A DNA stretch of 44,077 nt, from the IMG/VR virus record IMGVR_UViG_3300046538_000292, positions 1 through 44,077 of that record. One strand, 5' to 3'. Of this stretch, positions 1-44,077 are shown piece by piece (position 1 is the first letter of the stretch; each line of letters opens with the position of its first letter). The notes beneath the pieces are model-generated. The model made no database searches. It was not told the DNA's origin and was given only the letters and a program-made list of their open reading frames with translations. Both the position numbers and the translations under genes were made by a program. Source of the DNA: a virus.

Positions 1-1
1 T

Positions 2-3000
2 TTAGTATCTGTTTTTATTAATTAAGTTTTCATATTCCATTGTCGCATCTTTGACATCCTTCCCGAAGCGAGCGGACTTCACAAAATATCCACGTACACC
101 ATTTTTCTTCAGATAATCTATAACCTGAGTATTTTCTTTGATGATATCCATAGCTTTTACCAAAAGCTCATCACTTCCTGAAGAATTTGTTTGAGTTGGA
201 TATAAACCATTTTCAAAACCTTCTACTCTACGAATTTCATTCATATACATTTTTTGAATACTCGGATCTATTCTTTTCATGGTTTTCCCAGAAACAACCA
301 GTTCCGGCATCGTTGCACCAGCTTCACCCACCAACATCGTTGGTTCGTCATAAATTCCTGTTTTTGATTTTCTACGTCTCGCATTGAACATTTTATTATC
401 CTGTGATCGTAGAACAGGATAAAATCCGTCTTCCGCACCCGGAGCGCTCGGCAATGGTGTATTCATAATTGTTGCTAATTGTACAGCACCCATTGCACCG
501 GCAACGACTGTCATTGCCAAACCTAATGGAAAGAATGGCTGAGTTTGCGCAGCATTAATAACAGCCATAGCAACACCGGATATTGCCTGAGATATCTGCA
601 TCGCTCTTTGTCTTTTGGCTTGCTGATATTCTAGTTGAGCCTTTTTCTTGTCTAATTCTGCATCGATTAAAATCGTTTGCTTTTTATATTCTTCCTGGGT
701 GATAATTCCTGAATCAAGCTGATTCTTCAGCTTTTTCTTTTTCCTATCACTGGCAACCTCCATACGTTGCATCATTCTTTGTTCATTTGCCTGAACAAAA
801 GAAGAATACTGACCAAACATATTCTGAGCGATCTGAACCGCTGCGCCCACCTTTTGAATTTTCTCTGAAAGATTGTCAGTGTTAGTAAACATTGCCTTCC
901 ACTGATCAGGTGTAAGACCAAAAATATCAGCATTACCAGCCCCAAATGAAGATAACTTCCCGCCAAGCTTCTGCTCCTCACCATTCTTTAATTTTGTGAT
1001 CTCAGCAAGTAAAGCAGCTATCTTATCCTTGTAGGTCTGAATGGTTTCAATCTGCTCTGCAGTAATAAATTCCGGAGCGACTTCCGTCATCATTTCGAAC
1101 ATCGCTACCTGGTCCTGAAGAAAGGTCAATTGCTCTTCAAGGCTCTTTTTCTGATAATATTTTTCTATTTCAGCCTTGCCCTGCTCCCAAGTGGTGATCA
1201 TCGCCAAGGTTGCTTCAGAATAGCCTTTACCTTCCAGGAACTTTTTCTGTTTTTCAACAGTATTTGTTTCGGAAACAGTTTGGTTTTGCTCTCTGGTGAT
1301 AAGATTCAAAGACTCCTGCATCGCTTTTTCGCGTTGCTTATAGTCTTCCATCAAATATTTATCATCAAGCTGAAGTAACTTAAAATTGGTTTTCTCTTTT
1401 TCAGCGATCTTGGTATCTTCGATCAACTGATTTTCTTTCAGCCATTGTGCTTTTATAGCTTTGAACTGTTCCTGTAAACCGCCTTTTTCTCTAGCAATGA
1501 TTTTATCAATATCATCGAAGTCAGATTGTTTAACTTTTTGTTTTTCAAGCTCAGCAAGCCTTTTATCCCTTTCAGCGATCAGCATCGACTTTTCTTTATC
1601 GTAGCCGTTTTGCTTTTGTTCCGCTAATGCTGACTGCTTTTGCGCCTCAAGCTCTAGTTCTTTCTGATCATAATTTTCCTGACTCTCAAGAATCTTTTTT
1701 CGCATGGTTTGATAAGCATTTTCAGCTTTTTCCGCAGCTTTCTCAGCATCAGTTTTCTTTTCCTTTTTTTCTTTTGTTCCTAATGGTGTATAATTAGATG
1801 TTTGAGTAGATGAATTATTATTTAATATTTCTTCCGGATTTGCACTGATAAACTTTTTAGTTTCCATGTTCAAATCTTTCATCTCATTAAAATTTGCCCG
1901 GAGTTCATCACGACGTTTTCTATAAGCCTGCGCTACAAGAGGAACATATTTAGAAAGTTCTTTTTCAACAGCCACTGTATTTGCTAAGGCATTCAAGCCT
2001 TTAGCTTCCTCAGTTGACATTTCTCTTTTTAAGTTACCGGAATTCAGTTTTTGCTCAACCCAAGTACCGGCGCCACCAAGATTCATCCAACCTGGTTTAA
2101 TTTCAGCACCTTGCAATTCATACTGTTTTTTGAGTAATTCAGCACGCTTACTACTTAAGACTTCAGCCATTGCTTTTTTATCCAATGCCCTTACATAATC
2201 ATTGATCAGTCTCGTTCCTTCAGCAGTTCGAATATTTTCTAATGTTAAGTTCCCGAGGTATTTTGGTGAAATCTCATTTAACTTTTTGATTGCCTGCAGA
2301 CGATTTTCCTTACTTTGATTTTCATCCTTAGCGATCATCAGAAGATTTTCTAATGCAACCTTTTCATTAACGGTTGCAGAAGTTGCTTTTGTTTTTATCT
2401 CATTCAATAATTTCTCCTTAGCCGCCAACTCATCAGTGTGATCTGCAAATAAAGCATAAGCAGTAACACAGGCCATTACTACAGTTAACAATGCACCCCA
2501 AGGATTAGCTGATGTTACTAAGTTTAATCTTTGTTGAGCAGCAGTCTGCAAAGTTGTACTAGCAGTCAGTCTTCCCAATGCCAAAGTGCTGTACCCAAGA
2601 GAGAGATTCCAAATGTTTTGAACAGCTGCAGCAACCTGATGTCGCAAATTATTAGCTTGCTGGATAATCGAATACGATAAAAGTCTTGCTTTTAAAGTAT
2701 CCAATGTCATTGCACTTAATGCTAAAGCACTGTTATAGGAAATCATAGATACGGTTCCTATCGTGATAATCTTTATCATAAATAGAATGCTATCCTTCAA
2801 CATTGTCACCCTTCCAGTGGTGTCATCAACTACGCCTAACATCTTACCTAATACCGATATGATCCAATTTAGAGACTTTACAACCGTATCACTGCTGAAC
2901 ATTGCTATAAACTTTTTTCTTACTTTTTCGTAAATAGCAGCTGAGTTATTATTAACCTGATCAAATTCTTTTTGTAAAGATGTAGCTTCCGCCAATGCCT

Positions 3001-4576
3001 GGTTGGAGAATTCAATTGACTTTCTAAACTTATCAGTATTCTCCGAAGCCGCACCAATAATAGATATAACTTCATTGTCATTAAGTTTCAGACCATCAAG
3101 TATTGATGCCAGAACAGTAGCATCCAGACCTTTTGCACCTTCAGAAAATTTTAGGAAAAACTGTAAAGGATCCTGATTAAGAAGTGTCTCAACTTCTTTT
3201 TGAGATATGTGCATCACTTGCGCAAACTTTGCTGTATCTGTTGCAGCAACCCTAACAAACTTTGAGTAACCGGAAGAAGCACGTTCAGCATCGATGCCAC
3301 TTTCTTCAAAGGCAGCAGCTAACGCCAACGCTTCAGCAACGGTTGGCTTCAAGGCCTCAGGAAGTTGCCCAATTCTTAAAGTAAAATCTGCCATATTCTC
3401 TTCTGAAGCTGCGCCATTTGCTCCCAATTCGTTTAATGCAGAACCTATTTCATTAATAGCATCTGCATATTCTAAATCTTTGGTTTCCTTGAACAGACCT
3501 TTAATTTTACCAATTTTCTCAGCAACCTTCTCAACACCTCCTGAGAATGAATCTCCTAATGCCACATAAGCTTTATCGACTTCCTGAGTGAAATCTTTGA
3601 TCTCCTGTTTAGGAACTCCCAAACGCCCACCAACTTCAGCAATCTTAAGCAGATCTAATTTACTGGTACGTGTATCAAATTCAGAATAAGCTAACGTCAG
3701 TTCCTTTACTTCATCAGTGGTCATGCCTGTAGTTTTAGCAACTGCAGTCTGAGCATCGGCCATCTTATTGTTAAGATCAATTGTCTGCTGTATACCGACA
3801 GCCATCCCTGTAAGACCTGCAACAAACGCAACAATCATCCCCGAGTACTGATTGAATCTATCAGCCAGGTTACGTAAGGACCAGGCAGACTCTTCAGCAC
3901 CATTAGTCAATTCTCTTATACGAGCGGTCAGTTGCTGATATTCATTCCTCGCCGCGTCCAAACCTTCACCCGCTGCCATGTGCCTCATTGCATACTTCAG
4001 ATCATTTGCCCTCCTGGTCAGCTGATCAATGGTAAGGTTCATGATATTCATTGACCTTACTTCATCATCGATTTTAGTCTTATTCTCACCTATCGCAGTC
4101 TTAGTCTTATCTATTTCTGCTGATAATTCCTTATGCTTGGCGATAGTCTTATTGTAGGTCTCCTGATACTTATTCTGCTCAACGGTCATGCTGGCAATCT
4201 CAGCACTGATAGCCTTTGTAGCTTCCTGAGATTTAACTTTAACCTTATCGATCTTTTGCTGAAGCTTCTCATATTCTTTAGAACCCTGCTCGAATGCAGA
4301 CTGCTGACTTCGTAAGGTCTTCACCTCATTGATCAGAGCCATTTCATTCTCCTTCAGTTTCTCAGTGAGCTTAGCAACACTATTCTTATAGGTATTGAGA
4401 TTCTTTTCTTCAGCTTTACGAACAACTGATAATTCCTTTTCTTTCTGAATAAGATCCTGAAGACGGAAAGACAAGACTTTATTGGCTTGCTCCAAGTCAA
4501 GAACCCGCTTCTGCGCCTCGTCCCCATTGATGACTATCTTGAGCTTGAGTATCTCGTCTGATATAACCTTGGCCAT
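2..4576 (-). CDS. Phage tail tape measure protein (TP901 family)
   Basis: This 1524-aa protein sets tail length by acting as the ruler for tail tube assembly, and it usually contributes to DNA ejection. The first ~190 residues are charged, heptad-like coiled coil. A TP901-type core follows at about 240-560 (Asn/Ala-rich helices with the DLNNKMADAQTAVAKTTGM segment), then hydrophobic stretches near 590-760, a long Lys/Glu/Gln-rich coiled coil from about 940, and a hydrophobic Ala/Gly segment near 1370-1400. The length and the order of parts fit tape measure proteins. It starts at the ATG 17 bp below the -7 box of late promoter 1. It ends with TAA at the left edge of the window, so it is complete, and the remaining tail genes should lie to the left. 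Confidence 0.93.
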   Translation of the reverse strand: MAKVISDEILKLKIVINGDEAQKRVLDLEQANKVLSFRLQDLIQKEKELSVVRKAEEKNLNTYKNSVAKLTEKLKENEMALINEVKTLRSQQSAFEQGSKEYEKLQQKIDKVKVKSQEATKAISAEIASMTVEQNKYQETYNKTIAKHKELSAEIDKTKTAIGENKTKIDDEVRSMNIMNLTIDQLTRRANDLKYAMRHMAAGEGLDAARNEYQQLTARIRELTNGAEESAWSLRNLADRFNQYSGMIVAFVAGLTGMAVGIQQTIDLNNKMADAQTAVAKTTGMTTDEVKELTLAYSEFDTRTSKLDLLKIAEVGGRLGVPKQEIKDFTQEVDKAYVALGDSFSGGVEKVAEKIGKIKGLFKETKDLEYADAINEIGSALNELGANGAASEENMADFTLRIGQLPEALKPTVAEALALAAAFEESGIDAERASSGYSKFVRVAATDTAKFAQVMHISQKEVETLLNQDPLQFFLKFSEGAKGLDATVLASILDGLKLNDNEVISIIGAASENTDKFRKSIEFSNQALAEATSLQKEFDQVNNNSAAIYEKVRKKFIAMFSSDTVVKSLNWIISVLGKMLGVVDDTTGRVTMLKDSILFMIKIITIGTVSMISYNSALALSAMTLDTLKARLLSYSIIQQANNLRHQVAAAVQNIWNLSLGYSTLALGRLTASTTLQTAAQQRLNLVTSANPWGALLTVVMACVTAYALFADHTDELAAKEKLLNEIKTKATSATVNEKVALENLLMIAKDENQSKENRLQAIKKLNEISPKYLGNLTLENIRTAEGTRLINDYVRALDKKAMAEVLSSKRAELLKKQYELQGAEIKPGWMNLGGAGTWVEQKLNSGNLKREMSTEEAKGLNALANTVAVEKELSKYVPLVAQAYRKRRDELRANFNEMKDLNMETKKFISANPEEILNNNSSTQTSNYTPLGTKEKKEKKTDAEKAAEKAENAYQTMRKKILESQENYDQKELELEAQKQSALAEQKQNGYDKEKSMLIAERDKRLAELEKQKVKQSDFDDIDKIIAREKGGLQEQFKAIKAQWLKENQLIEDTKIAEKEKTNFKLLQLDDKYLMEDYKQREKAMQESLNLITREQNQTVSETNTVEKQKKFLEGKGYSEATLAMITTWEQGKAEIEKYYQKKSLEEQLTFLQDQVAMFEMMTEVAPEFITAEQIETIQTYKDKIAALLAEITKLKNGEEQKLGGKLSSFGAGNADIFGLTPDQWKAMFTNTDNLSEKIQKVGAAVQIAQNMFGQYSSFVQANEQRMMQRMEVASDRKKKKLKNQLDSGIITQEEYKKQTILIDAELDKKKAQLEYQQAKRQRAMQISQAISGVAMAVINAAQTQPFFPLGLAMTVVAGAMGAVQLATIMNTPLPSAPGAEDGFYPVLRSQDNKMFNARRRKSKTGIYDEPTMLVGEAGATMPELVVSGKTMKRIDPSIQKMYMNEIRRVEGFENGLYPTQTNSSGSDELLVKAMDIIKENTQVIDYLKKNGVRGYFVKSARFGKDVKDATMEYENLINKNRY

Positions 4577-4593
4577 TGCTTTTAATTTTTATG

Positions 4594-4641
4594 CAATGTT
4601 ATTTCAAAGGCCCTGCAAGCAACGTTACATCAAAAAATCCC
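4594..4641 (-). promoter_or_regulatory. Late promoter 1 (tape measure)
   Basis: On the minus strand TTTTTTGATGTAAC is followed by exactly 22 bp and then TAACATTG (4594-4601), a near match to the Bacteroidetes -7 consensus TAnnTTTG. The GTAAC core is at 4624-4628. Four other late units carry the same arrangement with the same 22-bp spacer. No -33 TTTG lies at the normal 19-bp distance, which suggests that a phage activator binds the upstream element. Confidence 0.8.
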
Positions 4642-4771
4642 ATCGGAATCGCAACTATCTCGATATGGTGCGAAGTTGCCTATTGGTGGACTTTTGACCA
4701 TATTTCCACGATTTTTCGCTTTTGCAACTGCTTTTACGATTCTCGGCGGCGTCGGAGGTAGTAATAATCAC
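4642..4771. other. Noncoding stretch with an orphan open frame
   Basis: Together with late promoter 1, the hairpin at 4772-4805 and the plus-strand promoter, this fills the 422-bp gap between the tape measure gene and the plus-strand cassette. On the minus strand a frame of about 43 codons without an early ATG runs through it and stops at the TGA inside the late promoter T-tract. On the plus strand a hydrophobic frame ending near 4790 also lacks an ATG. One may be the 3' remnant of a tail gene cut when cargo was inserted. I do not call either as a gene. Confidence 0.3.
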
Positions 4772-4805
4772 AAAAAACCATCTCACTAATGAAGATGGTT
4801 TTTTT
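4772..4805. terminator. Bidirectional hairpin terminator
   Basis: A 9-bp perfect stem (4775-4783 with 4793-4801) is extended by A/T pairs, has a 9-nt loop and carries a T-run on either strand. It separates the tape measure promoter from the divergent plus-strand cassette. Confidence 0.7.
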
Positions 4806-4945
4806 GTTGATTTTCAGCTATTTGCGTTTTTTTGATCTTTTTTTTTTGTAAGAAAATTGAATATTTTGTTTTCAAAATCATCTTTTTAGAATCGTTATAA
4901 AAAGCGGTTTTTTTTCTCAAAACCACTAATTTAACTTACCTCTTT

Positions 4946-4977
4946 TTTGGTAAGTATTGCAAATTTTCGTATATTTA
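4946..4977 (+). promoter_or_regulatory. Promoter of the plus-strand cassette
   Basis: TTTG (4946-4949) is followed by 20 bp and then TATATTTA (4970-4977), one mismatch from TAnnTTTG, 21 bp before the ATG at 4999. An inverted repeat, ACTTACC (4934-4940) and GGTAAGT (4949-4955), overlaps the -33 element and could be an operator. Confidence 0.65.
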
Positions 4978-4998
4978 TATAGTTAAAACATACAGATT

Positions 4999-5430
4999 AT
5001 GAGCAACTTAAACGGAACGGCAAAGGATGTGAAGACAGTAACACCCGCCACAGACAACAAAGCAACCGACACTAAAATTGCAAAAAACGAAACCACAGAA
5101 AAAGTAAAAGATGAACAGTTGCAGAGCGCAAAAACGCAATTAAACACGATTCTCGGACCAGCTTCAGCAATTCAAAGAATTAAAAGTTTTGACATTTTGG
5201 AAAAGCTTATTGAGAAATACAAATTTCTCAAGGAGAAACAAGATGATTTATCTTCATTCATGGTGAGCCGTGACGGCTTGAAAGAAAAGTTAATTATCAA
5301 AGGCGAAAACGATAAAGTTTTTGAGATTAACAACACGATTATTATTGAAGAAATCTTAAATCTATGTTACTCAAAACTTGATAACATGGTAAATGAGAGT
5401 GAAACCACAATTGTAAACTTTCAAATCTAA
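4999..5430 (+). CDS. Hypothetical protein, first gene of plus-strand cargo
   Basis: I do not recognise this 143-aa protein. The first ~40 residues are low in complexity (Thr, Lys, Asp, Ala) and look disordered. Residues about 45-90 are helical and charged, and the C-terminal third is mixed. There is no signal peptide or membrane segment. It has its own Bacteroidetes-type promoter and a terminator directly after it, so it is probably transcribed alone, against the surrounding phage genes. Genes on the opposite strand between late phage modules are typical of lysogenically expressed cargo. Confidence 0.7.
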   Translation: MSNLNGTAKDVKTVTPATDNKATDTKIAKNETTEKVKDEQLQSAKTQLNTILGPASAIQRIKSFDILEKLIEKYKFLKEKQDDLSSFMVSRDGLKEKLIIKGENDKVFEINNTIIIEEILNLCYSKLDNMVNESETTIVNFQI

Positions 5431-5439
5431 AAAAGAAAT

Positions 5440-5472
5440 GCGCTCCGACTGTGACGAGTGGGAGCGCTTTTT
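5440..5472 (+). terminator. Intrinsic terminator after the first cassette gene
   Basis: A GC-rich 7-bp stem, GCGCTCC (5440-5446) with GGAGCGC (5461-5467), is followed by TTTTT. It begins 9 bp after the stop codon at 5430. Confidence 0.8.
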
Positions 5473-5495
5473 AAATCACAATTAAAATTTTAATT

Positions 5496-5705
5496 ATGAC
5501 TTCAACTGACAGCAAAAATACAAATTTATCAGAGATTGTAAAAGACATTTTATTTATCAAAGGTTTTGATAAAATTTTCAACTGGGAGGACTACAAATAT
5601 TATTTGTATCTGACAAAAAATGCCATTCACAGGGCGCACGCAATTGCAGAATTATTTATTAGCGAAACACACGAAATTTCCGATTATGCCGAGTATCAAT
5701 TTTAA
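5496..5705 (+). CDS. Small hypothetical protein upstream of the SymE-like toxin
   Basis: This 69-aa protein is not recognised. It is mostly helical with several Tyr and Phe residues and has no signal or membrane segment. Its last 20 nt overlap the start of the SymE-like gene in another frame, which suggests translational coupling. A role as partner or immunity protein of the toxin is possible from position alone, and nothing in the sequence shows it. Confidence 0.55.
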   Translation: MTSTDSKNTNLSEIVKDILFIKGFDKIFNWEDYKYYLYLTKNAIHRAHAIAELFISETHEISDYAEYQF

Positions 5706-5862
5706 AAAATTAAAAATCTGCTACTTGTGGCAAGGAAAAAAGCAAGTTCCAAAAATCAATATTTCTGGCGAATGGCTGAGAAATGCAGGATTTGAAATAG
5801 GAACAGATGTAAAAATCGAAATTAAAAACAATCAGCTAATAATTAGTAACCATGCAAATTAA
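5686..5862 (+). CDS. SymE-like toxin (SpoVT/AbrB fold)
   Basis: The 58-aa product contains the SymE signature at about residues 22-54: PKINISGEWLRNAGFEIGTD, a short strand and a basic tail. In the family the SymE toxin is an AbrB-fold protein that harms nucleic acids when expressed and is normally held back by an antisense RNA. An in-frame ATG exists 22 codons upstream, but it lies deep inside the preceding gene, and the residues it would add do not look like SymE. I therefore start at 5686, giving a 20-nt overlap with the upstream gene. The stop overlaps the next gene by 11 nt, so these genes form one operon. I could not identify an antisense RNA by eye. Confidence 0.65.
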   Translation: MPSINFKKLKICYLWQGKKQVPKINISGEWLRNAGFEIGTDVKIEIKNNQLIISNHAN

Positions 5863-6280
5863 AGTCTACAACGGCACAACCAAGGAACCAACCGAAAACG
5901 AAACCGTTTTTTATATACAGAGTAAAGGGGAAAGATCAGGACGACCGATTAAAGAACCAATTCCCAATTGTTGGGAAGTAAGGACGTACAGGAGCATCGA
6001 TTTTGAAATACTTAGTATAATCTATGAAAGCAAAATTTTAAGCGTTTTTCTGCGCGGTTCTGTCATTCCTTTTTTAAGTTTGGAGGAATATAAAAAAATA
6101 ATTTCTCCGATCCTTAAAAAGGCAATTCACGAAAATAGAATCATTAATGAACATTATCTGCAGATAAGAAAAATTGAAGAAAACATTTTGCATCAGGATA
6201 AAATAAAAAGTCTTCTGAAAGAATTAAAAATTTCTCTATCACACAAAGTCTATCAAAAATTAGAAATACAAATTATATGA
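5852..6280 (+). CDS. DUF6943-like hypothetical protein
   Basis: This 142-aa protein resembles a family of unknown function that is common on Bacteroidetes mobile elements (DUF6943, assigned from memory). It has an N-terminal segment with a KGERSGRPIKEP-like motif (about 25-36) followed by CWEVRTY, a middle LRGSVIPFLSLEEYKKII motif (about 68-85), and a helical, Lys-rich C-terminus. The start overlaps the SymE-like gene by 11 nt and the stop overlaps the next gene by 4 nt, so it is part of the cassette. The function is unknown. Confidence 0.6.
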   Translation: MQIKVYNGTTKEPTENETVFYIQSKGERSGRPIKEPIPNCWEVRTYRSIDFEILSIIYESKILSVFLRGSVIPFLSLEEYKKIISPILKKAIHENRIINEHYLQIRKIEENILHQDKIKSLLKELKISLSHKVYQKLEIQII

Positions 6281-6459
6281 AAACACCTATAAAAGAAAGA
6301 TACTCCCCTGAGCTCGTGGAAAAATTGGAAGAGATAAAAGAAGAAATCAGAGAACGGATGAAAAATCCGGACTTTGATTTTATGGAAGTCGAAGAAGTTT
6401 TTGAAGAGTTCGGACTTGAGCCCGATTATATTTTTGAAGTTTTAAACGAAATTGTTTAA
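6277..6459 (+). CDS. Small acidic hypothetical protein
   Basis: This 60-aa, Glu-rich helical protein is the last gene of the plus-strand cassette. It has no recognisable domain. The ATGA overlap with the stop of the upstream gene indicates translational coupling. A strong terminator follows within 7 bp. Confidence 0.6.
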   Translation: MKTPIKERYSPELVEKLEEIKEEIRERMKNPDFDFMEVEEVFEEFGLEPDYIFEVLNEIV

Positions 6460-6465
6460 ATGAAG

Positions 6466-6491
6466 AACGCCCCACATTGAGGGCGTTTTTT
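6466..6491 (+). terminator. Intrinsic terminator of the plus-strand cassette
   Basis: AACGCCC (6466-6472) pairs with GGGCGTT (6481-6487) around an 8-nt loop, followed by a T-run to 6491. Confidence 0.85.
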
Positions 6492-6532
6492 CTTGTCTAT
6501 AATTTAACCGTTTACAAACGCTTAAAAAAAAA

Positions 6533-6562
6533 TTTCGGCTCGCCTTTAGAGGCTCACCGAAA
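6533..6562. repeat. Nested inverted repeat between converging units
   Basis: TTTCGG (6533-6538) and CCGAAA (6557-6562) enclose GCCT (6542-6545) and AGGC (6550-6553), so the segment can form one long imperfect hairpin. It sits between the end of the plus-strand cassette and the end of the DUF4062 gene. A terminator or recombination scar are both possible. Confidence 0.4.
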
Positions 6563-6681
6563 GAAAGGGTTTTTCCCCTTCCATTCCCTACTGCCATAAA
6601 AAACAGATGTGGAATTTTTATTTTTATTTTTTGTTTAATTTTTTCCAAAGCCTCTTAAAAGTTCTTTCTACTTTCAATACA

Positions 6682-7620
6682 TTAGTTCTTAAAATCACTT
6701 GGAAGTGCGTATATAGGTTTTAATCCTAAAATTGATCGGGCTTTTTGAATATCTCTTATATCTGCAGGAGAGAAATGAATTTTAACAACTTTCAGCTCAT
6801 CACCGATCTTATCTTCAAACTCCTCAATTGTATTACATTCTACAATATAATCTTTTAAAGTGGAAAAATCAACACCAAATGTGTCAACCATTTGCTCAAT
6901 GAAGCTTATTTCTAATAATCTGTTGTCCAGTTTTTTAATATCAATTTTAAGATTCTCATTTTTGATATAACTTTCCGCTACATCCTTATCTTCAAGCAAA
7001 GATGGCAAAGATTTTTCAATATAAGATTTAAGAGTTTCAGTAATAATCTCTAAATCATCAATTTTAGATTCCAACTTTAAAAGTTTTTGACTTTCCGAAC
7101 TTTGACGTAAAAGATCCCTGAAAAGACCTGCCCATTGTAACTTTAAGTATGTAGTTATTTCACTAACATTCTCGAAAGATGAAATTATAATGCCTGCTTT
7201 AATAGCATATATTTCTTCAATAAATTCAAATATTTTGATATTGTCAACAAAACTATATTTCGTCTGTGTTCCTTTGTTTAGTAAATAGGTTTGATATTCA
7301 GAAAAAACACTTCTGTCTACGAAAAGATATACCTGCTTTCCTTCTTTGTAAGCAGTGGTGATCTCTAATTGAGTAATTGAATGTTGATTATCTTTAGAGT
7401 TACTTCCAAATCTATTACCAATGATTCCCACTAATATATCAACTTCCTTTACTTCTTTATAACAATATTCTTCAAGATTTTCCTTCATTCCGTAAGGGAT
7501 GTCTCCAGTCTCGTTACGCACAGGCTCATATCCCAATTCAGTTACAAATCTTTCAATATCAGTTCGTATATGTCTGAGGTCATAAAATGTTGAACTAATA
7601 AATACTCTTGGTTTTGCCAT
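6682..7620 (-). CDS. DUF4062 TIR-like domain protein, candidate defence effector or sensor
   Basis: This is a 312-aa protein. Residues 1-115 match DUF4062, a TIR-like alpha/beta domain. The first strand is PRVFISSTFYDLRHIRTDIE, followed by DILVGIIGNRFGS and then SITQLEITTAYKEGKQVYLFV, whose Glu sits where TIR NADases have their catalytic Glu. Residues about 125-310 are helical and charged with no recognised domain. It lies 9 bp below the gene for a small membrane protein, so the two are probably co-transcribed, and a SIR2 gene lies further upstream. In other proteins the domain is found with signal-transducing or immune NTPase modules. Whether it cleaves NAD is inference. Confidence 0.75.
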   Translation of the reverse strand: MAKPRVFISSTFYDLRHIRTDIERFVTELGYEPVRNETGDIPYGMKENLEEYCYKEVKEVDILVGIIGNRFGSNSKDNQHSITQLEITTAYKEGKQVYLFVDRSVFSEYQTYLLNKGTQTKYSFVDNIKIFEFIEEIYAIKAGIIISSFENVSEITTYLKLQWAGLFRDLLRQSSESQKLLKLESKIDDLEIITETLKSYIEKSLPSLLEDKDVAESYIKNENLKIDIKKLDNRLLEISFIEQMVDTFGVDFSTLKDYIVECNTIEEFEDKIGDELKVVKIHFSPADIRDIQKARSILGLKPIYALPSDFKN

Positions 7621-7629
7621 TTTAATTTT

Positions 7630-8097
7630 TTAATTATTATAAATTACTTGTTTTAAAAAAGGTAGAAAAATTGTTGCTAAGGCAAATAATCCCAACAATA
7701 TGGGAAAAATGAAATCAAGAAAAACTACTGACATTGACACAAAATTATTCATTCTGTAGTTAGGTCTCAATTTATCTGGAATTAACTCTTCTTGGGTACG
7801 CGTAAGGTTTTGTGTGAAATTGTTAGTCTCATTTATAAATTTTAAATACTTTTGGTGTTTGTCCTTTAAGAAGTCATCACTATATCGGATAACAAGCGCT
7901 CCAATCTCAAATACAATCAAATATCCCACTATTTCAGGGATGATAGAAGCATCTTCAACTGGTATTTTAAACCCAAAAAATTCTATTGTTCCAGTAGAAT
8001 TTTTCACCAACATTTTGAAACTTATTCCAATAAATGAACTTATCAGCAAAGTTTTCCTAATTTGTTTTGTATCGCTAAATTCAAAGTTATCTAACAT
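7630..8097 (-). CDS. Small membrane protein paired with the DUF4062 gene
   Basis: This 155-aa integral membrane protein has hydrophobic segments at about 17-31, 53-71 and a long one at 118-150. A charged cytoplasmic-type stretch (about 72-117) lies between the second and third. It has no family I recognise and does not look like a holin. The gene ends 9 bp before the DUF4062 gene and starts 108 bp after the SIR2 gene. In defence loci a small membrane protein beside a TIR-like sensor is often the membrane-disrupting effector. Here that role is only suggested by position. Confidence 0.7.
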   Translation of the reverse strand: MLDNFEFSDTKQIRKTLLISSFIGISFKMLVKNSTGTIEFFGFKIPVEDASIIPEIVGYLIVFEIGALVIRYSDDFLKDKHQKYLKFINETNNFTQNLTRTQEELIPDKLRPNYRMNNFVSMSVVFLDFIFPILLGLFALATIFLPFLKQVIYNN

Positions 8098-8122
8098 TTT
8101 ATGTTTTTGATTATCAGTTTTT

Positions 8123-8130
8123 CAAATTTA
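8123..8130 (-). promoter_or_regulatory. Possible -7 box for the membrane/DUF4062 pair
   Basis: On the minus strand TAAATTTG matches TAnnTTTG 25 bp before the ATG at 8097. No clear -33 TTTG lies at the usual distance, so the pair may also be read from the upstream SIR2 promoter. Confidence 0.4.
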
Positions 8131-8205
8131 ATAATTAATTCTCTTTCGCTACTATACTTCCATTAGATAAATAAAACGGTTGTACTTTTTCCGATATTAT
8201 ATTAT

Positions 8206-9414
8206 TTACTTTGACAACCTTCTTATTTCATCAAGCTTTAAAGGAATTTCACTGTAATTTTTCACCCAAATTGTTTTTATGCCTAATGAAAGTAAATCTT
8301 TTTCTTCAAATGATTCAAACAAAGCGATTAGGGATTCCACTGTACTTTGCATATCAATGTCTTCAATATTTTCACTAATAACGTTATCTGTTTGGCTCAT
8401 TAAAAATTCAAGCTTATCTTTTACAAAATCAGCATCTTGTTTCAATTTAAAACAATAATGAAATCCTTTACTTTCAGTTCTTTGCTGATTAGCAATATCT
8501 AACAATCTACGCGTATTAGGATCTGTTAATGATACACCTACAAATAAACAATTGTAGTCCCTAAATTTATTAATCTGGACAATATTATTCCAGCTATAAA
8601 TGTCCATATATTGCTTGTGATAAAAATTTTCGCCAAATGTTATTAAATTATTCTCTGCTAAATCTCCTTTTTCTGGTAAGTATCCATGTACATGATAGAT
8701 AGGTAGTTCACCCGCTTCTATATCCTCACTATTTCCAAATATTGCTTTAAAAGGTAGATCGATTGGTAATGCTTTAAGCCTTTCTTCCAGTATATCGTCG
8801 AAATTATAAGTTATGATACTATTAAGATTAGGACTTTTCCCAGGTGAAATACAAAAATTTATTATCTGATCCATAAGAGGAGACTGAACTTCTCTATCAA
8901 TTTCTTTATATAATATGGATCTTACTTCTTCTTCAAAAAGCTTTTTTTGAGATTCGAAATGTTTCTGTAAATATCGTCCAGCAATCAAAGGACTCGGATT
9001 AAAAATTTTTGAAAATAGTGCAGATAAATTTGTTGAGGAATCATCCTTACTATTAATGGACATTACCATAAGTTTTTGTAGTAGTATTTCCCAATTTGGA
9101 AGTCCAAAACCCATTGAAACTCCCGCACCTAAAACAAGAACTAGTTTTTCATCTCTAAAATTATTTTTTAATGTTGACAAATAGTCTTCGCCACCACCAT
9201 AAAATTTACCTCTTAAATTGGTAAGAATATGTTCTATTGATTTATTGAGATCTACAATATCACTTTTTTTAACAACTGTTTTGTAATAATTATTTAGATT
9301 ATTGCTTGGCATGTAATTTCTAGAATATTCTGAATGTATAAGATCGCTAAAAAAATCTGATTCTTTTTTTTCTTTATCATTATTTAGATCAATTTTCTCT
9401 TGATTTCTTGGCAT
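8206..9414 (-). CDS. SIR2-domain protein, probable NADase of a defence system
   Basis: This is a 402-aa protein. After a ~90-residue N-terminal extension it carries SIR2-family NAD-binding motifs: GAGVS (96-100), TYNFD (202-206), HVHG with the active-site-type His (241-244) and GVSLTDPN (293-300). These place it in the SIR2_2-type group whose members deplete NAD during phage infection, not with protein deacetylases, since the zinc-binding Cys residues are absent. It sits between the terminase and tape measure genes, where it has no structural role. It heads a minus-strand group with a membrane protein and a TIR-like protein. A perfect -7 box lies just upstream. Confidence 0.82.
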   Translation of the reverse strand: MPRNQEKIDLNNDKEKKESDFFSDLIHSEYSRNYMPSNNLNNYYKTVVKKSDIVDLNKSIEHILTNLRGKFYGGGEDYLSTLKNNFRDEKLVLVLGAGVSMGFGLPNWEILLQKLMVMSINSKDDSSTNLSALFSKIFNPSPLIAGRYLQKHFESQKKLFEEEVRSILYKEIDREVQSPLMDQIINFCISPGKSPNLNSIITYNFDDILEERLKALPIDLPFKAIFGNSEDIEAGELPIYHVHGYLPEKGDLAENNLITFGENFYHKQYMDIYSWNNIVQINKFRDYNCLFVGVSLTDPNTRRLLDIANQQRTESKGFHYCFKLKQDADFVKDKLEFLMSQTDNVISENIEDIDMQSTVESLIALFESFEEKDLLSLGIKTIWVKNYSEIPLKLDEIRRLSK

Positions 9415-9425
9415 AGTTTTTTTTT

Positions 9426-9433
9426 CAAATATA
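9426..9433 (-). promoter_or_regulatory. -7 box of the SIR2 gene
   Basis: TATATTTG on the minus strand is a perfect TAnnTTTG, 11 bp before the ATG at 9414, which implies a very short leader. A -33 TTTG is not evident. This gives the SIR2 gene its own promoter below the terminase gene. Confidence 0.55.
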
Positions 9434-9492
9434 GCGAAATCGTTAATTATCTGTTAAAAGAATTTTGCACTCAAATATTCACTAAAATGTTC

Positions 9493-11217
9493 CTAGCTTC
9501 CAATTATTTCAGGATCCGAAAAATTACTACTAGCTTTTTCCTGATAGATTTTCAACCATGGACGACGGCAAATTAAATACTTCAAAGCATCCGATAAATT
9601 TGTGGAATACATCGGCAGTTTTTCTTTCGGAAGTTTCTCTGAAGATTTATCCTTATGAATTTTTGTTACATTTTTTGCATTCTTTTTAATGACCTGTTTA
9701 GCAACATTCATGGATGAAATAAGCTGACGGCACTGATATTTATCAATCAATAAACCAGGAAGCTGACGATAGTTTCCGTTCATCAGAGCCTTCATAAAAT
9801 TAAATTCAAGCTGCTGCTCAATATTCCCCTGATTTCTTGACATTAAATTTACAGTCCATCCGGTGGAAGTTCCGTCCGGCCATGTCTCCAGGAATTTCTT
9901 CATTTCGTTTGCCCAGTCACGTCCCACATCTTCGTAAGCATTCGCAGATCTGTCAAAGTAAAAATCGATGACTTTCTTTTTGTGATGGGCGAAAAACTTC
10001 AGAAAACGTTCACAAATCTTTTCCGTTTTTTGACTGAGTGAAAATAAATTCTTTAAAACTCTGATCGTAGTTCCCTGAGTCTGGCCGATAACCATTGAAA
10101 TCATATTTCCAAAGTCGGCACCAATTTCCAAAGGCTTATCCGGAATACAATATTTTAAATCTGTAGAAAACGTTTCTGCCTGATCACCCGTTTTGTACCG
10201 GTAGTAATTTTCGCGGATAATTCCGTCTTCATAAATATGGCGGTTATCAAAAGCTACATAGAAACGTTTTCCGGCTTCGACCTGAGGCGCCTGAGATAAT
10301 ACTGCAGTATTGAATTCTATTTCTCCAAGAGCAGCCAGAGCAGTCTTAAAGAAGTCTAAACGAAGTACGTTGACATTGACAAATGATGAAGCTTTGTAAA
10401 AAAATGTAGAACCTTTTCTGAGTCGATGTTTCAGAACAGATAATTTTTTCATCTTATTCTGAAGAGTCGCCAGCAGTTTTTTGTTTCTTTTTCTTCCGGC
10501 TTTTATAGCGCTCGCCAAAGCCTTGTTAAGTTCAAGAGAAATTTGAAGCAGATATTTGATCTGCTTTTGATTCATTTCTTTTTGTTTGTCAAGAATCCAA
10601 TCATATTCCCCAGGCATGATGATATTAGGGTGGTCAGTTGTAAACGTCACACCCAAATAATACGGAGATTTTCCAAAAACTGTAGGATCACCACGCAAAG
10701 CAGGGAATAATCTGTCAATTCTAGTTTTCTCAAGATATTTCGTTTCATCACCTGCCAAATGCTGGTAAGAGTTCCCCGCTCCGGAACTGGGAGTATCCAT
10801 CGAAATATAATTAAAGAAATTTCCGGTAAAAGTCGATATCGTGTGTTTATACTCGAAAGGCTGTTTGTATGGTTTATCAAAATGATCAGGCGGAGCTTCG
10901 TCCACAACGTAATGAATCCCCTCAATCCATCCTTTACGGTTCCAACCCTCAATAATGGCAGGTACTACGTTTTTGAGAAGGTTTGTGTATGTATTTCCAA
11001 CAAGAGCAATGTAGCTGTGAGGCATCTCATAGCAAATGTTCATCAATCTTTCGGATAAATAATCTGTAGTTTTACCGGTACCCCTTCCCAAGATCAGAAA
11101 CAAGTTCTGAGGCTCCATAAGGTCGGTGATCATTTTTAACCAGGTTGAATACCTAACTTCTACATCATCGTACGCAGAAAGTGAATCAATTCGGACCGTC
11201 TGCCTGTTCATCATCAA
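9493..11217 (-). CDS. Phage terminase large subunit
   Basis: This 574-aa protein is the ATP-driven motor and nuclease for DNA packaging. The ATPase part shows Walker A GRGTGKTT at 44-51 and a hydrophobic strand with acidic GDETKYL near 155-160 as the likely Walker B region. The RNase H-like nuclease part has EIGADFGNM and FYFDRSANAYEDVGRDW, whose Asp residues suit metal binding. The start lies among three successive ATGs and overlaps the upstream gene by about 30 nt, as expected in this tightly packed operon (13845 to 9493, late promoter 2). Cargo genes follow it instead of the portal, which is unusual. Confidence 0.92.
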   Translation of the reverse strand: MMMNRQTVRIDSLSAYDDVEVRYSTWLKMITDLMEPQNLFLILGRGTGKTTDYLSERLMNICYEMPHSYIALVGNTYTNLLKNVVPAIIEGWNRKGWIEGIHYVVDEAPPDHFDKPYKQPFEYKHTISTFTGNFFNYISMDTPSSGAGNSYQHLAGDETKYLEKTRIDRLFPALRGDPTVFGKSPYYLGVTFTTDHPNIIMPGEYDWILDKQKEMNQKQIKYLLQISLELNKALASAIKAGRKRNKKLLATLQNKMKKLSVLKHRLRKGSTFFYKASSFVNVNVLRLDFFKTALAALGEIEFNTAVLSQAPQVEAGKRFYVAFDNRHIYEDGIIRENYYRYKTGDQAETFSTDLKYCIPDKPLEIGADFGNMISMVIGQTQGTTIRVLKNLFSLSQKTEKICERFLKFFAHHKKKVIDFYFDRSANAYEDVGRDWANEMKKFLETWPDGTSTGWTVNLMSRNQGNIEQQLEFNFMKALMNGNYRQLPGLLIDKYQCRQLISSMNVAKQVIKKNAKNVTKIHKDKSSEKLPKEKLPMYSTNLSDALKYLICRRPWLKIYQEKASSNFSDPEIIGS

Positions 11218-11827
11218 AAATTTTAATTGGAATTAACATTGCTTCCTGCTTGATTCTGTCGATTGCTGCAGGAGATAATTCTTTCGTATTATCATCAATC
11301 CACATTTCGATATCCTTCAGGTCTTCATTTCCGATTTCAAACTGATCCATATCAGTTGTGTATACCTTAATCGGTTTATCAAATAGTGAGCGCGGTAGTT
11401 CTGGCGGATCTTCCTGATCAAGCTGACGGAATTTATAAGCTTTATCTGCGATTCTTGAAGCTTTTTCAAAATCGGATGCAGTTTCAGAAACAGCCCTAGC
11501 CATCTCATAATCCTGATCAATTTTATTTGCGTAAAAGTTTCTCCAGGCTTTTTTGGAAATAGTATCATCGGCATTGAAATATTCAAATGCCTCATTATAT
11601 AAATCAACCGCTTTCATTCGACTGCCTTTGATCGATTCTTCAAAAGCAACCAAATGTTTTATAATAGAATCTTTGGATCCGTAAATATCAATACGGTTCA
11701 TCATCTTGTAGATTTTCTCCAGCAGCTGTACGTATGCAATAAATTCAGCCGGAGCGGTATCGCTTTGGCCGGATTCAATCCATTTATATAAATCATTAAG
11801 ATTATAATCAGTCAATCTCTTCGCCAT
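11186..11827 (-). CDS. Packaging-operon protein, possible terminase accessory
   Basis: This 213-aa, mostly helical acidic protein directly precedes and overlaps the large terminase gene by 32 nt. I do not recognise a named family. Helical, acidic proteins in this place often serve as the small terminase or its partner, and the 108-aa gene upstream has the more HTH-like part. Residues about 60-150 (a long helical region with MKAVDLYNEAFEYF) could be an oligomerisation segment. The role in packaging is inferred from position. Confidence 0.7.
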   Translation of the reverse strand: MAKRLTDYNLNDLYKWIESGQSDTAPAEFIAYVQLLEKIYKMMNRIDIYGSKDSIIKHLVAFEESIKGSRMKAVDLYNEAFEYFNADDTISKKAWRNFYANKIDQDYEMARAVSETASDFEKASRIADKAYKFRQLDQEDPPELPRSLFDKPIKVYTTDMDQFEIGNEDLKDIEMWIDDNTKELSPAAIDRIKQEAMLIPIKIFDDEQADGPN

Positions 11828-12134
11828 ACATAATTCTTTTTCTTAATCCTTCAAGCCTCTGAAAAGCCCTGATTTTCATTAATTGCTGATGAGCGGTAAT
11901 ATTACCGGACTTTGTGTTTTCAGCGAGTTTTATCCCGGCTTCTGCGTCCACAATCAAGATTCCGCGGTCATAATGGTACCGCACTATTGAATCCGGATTA
12001 TTGTATTCTTTTCGGAGATCATTTTTAGGAACATCGAGATACATCGCAATTTTGTCGATGCCGTAACCGGCACCGGAAAGATTCTCAATTTCTTCCAACT
12101 GTTCGTCTGCAAGTCTGATGTGAGTAACTTTCAT
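11808..12134 (-). CDS. Candidate terminase small subunit (HTH-like)
   Basis: This is a 108-aa protein. Residues about 8-45 read as a helix-turn-helix (LEEIENLSGAGYGIDKIAMY then LDVPKNDLRKEY) of the type found at the N-terminus of small terminases, which bind the packaging site. The rest is helical and charged. It overlaps the next packaging gene by 20 nt and the upstream gene by 4 nt. The call rests on the HTH look and on position two genes before the large subunit. Confidence 0.6.
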   Translation of the reverse strand: MKVTHIRLADEQLEEIENLSGAGYGIDKIAMYLDVPKNDLRKEYNNPDSIVRYHYDRGILIVDAEAGIKLAENTKSGNITAHQQLMKIRAFQRLEGLRKRIMYGEEID

Positions 12135-12736
12135 ATCTCAAAAATTTGTCTTCTGAAGTTGTACACTTCTTCGTGATTGGTTAATATGTATTGCTCCAGC
12201 TGAGCGTTTTCACTCCAATTTCCGGAACCTTCCAAAACGAGATGAAAATCACCGGCTTTGATCAAGCATACTTTGCTGTGATTCCAGTAATACTTTACCT
12301 GAAAATTGGGATTGTGCTTAATTACAGCTTCTAAGAGATCAATTGTTACAGGATTTCTTTTGATCATCGAATCAGAAATTAATAAAGTAACCTTCCCGAT
12401 TCTCCCATTTTGTTGCAGGTGCTGCAGTGACTCAATCACCCTTCGACTGATGGAATATGTACTCGCAAAAAGTTCATCAATAAACAGTCTTTTGCTTATC
12501 CAGGGAATGAAGGTAAACGCATTAAATGCTTTCTCTGTGTGAAGAAAAAAAACTTCACCCACGGAAGGCATCCGCACAAGTTCATCAACATTAGCAATCC
12601 TGTCTAAGTGATGATTTAGATATACAGGAAAAGAACCTGATCCGAATTCTTTCGGAGCAGGTTCTGATTCTTTTAATTGATTAACGCTAAAGAACTTGTT
12701 TGACTTCATCGTCTGATTTTGCATCTGCCAATTCAT
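12131..12736 (-). CDS. PLD-like protein with a single HKD-type motif
   Basis: This is a 201-aa protein. The C-terminal part carries a phospholipase D-type motif: H153-x-K155, an Asp at 163, then GSGNWS (170-175) and a following Glu. That is one HKD half with about three extra residues between Lys and Asp. Single-HKD proteins act as dimers, as nucleases or phosphodiesterases. Its place in the packaging operon, overlapping genes on both sides, suggests a DNA-processing role and not lipid cleavage. The start could also be the ATG at codon 10, which shortens the overlap with the upstream gene. Confidence 0.65.
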   Translation of the reverse strand: MNWQMQNQTMKSNKFFSVNQLKESEPAPKEFGSGSFPVYLNHHLDRIANVDELVRMPSVGEVFFLHTEKAFNAFTFIPWISKRLFIDELFASTYSISRRVIESLQHLQQNGRIGKVTLLISDSMIKRNPVTIDLLEAVIKHNPNFQVKYYWNHSKVCLIKAGDFHLVLEGSGNWSENAQLEQYILTNHEEVYNFRRQIFEI

Positions 12737-12950
12737 CCTTTATAGCTTCGATCTGCATCGACAATAAAGCATCAACAATAATCCAGACAAAACCAATTAA
12801 AATAGAAAGCCCCATGATAATTGCCTGTACAGGTGGATTCTTCGAAATGCCAATCTCATCCTTACAGACAAAGCACATTACAAAAAAAAGAAGTGCTAAC
12901 AAAAAAGCAGCAGCGCGCTGTAAACGACATAATAACAGTGATGTTTTCAT
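12687..12950 (-). CDS. Small two-helix membrane protein
   Basis: This 87-aa protein has two hydrophobic segments at about 11-28 and 42-63 and an acidic C-terminal tail. Its place inside the packaging operon is conserved-looking: it overlaps the PLD-like gene by 50 nt and lies 46 bp below the 282-aa gene. It could be a late membrane protein (for example a second holin-type protein), but no motif decides this. Confidence 0.6.
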   Translation of the reverse strand: MKTSLLLCRLQRAAAFLLALLFFVMCFVCKDEIGISKNPPVQAIIMGLSILIGFVWIIVDALLSMQIEAIKDELADAKSDDEVKQVL

Positions 12951-12996
12951 ATATATAAAAATTTAAAAATTTGCGAAAAACGAGTTTTTATAAGTG

Positions 12997-13845
12997 CTAT
13001 TTTTTTGCATCCAGATACTTCTTAACCAAATCCCTTTCTTTCTCTTTGGAAGCTACATCCAATTGAAGTTCTTCAGCTTTTTCCGAATCTTTATTTTCTT
13101 TGAGTTTTGTTTTTGCTTTTGAAACATAACTTTTGAAATTGGTATATCTTGCAGCCAAATCCCCTGGAGAAAGTTTAGCAATTTCCCTTTCTAATTTTAA
13201 GTCTGCGAAAATTTCGTGATCACCAAGGATCTCTCCGGTTTTAGCATAATGCTCAAGTTCTGCATGACATTCACGATTTAATTCGAAATCAGCTAAAACC
13301 AAACTAGCGACCTCGTAAATTTCTTCATTCGTAAGAATTGGATCTGCCAAAACAGCTACCTTTTCAAACAATTGTTCGTGGCCCGCTCTGTAACTTTCAA
13401 ATGCTGTAATGGCATCACCAACCAAAATTTTAAATTCATTGGGACATTCTTTGGTACGCAGGAAAGGATACTGAGTATAAAGCTTCATTCCCTTTGCGAC
13501 TTCTTCCGGAAGACCAGTGATAATCTTCATCACTTTTCTGTCTTTGTTTTCTTCAACAAAATGTTGAATTGATCTTTTGGTAAGAACAATTTCTTCTGTT
13601 TGTTCCGCTGCGGGTTCTGCAGTTTCTCTGAACTTTCGGATATCCTGATCTTTCATCTGAAAAGCCTTCATCAAATCATATTTCAGATTCTTCAGAGTGG
13701 TGTCAGAGTAACCACGGTTGTTGTAAGTTCTTACTAGATTCCTGCTTGACTGAGGAGAACTCATCAATAAAGCCAAACCCTGATTGTACTCTTCCTGAGG
13801 CGTAAGGCCTTCAGTTGTAAAATACTTTAATGCTTCTGTGCTCAT
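12997..13845 (-). CDS. Hypothetical late protein heading the packaging operon
   Basis: This 282-aa, helical, charged cytoplasmic protein has no recognised domain. The N-terminal part (about 1-70) resembles a small alpha-helical binding domain, and the C-terminal 80 residues are Lys/Glu-rich and probably coiled coil. It is the first gene below late promoter 2, 13 bp from the -7 box, so it is made late and in step with the terminase genes. A structural or packaging-associated role is likely but not shown. Confidence 0.72.
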   Translation of the reverse strand: MSTEALKYFTTEGLTPQEEYNQGLALLMSSPQSSRNLVRTYNNRGYSDTTLKNLKYDLMKAFQMKDQDIRKFRETAEPAAEQTEEIVLTKRSIQHFVEENKDRKVMKIITGLPEEVAKGMKLYTQYPFLRTKECPNEFKILVGDAITAFESYRAGHEQLFEKVAVLADPILTNEEIYEVASLVLADFELNRECHAELEHYAKTGEILGDHEIFADLKLEREIAKLSPGDLAARYTNFKSYVSKAKTKLKENKDSEKAEELQLDVASKEKERDLVKKYLDAKK

Positions 13846-13858
13846 ATTTATTTTTCCA

Positions 13859-13902
13859 CAAATTTTGGCAATTGCAGGCAGTTGCTTTGTTACATCAAAA
13901 AA
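13859..13902 (-). promoter_or_regulatory. Late promoter 2 (packaging operon)
   Basis: Minus strand TTTTTTGATGTAAC, 22 bp, then AAAATTTG (13859-13866). The GTAAC core is at 13889-13893. The T-tract is also the U-tract of the terminator just upstream. Confidence 0.8.
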
Positions 13903-13922
13903 GCCCGCTTAAAAGCGGGCTT
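13897..13922 (-). terminator. Intrinsic terminator fused to late promoter 2
   Basis: AAGCCCGCTT (13901-13910) and AAGCGGGCTT (13913-13922) form a 10-bp perfect inverted repeat, followed on the minus strand by six T. It ends the unit of 14650-13929 and supplies the T-tract of the late promoter. Confidence 0.85.
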
Positions 13923-13928
13923 TATTAA

Positions 13929-14111
13929 CTATGCAATCTCAAAGAGATCATCATCAAAATCGTGTGACGCGTATACATCATCATCAACCAAAACCAAACG
14001 TTCATTAACTACCTCCCAGAGACTTCCGGATTCAATTAAAATTCCTTCATCTGATTTAATATCTTCTATATTTCGGTAATATGTATCCATGTTATTGTTG
14101 GAACTATCCAT
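13929..14111 (-). CDS. Small acidic hypothetical protein
   Basis: This 60-aa, Asp-rich protein has no recognised domain. Its start overlaps the stop of the upstream gene by 8 nt and a terminator follows 7 bp after its stop, so it closes a three-gene unit. Small acidic proteins in head-tail modules can be decoration proteins, assembly factors or inhibitors. Nothing here separates these. Confidence 0.55.
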   Translation of the reverse strand: MDSSNNNMDTYYRNIEDIKSDEGILIESGSLWEVVNERLVLVDDDVYASHDFDDDLFEIA

Positions 14112-14358
14112 CTTTAAATTTTTTAAGTAATTGGGGATTTCTACAAAGTATTCTTAGAATTTTTCTGCTGGCGACATGAAATTCATATCTGAGCAGTTTT
14201 TCTTCAGGTGAAAGATCACCAGCCTGCAAATTGGCATCTTCAAAAACATGAAAGATCATATCTTCCAATTCTTCCGGAGAATTTCCAATTATTAACTTCT
14301 GTAAAGTTGTTACTACTTCCTTTTCCGACTCAGCAGTCTGTTGTTCTTGCGTTTTCAT
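14104..14358 (-). CDS. Hypothetical helical protein
   Basis: This 84-aa protein is mostly helical (SPEELEDMIFHVFED, then LSPEEKLLRYEFHVASRKIL). It overlaps the upstream gene by 29 nt and the downstream gene by 8 nt. Pairs of overlapping genes of about 100 and 85 codons before the tape measure often encode the tail assembly chaperone by frameshifting, but I see no convincing slippery site and do not claim that. Confidence 0.55.
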   Translation of the reverse strand: MKTQEQQTAESEKEVVTTLQKLIIGNSPEELEDMIFHVFEDANLQAGDLSPEEKLLRYEFHVASRKILRILCRNPQLLKKFKDG

Positions 14359-14650
14359 TTAAGTCTAATTTTTGTGAGTAATAAGAACGTACAAGTTTTA
14401 TATATGCCAAAGTAAAATTGCGCTGAATTGCGTAATGTTCATGGCCATTTGATAAAACAACAGACAGTCTTACATCTCCTTTTTTTAGAACTTTGTACCG
14501 GAAAGATGAGAGTTTGTTTTTGCGAAAGAACTCGCAAGGTGTATCTAATTTTTTTGATTTCTCTGTGAAACCATTGAAAGCCTGTGCGCTGGCAAGACGG
14601 AAAATATCCATATTCGATGGAGTATCTTCTAAATTGATTGTACTTAGCAT
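14330..14650 (-). CDS. Hypothetical protein of the tail/neck region
   Basis: This is a 106-aa protein. Residues 1-35 are helical, and residues about 40-85 look like beta strands (FRYKVLKKGDVRLSVVLSNG). The ATG at 14650 is the first gene start after the ncRNA terminator, with only ~25 bp of free upstream sequence and no late promoter element. It may be read from the portal operon by passage through the cargo terminators, or from a weak AATATTTG box directly before the ATG. Confidence 0.6.
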   Translation of the reverse strand: MLSTINLEDTPSNMDIFRLASAQAFNGFTEKSKKLDTPCEFFRKNKLSSFRYKVLKKGDVRLSVVLSNGHEHYAIQRNFTLAYIKLVRSYYSQKLDLNENARTTDC

Positions 14651-14675
14651 GACAAATATTTAAAAGTTTATGTCC

Positions 14676-14701
14676 AAAAAAGAATGCCCCCGATAAGGGG
14701 C
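14676..14701 (-). terminator. Terminator of the ncRNA
   Basis: GCCCC (14686-14690) pairs with GGGGC (14697-14701) around a 6-nt loop, with a T-run on the minus strand at 14676-14681. It abuts the closing stem of the ncRNA. Confidence 0.75.
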
Positions 14702-14817
14702 TGCTAAGTTATCATAAGAATGATACAGACCTTTCGGTCTCCCCAAATCGAGAGCAATTTATAAAGAATAAATTCTATCGGAACAAAAAAAAGGATTTCT
14801 CCTATGATAACTTAGCA
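14676..14817 (-). ncRNA. Novel structured small RNA, about 142 nt
   Basis: A perfect 15-bp inverted repeat (14702-14716 with 14803-14817) closes the RNA. Inside it are a 3- to 4-bp hairpin with a GAAA loop (14792-14803), a 7-bp AATTTAT/ATAAATT hairpin (14756-14774) and a 5-bp AGACC-GAAA-GGTCT hairpin (14727-14740). Two GNRA tetraloops inside a multiway junction argue for a real folded RNA. A canonical promoter (14821-14850) would start transcription at the foot of the closing stem, and a terminator hairpin stacks on its other side. No open frame of note is present. I cannot place it in a known RNA family. It may serve the phage or the SIR2/HTH cargo beside it. Confidence 0.7.
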
Positions 14818-14820
14818 TTG

Positions 14821-14850
14821 CAAATATACACGTTTTTTGGTAAGCGCAAA
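14821..14850 (-). promoter_or_regulatory. Canonical promoter of the ncRNA
   Basis: Minus strand TTTG (14847-14850), 18 bp, then TATATTTG (14821-14828), both perfect matches to the Bacteroidetes consensus. The T-tract of the preceding terminator provides the -33 element. Confidence 0.8.
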
Positions 14851-14879
14851 AAAAACCTGCAGTAATTTTGCAGGTTTTT
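14847..14879 (-). terminator. Terminator of the SIR2-HTH unit
   Basis: An 11-bp stem (14851-14861 with 14869-14879) around a CCTGCA/TGCAGG core has a 7-nt loop and a T-run on the minus strand. It lies 32 bp below the stop of the HTH gene. Confidence 0.85.
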
Positions 14880-14911
14880 AAATATTCAACTTATAAAAAG
14901 TCGTTTTTCAA

Positions 14912-15121
14912 TTAGAAATCAGCTTTCGCCTCTTCCATTTTTTCTGTAAATTCTTCGATTCCTTTGATGATGGTATTATATTTCTCTTCGCTTATCTGAA
15001 GTTTACCTTTCGAATAATTTCGCAGGTTGGAAGGATCCATTCCGATGTGCCGCGCCAAATCTGAAAGATTGATAAAATATAGTTTCTCAAAAATTGAAAC
15101 AAGTTTTGCTCTGTAATCCAT
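14912..15121 (-). CDS. Small HTH protein downstream of SIR2
   Basis: This is a 69-aa protein. Residues about 17-46 (NLSDLARHIGMDPSNLRNYS and following) match a lambda-repressor-type helix-turn-helix, followed by a helical acidic tail. It begins 35 bp after the stop of the SIR2 gene, and the two share one promoter and one terminator. It is a plausible autoregulator or cofactor of the SIR2 cargo. It could instead control the adjacent ncRNA promoter, which lies directly below. Confidence 0.7.
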   Translation of the reverse strand: MDYRAKLVSIFEKLYFINLSDLARHIGMDPSNLRNYSKGKLQISEEKYNTIIKGIEEFTEKMEEAKADF

Positions 15122-15156
15122 TTTATAAGTTTTTAATATAAAATATCTGTAATTAG

Positions 15157-16653
15157 CTACGAATATTTTTTAAAGTCATACGCACTTAGAAGTTTTCTAA
15201 AATCAGAAGATGCAGAGTCGCTTACATTGTTACGTAAATAATTTTCAGCATCACTTATTTCTATATTGTCATTCATTAAATTCCAAAACATGCTACTAAC
15301 TTTATGCGTATGAGCAATATTTTCATCTTTCATTATATCTTCAATTGAGAAATTTATTTTTTTTGCTGATTCGATAACTTTTTCAACAAAGGATTTCAAA
15401 TTTTTATCTTGTTGAAGTTTCAGCGATTCAATAGAGCTTAAGTTTGGATTTATTGTTTCAAAACCAAAAATTGGGAAATATTGATTAGATTGAATGTTGT
15501 AATGATCAATACATTCTAATATTTGTGAATTAGCTTCATCAATTATCTCGAAGTACTTTGAAAGTAACTCTTTTGCAGTATGATAATAATATTTGATAGT
15601 CTTGGTAGATCCAATTGCGAGAACCTTATCACTATTATTTAAATCATCCAAATCTTCGGTTATACTTACTTTGATATCGCCTCCTGAAAAAATTTCTTTC
15701 ACAATATTTTGTACTTTTCGAATATCTAACGCACTAACTGGTAAAACTAGATTGGAAATCGCCTCATAAATACGAATAAAATTATCTGTCCTTATTTTAT
15801 TAATTTGAATTGTAAGGTTATTTTGTAGAACTATATCATGTTCAACAACATCTACATCTTGAATATCTTCTCCATATTCTACCAACAGAAAATTTCTTTT
15901 GATTTGTCTCGCTTCTTCAGAATTTGGTTCAACATAAGAAAATATAGTCTTGAGAATTTTTTTCACATTTTCATCTCCAACACCATATCCTATAAAAATT
16001 ATTGGGTTATGAATAAAAAGAGATAACAATTGCGCTCGTATTAGCTCATATCTTTTCTCAAAACCATCATAATCAGATTCTGTAATAATAATTTTATCAG
16101 GATTATCATAACATCCGTGAATTTTGTAGACCGATCCGTATGGATTGCTGAGCAAAATATTATTTCCAATAAGTTTTTGAAATTCAAATATAGACTCAAT
16201 CAAACCATCATAATTTGTTGTAACGATTGAGCCAATATTTTTTCTGATTTTTTTTAAAATTTTTAATTCATTTTCTTTTTCTTCGCGGAATTCTAAAGTT
16301 GAGAATATTTGTGATATATAGATTTTAAATCTGCTCAAACTTATTCCTTCTTCCATCTTTTGATAAAAAACGTCATTTATGTGTTTAAAATTACCATTCC
16401 GGTCATCCTTCAAACTGTTATTGAAATCTCTTTCAATTTCCGTCGCAATTTTTGTATAATCAAAAGAACCGTTAAATTCAAATCGAGATTTTACGTCAAG
16501 ATAATACTCTGTATTCCCAACAAAATCAAAACATATCTTTTTCAATAAACCGTCCCACGTGAACGAGTTTTTTAAATATCTCAAACTAACTCCGGTTCCA
16601 ATAAATAAAACAGGATGGTTTTTATAATGCTGTATAAAATCTTCGATAATCAT
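15157..16653 (-). CDS. SIR2-domain protein with unique C-terminal region, candidate defence NADase
   Basis: This 498-aa protein begins directly with a SIR2 fold: GTGVS (19-23), TTNYD (145-149), KIHG (177-180) and GYGVGDENV (222-230), the NAD-binding and active-site pattern of SIR2_2-type defence NADases. Zinc-ribbon Cys residues are absent, so deacetylase function is unlikely. Residues about 300-498 are helical and unmatched to any domain I know, and are probably the sensor or oligomerisation part. It is not closely similar to the other SIR2 protein in this window apart from the motifs. Its own -7 box lies in the 66-bp gap upstream, and an HTH gene follows. It interrupts the connector/tail genes, so it is best read as cargo. 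Confidence 0.82.
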   Translation of the reverse strand: MIIEDFIQHYKNHPVLFIGTGVSLRYLKNSFTWDGLLKKICFDFVGNTEYYLDVKSRFEFNGSFDYTKIATEIERDFNNSLKDDRNGNFKHINDVFYQKMEEGISLSRFKIYISQIFSTLEFREEKENELKILKKIRKNIGSIVTTNYDGLIESIFEFQKLIGNNILLSNPYGSVYKIHGCYDNPDKIIITESDYDGFEKRYELIRAQLLSLFIHNPIIFIGYGVGDENVKKILKTIFSYVEPNSEEARQIKRNFLLVEYGEDIQDVDVVEHDIVLQNNLTIQINKIRTDNFIRIYEAISNLVLPVSALDIRKVQNIVKEIFSGGDIKVSITEDLDDLNNSDKVLAIGSTKTIKYYYHTAKELLSKYFEIIDEANSQILECIDHYNIQSNQYFPIFGFETINPNLSSIESLKLQQDKNLKSFVEKVIESAKKINFSIEDIMKDENIAHTHKVSSMFWNLMNDNIEISDAENYLRNNVSDSASSDFRKLLSAYDFKKYS

Positions 16654-16704
16654 ATTGTTTTTATCTTAAGCAACTTCGAAAAGTTAGCCAGGTTACTATT
16701 TTAA

Positions 16705-16712
16705 CAAATATA
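16705..16712 (-). promoter_or_regulatory. -7 box of the SIR2-HTH unit
   Basis: Minus strand TATATTTG, a perfect TAnnTTTG, 51 bp before the ATG at 16653 and directly after the stop of the upstream gene. The best TTTG upstream is 25 bp away, longer than usual, so the -33 element is uncertain. Confidence 0.6.
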
Positions 16713-16719
16713 CAAAAAC

Positions 16720-17145
16720 TTACTTATTTTCAGGTAACAAATCATTAACTTTTGCCAATTCTCTATATTGATTTTTAACTTCTTCAGTAAATCCAAAAGA
16801 CAAAGTCCGGATGATAAATCTTTTGTGTGTGTAAATTGGTTTATTATGAATAGGAAAGTTCTTTTTCCGGATCTTACCAGCTTTAAGTTTGCGAGTGTTG
16901 GGATTGTATCCGGATTTTGCACGCCTGGTCTTCATATCGACAAACCTGAAAGGAGCGATCTGAGAATAAGTCATCGTATCGTCAGTCACTTCCATGCTTC
17001 TCTTATTCCACTTAGGATTTGTAAATCCTTTCATGGCACGCTTAGAATCCTGCATGATTCCTTTTGCCTGTTCCTGAAGCGTTCGCCGGATGAACAATCC
17101 TTCAATTATTCCTATTTCACTATTTCTTCTGTCGAGTATGCTCAT
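16720..17145 (-). CDS. Probable tail completion / neck protein
   Basis: This 141-aa basic protein is rich in Lys and Arg in its middle. It is the last gene of the portal operon. Size, charge and position after portal and connector genes are those of head-tail joining or tail completion proteins, but I recognise no family by motif. The 42-bp gap from the upstream gene is the only loose junction in this operon. The cargo promoter follows within 8 bp of its stop. Confidence 0.6.
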   Translation of the reverse strand: MSILDRRNSEIGIIEGLFIRRTLQEQAKGIMQDSKRAMKGFTNPKWNKRSMEVTDDTMTYSQIAPFRFVDMKTRRAKSGYNPNTRKLKAGKIRKKNFPIHNKPIYTHKRFIIRTLSFGFTEEVKNQYRELAKVNDLLPENK

Positions 17146-17187
17146 TCTTGGAGAATTTTTAAATTTCTTGGAGAATTGAATTCAAAC

Positions 17188-17628
17188 TTATTCAGTTAAT
17201 ATATCCATACTCCAGCCGTTCAGGTCTGCTTTATGTTTTGCGGGATCTATTTCCATTGAAGTCACACCCAAACCATTTAAAAGTGGATAGCAGCCATCTT
17301 CAATTTTCTCGAGAAGAAAATCCCGTACTTTTTCCATCACAATCAGTGTGCGATCCAGAAGCGCAATATATTCATCACCGGTCATGCCTGAATAGTCGCA
17401 TTTCTCCATTACAAAGAGTGAAAATGTAGGAATCATCTGAAAAGCTGAAATAGTTCCTTTGTGACCATAAGAGGGAATCGCCCCAATCAAAATCATGTTA
17501 TGCTCAGTTCCGATATCGCCGACAAACTTCGTGATATCTGCATCATCAGAAACAACCTGAATCTTTTTAATTTCCGGAATATCTGACTTTATTTCTGCTA
17601 AAAATTCTTTAAGCTCTAGAGGTCTCAT
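17188..17628 (-). CDS. Hypothetical head-tail joining protein
   Basis: This 146-aa protein has alternating strands and helices (a hydrophobic MILIGAIPSYG region near 40-52). It overlaps the upstream gene by 20 nt. Length and position suit a tail terminator protein, which caps the tail tube at the neck. This is an inference from gene order. Confidence 0.6.
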   Translation of the reverse strand: MRPLELKEFLAEIKSDIPEIKKIQVVSDDADITKFVGDIGTEHNMILIGAIPSYGHKGTISAFQMIPTFSLFVMEKCDYSGMTGDEYIALLDRTLIVMEKVRDFLLEKIEDGCYPLLNGLGVTSMEIDPAKHKADLNGWSMDILTE

Positions 17629-18457
17629 TATTTTTGTTTCTTTCTTTTTCGTCCAGTTCTTTTTTCTTCAGTTCGTACAGACGAACCAAAACACGCCACA
17701 TATTGGTTTCTTCAACCCCCTTGTAAGGTCCGAAAACCTGACTTTCTGCCAACTCAGATAAAACGGATCTCATTCCGGTACCAGGAATCTGACTTGCAAA
17801 CTTCTCATCTGACTGATAAACAATAGTAAGATCAACATCATTTCCCATTACACTGATTTCACCACCTAAAACATAAGTCTGCATCGATGAGAAAAAAAGA
17901 TAAAACCCATACAAATGACGGATATCTACAAAGCGGAAAACTCCTTTAGCCTTTTTCTTAGCATTTTTGTAGCTGTATTTTTCATTTTTACGCAAATAAA
18001 ATATAGAAAACATGATCCGCAAGGCCATCAAATCACCTGTATTTGTATAATAAATATATTCTTCCAAGCCATCCAGGTACTGACCAAAAGTAACGTCATT
18101 AAAGCCATCTTCAGGACCGTAATACTTATGGAACATTCTATAAGAGCGCAAATGATTTTTCGTATAATCAAGTTTGATATCGCTAAACATTCCGTCTTCA
18201 TCTTTGTTGAAAAAATCATCCAGGTAACAAGAGATCCGATAAACGTTCTCCATCATTTCCGGAGTTTCTTTTTTGGACTGTTTCAAACCCATTAGAGGAT
18301 AAACTGCCAGAGCTCTCATATCCTGATAACGGATCTCTTTTTCTTTTGTCATCCAAATCAACTTACACAAATCAGCGTACTGCTTTTCATTGCATTCCGA
18401 AAGATTCTCCGGAATGTAAAAGTGTTTTCTTTTTTGAGGAATTTCTATCGTGATCAT
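17609..18457 (-). CDS. Hypothetical structural-module protein
   Basis: This 282-aa, mostly helical protein is rich in aromatic residues (KNHLRSYRMFHKYYG; a long Tyr/Phe-rich part at about 120-195). No domain is recognised, and the hydrophobic stretches are too polar for clear membrane helices. It overlaps the DUF6712-like gene by 4 nt and the next gene by 20 nt, so it belongs to the same translationally coupled portal operon. Confidence 0.65.
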   Translation of the reverse strand: MITIEIPQKRKHFYIPENLSECNEKQYADLCKLIWMTKEKEIRYQDMRALAVYPLMGLKQSKKETPEMMENVYRISCYLDDFFNKDEDGMFSDIKLDYTKNHLRSYRMFHKYYGPEDGFNDVTFGQYLDGLEEYIYYTNTGDLMALRIMFSIFYLRKNEKYSYKNAKKKAKGVFRFVDIRHLYGFYLFFSSMQTYVLGGEISVMGNDVDLTIVYQSDEKFASQIPGTGMRSVLSELAESQVFGPYKGVEETNMWRVLVRLYELKKKELDEKERNKNNETSRA

Positions 18458-19371
18458 GTACTTACAAATTTATCGTCTTCATCAAAATCCAAATCCGGAA
18501 GCCTGAAAGTATCTGAAGGAATAACGACACGAAAAGCCGTCATTTCACTTTCTATTTTCCTCAAATATCTCTCACAGTCTTTTTCAAAAACCAAAGCGAG
18601 TTCTGCAGGGATGAAAGTGTTTTTTGCGCTTGTCTTAGAATTTTTTGCTGAATCTGTATTTCTTACAATCGATTTTGGAAACATCTGAAAATCTAAATGT
18701 CTCAAACCCCATTCAATCGAATAATATACTGCAGCTTTCTGACTGTAGTTATACAAAAGTTTTTTATCCTTCAGTTCTGCCCGATCTTCATAGAGCTCCT
18801 TTCCTATTCTCGGATATAATTCCATTTCTTCAAACTCCCTGATACCAGGAAGAAGATTGAGATACAAGAAATAAGAATCACTAATTCCATAATGCCTTTC
18901 AAAATCTGATAAGCCGGACACGATCAGATCTGAATGATTAAACTTCTCCAGCTCTATGATCAAATTATTTTTAACCATATACTTTAGAAGAAGATTCATA
19001 TGTTTATAATAAAACCTCTCAAGAGACTCATCATGATTAGCAATTTGCCATTCGAACGCTCCGACTTCATATTCATCACGCCTCATGGTTCTTCCTTTAT
19101 TAGTCATTGCTACATCACCTGTAGGCGCGTAAGTCATGTAAGCTTTAAAAGCAACGGCGAATCTCACGAGTTCGTAAAATCGTTCTTTATCTGCAGGAAT
19201 AACATCGACCGTAATTGAATTATAATTTTGGATTCCGATGATATCAAGAATTTCATCCGTAGCGATTTCAATTGAAGGACGCATTTTTACCCAGGAAAGA
19301 TCTGCATCAACAATTCCTATTACTTTTTTTATATCCGGAGAAAAACCCTCTTCTTTAAATAGTAGTTTCAT
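18454..19371 (-). CDS. DUF6712-like protein, probable head-tail connector
   Basis: This is a 305-aa protein that I associate, with moderate certainty, with DUF6712, a family found next to portal genes in Bacteroidetes phages. The N-terminal half has a mixed fold containing SWVKMRPSIEIATDEILDII (about 27-46). The C-terminal half is helical (LLYNYSQKAAVYYSIEWGLRHLDFQMFP). Its start shares one base with the portal stop, so translation is coupled. A connector role is inferred from position. Confidence 0.65.
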   Translation of the reverse strand: MKLLFKEEGFSPDIKKVIGIVDADLSWVKMRPSIEIATDEILDIIGIQNYNSITVDVIPADKERFYELVRFAVAFKAYMTYAPTGDVAMTNKGRTMRRDEYEVGAFEWQIANHDESLERFYYKHMNLLLKYMVKNNLIIELEKFNHSDLIVSGLSDFERHYGISDSYFLYLNLLPGIREFEEMELYPRIGKELYEDRAELKDKKLLYNYSQKAAVYYSIEWGLRHLDFQMFPKSIVRNTDSAKNSKTSAKNTFIPAELALVFEKDCERYLRKIESEMTAFRVVIPSDTFRLPDLDFDEDDKFVST

Positions 19372-20708
19372 TATCTAGGTGCATTTAAATTACGTTCAGA
19401 CTTAGACATATCTTCCTGCCTTTTGTTCTCTTCGTGGTACAATCCCATCTTTAATTTTTTAGCTGGAAAATTAGCTTTAAGGGCTGCGTTCATACATTCC
19501 ATAATAACCATTTCCGGCATGTCAATTCCCACCTGCTGATAATTGTTCAAAGCATAATATTGTTCAGAACCACTATTACTTCCGGACTCTGAAATATTTG
19601 CAATCGCATTATGAACTCCGACACCTGTAGCAGTAGATTTATCTGCTTTATTCGCTATAGTGATCTGAGCACTTACAGTATCCTGCATTTTCTGATCAAT
19701 TACGGTAATCTTCCAACCCATCTCAATAACATTCACACCTTCTACGACAAGAACCTGTTCAGAATGCCAAAATTTCCCAGCATTTTCGATGCTAGAAAGA
19801 ACGGTCTCAATTTGTTTAAGCATTTTTTTCTTAAAGGTCTTAAACATAGATTCTTTGTAGTCAACATTCTTAAAAGTACATTCGTCTTGAATATCCTTTT
19901 TCTTCTGGTCCCAATATTCCTTAGGTGATGTAATATGATATTTAATATTGATTGAGTTTTTACTTAATGCAGCCAAGAATTTTGGAACATTCGTTGACTG
20001 GATAATCCAAGGGATTGAACCTAAAATATGGGGAATACTGAAGAATGAAGAAGCAAACGTGTAAAGGTTTGAATACTTCATACTCAGTGGATACTTAAAA
20101 GGATTAAACTTTTCAAAAAAAGGAAACACATCACTGATCTCCGGTTCATCCTGTCGGGGCAAAAGTATATGAGTGGGAGTGTGTTTTTTTCCTACTACCA
20201 GTGGTTCCCGATCAAAGGATACATGCTCCAATTGCTTAATCATTGGCTTTTTACCGATACGCCACCCTCTGTTCTGAACTATTTTTGTATAGCAGCTCTC
20301 AATATGTGAAAAATCAGTCGCACATCGTGCAATATAGTCTTCATAGTCCCAAGTATCCAGCCATGCCTGAACTTCAGGATCATTCTTATATTCACGAACA
20401 AGAACTCCAGCGTCAAACTTTTCTTCGTACAGTTTTGGTCCTTTTCCCCAATTCATCCCGGTCTTCTTATTCAAAATACCTGGAGCGATAGAATTGGAAT
20501 ACACAATATTTCTGATGACAAGCGGCAGCTTATTATTTTCACCGTACGGAAACACCTTCCAATCTCCATAAACGGTCATAAACGGAGAAGAAGAAAATGA
20601 ATCCATCGGAAAGTAAGATTCATTCTGCTGCTTTCTCGGATCAATTACTTCAAATGTAAAGGCACTATTCCCGCCGACGATGGCATCATCCCCTAAAAAC
20701 TCTATCAT
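19371..20708 (-). CDS. Phage portal protein
   Basis: This is a 445-aa protein. The portal forms the dodecameric gate through which DNA enters and leaves the head. The sequence shows the expected pattern: an N-terminal strand-rich clip/wing part, a central GKKPMIKQLEHVSFDREPLV segment, a helical stem-type region near 260-310, and a C-terminal Gln/Asn-rich helical tail ending in KSERNLNAPR. It starts inside the 3' end of a 98-codon gene (23-nt overlap) and is followed by connector genes and preceded by capsid genes. The order is reversed relative to the common portal-protease-capsid order. Confidence 0.8.
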   Translation of the reverse strand: MIEFLGDDAIVGGNSAFTFEVIDPRKQQNESYFPMDSFSSSPFMTVYGDWKVFPYGENNKLPLVIRNIVYSNSIAPGILNKKTGMNWGKGPKLYEEKFDAGVLVREYKNDPEVQAWLDTWDYEDYIARCATDFSHIESCYTKIVQNRGWRIGKKPMIKQLEHVSFDREPLVVGKKHTPTHILLPRQDEPEISDVFPFFEKFNPFKYPLSMKYSNLYTFASSFFSIPHILGSIPWIIQSTNVPKFLAALSKNSINIKYHITSPKEYWDQKKKDIQDECTFKNVDYKESMFKTFKKKMLKQIETVLSSIENAGKFWHSEQVLVVEGVNVIEMGWKITVIDQKMQDTVSAQITIANKADKSTATGVGVHNAIANISESGSNSGSEQYYALNNYQQVGIDMPEMVIMECMNAALKANFPAKKLKMGLYHEENKRQEDMSKSERNLNAPR

Positions 20709-20982
20709 GGCTGATTTTTATATTATTAAATGACATTAAAAGCGGCAACCAAAAATGTTTTTTTTCGCCAGTGTCCGTGTTTTCGTAGGCAATCAAATTA
20801 TTAGCATGTTTTGATTTGCTTTTCGGAAGACCTTTGCTTAAAACAGCATTTTCCACAGTCACCAATCCGCTGGAAGTTCTCCGGCTTGTATCGCAACTGA
20901 TAAAACTGAATGTAAACGGAAAGTTATCTGCAGAAAGTTTCCGCATTGCTCTTATCGCTTCATAAACATTTATTTGTTCCAT
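20686..20982 (-). CDS. Small hypothetical head-module protein
   Basis: This 98-aa protein has a beta-strand region FPFTFSFISCDTSRRTSSG and a basic middle (KGLPKSKSKHANN), with no named family. It is the first gene of the unit from late promoter 3. The ATG at 20982 lies only 4 bp after the -7 box, so the mRNA would be leaderless or nearly so. An ATG at codon 13 would give a normal leader but would remove conserved-looking residues. Confidence 0.62.
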   Translation of the reverse strand: MEQINVYEAIRAMRKLSADNFPFTFSFISCDTSRRTSSGLVTVENAVLSKGLPKSKSKHANNLIAYENTDTGEKKHFWLPLLMSFNNIKISHDRVFRG

Positions 20983-20986
20983 GAAG

Positions 20987-21030
20987 CAAAAATATTCTGA
21001 AGACAGACGCTTTATTGTTACATCAAAAAA
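20987..21030 (-). promoter_or_regulatory. Late promoter 3 (portal operon)
   Basis: Minus strand TTTTTTGATGTAAC, 22 bp, then TATTTTTG (20987-20994), a perfect TAnnTTTG. The GTAAC core is at 21017-21021. The T-tract is shared with the terminator upstream. Confidence 0.85.
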
Positions 21031-21051
21031 GCCGCATTAAAAAAATGCGGC
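21025..21051 (-). terminator. Terminator fused to late promoter 3
   Basis: GCCGCATT (21031-21038) and AATGCGGC (21044-21051) form an 8-bp perfect stem followed on the minus strand by six T. It ends the protease-capsid unit. Confidence 0.85.
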
Positions 21052-21082
21052 TTCCTAACTATAAAAATATTAAAATGAAAAC

Positions 21083-21895
21083 TTACTTTCTCGAAGCTTC
21101 AACCAGATAGGTCTTTTCTGCTTTTACAACACGTAGATTAATTACTGAATCCTTCAGGGCAATCCAATTGATTGCTTCCTTCAGTAATACAGGAAAAGTT
21201 CCGGTCGGAGTATTTTTAAGAACCATAGGAGCATCACCACCGCCACCGATTAAAGTAACAATCTGATCATGATCAAAATTAGAAGCTAGGAAAGATACAT
21301 CTGCAGTAACAGCAGTAGTTGCTAATTGATAAACCGGACCGTCAGCCTTAGCCAAAGTAACATCTTTACCAACAACATTTTTAGGCTCAGCAAAAGAAAC
21401 ATCACCGCTGTAAAACTTAATGAAATCTCTGTTGATCTGCTCCTGGTCAAAAGTCAATGTATTGATGTTTCCATCTTTATCGTCTTTTCCTGATACCGTA
21501 AGCACCATTGGATGACAGTCAGACCCCATCACTTTCATTTCCTCTTCACCACCACAACCACCGTAGATGATCACAAAGCCTTCACCCATGAACTTTTTAA
21601 TAAAAGAAATAGCTTCTTTCGTAGTTCCAGGGTGTTCACCTACATATTTGTTCATTGCGCCTCTACCGTCCGGATTTCCAGAAGATTCAAAAGAAGCTGC
21701 CTGCGTAGGAGCCGTCATATAAATTCTGAAGAAATTGGTACCAGGCTTAAAAACGAAATTACCGATCAGAGTAACGCCATCTTCAGCAACACTTGGCCAA
21801 GAAACAATATCATCTACCAATGCAGCAATAGAATTGGCTTTCTTTGGAGTGGGCGTACCCGCATTATTTCTTGATTTTTTTAAATCTTGTCTCAT
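21083..21895 (-). CDS. Structural protein (probable major tail/tube type), paralogue of 31496-32161
   Basis: This 270-aa protein is strand-rich with many Gly and Val residues. It shares a clear pattern with the 221-aa protein at 31496-32161 over its first ~165 residues: an N-terminal G-x-PTPK, a D-I-x-S-x-P segment, GNFVFKPGTNFFRIYMTAPTQ, S-G-x-x-D-x-RG, then PG and GFVI, and LTFDQEQINRDFIKFYSG. Sequence after ~170 is specific to this copy. It lies 49 bp below the capsid gene, so a tail tube or capsid-associated role is likely. Which of these is right cannot be told from the sequence. Confidence 0.65.
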   Translation of the reverse strand: MRQDLKKSRNNAGTPTPKKANSIAALVDDIVSWPSVAEDGVTLIGNFVFKPGTNFFRIYMTAPTQAASFESSGNPDGRGAMNKYVGEHPGTTKEAISFIKKFMGEGFVIIYGGCGGEEEMKVMGSDCHPMVLTVSGKDDKDGNINTLTFDQEQINRDFIKFYSGDVSFAEPKNVVGKDVTLAKADGPVYQLATTAVTADVSFLASNFDHDQIVTLIGGGGDAPMVLKNTPTGTFPVLLKEAINWIALKDSVINLRVVKAEKTYLVEASRK

Positions 21896-21944
21896 AGTAA
21901 AAATACGATTGACCTATACATCGTGAGGTTTTTGGTTATTATTT

Positions 21945-24002
21945 CTACCCTCTTTCAACTTCGTTCCACTTACCATCTAAGAAGATCAATTCAATCCACT
22001 TAGAGTGACTATCCATCACGTAGTTTGAATCAACCTTAACGGTTGCCGCATTTTTCACAGTCAAAGCAGAACCAGCAGCAGCACCCCCAAAAATTCTGAT
22101 TGTATTTCCTTCAGAACCACCTTTGATTTCTGCAAGATCAGCAGCAGCTGCACCCATATAGATGAACTTATCAGAATCTGTGTAATCAATTGTTGTATCT
22201 GAGAATTCAATTTGATCAGAAACCGTTTCCGGCGCAGTAGTTCTGGAAAGTTCTTTCCATTTATCACCAACTTTGATCAAACTTAAAGTACCTCCGGTCT
22301 TTAAATCAAAGTCTGAAGTAAGAAGCAATTCAGCATTTTTCTTCACCAAAGTATTTCCTACCATCGAAATATTTCCTCTGATAAATAAATACTTCCCAAC
22401 ATTCCCTTTAATCGAAACGATATTGGTTACAAAATCCGGAGTCGGAGAAATTCTGTTGTGATTTGCATTGACAACACCACTTGAGAAATCAAAAACAGGA
22501 ATGAAGAAATTCTTATCAAACAATGGTTCTGTGTTTGACCACACCGCCTGAAGTTCATACTTCAAAGGATTATCATCACCAGTAACCAATCCGATGTGAT
22601 TTACACCAATTCCCAACTTGTAGTCAGCAAAAGCATAAACATCACGTAAGAATCTTTCAAAAGTTAATTTTGATTTTTCTTCAGGTTTAAACTCCAACGG
22701 CTTCACATTGTCTTTGAACGTGATAAACATGAATTTTGAACCTTCCATCTGAAGAACCGGTACAAATTCGATATTCGGATAATCACGCGGATTTTTTACC
22801 AATCCTTCGTAATCGTTATTACCACCATAGATTTCACGGTCTCTCGTCTGATATTTTCTGATCCAGTAAGGAGCTATATCCAACTGTAAGTCCATGTTTC
22901 TGATATCCGGAGGTAAAGCCTGAATAGCTTTATCGATGTAATCACAAACGTTTTGCTCAGTCAATTCACCAAGATAATACGGTCTGTATTTTTTAGTGAT
23001 ATCTCTAGCATCAAATAACTGCTTGAAAACCCCGTTGTTTCTGATCAGGTAAGTAACAGGCTTATCATAATCAGCTGGCTTTTCTGAAAACACACCTCTC
23101 ACCAAAACATCAGCATCTTCAGATCTTGCTTTCTCAAGATATTTAACGATCAAGAACTCAATGAAGCTCATTTTATAAGCCTGAGAACCCTCTCTGTTAA
23201 ACTGGTGCATCCATGAAGTTTCCAAAGCCTGAAGCTTCCAGTAATTAAACTGCAGATCGATCTGAGTTGGACGAACTTCCATTACTTCCGGATGAATAGT
23301 AACACCACCTTTTGCAACCCAAACGGCCTTTCTTGGCTGAGTAACTTCTTCCACTGAAATAGTAGCAGACACCAATCTGTCAGCAACACCAAAAATTGTG
23401 TGTTGTTTCCAAAGCTCAGGAAGATTATACTTCTTTTCAAAAAGCGTTTCAAACTTTGTCGGATACTCAGCAACGAAGCCTTTGATATCTTCATTCAAAG
23501 TGTTGATCACTAAATCACTCTTGAAATCTGTCTGAGGTGCAGACATCCCGGCAACTGCTCTGGCGTTCCAAGGACGATCCATTGCAAAGACAGCGCCCTG
23601 CATTCCCATTAAGAAACCGGCAATCGCTACAATTCTACCCGCACCAAAATTTGGTTTAACAGCATTCACGCTTTCAACTATTGTTTCAGGAGCATCAGCT
23701 AACTGAGCAATTACTTGCTGGCTATTTGCCAATTCCTGAGTTAATGTTTGAACCTGAGCCGTAGCAGCATTCGCCTGCTGAGTACTTGTCTCCAATTGAC
23801 CTTGAACTTCTCGAAGCTGGGTTTGCGCATCTGCAACCCCTGCAAGTTCCAAATTTGCCTGCTCGACCAGTGTCGTAGCTTCAGCAGCCCCTAGAAGACC
23901 GTCAATTTTTGTTTTTAATTCGTCAGAAAGATCAACTTTGTTATCTTTCTGTGGTACTGATGCAAGACCTAACAATCCTGCCAACATGGTTAAAAATTTC
24001 AT
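21945..24002 (-). CDS. Major capsid protein with N-terminal scaffold-like region
   Basis: This is a 685-aa protein. Residues 1-115 are Gln/Ala-rich coiled coil of the scaffold (delta-domain) type. A hydrophobic stretch rich in Gly and Met follows at about 120-142, and then a long mixed alpha/beta capsid-like body (residues about 155-500). The last ~150 residues are strand-rich, with repeated short beta segments (PDFVTNIVSIKGNVGKYLFI and similar), and may be a surface domain. An S49 protease gene ends 2 bp upstream, as expected for a prohead protease that removes the scaffold. The capsid call rests on gene order, size and the coiled-coil/body layout. Confidence 0.78.
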   Translation of the reverse strand: MKFLTMLAGLLGLASVPQKDNKVDLSDELKTKIDGLLGAAEATTLVEQANLELAGVADAQTQLREVQGQLETSTQQANAATAQVQTLTQELANSQQVIAQLADAPETIVESVNAVKPNFGAGRIVAIAGFLMGMQGAVFAMDRPWNARAVAGMSAPQTDFKSDLVINTLNEDIKGFVAEYPTKFETLFEKKYNLPELWKQHTIFGVADRLVSATISVEEVTQPRKAVWVAKGGVTIHPEVMEVRPTQIDLQFNYWKLQALETSWMHQFNREGSQAYKMSFIEFLIVKYLEKARSEDADVLVRGVFSEKPADYDKPVTYLIRNNGVFKQLFDARDITKKYRPYYLGELTEQNVCDYIDKAIQALPPDIRNMDLQLDIAPYWIRKYQTRDREIYGGNNDYEGLVKNPRDYPNIEFVPVLQMEGSKFMFITFKDNVKPLEFKPEEKSKLTFERFLRDVYAFADYKLGIGVNHIGLVTGDDNPLKYELQAVWSNTEPLFDKNFFIPVFDFSSGVVNANHNRISPTPDFVTNIVSIKGNVGKYLFIRGNISMVGNTLVKKNAELLLTSDFDLKTGGTLSLIKVGDKWKELSRTTAPETVSDQIEFSDTTIDYTDSDKFIYMGAAAADLAEIKGGSEGNTIRIFGGAAAGSALTVKNAATVKVDSNYVMDSHSKWIELIFLDGKWNEVERG

Positions 24003-24004
24003 AT

Positions 24005-24826
24005 TTATTTAGACTTTAATTTTTGTATTTCTGATTTGGCTAAAACCCAATTGTATGCATCGTTGATGTTTCCAACGGAGTCAGCCAACTTGAACTGAAT
24101 AGCTTCATCAGCATAGTAAGTGGCACCTTTCAGCTGTTCGATTTTTACCCCTGGTCTTAACTGCATTACTGAACTTTGGAATCTTTGCGCAAGCGGTTGA
24201 AGTTTTTTCTCCAGTGCTGAATAATCTCCGGCTAAAGCATCAATGTAATCCTGATTCTTTTCTGAAGATTCAGCAGGACGAACTATGATAATTTCATTGG
24301 TAGATTTTTCCCAGGAATATTGGGCGCCTACAGAACCAACTTCTGCAGTAAGATCATTAGAAAGCATATTGTACTGACCTAAAAGAACTGCAGCCCAATA
24401 ATGCGCAGAAAGCGCCTTGTCAATTAAATTAATTCGGGGTTTAGTTAATTTTGGGGCAATATCCTGGAACAAAGGAATAGCATCACCGTTACCGCCATAG
24501 CCATCGATGTGAAAAATAGAACCAATACAGTCAGGATCATTTTGAGCGGCTAAAGCTGCAGCACAAATCTTATCAGCTCCATTAACACACATCCCTGAAT
24601 ATTTAGTCATTGTTCCAACCATTGGAATATAAGCGACCTTATTAATCAGCTTTGTTTCTCCGGTAGATTCTTCAAAAACTCTTTCACCCAAAAAAGATGA
24701 AAGATCTGCGGCTTCTTCATTAATCTTACCACCTGCAAGAACAGTATTTACCATTGTCTGTAACTGACCAGGTGAATCTATTTTGAACAGCCAAGTTCCT
24801 CCAGTGATTTCCGATAGTATTTTCAT
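24005..24826 (-). CDS. Phage prohead protease, S49 (SppA/protein C) family
   Basis: This is a 273-aa protein. Members cleave scaffold from capsid proteins during head maturation. It shows the S49 pattern: a strand with IPMVGTMTKYSGM (about 67-79), FHIDGYGGNGDAIPL (about 104-118) in place of the usual DSPGG, ALSAHYWAAVLLGQ with the probable catalytic Ser, and AEVGSVGAQYSWEK. It has no signal peptide, in keeping with cytoplasmic assembly. Late promoter 4 lies 4 bp before the ATG, and the capsid gene follows after 2 bp. Confidence 0.85.
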   Translation of the reverse strand: MKILSEITGGTWLFKIDSPGQLQTMVNTVLAGGKINEEAADLSSFLGERVFEESTGETKLINKVAYIPMVGTMTKYSGMCVNGADKICAAALAAQNDPDCIGSIFHIDGYGGNGDAIPLFQDIAPKLTKPRINLIDKALSAHYWAAVLLGQYNMLSNDLTAEVGSVGAQYSWEKSTNEIIIVRPAESSEKNQDYIDALAGDYSALEKKLQPLAQRFQSSVMQLRPGVKIEQLKGATYYADEAIQFKLADSVGNINDAYNWVLAKSEIQKLKSK

Positions 24827-24830
24827 ATCG

Positions 24831-24875
24831 CAAAACTACCGTAGAGGCTAAAAAAAGTTTGTTACACTAAAAAGT
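24831..24875 (-). promoter_or_regulatory. Late promoter 4 (protease-capsid)
   Basis: Minus strand CTTTTTAGTGTAAC, 22 bp, then TAGTTTTG (24831-24838), a perfect TAnnTTTG. The GTAAC core is at 24861-24865. It differs from the other copies at the T-tract end and at one base before GTGTAAC. Confidence 0.8.
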
Positions 24876-24891
24876 CTGGAATTTTAGAAAT

Positions 24892-24921
24892 AAAAAAAGG
24901 CACCTGTCTGTTCAGGCGCCT
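24892..24921 (-). terminator. Intrinsic terminator upstream of late promoter 4
   Basis: On the minus strand AGGCGCCTG (24913-24921) pairs with CAGGTGCCT (24898-24906), with one G-T pair and a 6-nt loop, followed by seven T. Confidence 0.8.
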
Positions 24922-24953
24922 CGGTCAATTTTAAAAACAATGATGCAATGATA

Positions 24954-25124
24954 CTACAACATTTCGTCTTGAATGTCCTTGAAGATCTTGTACTCTTCAT
25001 TGGTGAAAATTATAATCTTTCCGTTGATAATAAAACGGACTTCGTTTTTCTCAGGATTCTGAATCGCCACATTCCGAACTTCTTTACCCTGATTGTCGGT
25101 TGTTATTTTCTGTGTTAATGTCAT
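24954..25124 (-). CDS. Small hypothetical protein, 56 aa
   Basis: An open frame runs from the ATG at 25124 to the TAG at 24954-24956. The product begins MTLTQKITTDNQGKEV and contains two strand-like parts (VRFIINGKIIIFTN) and an acidic helix at the end. A terminator follows 32 bp later, which supports a real gene. The function is unknown. A TAAATTTA sequence just upstream of the start may serve as its -7 box. Confidence 0.55.
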   Translation of the reverse strand: MTLTQKITTDNQGKEVRNVAIQNPEKNEVRFIINGKIIIFTNEEYKIFKDIQDEML

Positions 25125-25183
25125 AATGTAAATTTACAAAGACGTTTTTACAAAAAATTACGGTTATCCATAATTTGGTAAAG

Positions 25184-25227
25184 TTTCCAAAAACTTTCCA
25201 GGAATTTTCCAAAGTTTATTAATTTTG
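25184..25227 (+). promoter_or_regulatory. Promoter with three helically phased repeats
   Basis: TTTCCA occurs at 25184, 25195 and 25206, exactly 11 bp apart, one per helical turn. A perfect -7 box TAATTTTG (25220-25227) follows, 4 bp before the ATG at 25232. This looks like a regulated promoter with a multi-site activator or repressor. The mRNA would be nearly leaderless. Confidence 0.6.
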
Positions 25228-25231
25228 AAAA

Positions 25232-25480
25232 ATGAAATTTAAAGCAATTATATCTGAAACTGTACTTCCGGAATCACACTTAATCGTTATAAAATTCGAT
25301 GGTGATACCCGAAACAAAAAGTTTCATGTAGAATGTTCATTCAATCCCTACCAAAAAGGAATGAGAATCTTTGATACCTGGGAACTTGTTTTGAAACTTG
25401 ACAGTGAAGAAGTCGTTACTGATGGATTTGTAAAATACGAGACTATCTTAACGTGTGACAAAGCAACGCCTGTTGGATAA
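25232..25480 (+). CDS. Small hypothetical protein on the plus strand
   Basis: This 82-aa, strand-rich protein has no recognised family. It runs against all neighbouring genes and has its own promoter region, with three TTTCCA repeats in phase upstream. Opposite strand and own control suggest expression from the lysogen. It ends 18 bp from the convergent stop of the 89-aa gene. Confidence 0.55.
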   Translation: MKFKAIISETVLPESHLIVIKFDGDTRNKKFHVECSFNPYQKGMRIFDTWELVLKLDSEEVVTDGFVKYETILTCDKATPVG

Positions 25481-25498
25481 AGTTATAATAAATGAAAT

Positions 25499-25768
25499 TT
25501 ATTTAAATCCATGTATCACCAAGTCTCTTGTATAAGTAGCGACATCTAAATGAGTTAAAGTTTCTTCCTTCATTTTCATCAAAATTAGATTAATAATTTC
25601 TTCCTTATTACCTTCCTCTTCAGTGTTATATGATCCATCAAAAATGCGTATAATTTCCTGCATTAATCTTTCCTTCTCTTCTTTATTGTTTTTTTCGATG
25701 GTTGAGACATACGCCATGAGAAATTCTGTAAGATGTTTATTATTCATTTTCCAATCTTTGTAACTCAT
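25499..25768 (-). CDS. Small helical hypothetical protein
   Basis: This 89-aa, mostly helical, Glu/Lys/Met-rich protein lies 10 bp below the acyltransferase gene and is probably co-transcribed with it. The start may also be the ATG at codon 7. It has no signal peptide or membrane segment and no family I recognise. Confidence 0.55.
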   Translation of the reverse strand: MSYKDWKMNNKHLTEFLMAYVSTIEKNNKEEKERLMQEIIRIFDGSYNTEEEGNKEEIINLILMKMKEETLTHLDVATYTRDLVIHGFK

Positions 25769-25778
25769 AATGTAAAAA

Positions 25779-26804
25779 TTAATTATTTTTTTTAAGCAAT
25801 GTTTTAAATTTTAAAGCAGGCTTTTCTACAAACTTCCAAGATAAAGAGGCTAAAAGAAACGTAATTACGAAACTAATAATTGTCAAAAGAATCCAATTTA
25901 GATTAAAGTAATGCATCAAAGTTTGCTGAATAATAAAACCGTAAATGTAAATCCCATACGATAAATCTCCAATCTTTGAGCCAATCAAATTTATATATTT
26001 CGTAGAATCCCTACCAAATGATATTACCAATACAGCAATGAGTGGAAAAAAGAATCTAAAAATATTAAAGTACACCGAAGCTAGTAAGATTAAAAATATA
26101 ATGGAATAAGTAATTTTTTTGATATTATTTTTGTAATAATACATAATCATTCCGGCAATGAAAAAAGTACCAAACTCAAAAAACTTTGATGAATCCAAAT
26201 ATAAACGTGATAGAAAGTGGAATGAAATTTTTAAATTATACAGAGAATAAAAAAGAGCAAACAAAGCAAAAGTCAAAATTTCCTGTATTCTCAAATTTTT
26301 TCTGAAATAATATAAAGAAGCGATCATTGCATAGCAAGTAAATTCATACCCGAGAGTCCATAAACTTCCATTAATAACTCCAGTGTACGGATTTTCAACA
26401 AATAAATTTTCTATACTGAATTGTGAACCATATAAAATAGATCTGCTTTTGAAATAGCTCCAAAAGGAATTTGTTTTTATCAAAGTGTGATCAATTAACA
26501 GCACCAGTAAGAAAGTAAAAACCAGCATAACAATTAATCCTGGATAGAGCCTGATTAATCTCTTCGAAAAATAATCTAGTAAATTTTTTGATCTGTTTAA
26601 ACTTCCAAGAATCAAATATCCACTGATAGCAAAGAAAGAACCGACTGAAATAGTACCTATAGACAATTGCTCACCTGACCAAAAAAAGGTGGGATCATTC
26701 AGTAATTTACCTGACAGTGGAAAAGCATGATGAATAATTACCAAACTAGCAAAAAGCAATCTTAAAAAATCAAAATTATTAATCTTATTGATGTGAGCAT
26801 TCAT
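25779..26804 (-). CDS. Acyltransferase 3 (OafA-like) membrane protein, probable lysogenic conversion
   Basis: This 341-aa protein has about ten hydrophobic segments. The N-terminus has FDFLRLLFASLVIIHHAFP, the acyltransferase-3 signature with R and paired His, then IGTISVGSFFAISGYLI near 50. The family transfers acetyl or similar groups to cell-surface sugars. Phages use it to alter the O-antigen or capsule and so block other phages. I start at the ATG at 26804, because the longer frame would use a TTG inside the probable -7 box (26809-26816). It sits between two terminators, apart from the lysis genes, which fits independent expression in the lysogen. Confidence 0.85.
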   Translation of the reverse strand: MNAHINKINNFDFLRLLFASLVIIHHAFPLSGKLLNDPTFFWSGEQLSIGTISVGSFFAISGYLILGSLNRSKNLLDYFSKRLIRLYPGLIVMLVFTFLLVLLIDHTLIKTNSFWSYFKSRSILYGSQFSIENLFVENPYTGVINGSLWTLGYEFTCYAMIASLYYFRKNLRIQEILTFALFALFYSLYNLKISFHFLSRLYLDSSKFFEFGTFFIAGMIMYYYKNNIKKITYSIIFLILLASVYFNIFRFFFPLIAVLVISFGRDSTKYINLIGSKIGDLSYGIYIYGFIIQQTLMHYFNLNWILLTIISFVITFLLASLSWKFVEKPALKFKTLLKKNN

Positions 26805-26850
26805 GCAACGAAAATACAATATTTAGTTATTTTTTTTGCTCTTATTTTAT

Positions 26851-26872
26851 AAAAAAACCCCAACTCGTGGGG
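26851..26872 (-). terminator. Terminator of the tail-lysis operon
   Basis: CCCCA (26858-26862) pairs with TGGGG (26868-26872) around ACTCG, followed on the minus strand by seven T. It lies 30 bp after the endolysin stop. Confidence 0.8.
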
Positions 26873-26901
26873 CCCAAAAAAAATGTTACTCAGTAATTAA
26901 A

Positions 26902-27429
26902 TTAGAATTTAGAATTATGCTTCTTAAGATCATCCATTCGATTAGTCCATCCCTTGAGGAATCTTTTCTGTGATGGATTATTCTTCACGATATCATTCAG
27001 AAATTTATATCGCCTTTCATAAAGCCTTTCCAAAAAACCTTCCGTAGCATTATTCAAAGCTTCAATAGTTTTAGGACCCACTACGCCGTCGGATGTAACT
27101 CCTAAAAGTTCCTGAGGTTTTTTAATTCCGTGAACACCAGAACCCCAAACCCAATCAACCAAAGTATTGGCAATCGCCTGATCTTTGATCTTATCAGCTT
27201 TCCAACGGTCCCAATAGTTTTTTTTCATTATTGAAATTGCATCAGCTTCTGTTATCAATTTCAAATCTGCGACATCAATATCGCCATCACCGTCTTTATC
27301 GTAGCCTTGTGATTTCCAAACCGCAATCGTTACTCCTTTGTTAGTTGCCCCACCTCTATCAAGCGGATCATTTACAAAACCTCCTTCCCATTTTAGAATG
27401 AAAGGTGCTAATAATTGAATTTTTGCCAT
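26902..27429 (-). CDS. Endolysin, glycoside hydrolase family 108
   Basis: This is a 175-aa protein. GH108 enzymes cut peptidoglycan glycan strands. ILKWEGGFVN places the catalytic Glu at residue 15, and GGATNKGVT follows as usual in the family. The C-terminal half (DGVVGPKTIEALN and helices) is the PG_binding_3-type region. Residues 44-55 (DKDGDGDIDVAD) form an EF-hand/dockerin-like calcium loop, as an insertion. There is no signal peptide, so it needs the holin upstream. I use the inner ATG at 27429, 1 bp after the spanin stop, because the longer frame adds 15 residues outside the family pattern. Confidence 0.9.
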   Translation of the reverse strand: MAKIQLLAPFILKWEGGFVNDPLDRGGATNKGVTIAVWKSQGYDKDGDGDIDVADLKLITEADAISIMKKNYWDRWKADKIKDQAIANTLVDWVWGSGVHGIKKPQELLGVTSDGVVGPKTIEALNNATEGFLERLYERRYKFLNDIVKNNPSQKRFLKGWTNRMDDLKKHNSKF

Positions 27430-27430
27430 T

Positions 27431-28009
27431 TTATTTTTTTCTATAATTTTTAAAGTAAATGAATAAGCCACCAATAACTAAAGCAACACCTCCGAGAAAA
27501 GCAAAAACAATCCAGCCTCCCGCTTGAAATCCTTTAGAAGTAATATCATTGGTTTTTGTACTTACAGCTGATGCAACGTCTTTGATTGTTTCTTTTGAAA
27601 CTGCAGTTTTGGCGAGATCCTGAATGAAGTTTGTAGATTCCTCCTTTTTGCTTTCTTCCGTTTTTTCTGCGCCTTTTTTATAATGGTTGCTGATGGTGAA
27701 CTCTGCTTTACCTTTTATGAAAATACTTTGTAAAGTATCTTTTCCAATTACGTTATGATATACTAACGGATTTAAAGAATCTGCTTTGCCTTTAATAACA
27801 ATTTCACCAGAGAAATCTTCAACCTGTTTTTTGACAACCTGATCTGTAATTTTTTTAGTCTCATCCTTTCGGATAATTTCTTTTACAGAATCAAGTTTTA
27901 CACGTTCTATTTCAGTTTTACCTTCTTTCAGTATTGAAATGGTTTTATGCTTTGTCCTACAACCCAATATTAAACTACTCAGCAGTATTAGAATCAATAT
28001 CTTTTTCAT
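27431..28009 (-). CDS. Probable unimolecular spanin (u-spanin)
   Basis: This is a 192-aa protein. It begins with a lipoprotein signal ending in LILGC (Cys17), has a charged, partly coiled middle (about 20-160), and ends in a transmembrane helix (about 164-187) with a short basic tail. An outer-membrane lipid anchor joined to an inner-membrane helix is the u-spanin layout known from phage T1 gp11, which fuses the two membranes at lysis. Its place between holin and endolysin, overlapping the holin gene by 35 nt, supports this. The alternative is a plain lipoprotein of unknown use. Confidence 0.72.
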   Translation of the reverse strand: MKKILILILLSSLILGCRTKHKTISILKEGKTEIERVKLDSVKEIIRKDETKKITDQVVKKQVEDFSGEIVIKGKADSLNPLVYHNVIGKDTLQSIFIKGKAEFTISNHYKKGAEKTEESKKEESTNFIQDLAKTAVSKETIKDVASAVSTKTNDITSKGFQAGGWIVFAFLGGVALVIGGLFIYFKNYRKK

Positions 28010-28526
28010 CTGTAATATTTTTTAGGTTTAGTTCATTAATATCTAAGGTCTTATTGAATTTTTCAAACTTCTTTAGAAATGCCAACGGCGGGAATTTTCC
28101 GTTTGTAATAATTCCAATATTCACGAAGGCATTTCCGGCAGGATAAACGAAAATCATAATCTTCGTTGCTACCTTAAAATAAATACTGTCAAGATCTGCA
28201 TCGGCAATGATCTGGATAAAAGCTTCAGTTAAAAAGTAAACCAAAATCACCAATCCAATTTTTTGACAAAAACCGATGATCATTTTTTTAGGAGAAAATG
28301 TATTGAATTTCATATGCTTCCAAACTCCTGCGCACAAATCTGCCATGATAGCCAATCCTAGAAAGAATATGAAAACATAACTTTCAAGATACCATCCTGT
28401 GATTCTCTCTGAAATAGTCATTCCGACAGCTGGAACTAAAGCCAATTGAAAAGAAGACCACATCTTGCCACCTACACCACTAGAGTGGATAGCAAGAAGA
28501 TTTTTTATAATAAACTGCTTAATCAT
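27975..28526 (-). CDS. Phage holin
   Basis: This is a 183-aa membrane protein with hydrophobic segments at about 22-40, 47-68, 83-107 and 120-145, resembling the phage_holin_4 type. Such holins make holes in the inner membrane and let the endolysin reach the cell wall. It is the first lysis gene after the tail fibre gene (10 bp away), followed by the spanin and endolysin genes. The C-terminal ~40 residues are charged and cytoplasmic. Confidence 0.8.
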   Translation of the reverse strand: MIKQFIIKNLLAIHSSGVGGKMWSSFQLALVPAVGMTISERITGWYLESYVFIFFLGLAIMADLCAGVWKHMKFNTFSPKKMIIGFCQKIGLVILVYFLTEAFIQIIADADLDSIYFKVATKIMIFVYPAGNAFVNIGIITNGKFPPLAFLKKFEKFNKTLDINELNLKNITDEKDIDSNTAE

Positions 28527-28536
28527 GGGTTTGTTA

Positions 28537-31485
28537 TTAATTCAGCCACTGAGTATCTAACCACTCAATTCTATTTTTTAAAAATAATTTGATATGCTCA
28601 AGTGTTGGTTCGCCATTTGCAAAAAGACTGCTCCATTTTTTTGAATCTGCCTCATATACGCTGCGAGGAATATTTTTAGCAATATTATCAAAGTAGTTTC
28701 CTAAAAATTCAGAAGCTAAAAATCCACTTTTTCTCAGTTCTGTATATCGTGTTTTTATTTCGGCTGAAAAATGAGATCTGAAAGAATCCCAAATATCTCC
28801 AGTTAAAAATCCAGTTCTAGTTATTTGCATCTCCCAAGCTGGTAAATGCCAAAATCCTATTGTAAAATCCATATCATATGGACATAAAGACCATTGATTA
28901 CCATTCCAAGTAAGAGCGTTCACGTTGTTACCAATAGAATCATGATGAAAAAAAACTTCACAGAATATTTTATAATCAATCCAATTTTTTATTACAATAT
29001 AATCAGCTGCATTAGCTCTGGCGGTTCCTGCATTATTTTTAAAGTCAATTGTCCAATTGAAAAACCTATTGATATAAGCTAAAACCGTTGCATCCGGAAC
29101 TGGTCCCATGTCTACATATCCAGTCATTTTAGGAGACTTGATTTCCCACTTAGAAGAAACAAAACCTGTCGTGAAAAATGCTTCATAATCTCCATTATCC
29201 AAAAATATATGCTCTTTTACAGCATTATTTAATGCGTAATTTTCTCTAGTTTTTTTCAGTCTTAAAGTATAGAGACCTAGAAAAGATCCATTGAGATAAA
29301 CTTCAGTTGGAAAACCATCAGGGTGATATTTAGCATCACCTATATACTTTGCATTCTCTGCTGTCGGCTTTAAAACAAAAGGAATATTATTAACTTTTGA
29401 TACTGGGTAGCTGTTCTTAGAAATCATATCTCTCCAGATTCTTCCCATACCGATATCTCGTGTATGAGTTCTGTCACTTTGATAAGCCTTTAAATGTAGG
29501 GAGTCAGATGCAACAAGATCACCAAATTTTACAGCAACTTTTTCGTCTTGGAAGTTGATGATATCAAACGTGTAACCTTTTTTTGGATATGCAGCACTCC
29601 CACTTCCTTGTATTGATAATTTAACTTTTGCGGTAACTTTCTTTTCATTGTTAATTAAGAAATCAAATTCAAGTGTAGTAGACTGTCTTGCAGACGACAT
29701 ATCAGTTGGTAAAGTTCCTCTTAAATCTATTCTTCCAAATTTGGGCTTTTCTAGTCTGATAAATTTTTCATTTACCAGCTTCACCCCGCTTGTAGAAATA
29801 TTTTCACTTTCGACAAAATTTCTATCGTAGATCTTCAATGAAAAGGGTTCTGACTTTTTATAAGAATAATGTATAAAGCCATCTTCTGGTATTAATACAC
29901 CTAAATCCGTATACTGAATATCGGTTGAGTAAAATAATTTACTTAGCAACTTTCCATCATAACCAAATAATCCAACACCATTATTACCAAAATATCCAGT
30001 AACAAGTAAAGTGTCTCCTTTTCTAACAGGATACAAGCTTGACACTAAATAATCCGGATGTCCGGTATAGTTATTATAATGTGATGTTCCTATTACAGCA
30101 TTTTTAATATCGTAATATCCGTCGTAAACACCAGAAGAATTTAAGATTTTGACAGCGCCATTTTTCAGCGTTCCGTCCTTCAGATCAATATAATCTTTTA
30201 CGGAGAAATGCTCATCAACATTTTGTCTATTCAATAAAAATAGATCAACAACAGCACTGGCTTTACTTTGATTAAAATGTATTATTCCATCTTTTAAGAT
30301 GTCGATTTCAACTGCGTAGTAATCTGTAGAAATATCACTCGTCATATGGCTTCCATCACTATTTAAAATAATGTAGGCAGGATGTCCACTCAATCTATTC
30401 CCTCTGAAATTAATAGCGTCTCCTTTTTTTACTGCTATGGACTTATTCAGCGCGCTTATAGACGAAATTTTATCCCCTTCAGTTGAGATATAGAAATCAT
30501 CTTCTTTAATCAAATCAGCAGTCCCAAAATTTACATTTTCAACTGTTAATACAGTTTTGAATTTCTTGTCAAGATATGAAAGACCCTCAATGAATTTCTT
30601 TACTGAATCATCTCCAGACAAACCCGTTTCATCGTATAAGCTTTTTACCGATGGATTTGGATAATTTATTATTAAAAAATTTACAATAACTTCATCAAAA
30701 TCACTGACATTAATAACCAAATCTGTCACTACTTCTCCAGTCGCTACTAGGATAGATTCGTAAACATTTCCCTTTCTCCCTAAAACTGCTACATATGGAG
30801 CTGTTGGGCTTCCAACTAATAGTCCCGAAATTTTGATTTCAGTCTCCGCGGTAAATTTATAGGCTCTGGTAGTTAGATTGCTCGTGAATACACCATTCTG
30901 ATCATAATAACCAACTTCAAAATTATTTATCACTGTCTCAACACCTTCAACGAATGATTTTAATGCAATTCTCGAAACCTTATCACCACGAACAATATTT
31001 CGCCAAATGATAGATGTGTCGTTAGGAACATCAGTGATATTTGCCGTTTTACCTACTTGTAGTTCCCATATAGAACCTTCATGTACTCGCTGAATAGGTT
31101 CTAAAGCTGTATATGTTAATGGAAATGATGAACTTAAGAAAGAGGGAATAAACTGCAGTGCAGCAGGTATGTCCAACTCCAACTCCTTCCACTCAACTCC
31201 ATCATACGATAAAATTCCTTGTTTATCAATGGTATGACCTCCAGCATTCGGATAAGTTCCCGCACCGGCCCAAAACCATTTTGCATCACCTGTTTGAATC
31301 ACCGGAACATCTGCAGGTTTTAAAACTCCGGCGTGATCCGACTGCTTATTGATGATCATCCATGTCCCGTTTTTGCGGTTAATATTAATGGATCCATCAG
31401 GAAGAATAAACATTCCCTGATTTCCGTTGAGCTCTGATATTGCCGGCAGTTGATTAACTGTCACTGGAACTAAATAGTTTGTCAT
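28537..31485 (-). CDS. Tail fibre / receptor-binding protein with a CotH kinase-like domain
   Basis: This is a 982-aa protein. The N-terminal ~110 residues read as a tail attachment and fibre region (MTNYLVPVTVNQLPAISELN). The middle, about 110-565, is strand-rich with repeated modules (three share a Y-x-D-x-x-G / V-K-KGDxxxxxG type pattern) and may bind sugars. Residues about 575-975 match CotH: LSIQGSGSAAYPKKGYTFDI, LYTLRLKK, NWIDYKIFCEVFFHHDSIGNN (about 836-856) and YDMDF (870-874) with Asp residues placed as in the family's metal site. CotH proteins are atypical kinases known from spore coats. The domain on a tail protein suggests modification of a surface or tail target, or a carbohydrate-binding use of the fold. 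Confidence 0.8.
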   Translation of the reverse strand: MTNYLVPVTVNQLPAISELNGNQGMFILPDGSININRKNGTWMIINKQSDHAGVLKPADVPVIQTGDAKWFWAGAGTYPNAGGHTIDKQGILSYDGVEWKELELDIPAALQFIPSFLSSSFPLTYTALEPIQRVHEGSIWELQVGKTANITDVPNDTSIIWRNIVRGDKVSRIALKSFVEGVETVINNFEVGYYDQNGVFTSNLTTRAYKFTAETEIKISGLLVGSPTAPYVAVLGRKGNVYESILVATGEVVTDLVINVSDFDEVIVNFLIINYPNPSVKSLYDETGLSGDDSVKKFIEGLSYLDKKFKTVLTVENVNFGTADLIKEDDFYISTEGDKISSISALNKSIAVKKGDAINFRGNRLSGHPAYIILNSDGSHMTSDISTDYYAVEIDILKDGIIHFNQSKASAVVDLFLLNRQNVDEHFSVKDYIDLKDGTLKNGAVKILNSSGVYDGYYDIKNAVIGTSHYNNYTGHPDYLVSSLYPVRKGDTLLVTGYFGNNGVGLFGYDGKLLSKLFYSTDIQYTDLGVLIPEDGFIHYSYKKSEPFSLKIYDRNFVESENISTSGVKLVNEKFIRLEKPKFGRIDLRGTLPTDMSSARQSTTLEFDFLINNEKKVTAKVKLSIQGSGSAAYPKKGYTFDIINFQDEKVAVKFGDLVASDSLHLKAYQSDRTHTRDIGMGRIWRDMISKNSYPVSKVNNIPFVLKPTAENAKYIGDAKYHPDGFPTEVYLNGSFLGLYTLRLKKTRENYALNNAVKEHIFLDNGDYEAFFTTGFVSSKWEIKSPKMTGYVDMGPVPDATVLAYINRFFNWTIDFKNNAGTARANAADYIVIKNWIDYKIFCEVFFHHDSIGNNVNALTWNGNQWSLCPYDMDFTIGFWHLPAWEMQITRTGFLTGDIWDSFRSHFSAEIKTRYTELRKSGFLASEFLGNYFDNIAKNIPRSVYEADSKKWSSLFANGEPTLEHIKLFLKNRIEWLDTQWLN

Positions 31486-31495
31486 AAAATAAAAA

Positions 31496-32161
31496 TTACC
31501 ATTGGTTATTAATTGGGAAATAATCTGCTTTTATAAATTTATCACCGAGCATAATGGCCCATAGATCAATTTCTTCATCATTTAAATTGGTACCATCTCT
31601 TCTGGCATAAGCGCCATCAAATTCCACATCAGGATCATCAATCGCTGATTCATCAACGACGATAGTTCCATTATAAAAAAGAATAGGATCTCTGTCTGCG
31701 AACGTCTGCTCAAATGTGAGCTCGTAACCTTTGGCAGATTCATCATCATTGAAGTCTCCAGTGAAGTAAAGCGGATTATCTATGCTACCGTAGATTCGGT
31801 GGAACTGTTTGTCGTAAGAATTCATTACGATAACAAAACCCTGATTGATGTTGTTTTTTACAAACTGATGAATTTCCAGATCATCACCAGGATAATTACC
31901 GGTAACTTTCTTTTTGAAACCTCTGGAATCAACTTCACCTTCAGATTTTATATTTCGTTTCTGAGTGCTTGGAGTAAGATAAAGGATGTGAAATCTTCTA
32001 CCGTTTTTCAAATGAATATCACCATTACAAAGAATTCCTTTTGCGTCTACCGGTGGTAACGAAATAATATCTTCCTTGTAAAGTAAGTAAAGCTCTCCTT
32101 TTGGAGTCGGAAGCCCCGCACTACCCTTTGGTTTGCGTGCGTTCAATCTGAAATTAGACAT
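31496..32161 (-). CDS. Structural tail protein, paralogue of 21083-21895
   Basis: This 221-aa protein shares with the 270-aa structural protein the pattern PTPK, DIISLPPVD, GDIHLKNGRRFHILYLTPSTQ, VDSRG, the PGDDLEIHQFVK region, GFVI and LTFEQTFADRDPILFYNG. The divergent C-terminus is acidic. It is the first gene after late promoter 5 and lies 10 bp above the tail fibre gene. Duplication of a structural fold, with one copy in the head/tail module and one beside the fibre, suggests a baseplate or fibre-base role for this copy. Confidence 0.65.
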   Translation of the reverse strand: MSNFRLNARKPKGSAGLPTPKGELYLLYKEDIISLPPVDAKGILCNGDIHLKNGRRFHILYLTPSTQKRNIKSEGEVDSRGFKKKVTGNYPGDDLEIHQFVKNNINQGFVIVMNSYDKQFHRIYGSIDNPLYFTGDFNDDESAKGYELTFEQTFADRDPILFYNGTIVVDESAIDDPDVEFDGAYARRDGTNLNDEEIDLWAIMLGDKFIKADYFPINNQW

Positions 32162-32174
32162 TCAATTTTTTTTA

Positions 32175-32219
32175 CAAAAGTCGAATTCAGAGGGCAAAAC
32201 TTATGTTACACCAAAAAAG
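32175..32219 (-). promoter_or_regulatory. Late promoter 5 (tail-lysis operon)
   Basis: Minus strand TTTTTTGGTGTAAC, 22 bp, then GACTTTTG (32175-32182), one base from TAnnTTTG. The GTAAC core is at 32205-32209 and overlaps the stop of the 187-aa gene. Confidence 0.8.
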
Positions 32220-32764
32220 CCGTAATTTAATTTGTTGTTATTTTGGAAGAGCGACAGCACTCCATTATTTGTATATCGGTAATACAAGATTCTCATTTGG
32301 TTCTGCGAATATCCGTACTCATAAAGATCATACATATCGCAGAACTCATTGATTGCTTTCTTAATTTTGCTTTTGTAGATATTGCCTTTACAATATCCTT
32401 TCACGAAGAAGCAAAAATAAGTTCTGAAGTATGAATCAATGAACTTATAGAAACACTCCAGATCTTCAAATGATAAATCAACCGAGAACTCTGCAGAGTT
32501 ATAAAAATTTATTATTTCGGTTGAAAATACTTTTTTCTTTCCTTCAGCATTCGCATAGATCGTTAAGCAAAATTCTCTTATTTCCTTATCGCCTTTCATC
32601 CGGGCATACAAAAACTGACCGAGAACACTTTTCGGTTCTATTAGAATCTGTTTATATTCGCCACCATCTTTTAGCAGCGAAATACCATCACATTCCCTAA
32701 GAATGAAGGGTATTAAATAGCCCGGAAGTTCAATAGGGCGAAGCCTAACCATTCTATAAAACAT
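32201..32764 (-). CDS. Hypothetical protein, second gene of the repressor-type operon
   Basis: This 187-aa protein is rich in Tyr, Phe and Lys. The first half has strands and the second half is helical with a basic KGNIYKSKIKKAINEF segment. No family is recognised. It overlaps the upstream gene by 11 nt, so translation is coupled. Its last codons contain late promoter 5. Its expression is probably early, because the operon promoter matches the early promoter at 42.1 kb. A regulatory role, including late activation, is possible. Confidence 0.6.
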   Translation of the reverse strand: MFYRMVRLRPIELPGYLIPFILRECDGISLLKDGGEYKQILIEPKSVLGQFLYARMKGDKEIREFCLTIYANAEGKKKVFSTEIINFYNSAEFSVDLSFEDLECFYKFIDSYFRTYFCFFVKGYCKGNIYKSKIKKAINEFCDMYDLYEYGYSQNQMRILYYRYTNNGVLSLFQNNNKLNYGFFGVT

Positions 32765-33152
32765 CTAATGTGCTCAATGAAAATTTAATTTGTGTACGAT
32801 CTGAAGACGAATTGAGATCCGGAACCATTTTAAGATTGTTGAAATAGTCATTTCGATACAGAACGATTTTCCTTCCGTTATCAGCTACAGCTACGACAGC
32901 TTTTGTTTTATTCAGTACTGCGATATCTTCTGATTCAGTTTGACCAGGTTCGGAATAAACGATCTCATTTAAATAATAAAATCCGGAGATGCTATTCTTC
33001 CGGTCCCAAGTGTAGAAACACGTTCCAGGAGTAAAATATTTGGGTTCTAAATTTTGGGCTTTAAATATAATTTCTTCATCCTGAATCCCATCATATAATT
33101 CTGATGCCGGAACAAGATATAACTTACTGATATATAATCTCTCAGACTTCAT
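32754..33152 (-). CDS. Hypothetical protein, first gene of the repressor-type operon
   Basis: This 132-aa, strand-rich protein has no recognised domain. The ATG at 33152 lies 15 bp after a perfect -7 box (TATCTTTG). The upstream operator matches the one in front of the early operon, so it should be silent in the lysogen. The function is not evident from the sequence. Confidence 0.6.
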   Translation of the reverse strand: MKSERLYISKLYLVPASELYDGIQDEEIIFKAQNLEPKYFTPGTCFYTWDRKNSISGFYYLNEIVYSEPGQTESEDIAVLNKTKAVVAVADNGRKIVLYRNDYFNNLKMVPDLNSSSDRTQIKFSLSTLDVL

Positions 33153-33166
33153 TTATTAGTTTTCAG

Positions 33167-33196
33167 CAAAGATACTATTTATATCATTTGGTATAA
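33167..33196 (-). promoter_or_regulatory. Repressor-type promoter/operator, copy 2
   Basis: The minus-strand -7 box TATCTTTG (33167-33174), 7 bp, then an operator dyad (33182-33193, plus strand TATCATTTGGTA) and a TTA in the -33 place. The layout and about 24 of 32 bases are the same as at 42086-42117. Confidence 0.7.
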
Positions 33197-33243
33197 TAAA
33201 TAACTATTAAAAAAGCTTAAATCGGGATATTTTTTTGTAAGTC

Positions 33244-33446
33244 TGTAATATTGTAATAAGTAATTGATTAACAGTTAATTCGACTTTTGAAATAGTTGTA
33301 ATACCCCATTTTTGGGTTTGTAAGGATTTTGTAATACTCCTTTCTATTACATTTATTTTGTAATACTTTAAAATTTATTACAAAAAGTAAAACATACTGT
33401 AAGGCTTACAAATTCGAGGTTTTTGGTTCTTAATTACAATATTACA
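33244..33446. repeat. TGTAATA iteron cluster, candidate replication origin
   Basis: Eight exact TGTAATA copies lie in 203 bp: forward at 33244, 33252, 33297, 33330 and 33359, and reverse at 33345, 33376 and 33440. Degenerate copies (TGTAAG and AATTACA) lie between. Two more exact copies (36008 and 36046) lie on the far side of the AbiL-like cargo. Clustered AT-rich iterons next to a primase-helicase operon suggest an origin of replication. A regulator-binding array is the alternative. Confidence 0.6.
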
Positions 33447-33464
33447 AAATTTAAACTATTTTTA

Positions 33465-33530
33465 GGGGGTGAAAGGGGTAGAGGGAAACGGCAGCCGGCG
33501 CCTTCCTAGCGTGAAGCTTCGACCGATGAC
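33465..33530. other. GC-rich, purine-biased noncoding island
   Basis: The region 33153-33603 has no gene. After the iterons it holds a G-run stretch (GGGGGTGAAAGGGG) followed by a GC-rich part with GCCGGCGCC. Composition is unlike anything nearby. It may be part of an origin, a packaging site or a scar of cargo insertion. I cannot decide between these. Confidence 0.35.
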
Positions 33531-33554
33531 AATTGAAATCCCTGAGAATCGCAC

Positions 33555-33585
33555 AAAAAATCCCACCAATATAATTGGCGGGATT
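33555..33585 (-). terminator. Terminator of the AbiL-like pair
   Basis: On the minus strand AATCCCGCCAAT (33574-33585) pairs with ATTGGTGGGATT (33559-33570), with one G-T pair and a 3-nt loop, followed by a T-run. It begins 18 bp after the RloB stop. Confidence 0.85.
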
Positions 33586-33603
33586 CTCATTTTTAGAAAG
33601 TAA

Positions 33604-34296
33604 CTAGCTGATTTTGCAGTAATGACGTAATAATTCAACTAATAAATAAACTTTAGTAACCGGACATGATCCACTGGGTGGGTTACCAGATGCCGTATGA
33701 TGATTATCTAAATTTTTAGCCCAATTAATTGCTCTTACAACATCACCTTTTTCATTTAAAAATTTGATAACTTTTGGATCATTTTTTTGATATCTAAAAC
33801 CAAGCCTTCGTGATAGAATTTTTATGTAATCATCTCTATGAATAGCTGTTTGCAAATTATCAAAATGCAAAACATACCATAGCTCAAATGATTGATTTGA
33901 ATAAGCGCATTTTATTTCTTCTGCAGTAGCTGCATTTATTGCATTATCGAAATTTGCAGGTGGAAAGTCGTCCTTATCGAAAACAGCCCAAATTTCATTA
34001 AAGTTTGGTAATATTGGATCATTGATTCTTTCATTTTTTAATTCAGTAGCTCTATTAACTATATTCATTGTATTATCACCTTCTCCTACAACATGAATTG
34101 TTTTCACTAAATGTCTAGGTAATAAATTCTTATAGTAATCGAAATATAGAGGTTCAGTCTTTTCGCCCTCACATACAATAAGAAAATACTGCAATTCTTG
34201 ACGAGAGTCTACTTCCACTGGTTTAGTTACCGAAGATGCTTTTAGTTCTGCAACTAAATCAGCAAATGATAATTCACTATTCTTTTTCTTCGCCAT
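33604..34296 (-). CDS. RloB-like protein (AbiLii-type)
   Basis: This is a 230-aa protein. The RloB domain covers most of it: QYFLIVCEGEKTEPLYFDYY with the toprim-type Glu (about 31-50), EIWAVFDKDDFP with the Asp pair (about 106-117) and SNQSFELWYVLHF (about 134-146). The toprim-like fold is shared with nucleases, and the partner AAA ATPase gene overlaps its start by 20 nt. The pair corresponds to AbiLi/AbiLii, an abortive infection system in which the ATPase and RloB act together. A basic N-terminus precedes the domain. Activity has not been shown here. Confidence 0.8.
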   Translation of the reverse strand: MAKKKNSELSFADLVAELKASSVTKPVEVDSRQELQYFLIVCEGEKTEPLYFDYYKNLLPRHLVKTIHVVGEGDNTMNIVNRATELKNERINDPILPNFNEIWAVFDKDDFPPANFDNAINAATAEEIKCAYSNQSFELWYVLHFDNLQTAIHRDDYIKILSRRLGFRYQKNDPKVIKFLNEKGDVVRAINWAKNLDNHHTASGNPPSGSCPVTKVYLLVELLRHYCKIS

Positions 34297-35554
34297 TGCT
34301 AAAAACGCTTTCTAAATCATCAATAAAAGGAATTCCGCCATATTTGCCATCTAAATAATTTTTGTCAAATGGTGTCTCTTTTCTTGGCTTGAACTCGGCC
34401 AAGGTAGTAACATTTGTAGCGCCAAAAATATCTTTATCTACAAAATATATTTGATCTCTTCGCAAAATATCTCTACTAATTAATGAAGTATCATGACTAG
34501 CAACAATTAATTGAGCTTTAGTTTTGATTTTATCAGAATTAAACAATTTTATAATAGCTTTTGATAATAACGAATGTAATCTTGCATCAAATTCATCAAT
34601 AATTATCGGTCTTCCTTCTTTAATGGCTACTATTAAGAGACCTACAAGTCTAAAATATTTTTTTGTTCCTTCCGATTCTGCACTCATAAAAGAAAAGTTT
34701 TCAATGCCACTTTTCTTATCATTATCATAAACATCATGAGCTGATAATATTGCTACAGGTTTCCTTTTTTCAAATTGTATTTTGAATCTTTCCCTCATCT
34801 CTTCAGGAATTTTATCCTTAATTTCATCAAAGGTTATCGGAGCATCAAGAATATCAACATGGTTTATTCCTAGGTCTGCTTTTTTAATGAACGCCTGAAT
34901 AATTTCAACATACTTATTGTCCTTCATCAAATCGATTGTCATATCACGATAATCCCCGTCATTGATACCATGCACATTAAATATTTTACCAATATATTGA
35001 TCAATCTTTTGTGCTTTCGAAACGTTCCATTGCGATGCTACGGAAAGAAATAAAGCGTTTTTACGTGTCCTTTTTTGTAATCCTTCTGCATCCTCAAAAT
35101 ATTTATTATCAATTTTAATCTCTTGATTTATTCTTATAAATAACAACTTTTCAGTTGTAGAACCTTCAAATAGCCACTCTTTATGAACTTTATTAGTATC
35201 AGTCTCAAAACCATATCTAAAGGTAGTAGTACCAACAATAAAAGTTAATTCAAATAGTGATGGTTTTTTTGCAGTTTGCTTAGATAATTTGAATGATTGG
35301 AGATCCATTCTATCATCAACAGCCCTTTTCAAAGTGGATTCAAGTATAAATTCTTGAAAAAAATTGAAAGCGTCTAAAATCTTTGATTTTCCGCTAGCAT
35401 TAGGACCATAGAGCAATATTGTTTTTAAAATTTGTCTCGAACCATTTTCAATTACATTACTTTCCCTATGTTCTGTCAGAGAAGTAGCGTTAAAATTTAG
35501 GATTATAGGATCTTTTATAGATTTGTAATTTCCTACTTTAAAAGATATTATCAT
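34277..35554 (-). CDS. AAA ATPase of the AbiL-like system (AbiLi-type)
   Basis: This 425-aa protein is of the AAA15/AAA21 ABC-like group: the N-terminus MIISFKVGNYKSIKD, Walker A GPNASGKS at 50-57, a signature-type ESEGTKKYF region, Walker B PIIIDEFDARLH, and an ASHD switch His. Such OLD-like ATPases act with RloB in abortive infection. I start at the ATG at 35554, where the family pattern begins. Two upstream starts exist, the first of them a TTG that lies inside the -7 box. The cassette has its own promoter and terminator and lies in the noncoding region between the replication and tail modules. Confidence 0.82.
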   Translation of the reverse strand: MIISFKVGNYKSIKDPIILNFNATSLTEHRESNVIENGSRQILKTILLYGPNASGKSKILDAFNFFQEFILESTLKRAVDDRMDLQSFKLSKQTAKKPSLFELTFIVGTTTFRYGFETDTNKVHKEWLFEGSTTEKLLFIRINQEIKIDNKYFEDAEGLQKRTRKNALFLSVASQWNVSKAQKIDQYIGKIFNVHGINDGDYRDMTIDLMKDNKYVEIIQAFIKKADLGINHVDILDAPITFDEIKDKIPEEMRERFKIQFEKRKPVAILSAHDVYDNDKKSGIENFSFMSAESEGTKKYFRLVGLLIVAIKEGRPIIIDEFDARLHSLLSKAIIKLFNSDKIKTKAQLIVASHDTSLISRDILRRDQIYFVDKDIFGATNVTTLAEFKPRKETPFDKNYLDGKYGGIPFIDDLESVFSNGEEKE

Positions 35555-35593
35555 ACTTATGTAGATTATCCGCATACTTACGGAATTATCATA

Positions 35594-35601
35594 CAAAAGT
35601 A
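35594..35601 (-). promoter_or_regulatory. -7 box of the AbiL-like cassette
   Basis: Minus strand TACTTTTG, a perfect TAnnTTTG, 39 bp before the ATG at 35554. The -33 element is not a clear TTTG. CGCATAA repeats upstream (35614 and 35633) could be operator parts. Confidence 0.6.
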
Positions 35602-36079
35602 CAACTAAATTAACGCATAAAAAACATTTTCCCGCATAACGGCAAATCTTTTATAATTAAAATTAAAAAATTTCAGTAATATTAATACTAAATTTTCTTA
35701 CTGAAGCTTGATGATTAATCATTATTTCTTACTTAAGAATTAAACTTGTTACTTTTAAATATAACCTTAACATAAACTAAAAAAGCTTTGTCTAACTTAC
35801 TAGATCAAACTATTCTTTATTTATTCACTATTACCAGTTAAGAGAACCATATCGTATATAGAGTTTTTTGCAACATACAAACTTCTGTAACCATTTTACT
35901 AGTAGTATAGATGCCATTCATTTGTTCTTCAATACCTATAAGTATAGTTTAAAAGCGGTAAAATGACATACTGTAGTCGTTATATTGTTCATACTAATCA
36001 TCTTTTTTGTAATAGTGCGATATTTTTTTTTGATAACTCCTATTTTATTACAGCTTTACAACTTTACAGAAGTAGAACT
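35602..36079. other. AT-rich noncoding region with iterons
   Basis: This 478-bp stretch holds no gene. It contains an 8-bp perfect inverted repeat (35672-35679 and 35698-35705) with a T-run on the minus strand, which is a possible terminator for the replication operon. Two TGTAATA iterons (36008 and 36046) lie beside an ACTCC...ATTACA segment that repeats one in the 33.3-kb iteron cluster. Otherwise I see nothing in it. Confidence 0.45.
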
Positions 36080-36424
36080 TCATTTTTTTATAACTTCCAT
36101 TTCGTTGATGAACACATAATTGTCTTTTGGAGGTGCTAGAACCTCAATTCTTCCGTCCATCTTTTCAAAATCTTCTAAGTCGTTAAAACTATCAGGTACC
36201 ATTTTGAAAAGATTAAAAGCCTGCATTTCGTTAAGCTTTTCACCTTCATACAAGTATCCGAGCTTCCTTGCTCCACGATAGAAAACCACAACCACTTCAC
36301 CCGATTTTATCATTCGGATTCCAACCACATCAAGGTTTATGAGTGAACAGTTAAAACTTAGATATCCGTGGGCTTTTCTGATATCAGATTTATACGGTGC
36401 CCATTGTGCATATTTTGACCTCAT
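36080..36424 (-). CDS. Hypothetical protein of the replication operon
   Basis: This 114-aa, strand-rich basic protein has no recognised domain. Its start shares a base with the stop of the primase-helicase gene, so it is made in fixed ratio with it. Residues about 20-70 have alternating strands (YLSFNCSLINLDVVGIRMIK then VVVVFYRGARKLGYLY) that might bind nucleic acid. It closes the replication operon. Confidence 0.65.
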   Translation of the reverse strand: MRSKYAQWAPYKSDIRKAHGYLSFNCSLINLDVVGIRMIKSGEVVVVFYRGARKLGYLYEGEKLNEMQAFNLFKMVPDSFNDLEDFEKMDGRIEVLAPPKDNYVFINEMEVIKK

Positions 36425-39400
36425 TACTCCACATCAAAAGGGTTATCACTATTATTTTTTTTATTAATCTCTGTTGCTTCCCCCACTCCAAATGGACCAA
36501 AGTTTTCAGTAGAGATATGAAGCATTTCCGTTGCTACTCCATTATAAGATCTCACAATTCGACCGTCAGAAGTATTCAGTTTATCAATTCTATTCAAGAA
36601 CCAGCCTTTTAGTTCGCAAAACTGCTTCACTTTATATTTAAATGCCGTTGAAGAAGTGTTTTTCACTGAAGGATTGTATGCTATAAGAGAATTGTAAGCT
36701 TCTTTCTTATCAAAATCAACATTGAGACGCATTTCAGTAAAATATTCTTCAGCCCATTCCAAGAATACTTTCCCGATTTCGCTCATTAGATTTCGCTTCT
36801 TAATATTTCCTTGAGGCGCTCCGATCTTTTCCGGGAAAGCAAGGTGCAGCTGGAGGCATTGCATGCAGTAGTTGAAAAAAAGATTCCACTGCTCATCATC
36901 CCACTCGGTAAAGAACATTTTTTTGAAATCATCTTTTGGTTCCCTTTTTTCCCAATGTTCACTGGTCCCGTGGTACCAATCTGAAAAAGCTACAAACAAT
37001 AATCTCTCTACAGTTGACGGATCTAAACCTATCGGGGCATAATTTGTGGTGATACAAAACTTTGGCGACTCGTGAAAAGGAATTAAAAAAGGAGTTTGAT
37101 TTTTTGGATTGACATTCAGATCTCCGGTGATATCAGTATACAATTGGTTAAATTGAAATTTTTTATCTGCATCATCAAAAAGTATGTAATCAGTTTGCTC
37201 AGTAACACCATCATAAAGAAATTCGTTTTCCAAAAGGTTTTTTTTACGCGCTCCCATATATTTGGAATTCATAAATAAACGGATTGCTTTGTTTGACATC
37301 AGCGACTTTCCTGTTCTACCGTGAGATTCACTGTCATCTACCACCTCGTTATCCATTACGTATAAACACGGAGACATTGAAGGGTTTTTGTACCGGTGCA
37401 AAGCATAGCCTAAAGCCCAACTCTTATTTAAAAAATGCAGTTCCTGTTCGTAAACCTGATCGTCATCTAAGCCGCCATCAGAACCTTCAGTTTTATATTT
37501 ATCGAGAATAAAGTTATTTTCCGATAAATAATCCTGAATTTTATGAGCCGGTAAATGTTTTACTTCTTCCTTCCAGTGTACCCGGCTTCCATTAATCATA
37601 TAATTCATGAAGTCACAATCTTTCCGGAGAATGGTTAGATCCCAGTTCCCGTTCTCATCTTTTTTCACTTCGAAAAAAGGTTTTCCTTTTTGCAACTTAC
37701 CGTCACTGTCAATATGATTTCCTAAAGGTTTTATAGTGCGGGTATTAAGAGTATATCGAGTCTGCTTCTTTACAAGCTGATTCAGAATATCTTTTTCCAT
37801 TACATAGCGGCTGTATCCTTTCGTGATTTCTTCAATTCCATTTGCAGAAACTTTCCAAATGAATTTATCAAAGAAAAAATACTGGCTTTTTGCGGTGTAA
37901 TCTGTAAAATCAAAATCTTTAACCTCAAGATTAACAAGTTTTTTATCCGAGACAGCCTCAGAACCGATCAGCATATTCAGTAAATCATCCGGGAAATATT
38001 TCAATCCTTTTTCACGTTGCTTTTCGTCGAGGAAACTATTGAAGAAATCTTTAATCTCTTGAGCAGAAACCTCCTTTAAAATATGTTTATCCTGTTTTAC
38101 GAAGTAGTAACCATCTTTATGGTTTTCATCCTTAATTCGGTAGAATCCATTCAGCTTTAAAAAATTGAATGCATTCTTATAATTTACCTTGTAGTCAGTT
38201 GTATTACGGCTTTTGTTATAACTTGTTGTCCAGAATTTCCCTGGTCTTGCAAGTTCCAGGAATCGTTCAACTTTTTTCTTTAGATCTAACTGTGATTTAT
38301 CATCATAGCTGCTATTAATTTTCATGAAATCAGTAAAGTCCTTCAGGGGATTTCCACGAAAATCTTTACGTTTTGTTATTTCTTCCGGAAGCCATGCCGT
38401 TTTTACGTCCATATGCTCTAAAGCAATTTTCTTTCCCGCCTCAATTCCGGTTGGATCTAGATCCGGAACATTAATAACTTCATGGGCATGCTTAAAAAGT
38501 AATCCTATTTCACTTTCTGAAATATCTGCAGTTTCAGAATTAAACCAAACTACAGCGTCAGCACCTCCTGTGGAAGCCATGTTTATTGAATCCCGATCTC
38601 CGGAACAAATAATAACTTTTCTAACCTTTTCTATAACCTTATCAACACCGATAGTATAACCATCATCATCTTTTACATCTTCCTCTTTCTCAGTTTTACT
38701 TTTTAAAATATCTAATCCGAAAATATGTTGCTTTGGTTTTTTACCGAGGTATGAGAATCTATATTTTTTGTCTGAAGCTTTGGGCTGGTAAATTTTCATC
38801 CATTCTTTCGAAGGATCTGCCGGTTCAACGACTACATCTTTTTCTTTGCCTTTGATTGATAGCTTAGGCTTCCTTTTGTCAGAAATAATAAAAGCTAAAA
38901 CCGGATAGGTTTCTGAGCTGGTGACAGTCCAGACATCGCAGAACTCTTTTTGCGTATTCTCAGATTTCTTCAACCAAGAATAAGACTGCAGAGAATACAA
39001 ACTATATTTTTTGCAAAGTTCCGGAGTAACCAATGGCCCCAAAATCTCCAGTTCATATTCAGTAAAATCTTTAATGGTGTATGCAAAGCCATCATCATTA
39101 AGGTCAGCACCGGTATATTCATGATACTTGCAAGATGAGATATTCTTTACTGCAGTTTTGTTTTTATCAATAATTCCAAGCTGCTCACCCAGATCAAGCA
39201 GTGATTCGAAATAGGTCTTCCCGGTGAAATGTGAATAAATATGAATACCGTGTTTTGATTTCGAAAAGAAACCACCACTATCACCCCAATCACGAATAAA
39301 ATAAACGCCCCCATTTCTCGAAGCATTGGCACTTTCGGTACCTTCTTTTCTGATTTTAAAATGTTTGTTAATATTAGCTTCCGGAAGAAACCTTTCGATT

Positions 39401-39462
39401 AAATCCCAGCCACCGTTCGTAGCTTCAAATATCTGTTCCTGGTTAATTGGAAATGATGACAT
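36424..39462 (-). CDS. Phage primase-helicase (Toprim plus SF3/D5-type ATPase)
   Basis: This is a 1012-aa protein. Residues about 1-100 resemble a primase N-terminal binding region. A Toprim-like domain follows near 280-380 (KVIICSGDRDSINM and NVPDLDPTGIEAGKK, with the conserved acidic residues). The C-terminal third is an SF3/D5-like helicase: Walker A HGRTGKS, a Walker B-type YILFDDADK, sensor FCITTNYAP, and STVERLLFVAFSDW with the arginine finger. Together it makes primers and unwinds DNA for phage replication. It is the core gene of the operon that ends at 36080 and lies just upstream of the candidate origin. Confidence 0.85.
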   Translation of the reverse strand: MSSFPINQEQIFEATNGGWDLIERFLPEANINKHFKIRKEGTESANASRNGGVYFIRDWGDSGGFFSKSKHGIHIYSHFTGKTYFESLLDLGEQLGIIDKNKTAVKNISSCKYHEYTGADLNDDGFAYTIKDFTEYELEILGPLVTPELCKKYSLYSLQSYSWLKKSENTQKEFCDVWTVTSSETYPVLAFIISDKRKPKLSIKGKEKDVVVEPADPSKEWMKIYQPKASDKKYRFSYLGKKPKQHIFGLDILKSKTEKEEDVKDDDGYTIGVDKVIEKVRKVIICSGDRDSINMASTGGADAVVWFNSETADISESEIGLLFKHAHEVINVPDLDPTGIEAGKKIALEHMDVKTAWLPEEITKRKDFRGNPLKDFTDFMKINSSYDDKSQLDLKKKVERFLELARPGKFWTTSYNKSRNTTDYKVNYKNAFNFLKLNGFYRIKDENHKDGYYFVKQDKHILKEVSAQEIKDFFNSFLDEKQREKGLKYFPDDLLNMLIGSEAVSDKKLVNLEVKDFDFTDYTAKSQYFFFDKFIWKVSANGIEEITKGYSRYVMEKDILNQLVKKQTRYTLNTRTIKPLGNHIDSDGKLQKGKPFFEVKKDENGNWDLTILRKDCDFMNYMINGSRVHWKEEVKHLPAHKIQDYLSENNFILDKYKTEGSDGGLDDDQVYEQELHFLNKSWALGYALHRYKNPSMSPCLYVMDNEVVDDSESHGRTGKSLMSNKAIRLFMNSKYMGARKKNLLENEFLYDGVTEQTDYILFDDADKKFQFNQLYTDITGDLNVNPKNQTPFLIPFHESPKFCITTNYAPIGLDPSTVERLLFVAFSDWYHGTSEHWEKREPKDDFKKMFFTEWDDEQWNLFFNYCMQCLQLHLAFPEKIGAPQGNIKKRNLMSEIGKVFLEWAEEYFTEMRLNVDFDKKEAYNSLIAYNPSVKNTSSTAFKYKVKQFCELKGWFLNRIDKLNTSDGRIVRSYNGVATEMLHISTENFGPFGVGEATEINKKNNSDNPFDVE

Positions 39463-39489
39463 GCGTAACTCTAGTTATTAGTTATTTTT

Positions 39490-39774
39490 TTAATCTAAAT
39501 CTGCGGAAGTAATTCCGTCAAAAGCGTTGAGATAAATACCTAAAGTCAGCACCAATGGGTGACTTTCAACATTACCGCTTTGTAGTTCTTTGAATGATAA
39601 ATTTTTGAAGTCATCAAATGACTTACCCGGATTAGAATTTTTAAAAGACTTAAAATCTTCTATGATGTTTGCCTTCCAGTTCTCCAACCTTTCTTTGTAA
39701 AATTCAGTTTCAGATTCCTGAGCATAAAACTCCTGAGTCTGCTGTTTTATTTTTTCTATTGCTTGATCTGTCAT
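39490..39774 (-). CDS. Hypothetical helical protein of the replication module
   Basis: This 94-aa, Glu/Lys/Gln-rich protein has coiled-coil tendency over residues 1-60 and no recognised family. It lies 27 bp above the primase-helicase gene on the same strand and is probably transcribed with it. An accessory role in replication is inferred from position only. Confidence 0.6.
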   Translation of the reverse strand: MTDQAIEKIKQQTQEFYAQESETEFYKERLENWKANIIEDFKSFKNSNPGKSFDDFKNLSFKELQSGNVESHPLVLTLGIYLNAFDGITSADLD

Positions 39775-39832
39775 GATTCTATTTTACCAATGAGTTTTAA
39801 TAATTTTCTTAGAGCTGAAAAATAGTCTCAGC

Positions 39833-40141
39833 TTAGTTATCAGGCTTTGTGACTTCATATTCAGATTTAATTTCATAGATATAAAATGAAACGACATCGA
39901 CTCCAGAGATATGAACATCACAGCTTTTAAAACCCTTATACCAACTTGGGTTCTTAGGTGTACATCTTTTATTTTCTTGGTTTAAAAAATGAATGTGCTG
40001 CAGAACATTTTCTTTAAACAATGCAAGATCTTTCGCATCAATCAAAAGACGATCGTTCGATTGTAAAAATTCTAAAACTGCCTTCTCAAGCTTATTCTTA
40101 GCTTGATAACTCATACTGAATAATGTGAAGTATTTTTTCAT
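39833..40141 (-). CDS. Hypothetical early protein
   Basis: This 102-aa protein has a helical N-terminal half (NKLEKAVLEFLQSNDRLLIDAKDL) and a strand-rich C-terminal half. No domain is recognised. It belongs to the early operon between the zinc protein gene (12 bp upstream) and the 94-aa gene. Confidence 0.6.
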   Translation of the reverse strand: MKKYFTLFSMSYQAKNKLEKAVLEFLQSNDRLLIDAKDLALFKENVLQHIHFLNQENKRCTPKNPSWYKGFKSCDVHISGVDVVSFYIYEIKSEYEVTKPDN

Positions 40142-40153
40142 TTCATGGTAATT

Positions 40154-40432
40154 TTAGAGGAATTCAAACTCAACTACTTTACTTGTAGTGGCAGCACAAG
40201 CGCTACATAAATTTTTTCCAAACCAGTAGCATGGTTTTCCTGTCTTTTCAATGCATTTTCGGCAATCATAATCAGTACATCCACAACTCCTACAAGTTTG
40301 AGATTCCATTCTTTTGACATAATGCGCACTTTGAATTAAAGTGTCTATTTCTTTAAGTTCCAAAGGCGAGCAATTATTTAAAAATTGCTCAGGACTTAAA
40401 TCAATTGTGAGAATCTTACTAATATTTGGCAT
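40154..40432 (-). CDS. Cysteine-rich zinc-binding protein
   Basis: This is a 92-aa protein. Eight Cys lie between 47 and 79 (CRSCGCTDYDC at 47-57, then C60, C68, C76 and C79). The C-x2-C-x-C-T pattern and the C-Y-W and LCSACA parts recur in small phage zinc proteins. The arrangement can hold two metal ions. It overlaps the P-loop gene by 14 nt. Such proteins can bind nucleic acids, but its target is unknown. Confidence 0.7.
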   Translation of the reverse strand: MPNISKILTIDLSPEQFLNNCSPLELKEIDTLIQSAHYVKRMESQTCRSCGCTDYDCRKCIEKTGKPCYWFGKNLCSACAATTSKVVEFEFL

Positions 40433-40841
40433 CGTTAAAAATTTTTAGATAGTCAATCAAATCCTTATATGTACAGGTATTCGTATTAAACACTGCAAAC
40501 CTTCTAGTAAACCAACTTTCTTTAGGTAAATTTTTAAACTCTCCACTATATTCAATAATTAGCGTTGGGCTTATATAGAAAACTTCTTGCATTTGAGCGT
40601 TAACTTTAATATTCTCAGTGAATGGTAAAAATTCTTCCGGATGTGTATTTAGATTAAGATCTTCAAACCACAAAAATTTTGGACGAAAATCACCTAAAGT
40701 CCAAAGAAAATTATCTTCTGACAGTTTTAAACCCTTCCCATTAATTTTTTCAACATGCTTTATTCTTGGTTGAAGAAGAGTATTTATAAATACTGATTTC
40801 CCAGAAACTTCATTTCCGTGTATTATTAAATGTTTTTTCAT
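40419..40841 (-). CDS. Small P-loop ATPase, SF3 helicase-like
   Basis: This is a 140-aa protein. It has Walker A GNEVSGKS (9-16), an acidic FLWFEDLN strand (about 55-62) as Walker B, and a sensor-like region ending in WFTRRFAVFNT with an Arg pair. This is a stripped-down SF3/AAA-type core, similar in plan to small viral Rep helicase domains. It heads the replication operon. It could assist the large primase-helicase or load it at the origin. Function is inferred. Confidence 0.65.
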   Translation of the reverse strand: MKKHLIIHGNEVSGKSVFINTLLQPRIKHVEKINGKGLKLSEDNFLWTLGDFRPKFLWFEDLNLNTHPEEFLPFTENIKVNAQMQEVFYISPTLIIEYSGEFKNLPKESWFTRRFAVFNTNTCTYKDLIDYLKIFNDAKY

Positions 40842-40865
40842 TTTGATAATTTTTAATTTTAAAAG

Positions 40866-40890
40866 AAAACCCGACCGACCAGCGGTCGGG
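40866..40890 (-). terminator. Hairpin terminator or attenuator before the replication operon
   Basis: CCCGACCG (40870-40877) pairs with CGGTCGGG (40883-40890) around a 5-nt loop, followed on the minus strand by TTTTC. It lies only 25 bp before the ATG of the P-loop gene, which suits an antitermination or attenuation step. Confidence 0.75.
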
Positions 40891-40990
40891 TAAAACTAAT
40901 AACCATGAAAAAGCACTTTTGAACATCTGCGCTGATTGTGCATTAAACCTGCTTTGAGAAATAAATTTCAACACGAAAAATTATTCAAGG

Positions 40991-41013
40991 AAAAACACAC
41001 TTTCGGAAGTGCT
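40991..41013 (-). terminator. Terminator after the 65-aa gene
   Basis: On the minus strand GCACTTCCG and AAGTGTG form an imperfect hairpin followed by TTTTT, 8 bp after the stop at 41021. Confidence 0.55.
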
Positions 41014-41020
41014 TTATATT

Positions 41021-41218
41021 TTATAAACTCCTGTAAATTCTATCAAGAGTATCATTCATCGCATCACGTATTGACATCGGAATTGTAAAAAGACCAAAGT
41101 CAAAATACATCCTTAATTTTCTCGAGAGCGCGAAGAGTTCATCTTCGGTTTGCATTGCTTGGATCTGCTTTATTGTTCCCGCTTCATCCAATCTTACTAT
41201 GACTTTTTTTGTTACCAT
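41021..41218 (-). CDS. Small hypothetical early protein
   Basis: This 65-aa basic protein has a strand-rich N-terminus (KKVIVRLDEAG) and a helical C-terminus. It is flanked by terminators on both sides and may have its own promoter. No family is recognised. Confidence 0.55.
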   Translation of the reverse strand: MVTKKVIVRLDEAGTIKQIQAMQTEDELFALSRKLRMYFDFGLFTIPMSIRDAMNDTLDRIYRSL

Positions 41219-41227
41219 AACGATTTT

Positions 41228-41249
41228 ATAAAACCCCGCCGAAACGGGG
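41228..41249 (-). terminator. Terminator of the early regulatory operon
   Basis: CCCCG (41234-41238) pairs with CGGGG (41245-41249) around a 6-nt loop, followed by TTTT on the minus strand. It lies 13 bp after the stop of the LuxR-type gene. Confidence 0.8.
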
Positions 41250-41261
41250 CAGGTTAAAAAA

Positions 41262-41819
41262 TTAGATCAAGCCCAAAATAAACGCTACGCTGGCCAGCTC
41301 TTGTTTTGTTGATATTTTTAATGAATTGTAAAGTCTAGTTCTATAGACCTCGAATGAGCCTAAAGGAATTTCTAATTCTTCAGCAATCACAGTATTTTTT
41401 TTTGAGGAGATTAAAAGACTGATCGCCTTTTCATCGAAAGAATCCAACGAATGTCCGTTGTATTCTAAATTTTTGCAAACCTTGCCAAAACCTTTACAGT
41501 TATTTTTCAGTGGGCAATCAAAAGAATCAGGAGCGAAAACACCATTTTTAACATCTGGTGTAAAATTTAAACCACCAAACCGGCACTCAGCCAATTTTCT
41601 CTTTTGTTGTTCCCGGGATGAAGACCATCCTTCGAGAATTAATCTTGTTTCATTTTCAGAATCAATAATCTGATCTAAAAATTTTGTTTCTTCCGGTGGA
41701 AGCTGTTCGTAATCTAATACCCTGCCACCCTTGATAGCCATTAGCCTATCTTCTTCTTTAATGTAGAAGAGTTCTAAGGAGCCGTCACGCATCCCTGGAT
41801 ACAACCTAGTTGAAGTCAT
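41262..41819 (-). CDS. Cysteine-rich regulator with LuxR-type HTH, candidate late activator
   Basis: This is a 185-aa protein. The C-terminal ~58 residues are a LuxR/GerE-type helix-turn-helix (FDEKAISLLISSKKNTVIAE, then LGSFEVYRTRLYNSL). Residues 79-115 hold four Cys (C79, C102, C108, C115), probably a zinc or iron-sulfur site. The N-terminal part is acidic. It is the second gene of the repressor-controlled early operon, the expected place for an activator of later genes. I propose it as the protein that recognises the five GrTGTAAC late promoters. That is inference. Confidence 0.7.
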   Translation of the reverse strand: MTSTRLYPGMRDGSLELFYIKEEDRLMAIKGGRVLDYEQLPPEETKFLDQIIDSENETRLILEGWSSSREQQKRKLAECRFGGLNFTPDVKNGVFAPDSFDCPLKNNCKGFGKVCKNLEYNGHSLDSFDEKAISLLISSKKNTVIAEELEIPLGSFEVYRTRLYNSLKISTKQELASVAFILGLI

Positions 41820-41826
41820 TTGTTAA

Positions 41827-42054
41827 TTATTTATTTAATATTGATTTACTTTCTTCAGCAACCTTTTGAAGCGCCGCAATTATTCTGAGATCTCCGGACT
41901 TTCGAGACTTAACTGCCCTAATCACTTCTGCCGTGGTATCCGGTACAAGCTTCAGAACCTTTGCAACGTATCCTCTTTTCGGTAGATAATCCTCGATGAA
42001 TTCAAACGACTCAGCTATATTGGAATCAATTTTTTTTACCTTGTTAGTTTTCAT
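41827..42054 (-). CDS. Small HTH-like protein, possible Cro-type regulator
   Basis: This is a 75-aa protein. Residues about 25-62 (YLPKRGYVAKVLKLVPDTTA to RIIAALQKVAEES) resemble a short HTH with a following recognition helix, but the match is weak. It is transcribed divergently from the repressor gene, in the place where a Cro-like protein sits, 7 bp before the LuxR-type gene. Confidence 0.55.
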   Translation of the reverse strand: MKTNKVKKIDSNIAESFEFIEDYLPKRGYVAKVLKLVPDTTAEVIRAVKSRKSGDLRIIAALQKVAEESKSILNK

Positions 42055-42085
42055 TACTTTTGTGACGCTTCGTTAATTAATGTGA

Positions 42086-42117
42086 CAAAGTTACATATTA
42101 TATCAAATGATACAATA
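42086..42117 (-). promoter_or_regulatory. Early promoter with repressor operator, copy 1
   Basis: The minus-strand -33 TTG (42113-42115), 19 bp and -7 TAACTTTG (42086-42093) make a canonical promoter. The operator dyad TATCAAATGATA (42101-42112) fills the spacer, and a second dyad, TGTGAC-AAA-GTTACA, overlaps the -7 box. The layout matches the promoter at 33.17 kb. Confidence 0.8.
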
Positions 42118-42154
42118 GGTAACTTGAATATTTTTATATAAAACTTGTAACTAT

Positions 42155-42469
42155 ATGACTATCAGTGAAAAAATTTATCATTACATGAGAATTAATGATA
42201 TTACAGCCAAAGATTTTGCTGAAAAACTAGGGATTAGTAGAGCAACCTTTCAGGCAATGTTGGGTGAAAGAAACAGATTCTCTCAAGATTTCTTTGAAGG
42301 ATTAAATCAACATTGTCCGGAGATAGATTTAAACGCTCTAATTGATAAAAATGTAGGAGCAGAATTTCTGCAAGAAAAAAGTCCGAAAACATCGGATTCA
42401 GAACGAATAAAAGAGTTGGAAAAAACTCTTCAGGAAATAAAAAAATTGATTTCAAAAACCAAAATTTGA
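42155..42469 (+). CDS. Phage repressor (XRE-type HTH)
   Basis: This is a 104-aa protein. Residues about 8-62 are a lambda-type HTH (DITAKDFAEKLGISRATFQA), followed by a linker and a coiled-coil tail (about 80-104, KELEKTLQEIKKLISK) for oligomer formation. There is no peptidase domain, so RecA-stimulated self-cleavage is unlikely. Induction may need an antirepressor. It is divergent from the early operon and shares the operator region, the normal place of an immunity repressor. The start codon is 18 bp after a TATTTTTA box. A strong terminator follows within the convergent recombinase gene. Confidence 0.85.
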   Translation: MTISEKIYHYMRINDITAKDFAEKLGISRATFQAMLGERNRFSQDFFEGLNQHCPEIDLNALIDKNVGAEFLQEKSPKTSDSERIKELEKTLQEIKKLISKTKI

Positions 42470-42514
42470 CACAAATTCGTCAAAATAAAATTATAACAAA
42501 CTGATAAACAACAT

Positions 42515-44077
42515 TTATATGAACCCTGTCGAGGTCACAAGACCGACATTTGAAGTTTTTTCACTTCTTTGTCGGTTTTTTTTATTCCCTAACTCTTTGT
42601 TAATCAAGGCGATATTACCAGCAAGACTGTTGATTTTTGTGGTTTGAAAATACTCACCGTCGAAAGTTAACTTTTCAGGATATATCAAACCAACAATTGC
42701 GCGCTTGTCAATTGTACTTGCGTTATTATATCTTTCAGAGATGTTGACAATGGCATTTAATGCTTGAGTCATCTTCTTCTCAATATCATCAGTATGACCA
42801 GAATTTTTTAATGAATTTAATTTAAAGTTGATATCTTCAATTTCCACTTTATACTTCATTTTAATTCTCTTAAAATCTTCTTCATCCAATTTATCTTCAA
42901 GATACATATCTCTTGCTTTGTCAATTCTTCCTTCAATAGCATTAAGTTTATTTTGCAAAACCTTTCTCTCATCATTTAGACCATTTGAAACTATTGAAAA
43001 GTTCTGTTCTAAAATTGTTTTCAATATTTTCTCAGCACCGATGCTGAATCTAAATTTTGATAATTCTTCGACAAAAAGATCATTAACTATTTCAGAATTA
43101 TGCCTGAAACCACATGAGGTTGTACAATGGTAATAATAGTAATGCTTGCTTCTTCCCTTAGCACTACTGGCAGTAAGAGTTTTATTGCATTGTGGGCATA
43201 ATAGTAATCCCCTCAAAGGATAACGTTCTTCATTTATTATCCTTCCTGCTGGTAAGAAAGCATCCTTATTACTTTTACGATGAAGAACCCTTTGAACTTT
43301 CATGAAAAGTTCTTCAGAGATCAGTGCTTCATGTTTTCCTTCAACAATTTTTTCCTCCTCATCGTTATATGCCTTTAGAAATAATTTTCCGCAGTACGCT
43401 ATATTTCTCAAACCATCCATAAATGAATTTTTCGTCAGCTTTCTGCCTTCTCTCCTGTTCATTTCTTTTAAAATAACTGCTGTAGGTAGATGTCCTTTCG
43501 CCACCTGCTTAAAGGCCCATATCATGTTTGTTGCTTCAGGTTCTTTAACCGCTACATACTTACGGCCGTCCTGTGTACATCTGTTAATATAGCCATATGG
43601 AGCGATACCCATCATTCTACCCTCTTTAATCGCTCTTCTCATCCCATACGTCACATTCAATGCCCTCCTGTCATTTTCCACCTCAGGCGTGGATAAATAT
43701 ATTGCTAACAAAAGTTTATTTTCGGGTACACGTAAATCTAACGGTTGTTCAATAGCCTGAGGTGTAATACACAATTTATTAAGGTTGGATATCATCTGAT
43801 AAGCCTCACTGGTATTACGGCTAAATCGATCCCATTTTGTGAAAAATAAGAATTTGTTTTGTCTAGAACCTCTTCCTTTTCTAATACTAAAAAGGTATTT
43901 TTTCCATTCAGGCCTCTCAAAAGTTTTGGCAGAATGATCTTCATAAATAATTTTGTCAATCGTTATGTTCAGAGAAGAACAATGTTTGCGTAAACGCTCT
44001 TCCTGATCACGTTGTGAATACCCTTTATCTGCTTGTTCGTCAGTTGACACGCGAATATATAAATCAGCAACTTTCAT
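42515..44077 (-). CDS. Large serine recombinase (phage integrase)
   Basis: This is a 520-aa protein. The N-terminal resolvase domain has YIRVSTDEQ with catalytic Ser11 and the Arg-rich WDRFSRN part. The recombinase domain begins near 150 (IAPYGYI). A zinc ribbon with CPQCN and HCTTSCG lies near 295-330, and coiled coil follows at about 355-440. Such enzymes integrate phage DNA at one site and need an excision factor. The frame starts at the right edge of the window, so the upstream region and att site are not seen. Its last ~20 codons overlap the repressor terminator and look like non-native sequence (SNVGLVTSTGFI), so the true end may lie upstream or at an att junction. Confidence 0.92.
   Translation of the reverse strand: MKVADLYIRVSTDEQADKGYSQRDQEERLRKHCSSLNITIDKIIYEDHSAKTFERPEWKKYLFSIRKGRGSRQNKFLFFTKWDRFSRNTSEAYQMISNLNKLCITPQAIEQPLDLRVPENKLLLAIYLSTPEVENDRRALNVTYGMRRAIKEGRMMGIAPYGYINRCTQDGRKYVAVKEPEATNMIWAFKQVAKGHLPTAVILKEMNRREGRKLTKNSFMDGLRNIAYCGKLFLKAYNDEEEKIVEGKHEALISEELFMKVQRVLHRKSNKDAFLPAGRIINEERYPLRGLLLCPQCNKTLTASSAKGRSKHYYYYHCTTSCGFRHNSEIVNDLFVEELSKFRFSIGAEKILKTILEQNFSIVSNGLNDERKVLQNKLNAIEGRIDKARDMYLEDKLDEEDFKRIKMKYKVEIEDINFKLNSLKNSGHTDDIEKKMTQALNAIVNISERYNNASTIDKRAIVGLIYPEKLTFDGEYFQTTKINSLAGNIALINKELGNKKNRQRSEKTSNVGLVTSTGFI
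42541..42583 (+). terminator. Terminator of the repressor gene, inside the recombinase 3' end
   Basis: CCGACA (42543-42548) pairs with TGTCGG (42570-42575), GAAGT with ACTTC inside, and eight T follow. It points in the direction of the repressor gene. Confidence 0.8.

Follow-up and report, generated by a model that had tools for sequence, protein, structure and literature searches.

Results

A Small RNA Gene Directly Precedes o106

The window, by which we mean the whole 44,077-nt stretch of DNA analyzed, is that of a Chryseobacterium-type temperate tailed phage, with a serine recombinase (42515-44077) and a tape-measure-like protein (2-4576). Comparison of the window DNA with annotated phages revealed no similarity; its terminase and head genes relate it to the Duneviridae (Flavobacterium phages 6H and laban, and Cellulophaga phage Ingeline). 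A small RNA of ~142 nt lies at 14817-14676 on the minus strand and is followed on that strand by the small genes o106, o84, and o60:

14850-14821 (-), promoter of the Bacteroidota type: TTTG at 14850-14847, N18, and TATATTTG at 14828-14821
14817-14803 (-), segment A, with which the RNA begins and which forms the 5′ side of the closing stem: UGCUAAGUUAUCAUA, a perfect 15-bp complement of A′
14716-14702 (-), segment A′, the 3′ arm of the closing stem and the putative antisense segment (from its complementarity and its unpaired probability): UAUGAUAACUUAGCA
14701-14676 (-), terminator: GCCCCUUAUCGGGGGC followed by AUUCUUUUUU
14685-14676 (-), U-rich end of this intrinsic terminator: AUUCUUUUUU
14650-14330 (-), o106, the presumed regulated gene (106 aa), whose homologues with an intact start are always preceded by such an RNA
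14358-14104 (-), o84, second of the small genes in the module and conserved downstream of o106 in L006, L007, L086, L012, L010, L014, and L013
14111-13929 (-), o60, a small acidic protein with the motif GSLW...LVLVDDD (PHROG 38077)

The A·A′ closing stem is a perfect 15-bp helix, and 14823-14676 (-) folds with -49.9 kcal/mol, compared to -30 +/- 4 kcal/mol for dinucleotide shuffles (z = -5.0; 0 of 200 as good). Segments A and A′ change together in relatives. An exact TAnnTTTG ending 3-5 nt 5′ of the stem foot was found in 24 of 29 related RNAs, compared to 0.6% at random positions, so that, at the sequence level, a start of transcription at the stem foot is conserved; before the downstream ATG the same motif was found in 0 of 29 loci. 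The terminator ends 26 nt from the o106 ATG, on the same strand. A preliminary description of this DNA had proposed that the locus is a complete RNA gene, closed by a perfect 15-bp stem, with a TTTG-N18-TATATTTG promoter placing the start at the stem foot and its own terminator. Stem, promoter, and terminator were all confirmed, and promoter, closing stem, and terminator are conserved. Structure and promoter conservation are supported by comparison of relatives, and the RNA is presumably transcribed.

The same description had placed the RNA between a SIR2-HTH cargo unit and head-tail genes. Our comparison links it with the downstream o106, which is followed by o84-o60 and then by the terminase cluster, and not with the SIR2-HTH unit. 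Related loci were gathered with the terminase as guide; the SIR2 protein, used in the same way, yielded no close relatives. In two of these loci, L086 (a prophage of Chryseobacterium caseinilyticum GCR10; RNA 88% identical) and L012 (RNA 77% identical), the RNA stands directly before o106 and there is no SIR2 gene, which argues against a SIR2-tied defense RNA. No reverse transcriptase, as would mark a retron, was found among the Pfam and PHROG matches of the neighboring genes.

A small HTH protein (14912-15121 (-)) lies between SIR2 and the RNA; it is beside the RNA in L086, which is without SIR2, and elsewhere in L009-L013. There are two different SIR2_2-domain proteins (8206-9414 and 15157-16653 (-)) and a DUF4062 protein (6682-7620), which are probably defense cargo at two sites. 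An RloB-like protein adjoins an AAA (AbiEii-like) ATPase (33604-35596 (-)), probably as a defense pair.

A Second Conserved Fold Contains a C4-like Core

The minimum-energy structure of the whole RNA hides a second conserved fold, in which the terminator strand pairs back to form a C4-like core of 76 nt:

14757-14682 (-), C4-like core, aligned over its full length to Rfam RF02944 (c4-2)
14755-14741 (-), segment B, the 5′ strand of P1: outer part 14755-14747 GCUCUCGAU, inner part 14744-14741 GGGG; pairs with B′
14739-14728 (-), P2 hairpin, GACC-GAAA-GGUC, aligned to the GAAA hairpin of Rfam c4-2
14725-14710 (-), P3 hairpin, UAUCAU-UCUU-AUGAUA, from the core fold; the 5′ part of A′ forms its 3′ half
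14700-14686 (-), segment B′, the 3′ strand of P1: inner part CCCC 14700-14697, outer part AUCGGGGGC 14694-14686

The B·B′ helix (P1), which has a conserved internal-loop break, joins the inner segment to the terminator strand and is missing from the minimum-energy fold of the full RNA. It is present in all 29 curated loci, where cognate strands pair with -23.1 kcal/mol compared to -13.5 kcal/mol for swapped strands (0 of 20,000 permutations as good), and compensatory changes in its outer part are seen in L086 and L101. Segment B′ can alternatively form a local terminator hairpin. Simultaneous formation of A·A′ and B·B′ would give the order A, B, A′, B′, a pseudoknot, and the two helices are therefore either coaxial or alternative.

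Two GAAA hairpins had been noted at the outset. The second, P2, is indeed conserved as a hairpin, its loop being UUCG in L012 and other stem-loops occurring in L100, L006, and L007; the first is not a conserved tetraloop (GGACACAAUCC in L086). In P3, L101 shows an A-U to G-C exchange (AUCGU/ACGAU). The isolated window core folds as three stems in which the bases ACUUAGCA within A′ are unpaired with a mean probability of 0.91. The corresponding values are 0.80-0.91 in the cores of the five window-type RNAs (the window, L086, L012, L101, and L100), and in the L006, L010, L023, L084, and L096 subfamilies these bases are not clearly unpaired in the predicted core. In the predicted window core, the eight bases would occupy a single-stranded loop where the b′ loop of C4 lies.

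The Exposed Bases Are Complementary to the Start of o106

The end of A′ is complementary to the start region of o106, and the pattern recurs in relatives:

14709-14702 (-), antisense run, the last 8 nt of A′: ACUUAGCA, complementary to the o106 start region
14649-14642 (-), target A″: UGCUAAGU, starting at the U of the AUG of o106 and reaching into codons 2-3, co-varying with A′
A′/A″ complementarity pattern in the window: AUGCUAAGU
A′/A″ complementarity pattern in L012: AUGCGACAA
A′/A″ complementarity pattern in L101: AUGCUACAA
A′/A″ complementarity pattern in L100: AUGCUAAACAAUCA
A′/A″ complementarity pattern in L006 and L007: AUGACUCAC
A′/A″ complementarity pattern in L010: AUGCGAAACGUAAC
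A′/A″ complementarity pattern in L014: AUGUCAAACACAACC
A′/A″ complementarity pattern in L013: AUGCGAAACUCAACAAUC

In every intact o106 locus A″ co-varies with A′, and the allele sequences differ between phages. Over ten alleles tested, 80 of 80 pairs in the 8-bp duplex are Watson-Crick, with compensatory change at all eight positions, compared to a mean of 52% in a shuffled-partner control; because the o106 loci were chosen via the protein and not the RNA, this result is not circular. In the allele count, the register set by hand for the L006 A·A′ helix was wrong (the true pairing is UGACUCAUCG/CGGUGAGUCA), which lowered the count for that helix. For the 29 curated loci, cognate A′·A″ duplexes have a mean of -17.6 kcal/mol compared to -7.6 kcal/mol for swapped duplexes (0 of 20,000 permutations as good), a figure that is partly circular since many of these loci were found by A′·A″ complementarity; the B·B′ helix and the TAnnTTTG promoter are features outside the locus-finding criteria. 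Covariation among homologues, which had been suggested as a check on the RNA, is evident: A changes together with A′, and compensatory changes occur in A′·A″, B·B′, and P2.

The two possible partners of A′ are not equivalent. Across the A″ run there are 59 positions at which A departs from the ideal partner of A′ (G·U or mismatch) and A″ matches, a one-way count with the reverse case outside it. In L006, L010, L014, and L013, G·U in A·A′ corresponds to G-C in A′·A″. Where A and A″ differ within this run, A″ is thus the better partner of A′, and selection appears to act on RNA-mRNA pairing and not on repeated DNA. The length of the match varies. The window antisense is a single 8-nt run, and runs of 12-18 nt occur in L010, L013, L092, L030, and L031; in the 6H-type subgroup the A′·A″ match is short (7-8 nt) and several cognate duplexes are not ranked first. 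Pairing split into a and b parts is found only in canonical c4-2 loci.

The antisense segment is flanked by two copies of the target, A (14817-14803) and A″ (14649-14642), and the same is true of the relatives. Segment A may be a seqA-like second target or sequestering arm. In the whole RNA the 15-bp A·A′ helix is more stable than the 8-bp A′·A″ duplex, and the cofolding gain is -1.5 kcal/mol with A present and -3.2 kcal/mol for the processed core. Repression in trans would therefore need processing, cotranscriptional kinetics, or help. C4 is matured by RNase P.

The RNA Is Linked to o106

Homologues of o106 were found by protein similarity or by profile search of 323 host-family genomes, and all 12 that have an intact start carry such an RNA directly upstream, in the same place although its sequence can be unrelated. 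Four o106 fragments (L008/L087, L102, and L103) lack the RNA as well as the 5′ end of the gene; here, RNA and o106 start seem to have been lost or replaced together.

The predicted o106 structure has the order a-b-b-b-a (low-to-moderate confidence; pLDDT 73). A structure search with this model gave no match at E <= 0.001, and a profile search of PDB sequences gave none either. Matches to dsRNA-binding domains (Dicer), to Acb4, and to a Tad2-like protein, at E 0.03-2 only, are leads from which no function is claimed. The o106 sequence is not that of a short hydrophobic peptide. Pfam and PHROG indicated no function for o106, o84, or o60, and profile comparison of the other small ORFs with o84 and o106 gave one weak link, between o84 and an L075 ORF.

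The o60 protein recurs 1-3 genes downstream of such RNAs. Its domain (GSLW...LVDDD) can stand alone or be part of a longer protein (L023:15600-16004, L084:16139-16561, and L030:21161-21547), and in 6H-type phages it is encoded directly before the tape-measure gene, the usual site of tail assembly chaperones.

Similar RNAs Occur in Other Bacteroidota Phages

All loci were scanned for the arrangement A...A′...ATG-A″. This gave 34 hits with a score >= 18, near-duplicates and some false hits among them, compared to 3 in a control of reversed and opposite strands with twice the amount of sequence. Hits L021, L076, L067, L068, and L088:7031 were discarded, being within coding sequence or without RNA features. 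The genuine loci lie in many Duneviridae-like phages, at other genome positions and with different small ORFs downstream; they include 6H/1H, laban, Ingeline, a Kordia prophage, and a Bacteroidales prophage. In 6H-type phages the RNA is found ahead of the tape-measure gene and remote from the terminase. In one locus (L018:11531-13467) there are three tandem copies of RNA plus small ORF, two with o60 behind them, with three different sets of A/A′/A″, as would be expected for antisense pairs that do not cross-react. The exact stem pattern had no match in viral contigs, because the stem changes between phages. In 6H, Ingeline, and BT-TP2, inspection by eye of the gaps beside the o282 homologue revealed nothing; the RNAs of these phages are located elsewhere.

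A match to a known RNA family had been named as an argument against the original proposal, and here the outcome is divided. At gathering thresholds, Rfam gave 0 matches in the window and six relatives. The window nevertheless aligns to the full length of c4-2 (RF02944; model 1-79/79) with 19.9 bits (E 0.004 in the 44-kb record), below the gathering threshold of 41 bits and with some nonstandard pairs near the second small hairpin. A phage 1H-type relative, L023, scores 49.4 bits, above the cut-off, and L069 (35.7), L066 (35.5), L025 (31.7), L075 (31.2), and L022 (25.3) have matches at or near the RNA positions found independently. For genomes G001 (4.3 Mb) and G317, the search at E <= 1 gave a single c4-2 match each, and in both it is the window-type RNA preceding o106. 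Other low-score Rfam matches (ncr1015, STnc370, Phe_leader, and so on) were set aside as chance, lying off the core or on the other strand.

Above-threshold c4-2 RNAs occur in 14 of 100 host-family genomes. Canonical c4-2 loci have the order promoter-A-core-A″-ATG in at least 8 of 10 read, with the target just before the ATG. In the canonical c4-2 loci L104-L111, the 5′ end of the RNA carries UUCCUAA, which is invariant, and a variable stretch of 7-9 nt, and both recur just before the ATG; together, the invariant and variable parts are complementary to a split segment of the c4-2 core. In the literature searched, no paper on c4-2 function was found, and the targets of c4-2 may have been described before.

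Discussion

We propose that the RNA is a divergent, C4/c4-2-like antisense repressor of o106 with the seqA-seqB-seqC layout of phage P4, a reading to which we assign a probability of about 0.8. Comparison of relatives supports its structure, the conservation of its promoter, the persistence of A′·A″ complementarity through sequence change, and the link to o106; repression, the sign of regulation, readthrough, and a role in immunity we infer. A transcript from the RNA's own promoter would begin at segment A, fold, and terminate. In the C4-like form (P1 from B·B′, the P2 GAAA hairpin, and P3), A′ would be exposed and could pair with the first o106 codons (A″), blocking translation initiation. 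Segment A would hold A′ closed, might tune or free it, and would be a second copy of the target like seqA of P4. A promoter-like site before o106 was found in none of 29 loci, and o106 is therefore probably expressed by terminator readthrough, which could come from the RNA's own promoter or from the late operon. With o106 read in this way, the RNA could target both the nascent transcript it is part of and, in trans, other copies. The allele specificity of A/A′/A″ would then make an immunity-type switch, by which a resident prophage could silence superinfecting phages only when they share its allele. Differing A alleles in similar phages and in tandem copies are what is expected if the RNA acts in trans without cross-reaction, as in P1/P7 heteroimmunity.

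The preliminary description had left the RNA as a regulator, a defense or antidefense RNA, or a packaging RNA, with no evidence separating these. This is superseded, as A′·A″ complementarity points to a regulator and makes that option specific, namely an antisense RNA to the start codon of the next gene. A defense or antidefense function for the SIR2-HTH unit, or one in packaging, now seems scarcely credible even though the RNA adjoins SIR2 and the terminase cluster is three genes on, since the RNA is kept in the absence of SIR2 in L086 and L012, the only tie to the terminase is operon position (and 6H-type RNAs are remote from it), and neither function explains complementarity to a gene start. 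It is also very improbable that A, A′, and A″ work at the DNA level as repeated operator or recombination sites: there are three TGCTAAGT copies in the right orientation, and phage operators do diversify between immunity groups, but A often departs from A″ exactly where G·U with A′ is kept (L006, L010, L014, and L013), which is RNA logic, and B·B′, P2, and P3 co-vary as RNA helices.

The remaining alternatives also invoke an RNA. The most serious, which we regard as possible though doubtful, is a cis-acting attenuator, in which the o106 operon has this RNA as its 5′ leader, the RNA itself does not act in trans, and the terminator and the choice of A·A′ or A′·A″ set o106 transcription or translation in response to a protein or to ribosome state. 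The short same-strand distance to the ATG, the missing o106 promoter, and the mutual exclusivity of A·A′ and A′·A″ (as of B·B′ and the local terminator hairpin in the window type) would all suit such a leader. However, C4 and P4 CI do both at once, so that this explanation overlaps the antisense one; the resemblance to c4-2 argues for an RNA capable of acting in trans, and no conserved sequence resembling a ligand pocket was seen across subfamilies. We consider a type I toxin-antitoxin pair, with o106 (or o84/o60) toxic and the RNA its antitoxin, unlikely. Small ORFs without assigned function under an adjacent antisense RNA, and tandem L018 copies differing in A, are reminiscent of such pairs, but the proteins are not short hydrophobic peptides, o106 has no toxin match, and the controlled gene varies between phages with the RNA layout constant. 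Activation as by IsrK, in which the terminated short RNA would use A to pair with A′ of the readthrough mRNA and so free the o106 start, is quite unlikely. Segment A does duplicate A″ and form the RNA 5′ end, and strand exchange has a precedent in IsrK (PMC4825925); yet 15 bp already hold A to A′ in the terminated RNA, and no 5′ RNA lacking A′ is predicted.

The C4 and P4 CI types of antisense immunity RNA were worked out in Proteobacteria phages. Sequence evidence now places a related, mostly subthreshold class in Bacteroidota phages (Duneviridae relatives) and points to a probable target, the start codon of the next gene. The RNA is not a one-off but most likely a divergent variant of the C4/c4-2 phage antisense class, whose probable target is identified by covariation. 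With a readable A′/A″ code, the target and putative immunity group of each phage become predictable, and o106, o84, and o60 are flagged as genes worth silencing strictly. More tentatively, such RNAs might be widespread, allele-specific "lock and key" switches of Bacteroidota phages, made from one promoter, toggling between A·A′ and a C4-like B·B′ form with A′ exposed, silencing the start codon of the small gene that follows, and defining heteroimmunity groups among phages that are alike in other respects, even between tandem copies in a single phage.

By the curated threshold the RNA is not filed as a member of c4-2, and its mechanism is most likely like that of C4 and P4 CI. It shares with Rfam c4-2 (RF02944; C4 clan CL00128) the order P1/P2/P3, the GAAA hairpin, the U-rich 3′ end, and Bacteroidota hosts. 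It differs in that its target covers the AUG and first codons, where that of c4-2 lies just before the ATG, in its uninterrupted 15-bp A·A′ stem, which in c4-2 is split into a and b parts, and in an extra hairpin after A. The antisense action of C4 of P1/P7 and of CI of P4 is known from experiment (PMC5320573, PMC4825925, PMC12197685), and in C4 it is the b′ loop that covers the target's initiation region (PMC5320573). Like C4 (RF01695), the window RNA has three stems and lies immediately upstream of its target, on the strand of that target, with a loop (b′ in C4) complementary to the initiation region of the next small ORF and with specificity that varies between close relatives (P1 versus P7). 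Unlike C4, it is of unrelated sequence, it has its own intrinsic terminator and a Bacteroidota promoter, and no antirepressor (ant) was recognized downstream of it in the window. IsrK/anrP of Salmonella prophage Gifsy-1 is likewise a prophage leader RNA with a terminator and rearrangeable strands that control the next ORF; IsrK uses strand exchange and is described as a structural homologue of the P4 seqA RNA (PMC4825925), but it activates, and its structure and sequence differ. In phage P4 the topology is seqA-CI(seqB)-seqC (PMC4825925), to which A-A′-A″ corresponds, with a target copy before and after the antisense. The genes controlled are unrelated, and pairing in P4 leads to premature termination, whereas A″ in the window covers the start codon, so that blocked initiation is the simplest reading.

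Follow-up and report, generated by a model that had tools for sequence, protein, structure and literature searches.

A CotH kinase-like domain at the C-terminus of a probable fibre protein in a Duneviridae-like phage genome

What could a kinase-like domain of the spore coat type do at the end of a phage fibre? The question is raised by one gene of the virus record IMGVR_UViG_3300046538_000292, whose 44,077 nucleotides are called the window here. The gene (P0001) is a single open frame on the minus strand, running from an ATG at 31485 to a stop at 28537 and encoding 982 aa; the plus strand of 28537-31485 contains many stops. The initial annotation had placed the gene correctly, and it reads on the minus strand, as do the neighbouring, lysis, acyltransferase, phrog_19897 and defence genes of the window described below.

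Known substrates of the CotH kinase are CotB and CotG of the spore coat, and its activity is needed for coat assembly (PMC7821199). A domain of this kind on a phage fibre is less notable than the initial annotation had held, since CotH annotations are already present in deposited phages and the domain appears in the literature. One study describes CotH kinase domains as an occasional feature of phage genomes, with a hypervariable C-type lectin as fusion partner, and calls them "currently unstudied" (PMC8008677, Benler 2021), and another reports CotH in 6 putative variable proteins (PMC4159848). Phage CotH domains are already known but unstudied, and the window protein adds another. These two papers were the only ones on CotH in phages or variable proteins to come up in a search that lay mostly outside subscription papers, and no description of the active-site invariance or of the partner genes of phage CotH was found there.

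The fibre-like gene and its phage

Two Flavobacterium phages of the Duneviridae, 6H and laban6-1, have matches for 19 and 20, respectively, of the 41 window genes compared, and the gene order is largely common to the three genomes. The largely collinear matches point to a temperate, Duneviridae-like phage of Bacteroidota. Its host is read only from the relatives of the terminase-like gene (9493-11217), because a scan of genome contigs for relatives gave only three weak Opitutaceae loci; such terminase relatives were found in 49 of the 50,697 phage records, including 18 of Porphyromonas, 13 of Flavobacterium and 9 of Cellulophaga. One edge of the record falls at the end of the tape measure gene and the other where the integrase gene starts; genes beyond the tape measure, and the equivalents of 6H gp02-gp03, therefore lie outside it.

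The gene sits in a block between two small genes (32201-33152), relatives of laban6-1 gp42 and gp46 (tblastn, E 3e-13 and 4e-5), and a holin gene. The holin gene is the next one downstream (27975-28526; phrog_14914 holin, E 3.2e-49; Pfam holin 3.8e-4, just under the cut-off), and a GH108 endolysin lies at 26902-27474 (PF05838, E 2.6e-25). The window shares this fibre/lysis block with 6H and laban6-1, with a local order that is not identical, but both of these phages lack CotH, and the block of laban6-1 has instead gp45, a protein of 543 aa that looks fibre-like from reading its sequence. By this comparison, the window gene lies in the fibre/tail region of the genome. The gene directly upstream (31496-32161) is a short relative of the gene at 21083-21895, both matching phrog_19897, and the two genes share their place of match in 6H, where only one such place is seen. 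The long copy adjoins capsid-type genes and the short copy stands before the fibre gene.

The N-terminal region of the protein (residues 1-304, 30574-31485) is presumed from its position to serve virion attachment. No relatives of it were detected, as residues 1-304 had no match in PHROGs, residues 1-170 none in IMG/VR contigs, and residues 1-581 none among the 50,697 phage records or among plasmids. Ahead of CotH follow two presumed beta domains, residues 305-432 (30190-30573) and 433-560 (29806-30189). Residues 305-432 weakly resemble 433-565 in a one-on-one phmmer comparison (i-Evalue 1.4e-4) and, at an E of 0.019 calculated for a small set, also the pre-CotH part of a related phage locus, L007. 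A full-length model built on a 5-row alignment was of very low confidence (pLDDT 31, pTM 0.25), so that no fold is claimed for residues 1-560, and a strand-rich character of this part is presumed from the look of the sequence together with that model. The initial annotation had described a tail attachment part joined to a strand-rich fibre; the C-terminal location of CotH on a fibre-like protein held up, whereas the attachment part is without any sequence match. Because the N-terminal 560 residues match nothing, the location in the virion is argued by analogy, and the genome position and the relatives described below suggest that the protein is probably a fibre.

CotH fold and active-site residues

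The CotH pattern that the initial annotation had seen in the C-terminal ~400 residues is confirmed by Pfam, as PF08757 matches residues 624-976 (28558-29616) over profile positions 2-322 of 322 with 68 bits (curated cut-off 23.8 bits) and E 1.3e-18. No further CotH match occurs in the 44-kb record. Residues 561-982 (28540-29805) were modelled with AlphaFold2 on an alignment of 33 rows, consisting of the window and 32 IMG/VR loci with near-copies included, and the model reached a mean pLDDT of 85.0 and a pTM of 0.87. The two best Foldseek matches of this model are the Bacillus cereus CotH structures 5jd9 and 5jda (E 7.7e-15 and 2.1e-14), and the next-best entry has E 6.9e-4. In VIA-align, the comparison with 5jda gave Z 30.5, rmsd 3.1 and 333 aligned residues at 12% identity, so that the predicted fold is CotH-like, as had been proposed; the third row, a lipid kinase, has Z 10.7, and relatives of FAM20C and HipA stand lower down, the secreted kinases of the FAM20C group with Z 9.6 and 8.7. 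Among the predicted viral proteins of BFVD, 18 entries match the model at E <= 0.001; several are named CotH or spore coat, one comes from Bacillus phage G, others come from uncultured phages such as cr52_1, and some have names of the internalin-like, leucine-rich-repeat or DUF1566 kind. When the PDB was searched with just the window protein sequence, CotH was missed; a six-row profile of phage domains found 5jd9 at E 9.6e-4. From sequence profile and model together, the window domain is confirmed as a member of the CotH family that is predicted to have the CotH version of the protein-kinase-like fold.

The domain is like Bacillus CotH (5jd9, 5jda) in family, in fold over the 333 residues, in the Asp/Asn/Asp set and in the Lys pair of the N-lobe. 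It differs in being only 12-13% identical, in its fusion to a 560-residue fibre-like region and in several residues treated below. The key metal-binding and catalytic Asp residues, whose presence the initial annotation had left to an alignment with active CotH, are both in place. In a profile alignment of six domains, the D-x4-N ... P-W-D of 5jd9 corresponds to D849, N854 and P-Y-D871. D849 (28939-28941) is thereby the equivalent of the catalytic D228 of B. subtilis CotH, N854 (28924-28926) that of the active-site Asn (PKA N171) and D871 (28873-28875) that of the metal-binding D251 of B. subtilis CotH. The spacing of the two Asp residues is 23 in the aligned B. cereus chain versus 22 in the window protein. 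Both D228Q and D251A made B. subtilis CotH inactive, according to PMC7821199, and CotH keeps equivalents of PKA D166, N171 and D184, as stated in a review (PMC12189002). The same review describes the adenine in CotH as stacked between Tyr142 and Trp245 (PMC12189002). By numbering, the counterpart of Trp245 of B. cereus CotH would be Y870 (28876-28878), the residue just before the metal Asp; this position is Y in 22 of 23 phage domains and N in the remaining one. No counterpart of Tyr142 was located in the window domain.

The conservation of these residues was followed in 62 phage loci, 5 from phage records and 57 from IMG/VR. After 22 apparent near-copies had been left out, 40 loci and the window were aligned and dereplicated to 23 domains, whose pairwise identity has a mean of 27.6% and a median of 23.9%. 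Among 310 gap-free columns, 10 are invariant, namely Q626, G627, K635, K636, K666, G737, D849, N854, D871 and D873. The Lys pair K635-K636 (29578-29583) lies in the N-lobe, and its invariance is partly built in, because the pattern scan of IMG/VR (L035-L066) demanded residues of the stretch S-x-x-x-x-KK; the five loci found by tblastn are free of that bias. A strict motif expression fits 54 of the 62 loci, and the other 8 are represented in the alignment by six domains, all with D, N and D. Outside the 23, a reverse-strand CotH copy in the phage locus L056 keeps the D-N-YDLD stretch and has H in place of K636.

A domain that serves purely as a binding tip is expected to keep its hydrophobic core and sometimes to lose active-site residues. 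With 10 invariant columns at 28% mean identity, and with D849, N854, D871 and D873 (28867-28869) unchanged in 23/23 domains, the phage set speaks against pure binding and for the retention of an active site, and it looks like the constraint acts on that site. The cellular control consisted of 20 loci, of which 5 without a match to the phage profile were dropped, leaving 15 domains from Verrucomicrobiota only. In a MAFFT alignment with some doubtful stretches, D849 is Asp in 14/15 and D871 in 15/15 of them, N854 is Asn in 11/15, D873 is Asp in 13/15, and K666 (29488-29490), invariant among the phage domains, is Lys in 1/15. Since D849 and D871 are also kept in nearly all cellular CotH, their retention alone does not set the phage domains apart; judged from these alignments, the phage domains have a residue signature of their own, and against Bacillus CotH the window differs by the Tyr at the place of the adenine-stacking Trp and by the phage-specific invariant K666 and Q626. 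In a tree, the 23 phage domains stand apart from the 15 Verrucomicrobiota domains (support 0.98 for the branch leading to the cellular ones), and the window clusters with L007, L008 and Acinetobacter-type loci (support 0.965). Because the cellular sampling covers one phylum, no claim is made that phage CotH arose once.

Phosphotransferase or binding tip

The reading that we prefer, and hold tentatively, is that the gene encodes a virion fibre of a temperate Duneviridae-like Bacteroidota phage with an active CotH phosphotransferase, which would phosphorylate fibre or tail proteins of the phage inside the cell before lysis, much as CotH acts on CotB and CotG during the building of the spore coat. 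The long virion fibre would end in the CotH kinase-like domain with its active site intact, and the domain would work in the infected cell, where ATP is plentiful. Its targets would be proteins of the phage itself, either the fibre or others of the tail, reached in cis or on neighbours, and the modified fibre end would then take part in adsorption. Neither the periplasm nor the cell exterior is known to have an appreciable ATP pool, and modification of phage proteins inside the cell is favoured because an extracellular kinase would be without ATP.

The relatives of the domain bear both on this reading and on its strongest rival, in which the CotH fold at the tip does nothing but bind or scaffold, as an adhesin or a receptor-binding domain without catalysis; we consider that rival possible though rather unlikely. 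Relatives of the CotH part occur in 9 of the 50,697 phage records and in 57 IMG/VR loci (25 in one search, 45 in another, 13 common to both). The domain forms the C-terminus of the protein in 61 of the 62 phage loci, with at most 37 residues after the match, which is the position of a host-specificity module and would suit a binding tip; the exception, L053, has about 400 residues after CotH. The N-termini vary between the CotH phages, and three of them have matches in tail-fibre or minor-tail families: L003 in phrog_3100 (E 3.5e-11), L004 in phrog_29002 (E 1.8e-28) and L006 in phrog_6183 (E 2.8e-6). The CotH gene of L003 comes after annotated baseplate and tail genes, and those of L050 and L059 appear, by reading of the translations, to come after baseplate-type genes. 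The locus L007 has the gene order of the window and also encodes a long fibre-like protein.

The genes that follow CotH likewise fit a link to variable modules. A conserved gene lies 6-20 nt after CotH in 11 of 22 loci. In seven of these (L002, L009, L010, L031, L035, L037 and L045) it starts 6-12 nt after CotH and belongs to one family, for which all four members tested matched DUF285 in Pfam; L035 has this partner even though its CotH is only 38% identical to that of the window. In the other four it belongs to a second family; the profile of this family hits the solved but unnamed protein 5vf4 at E 3e-69, and its motif looks C-type-lectin-like. That a repeat or lectin-like protein follows CotH in half of the loci would be in keeping with a binding tip. 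The same partner genes recall the cotH-cotG-cotB neighbourhood and might, by that analogy, be candidate substrates. In the window and in L007, the place after CotH is taken by a holin or holin-like gene and there is no such partner, and the window is also unlike Bacillus in having no CotB/CotG-like substrate gene next door.

In L056, two opposed CotH genes lie within inverted arms of 116 nt (4777-4892 and 10732-10847). The arms match at 91% and are separated by 5.8 kb, and a recombinase-like gene adjoins; as read from the sequence, this is likely an invertible fibre or host-range cassette. CotH on both alternative ends of this apparently invertible cassette is a further point for a role in binding. 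An annotated shufflon-type recombinase lies ~8 kb from the CotH gene of Acinetobacter phage MD-2021a. Near the window gene, a search for inverted repeats as in L056 gave only short pairs of 20-22 nt that look like chance, and no invertible cassette is therefore claimed in the window. By our own reading of the translations, an acyltransferase-like gene adjoins the CotH gene of L056. Some fungal CotH proteins are ligands of host receptors, as described in the accessible part of PMC9973265. The position of the domain and its link to variable modules thus keep the binding tip a strong rival to an active phosphotransferase.

The comparison with known phage CotH proteins leads to a similar picture. 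The window protein shares the C-terminal CotH, the same invariant residues and the tail-fibre position with the CotH of MD-2021a, gp13 of Klebsiella phage ST437-OXA245phi4.1, phrog_27151, phrog_9391 and phrog_28731. Its domain is 41% identical to that of MD-2021a and 27% to gp13, but the N-termini are unrelated, and both of these phages have a partner gene directly downstream where the window has none. With the DGR-linked CotH-C-type-lectin fusions it has in common that CotH stands in a phage or variable surface protein. Unlike them, the window protein ends with CotH and has no lectin domain, and no reverse transcriptase was found among 20 window proteins compared with Pfam or 30 compared with PHROGs, a scan that covered the larger ORFs.

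Several points weigh against the preferred reading of an active kinase working before lysis. There is no partner gene in the window and the holin comes directly after; the N-terminal part has no match that would tie it to the virion; the invariant kinase residues could serve nucleotide or metal binding without transfer; the Lys pair owes part of its invariance to the scan pattern; D849 and D871, kept in most cellular domains too, do not mark a function special to phages; and the adenine-stacking Trp of CotH would be a Tyr in the window domain. An active domain would mean that phage fibres bear an enzyme of a class familiar from spore coats, and that host recognition could be tuned or protected in a new way, through phosphorylated receptor-binding proteins. 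A wider version of the same idea, which we regard as speculative and doubtful, is that phages of several phyla carry a virion-borne CotH kinase, and that phosphorylation of their own receptor-binding apparatus ahead of lysis, in cis or on a lectin-like or repeat neighbour, is a general and unrecognised step of virion maturation. The residue pattern of the 23 domains and the downstream partners make substrate and timing testable for phage CotH.

Other readings and neighbouring genes

One possibility raised by the initial annotation, that the domain phosphorylates a host surface protein or glycan while the virion adsorbs to the cell, is improbable. The fibre would carry it there, and its fold relatives include the secreted kinases of the FAM20C group, but the lack of a known ATP pool at that site stands in the way, and no sequence sign suggests that the virion carries ATP. 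Still somewhat less likely is that the kinase fold carries out a different reaction, for instance AMPylation or glutamylation, with virion or host proteins as targets. Such reactions are described for kinase-like folds in the abstracts of PMC6858067 and PMC10870513, and the phage domains differ at the adenine site and have their own invariant K666; however, the D-N-D set is the phosphotransfer set of CotH, and there is no positive sign of other chemistry. Least likely of all would be a late intracellular factor outside the virion, acting for example on host proteins near lysis, for although holin, spanin-type and endolysin genes come immediately after the gene and the N-terminus of its product is without tail relatives, the related proteins have tail-fibre or minor-tail N-termini and sit among baseplate or tail genes, and L007 with the same gene order also has a long fibre-like protein.

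Several other genes of the window are of separate interest. After the lysis genes, an acyltransferase (25779-26819; PF01757; PHROG O-acetyltransferase, E 2.2e-39) is a candidate, from its sequence, for a change of the host surface in lysogens. The fibre protein itself had no match in PADLOC. An AbiL-like defence pair at 33604-35596 consists of an AbiLi-like ATPase (PADLOC, E 8.9e-89) and a RloB/AbiLii-like protein (Pfam RloB, E 2.3e-43). Within the structural genes, a SIR2-domain protein (15157-16653) matches the candidate defence family PDC-S25 at E 7.8e-153. Another possible defence island lies at 6682-9414, between the tape measure and terminase-like genes, and comprises a SIR2-domain protein (8206-9414, with a weak LmuA/ThsA match), a DUF4062 protein (6682-7620) and an unmatched small protein (7630-8097).
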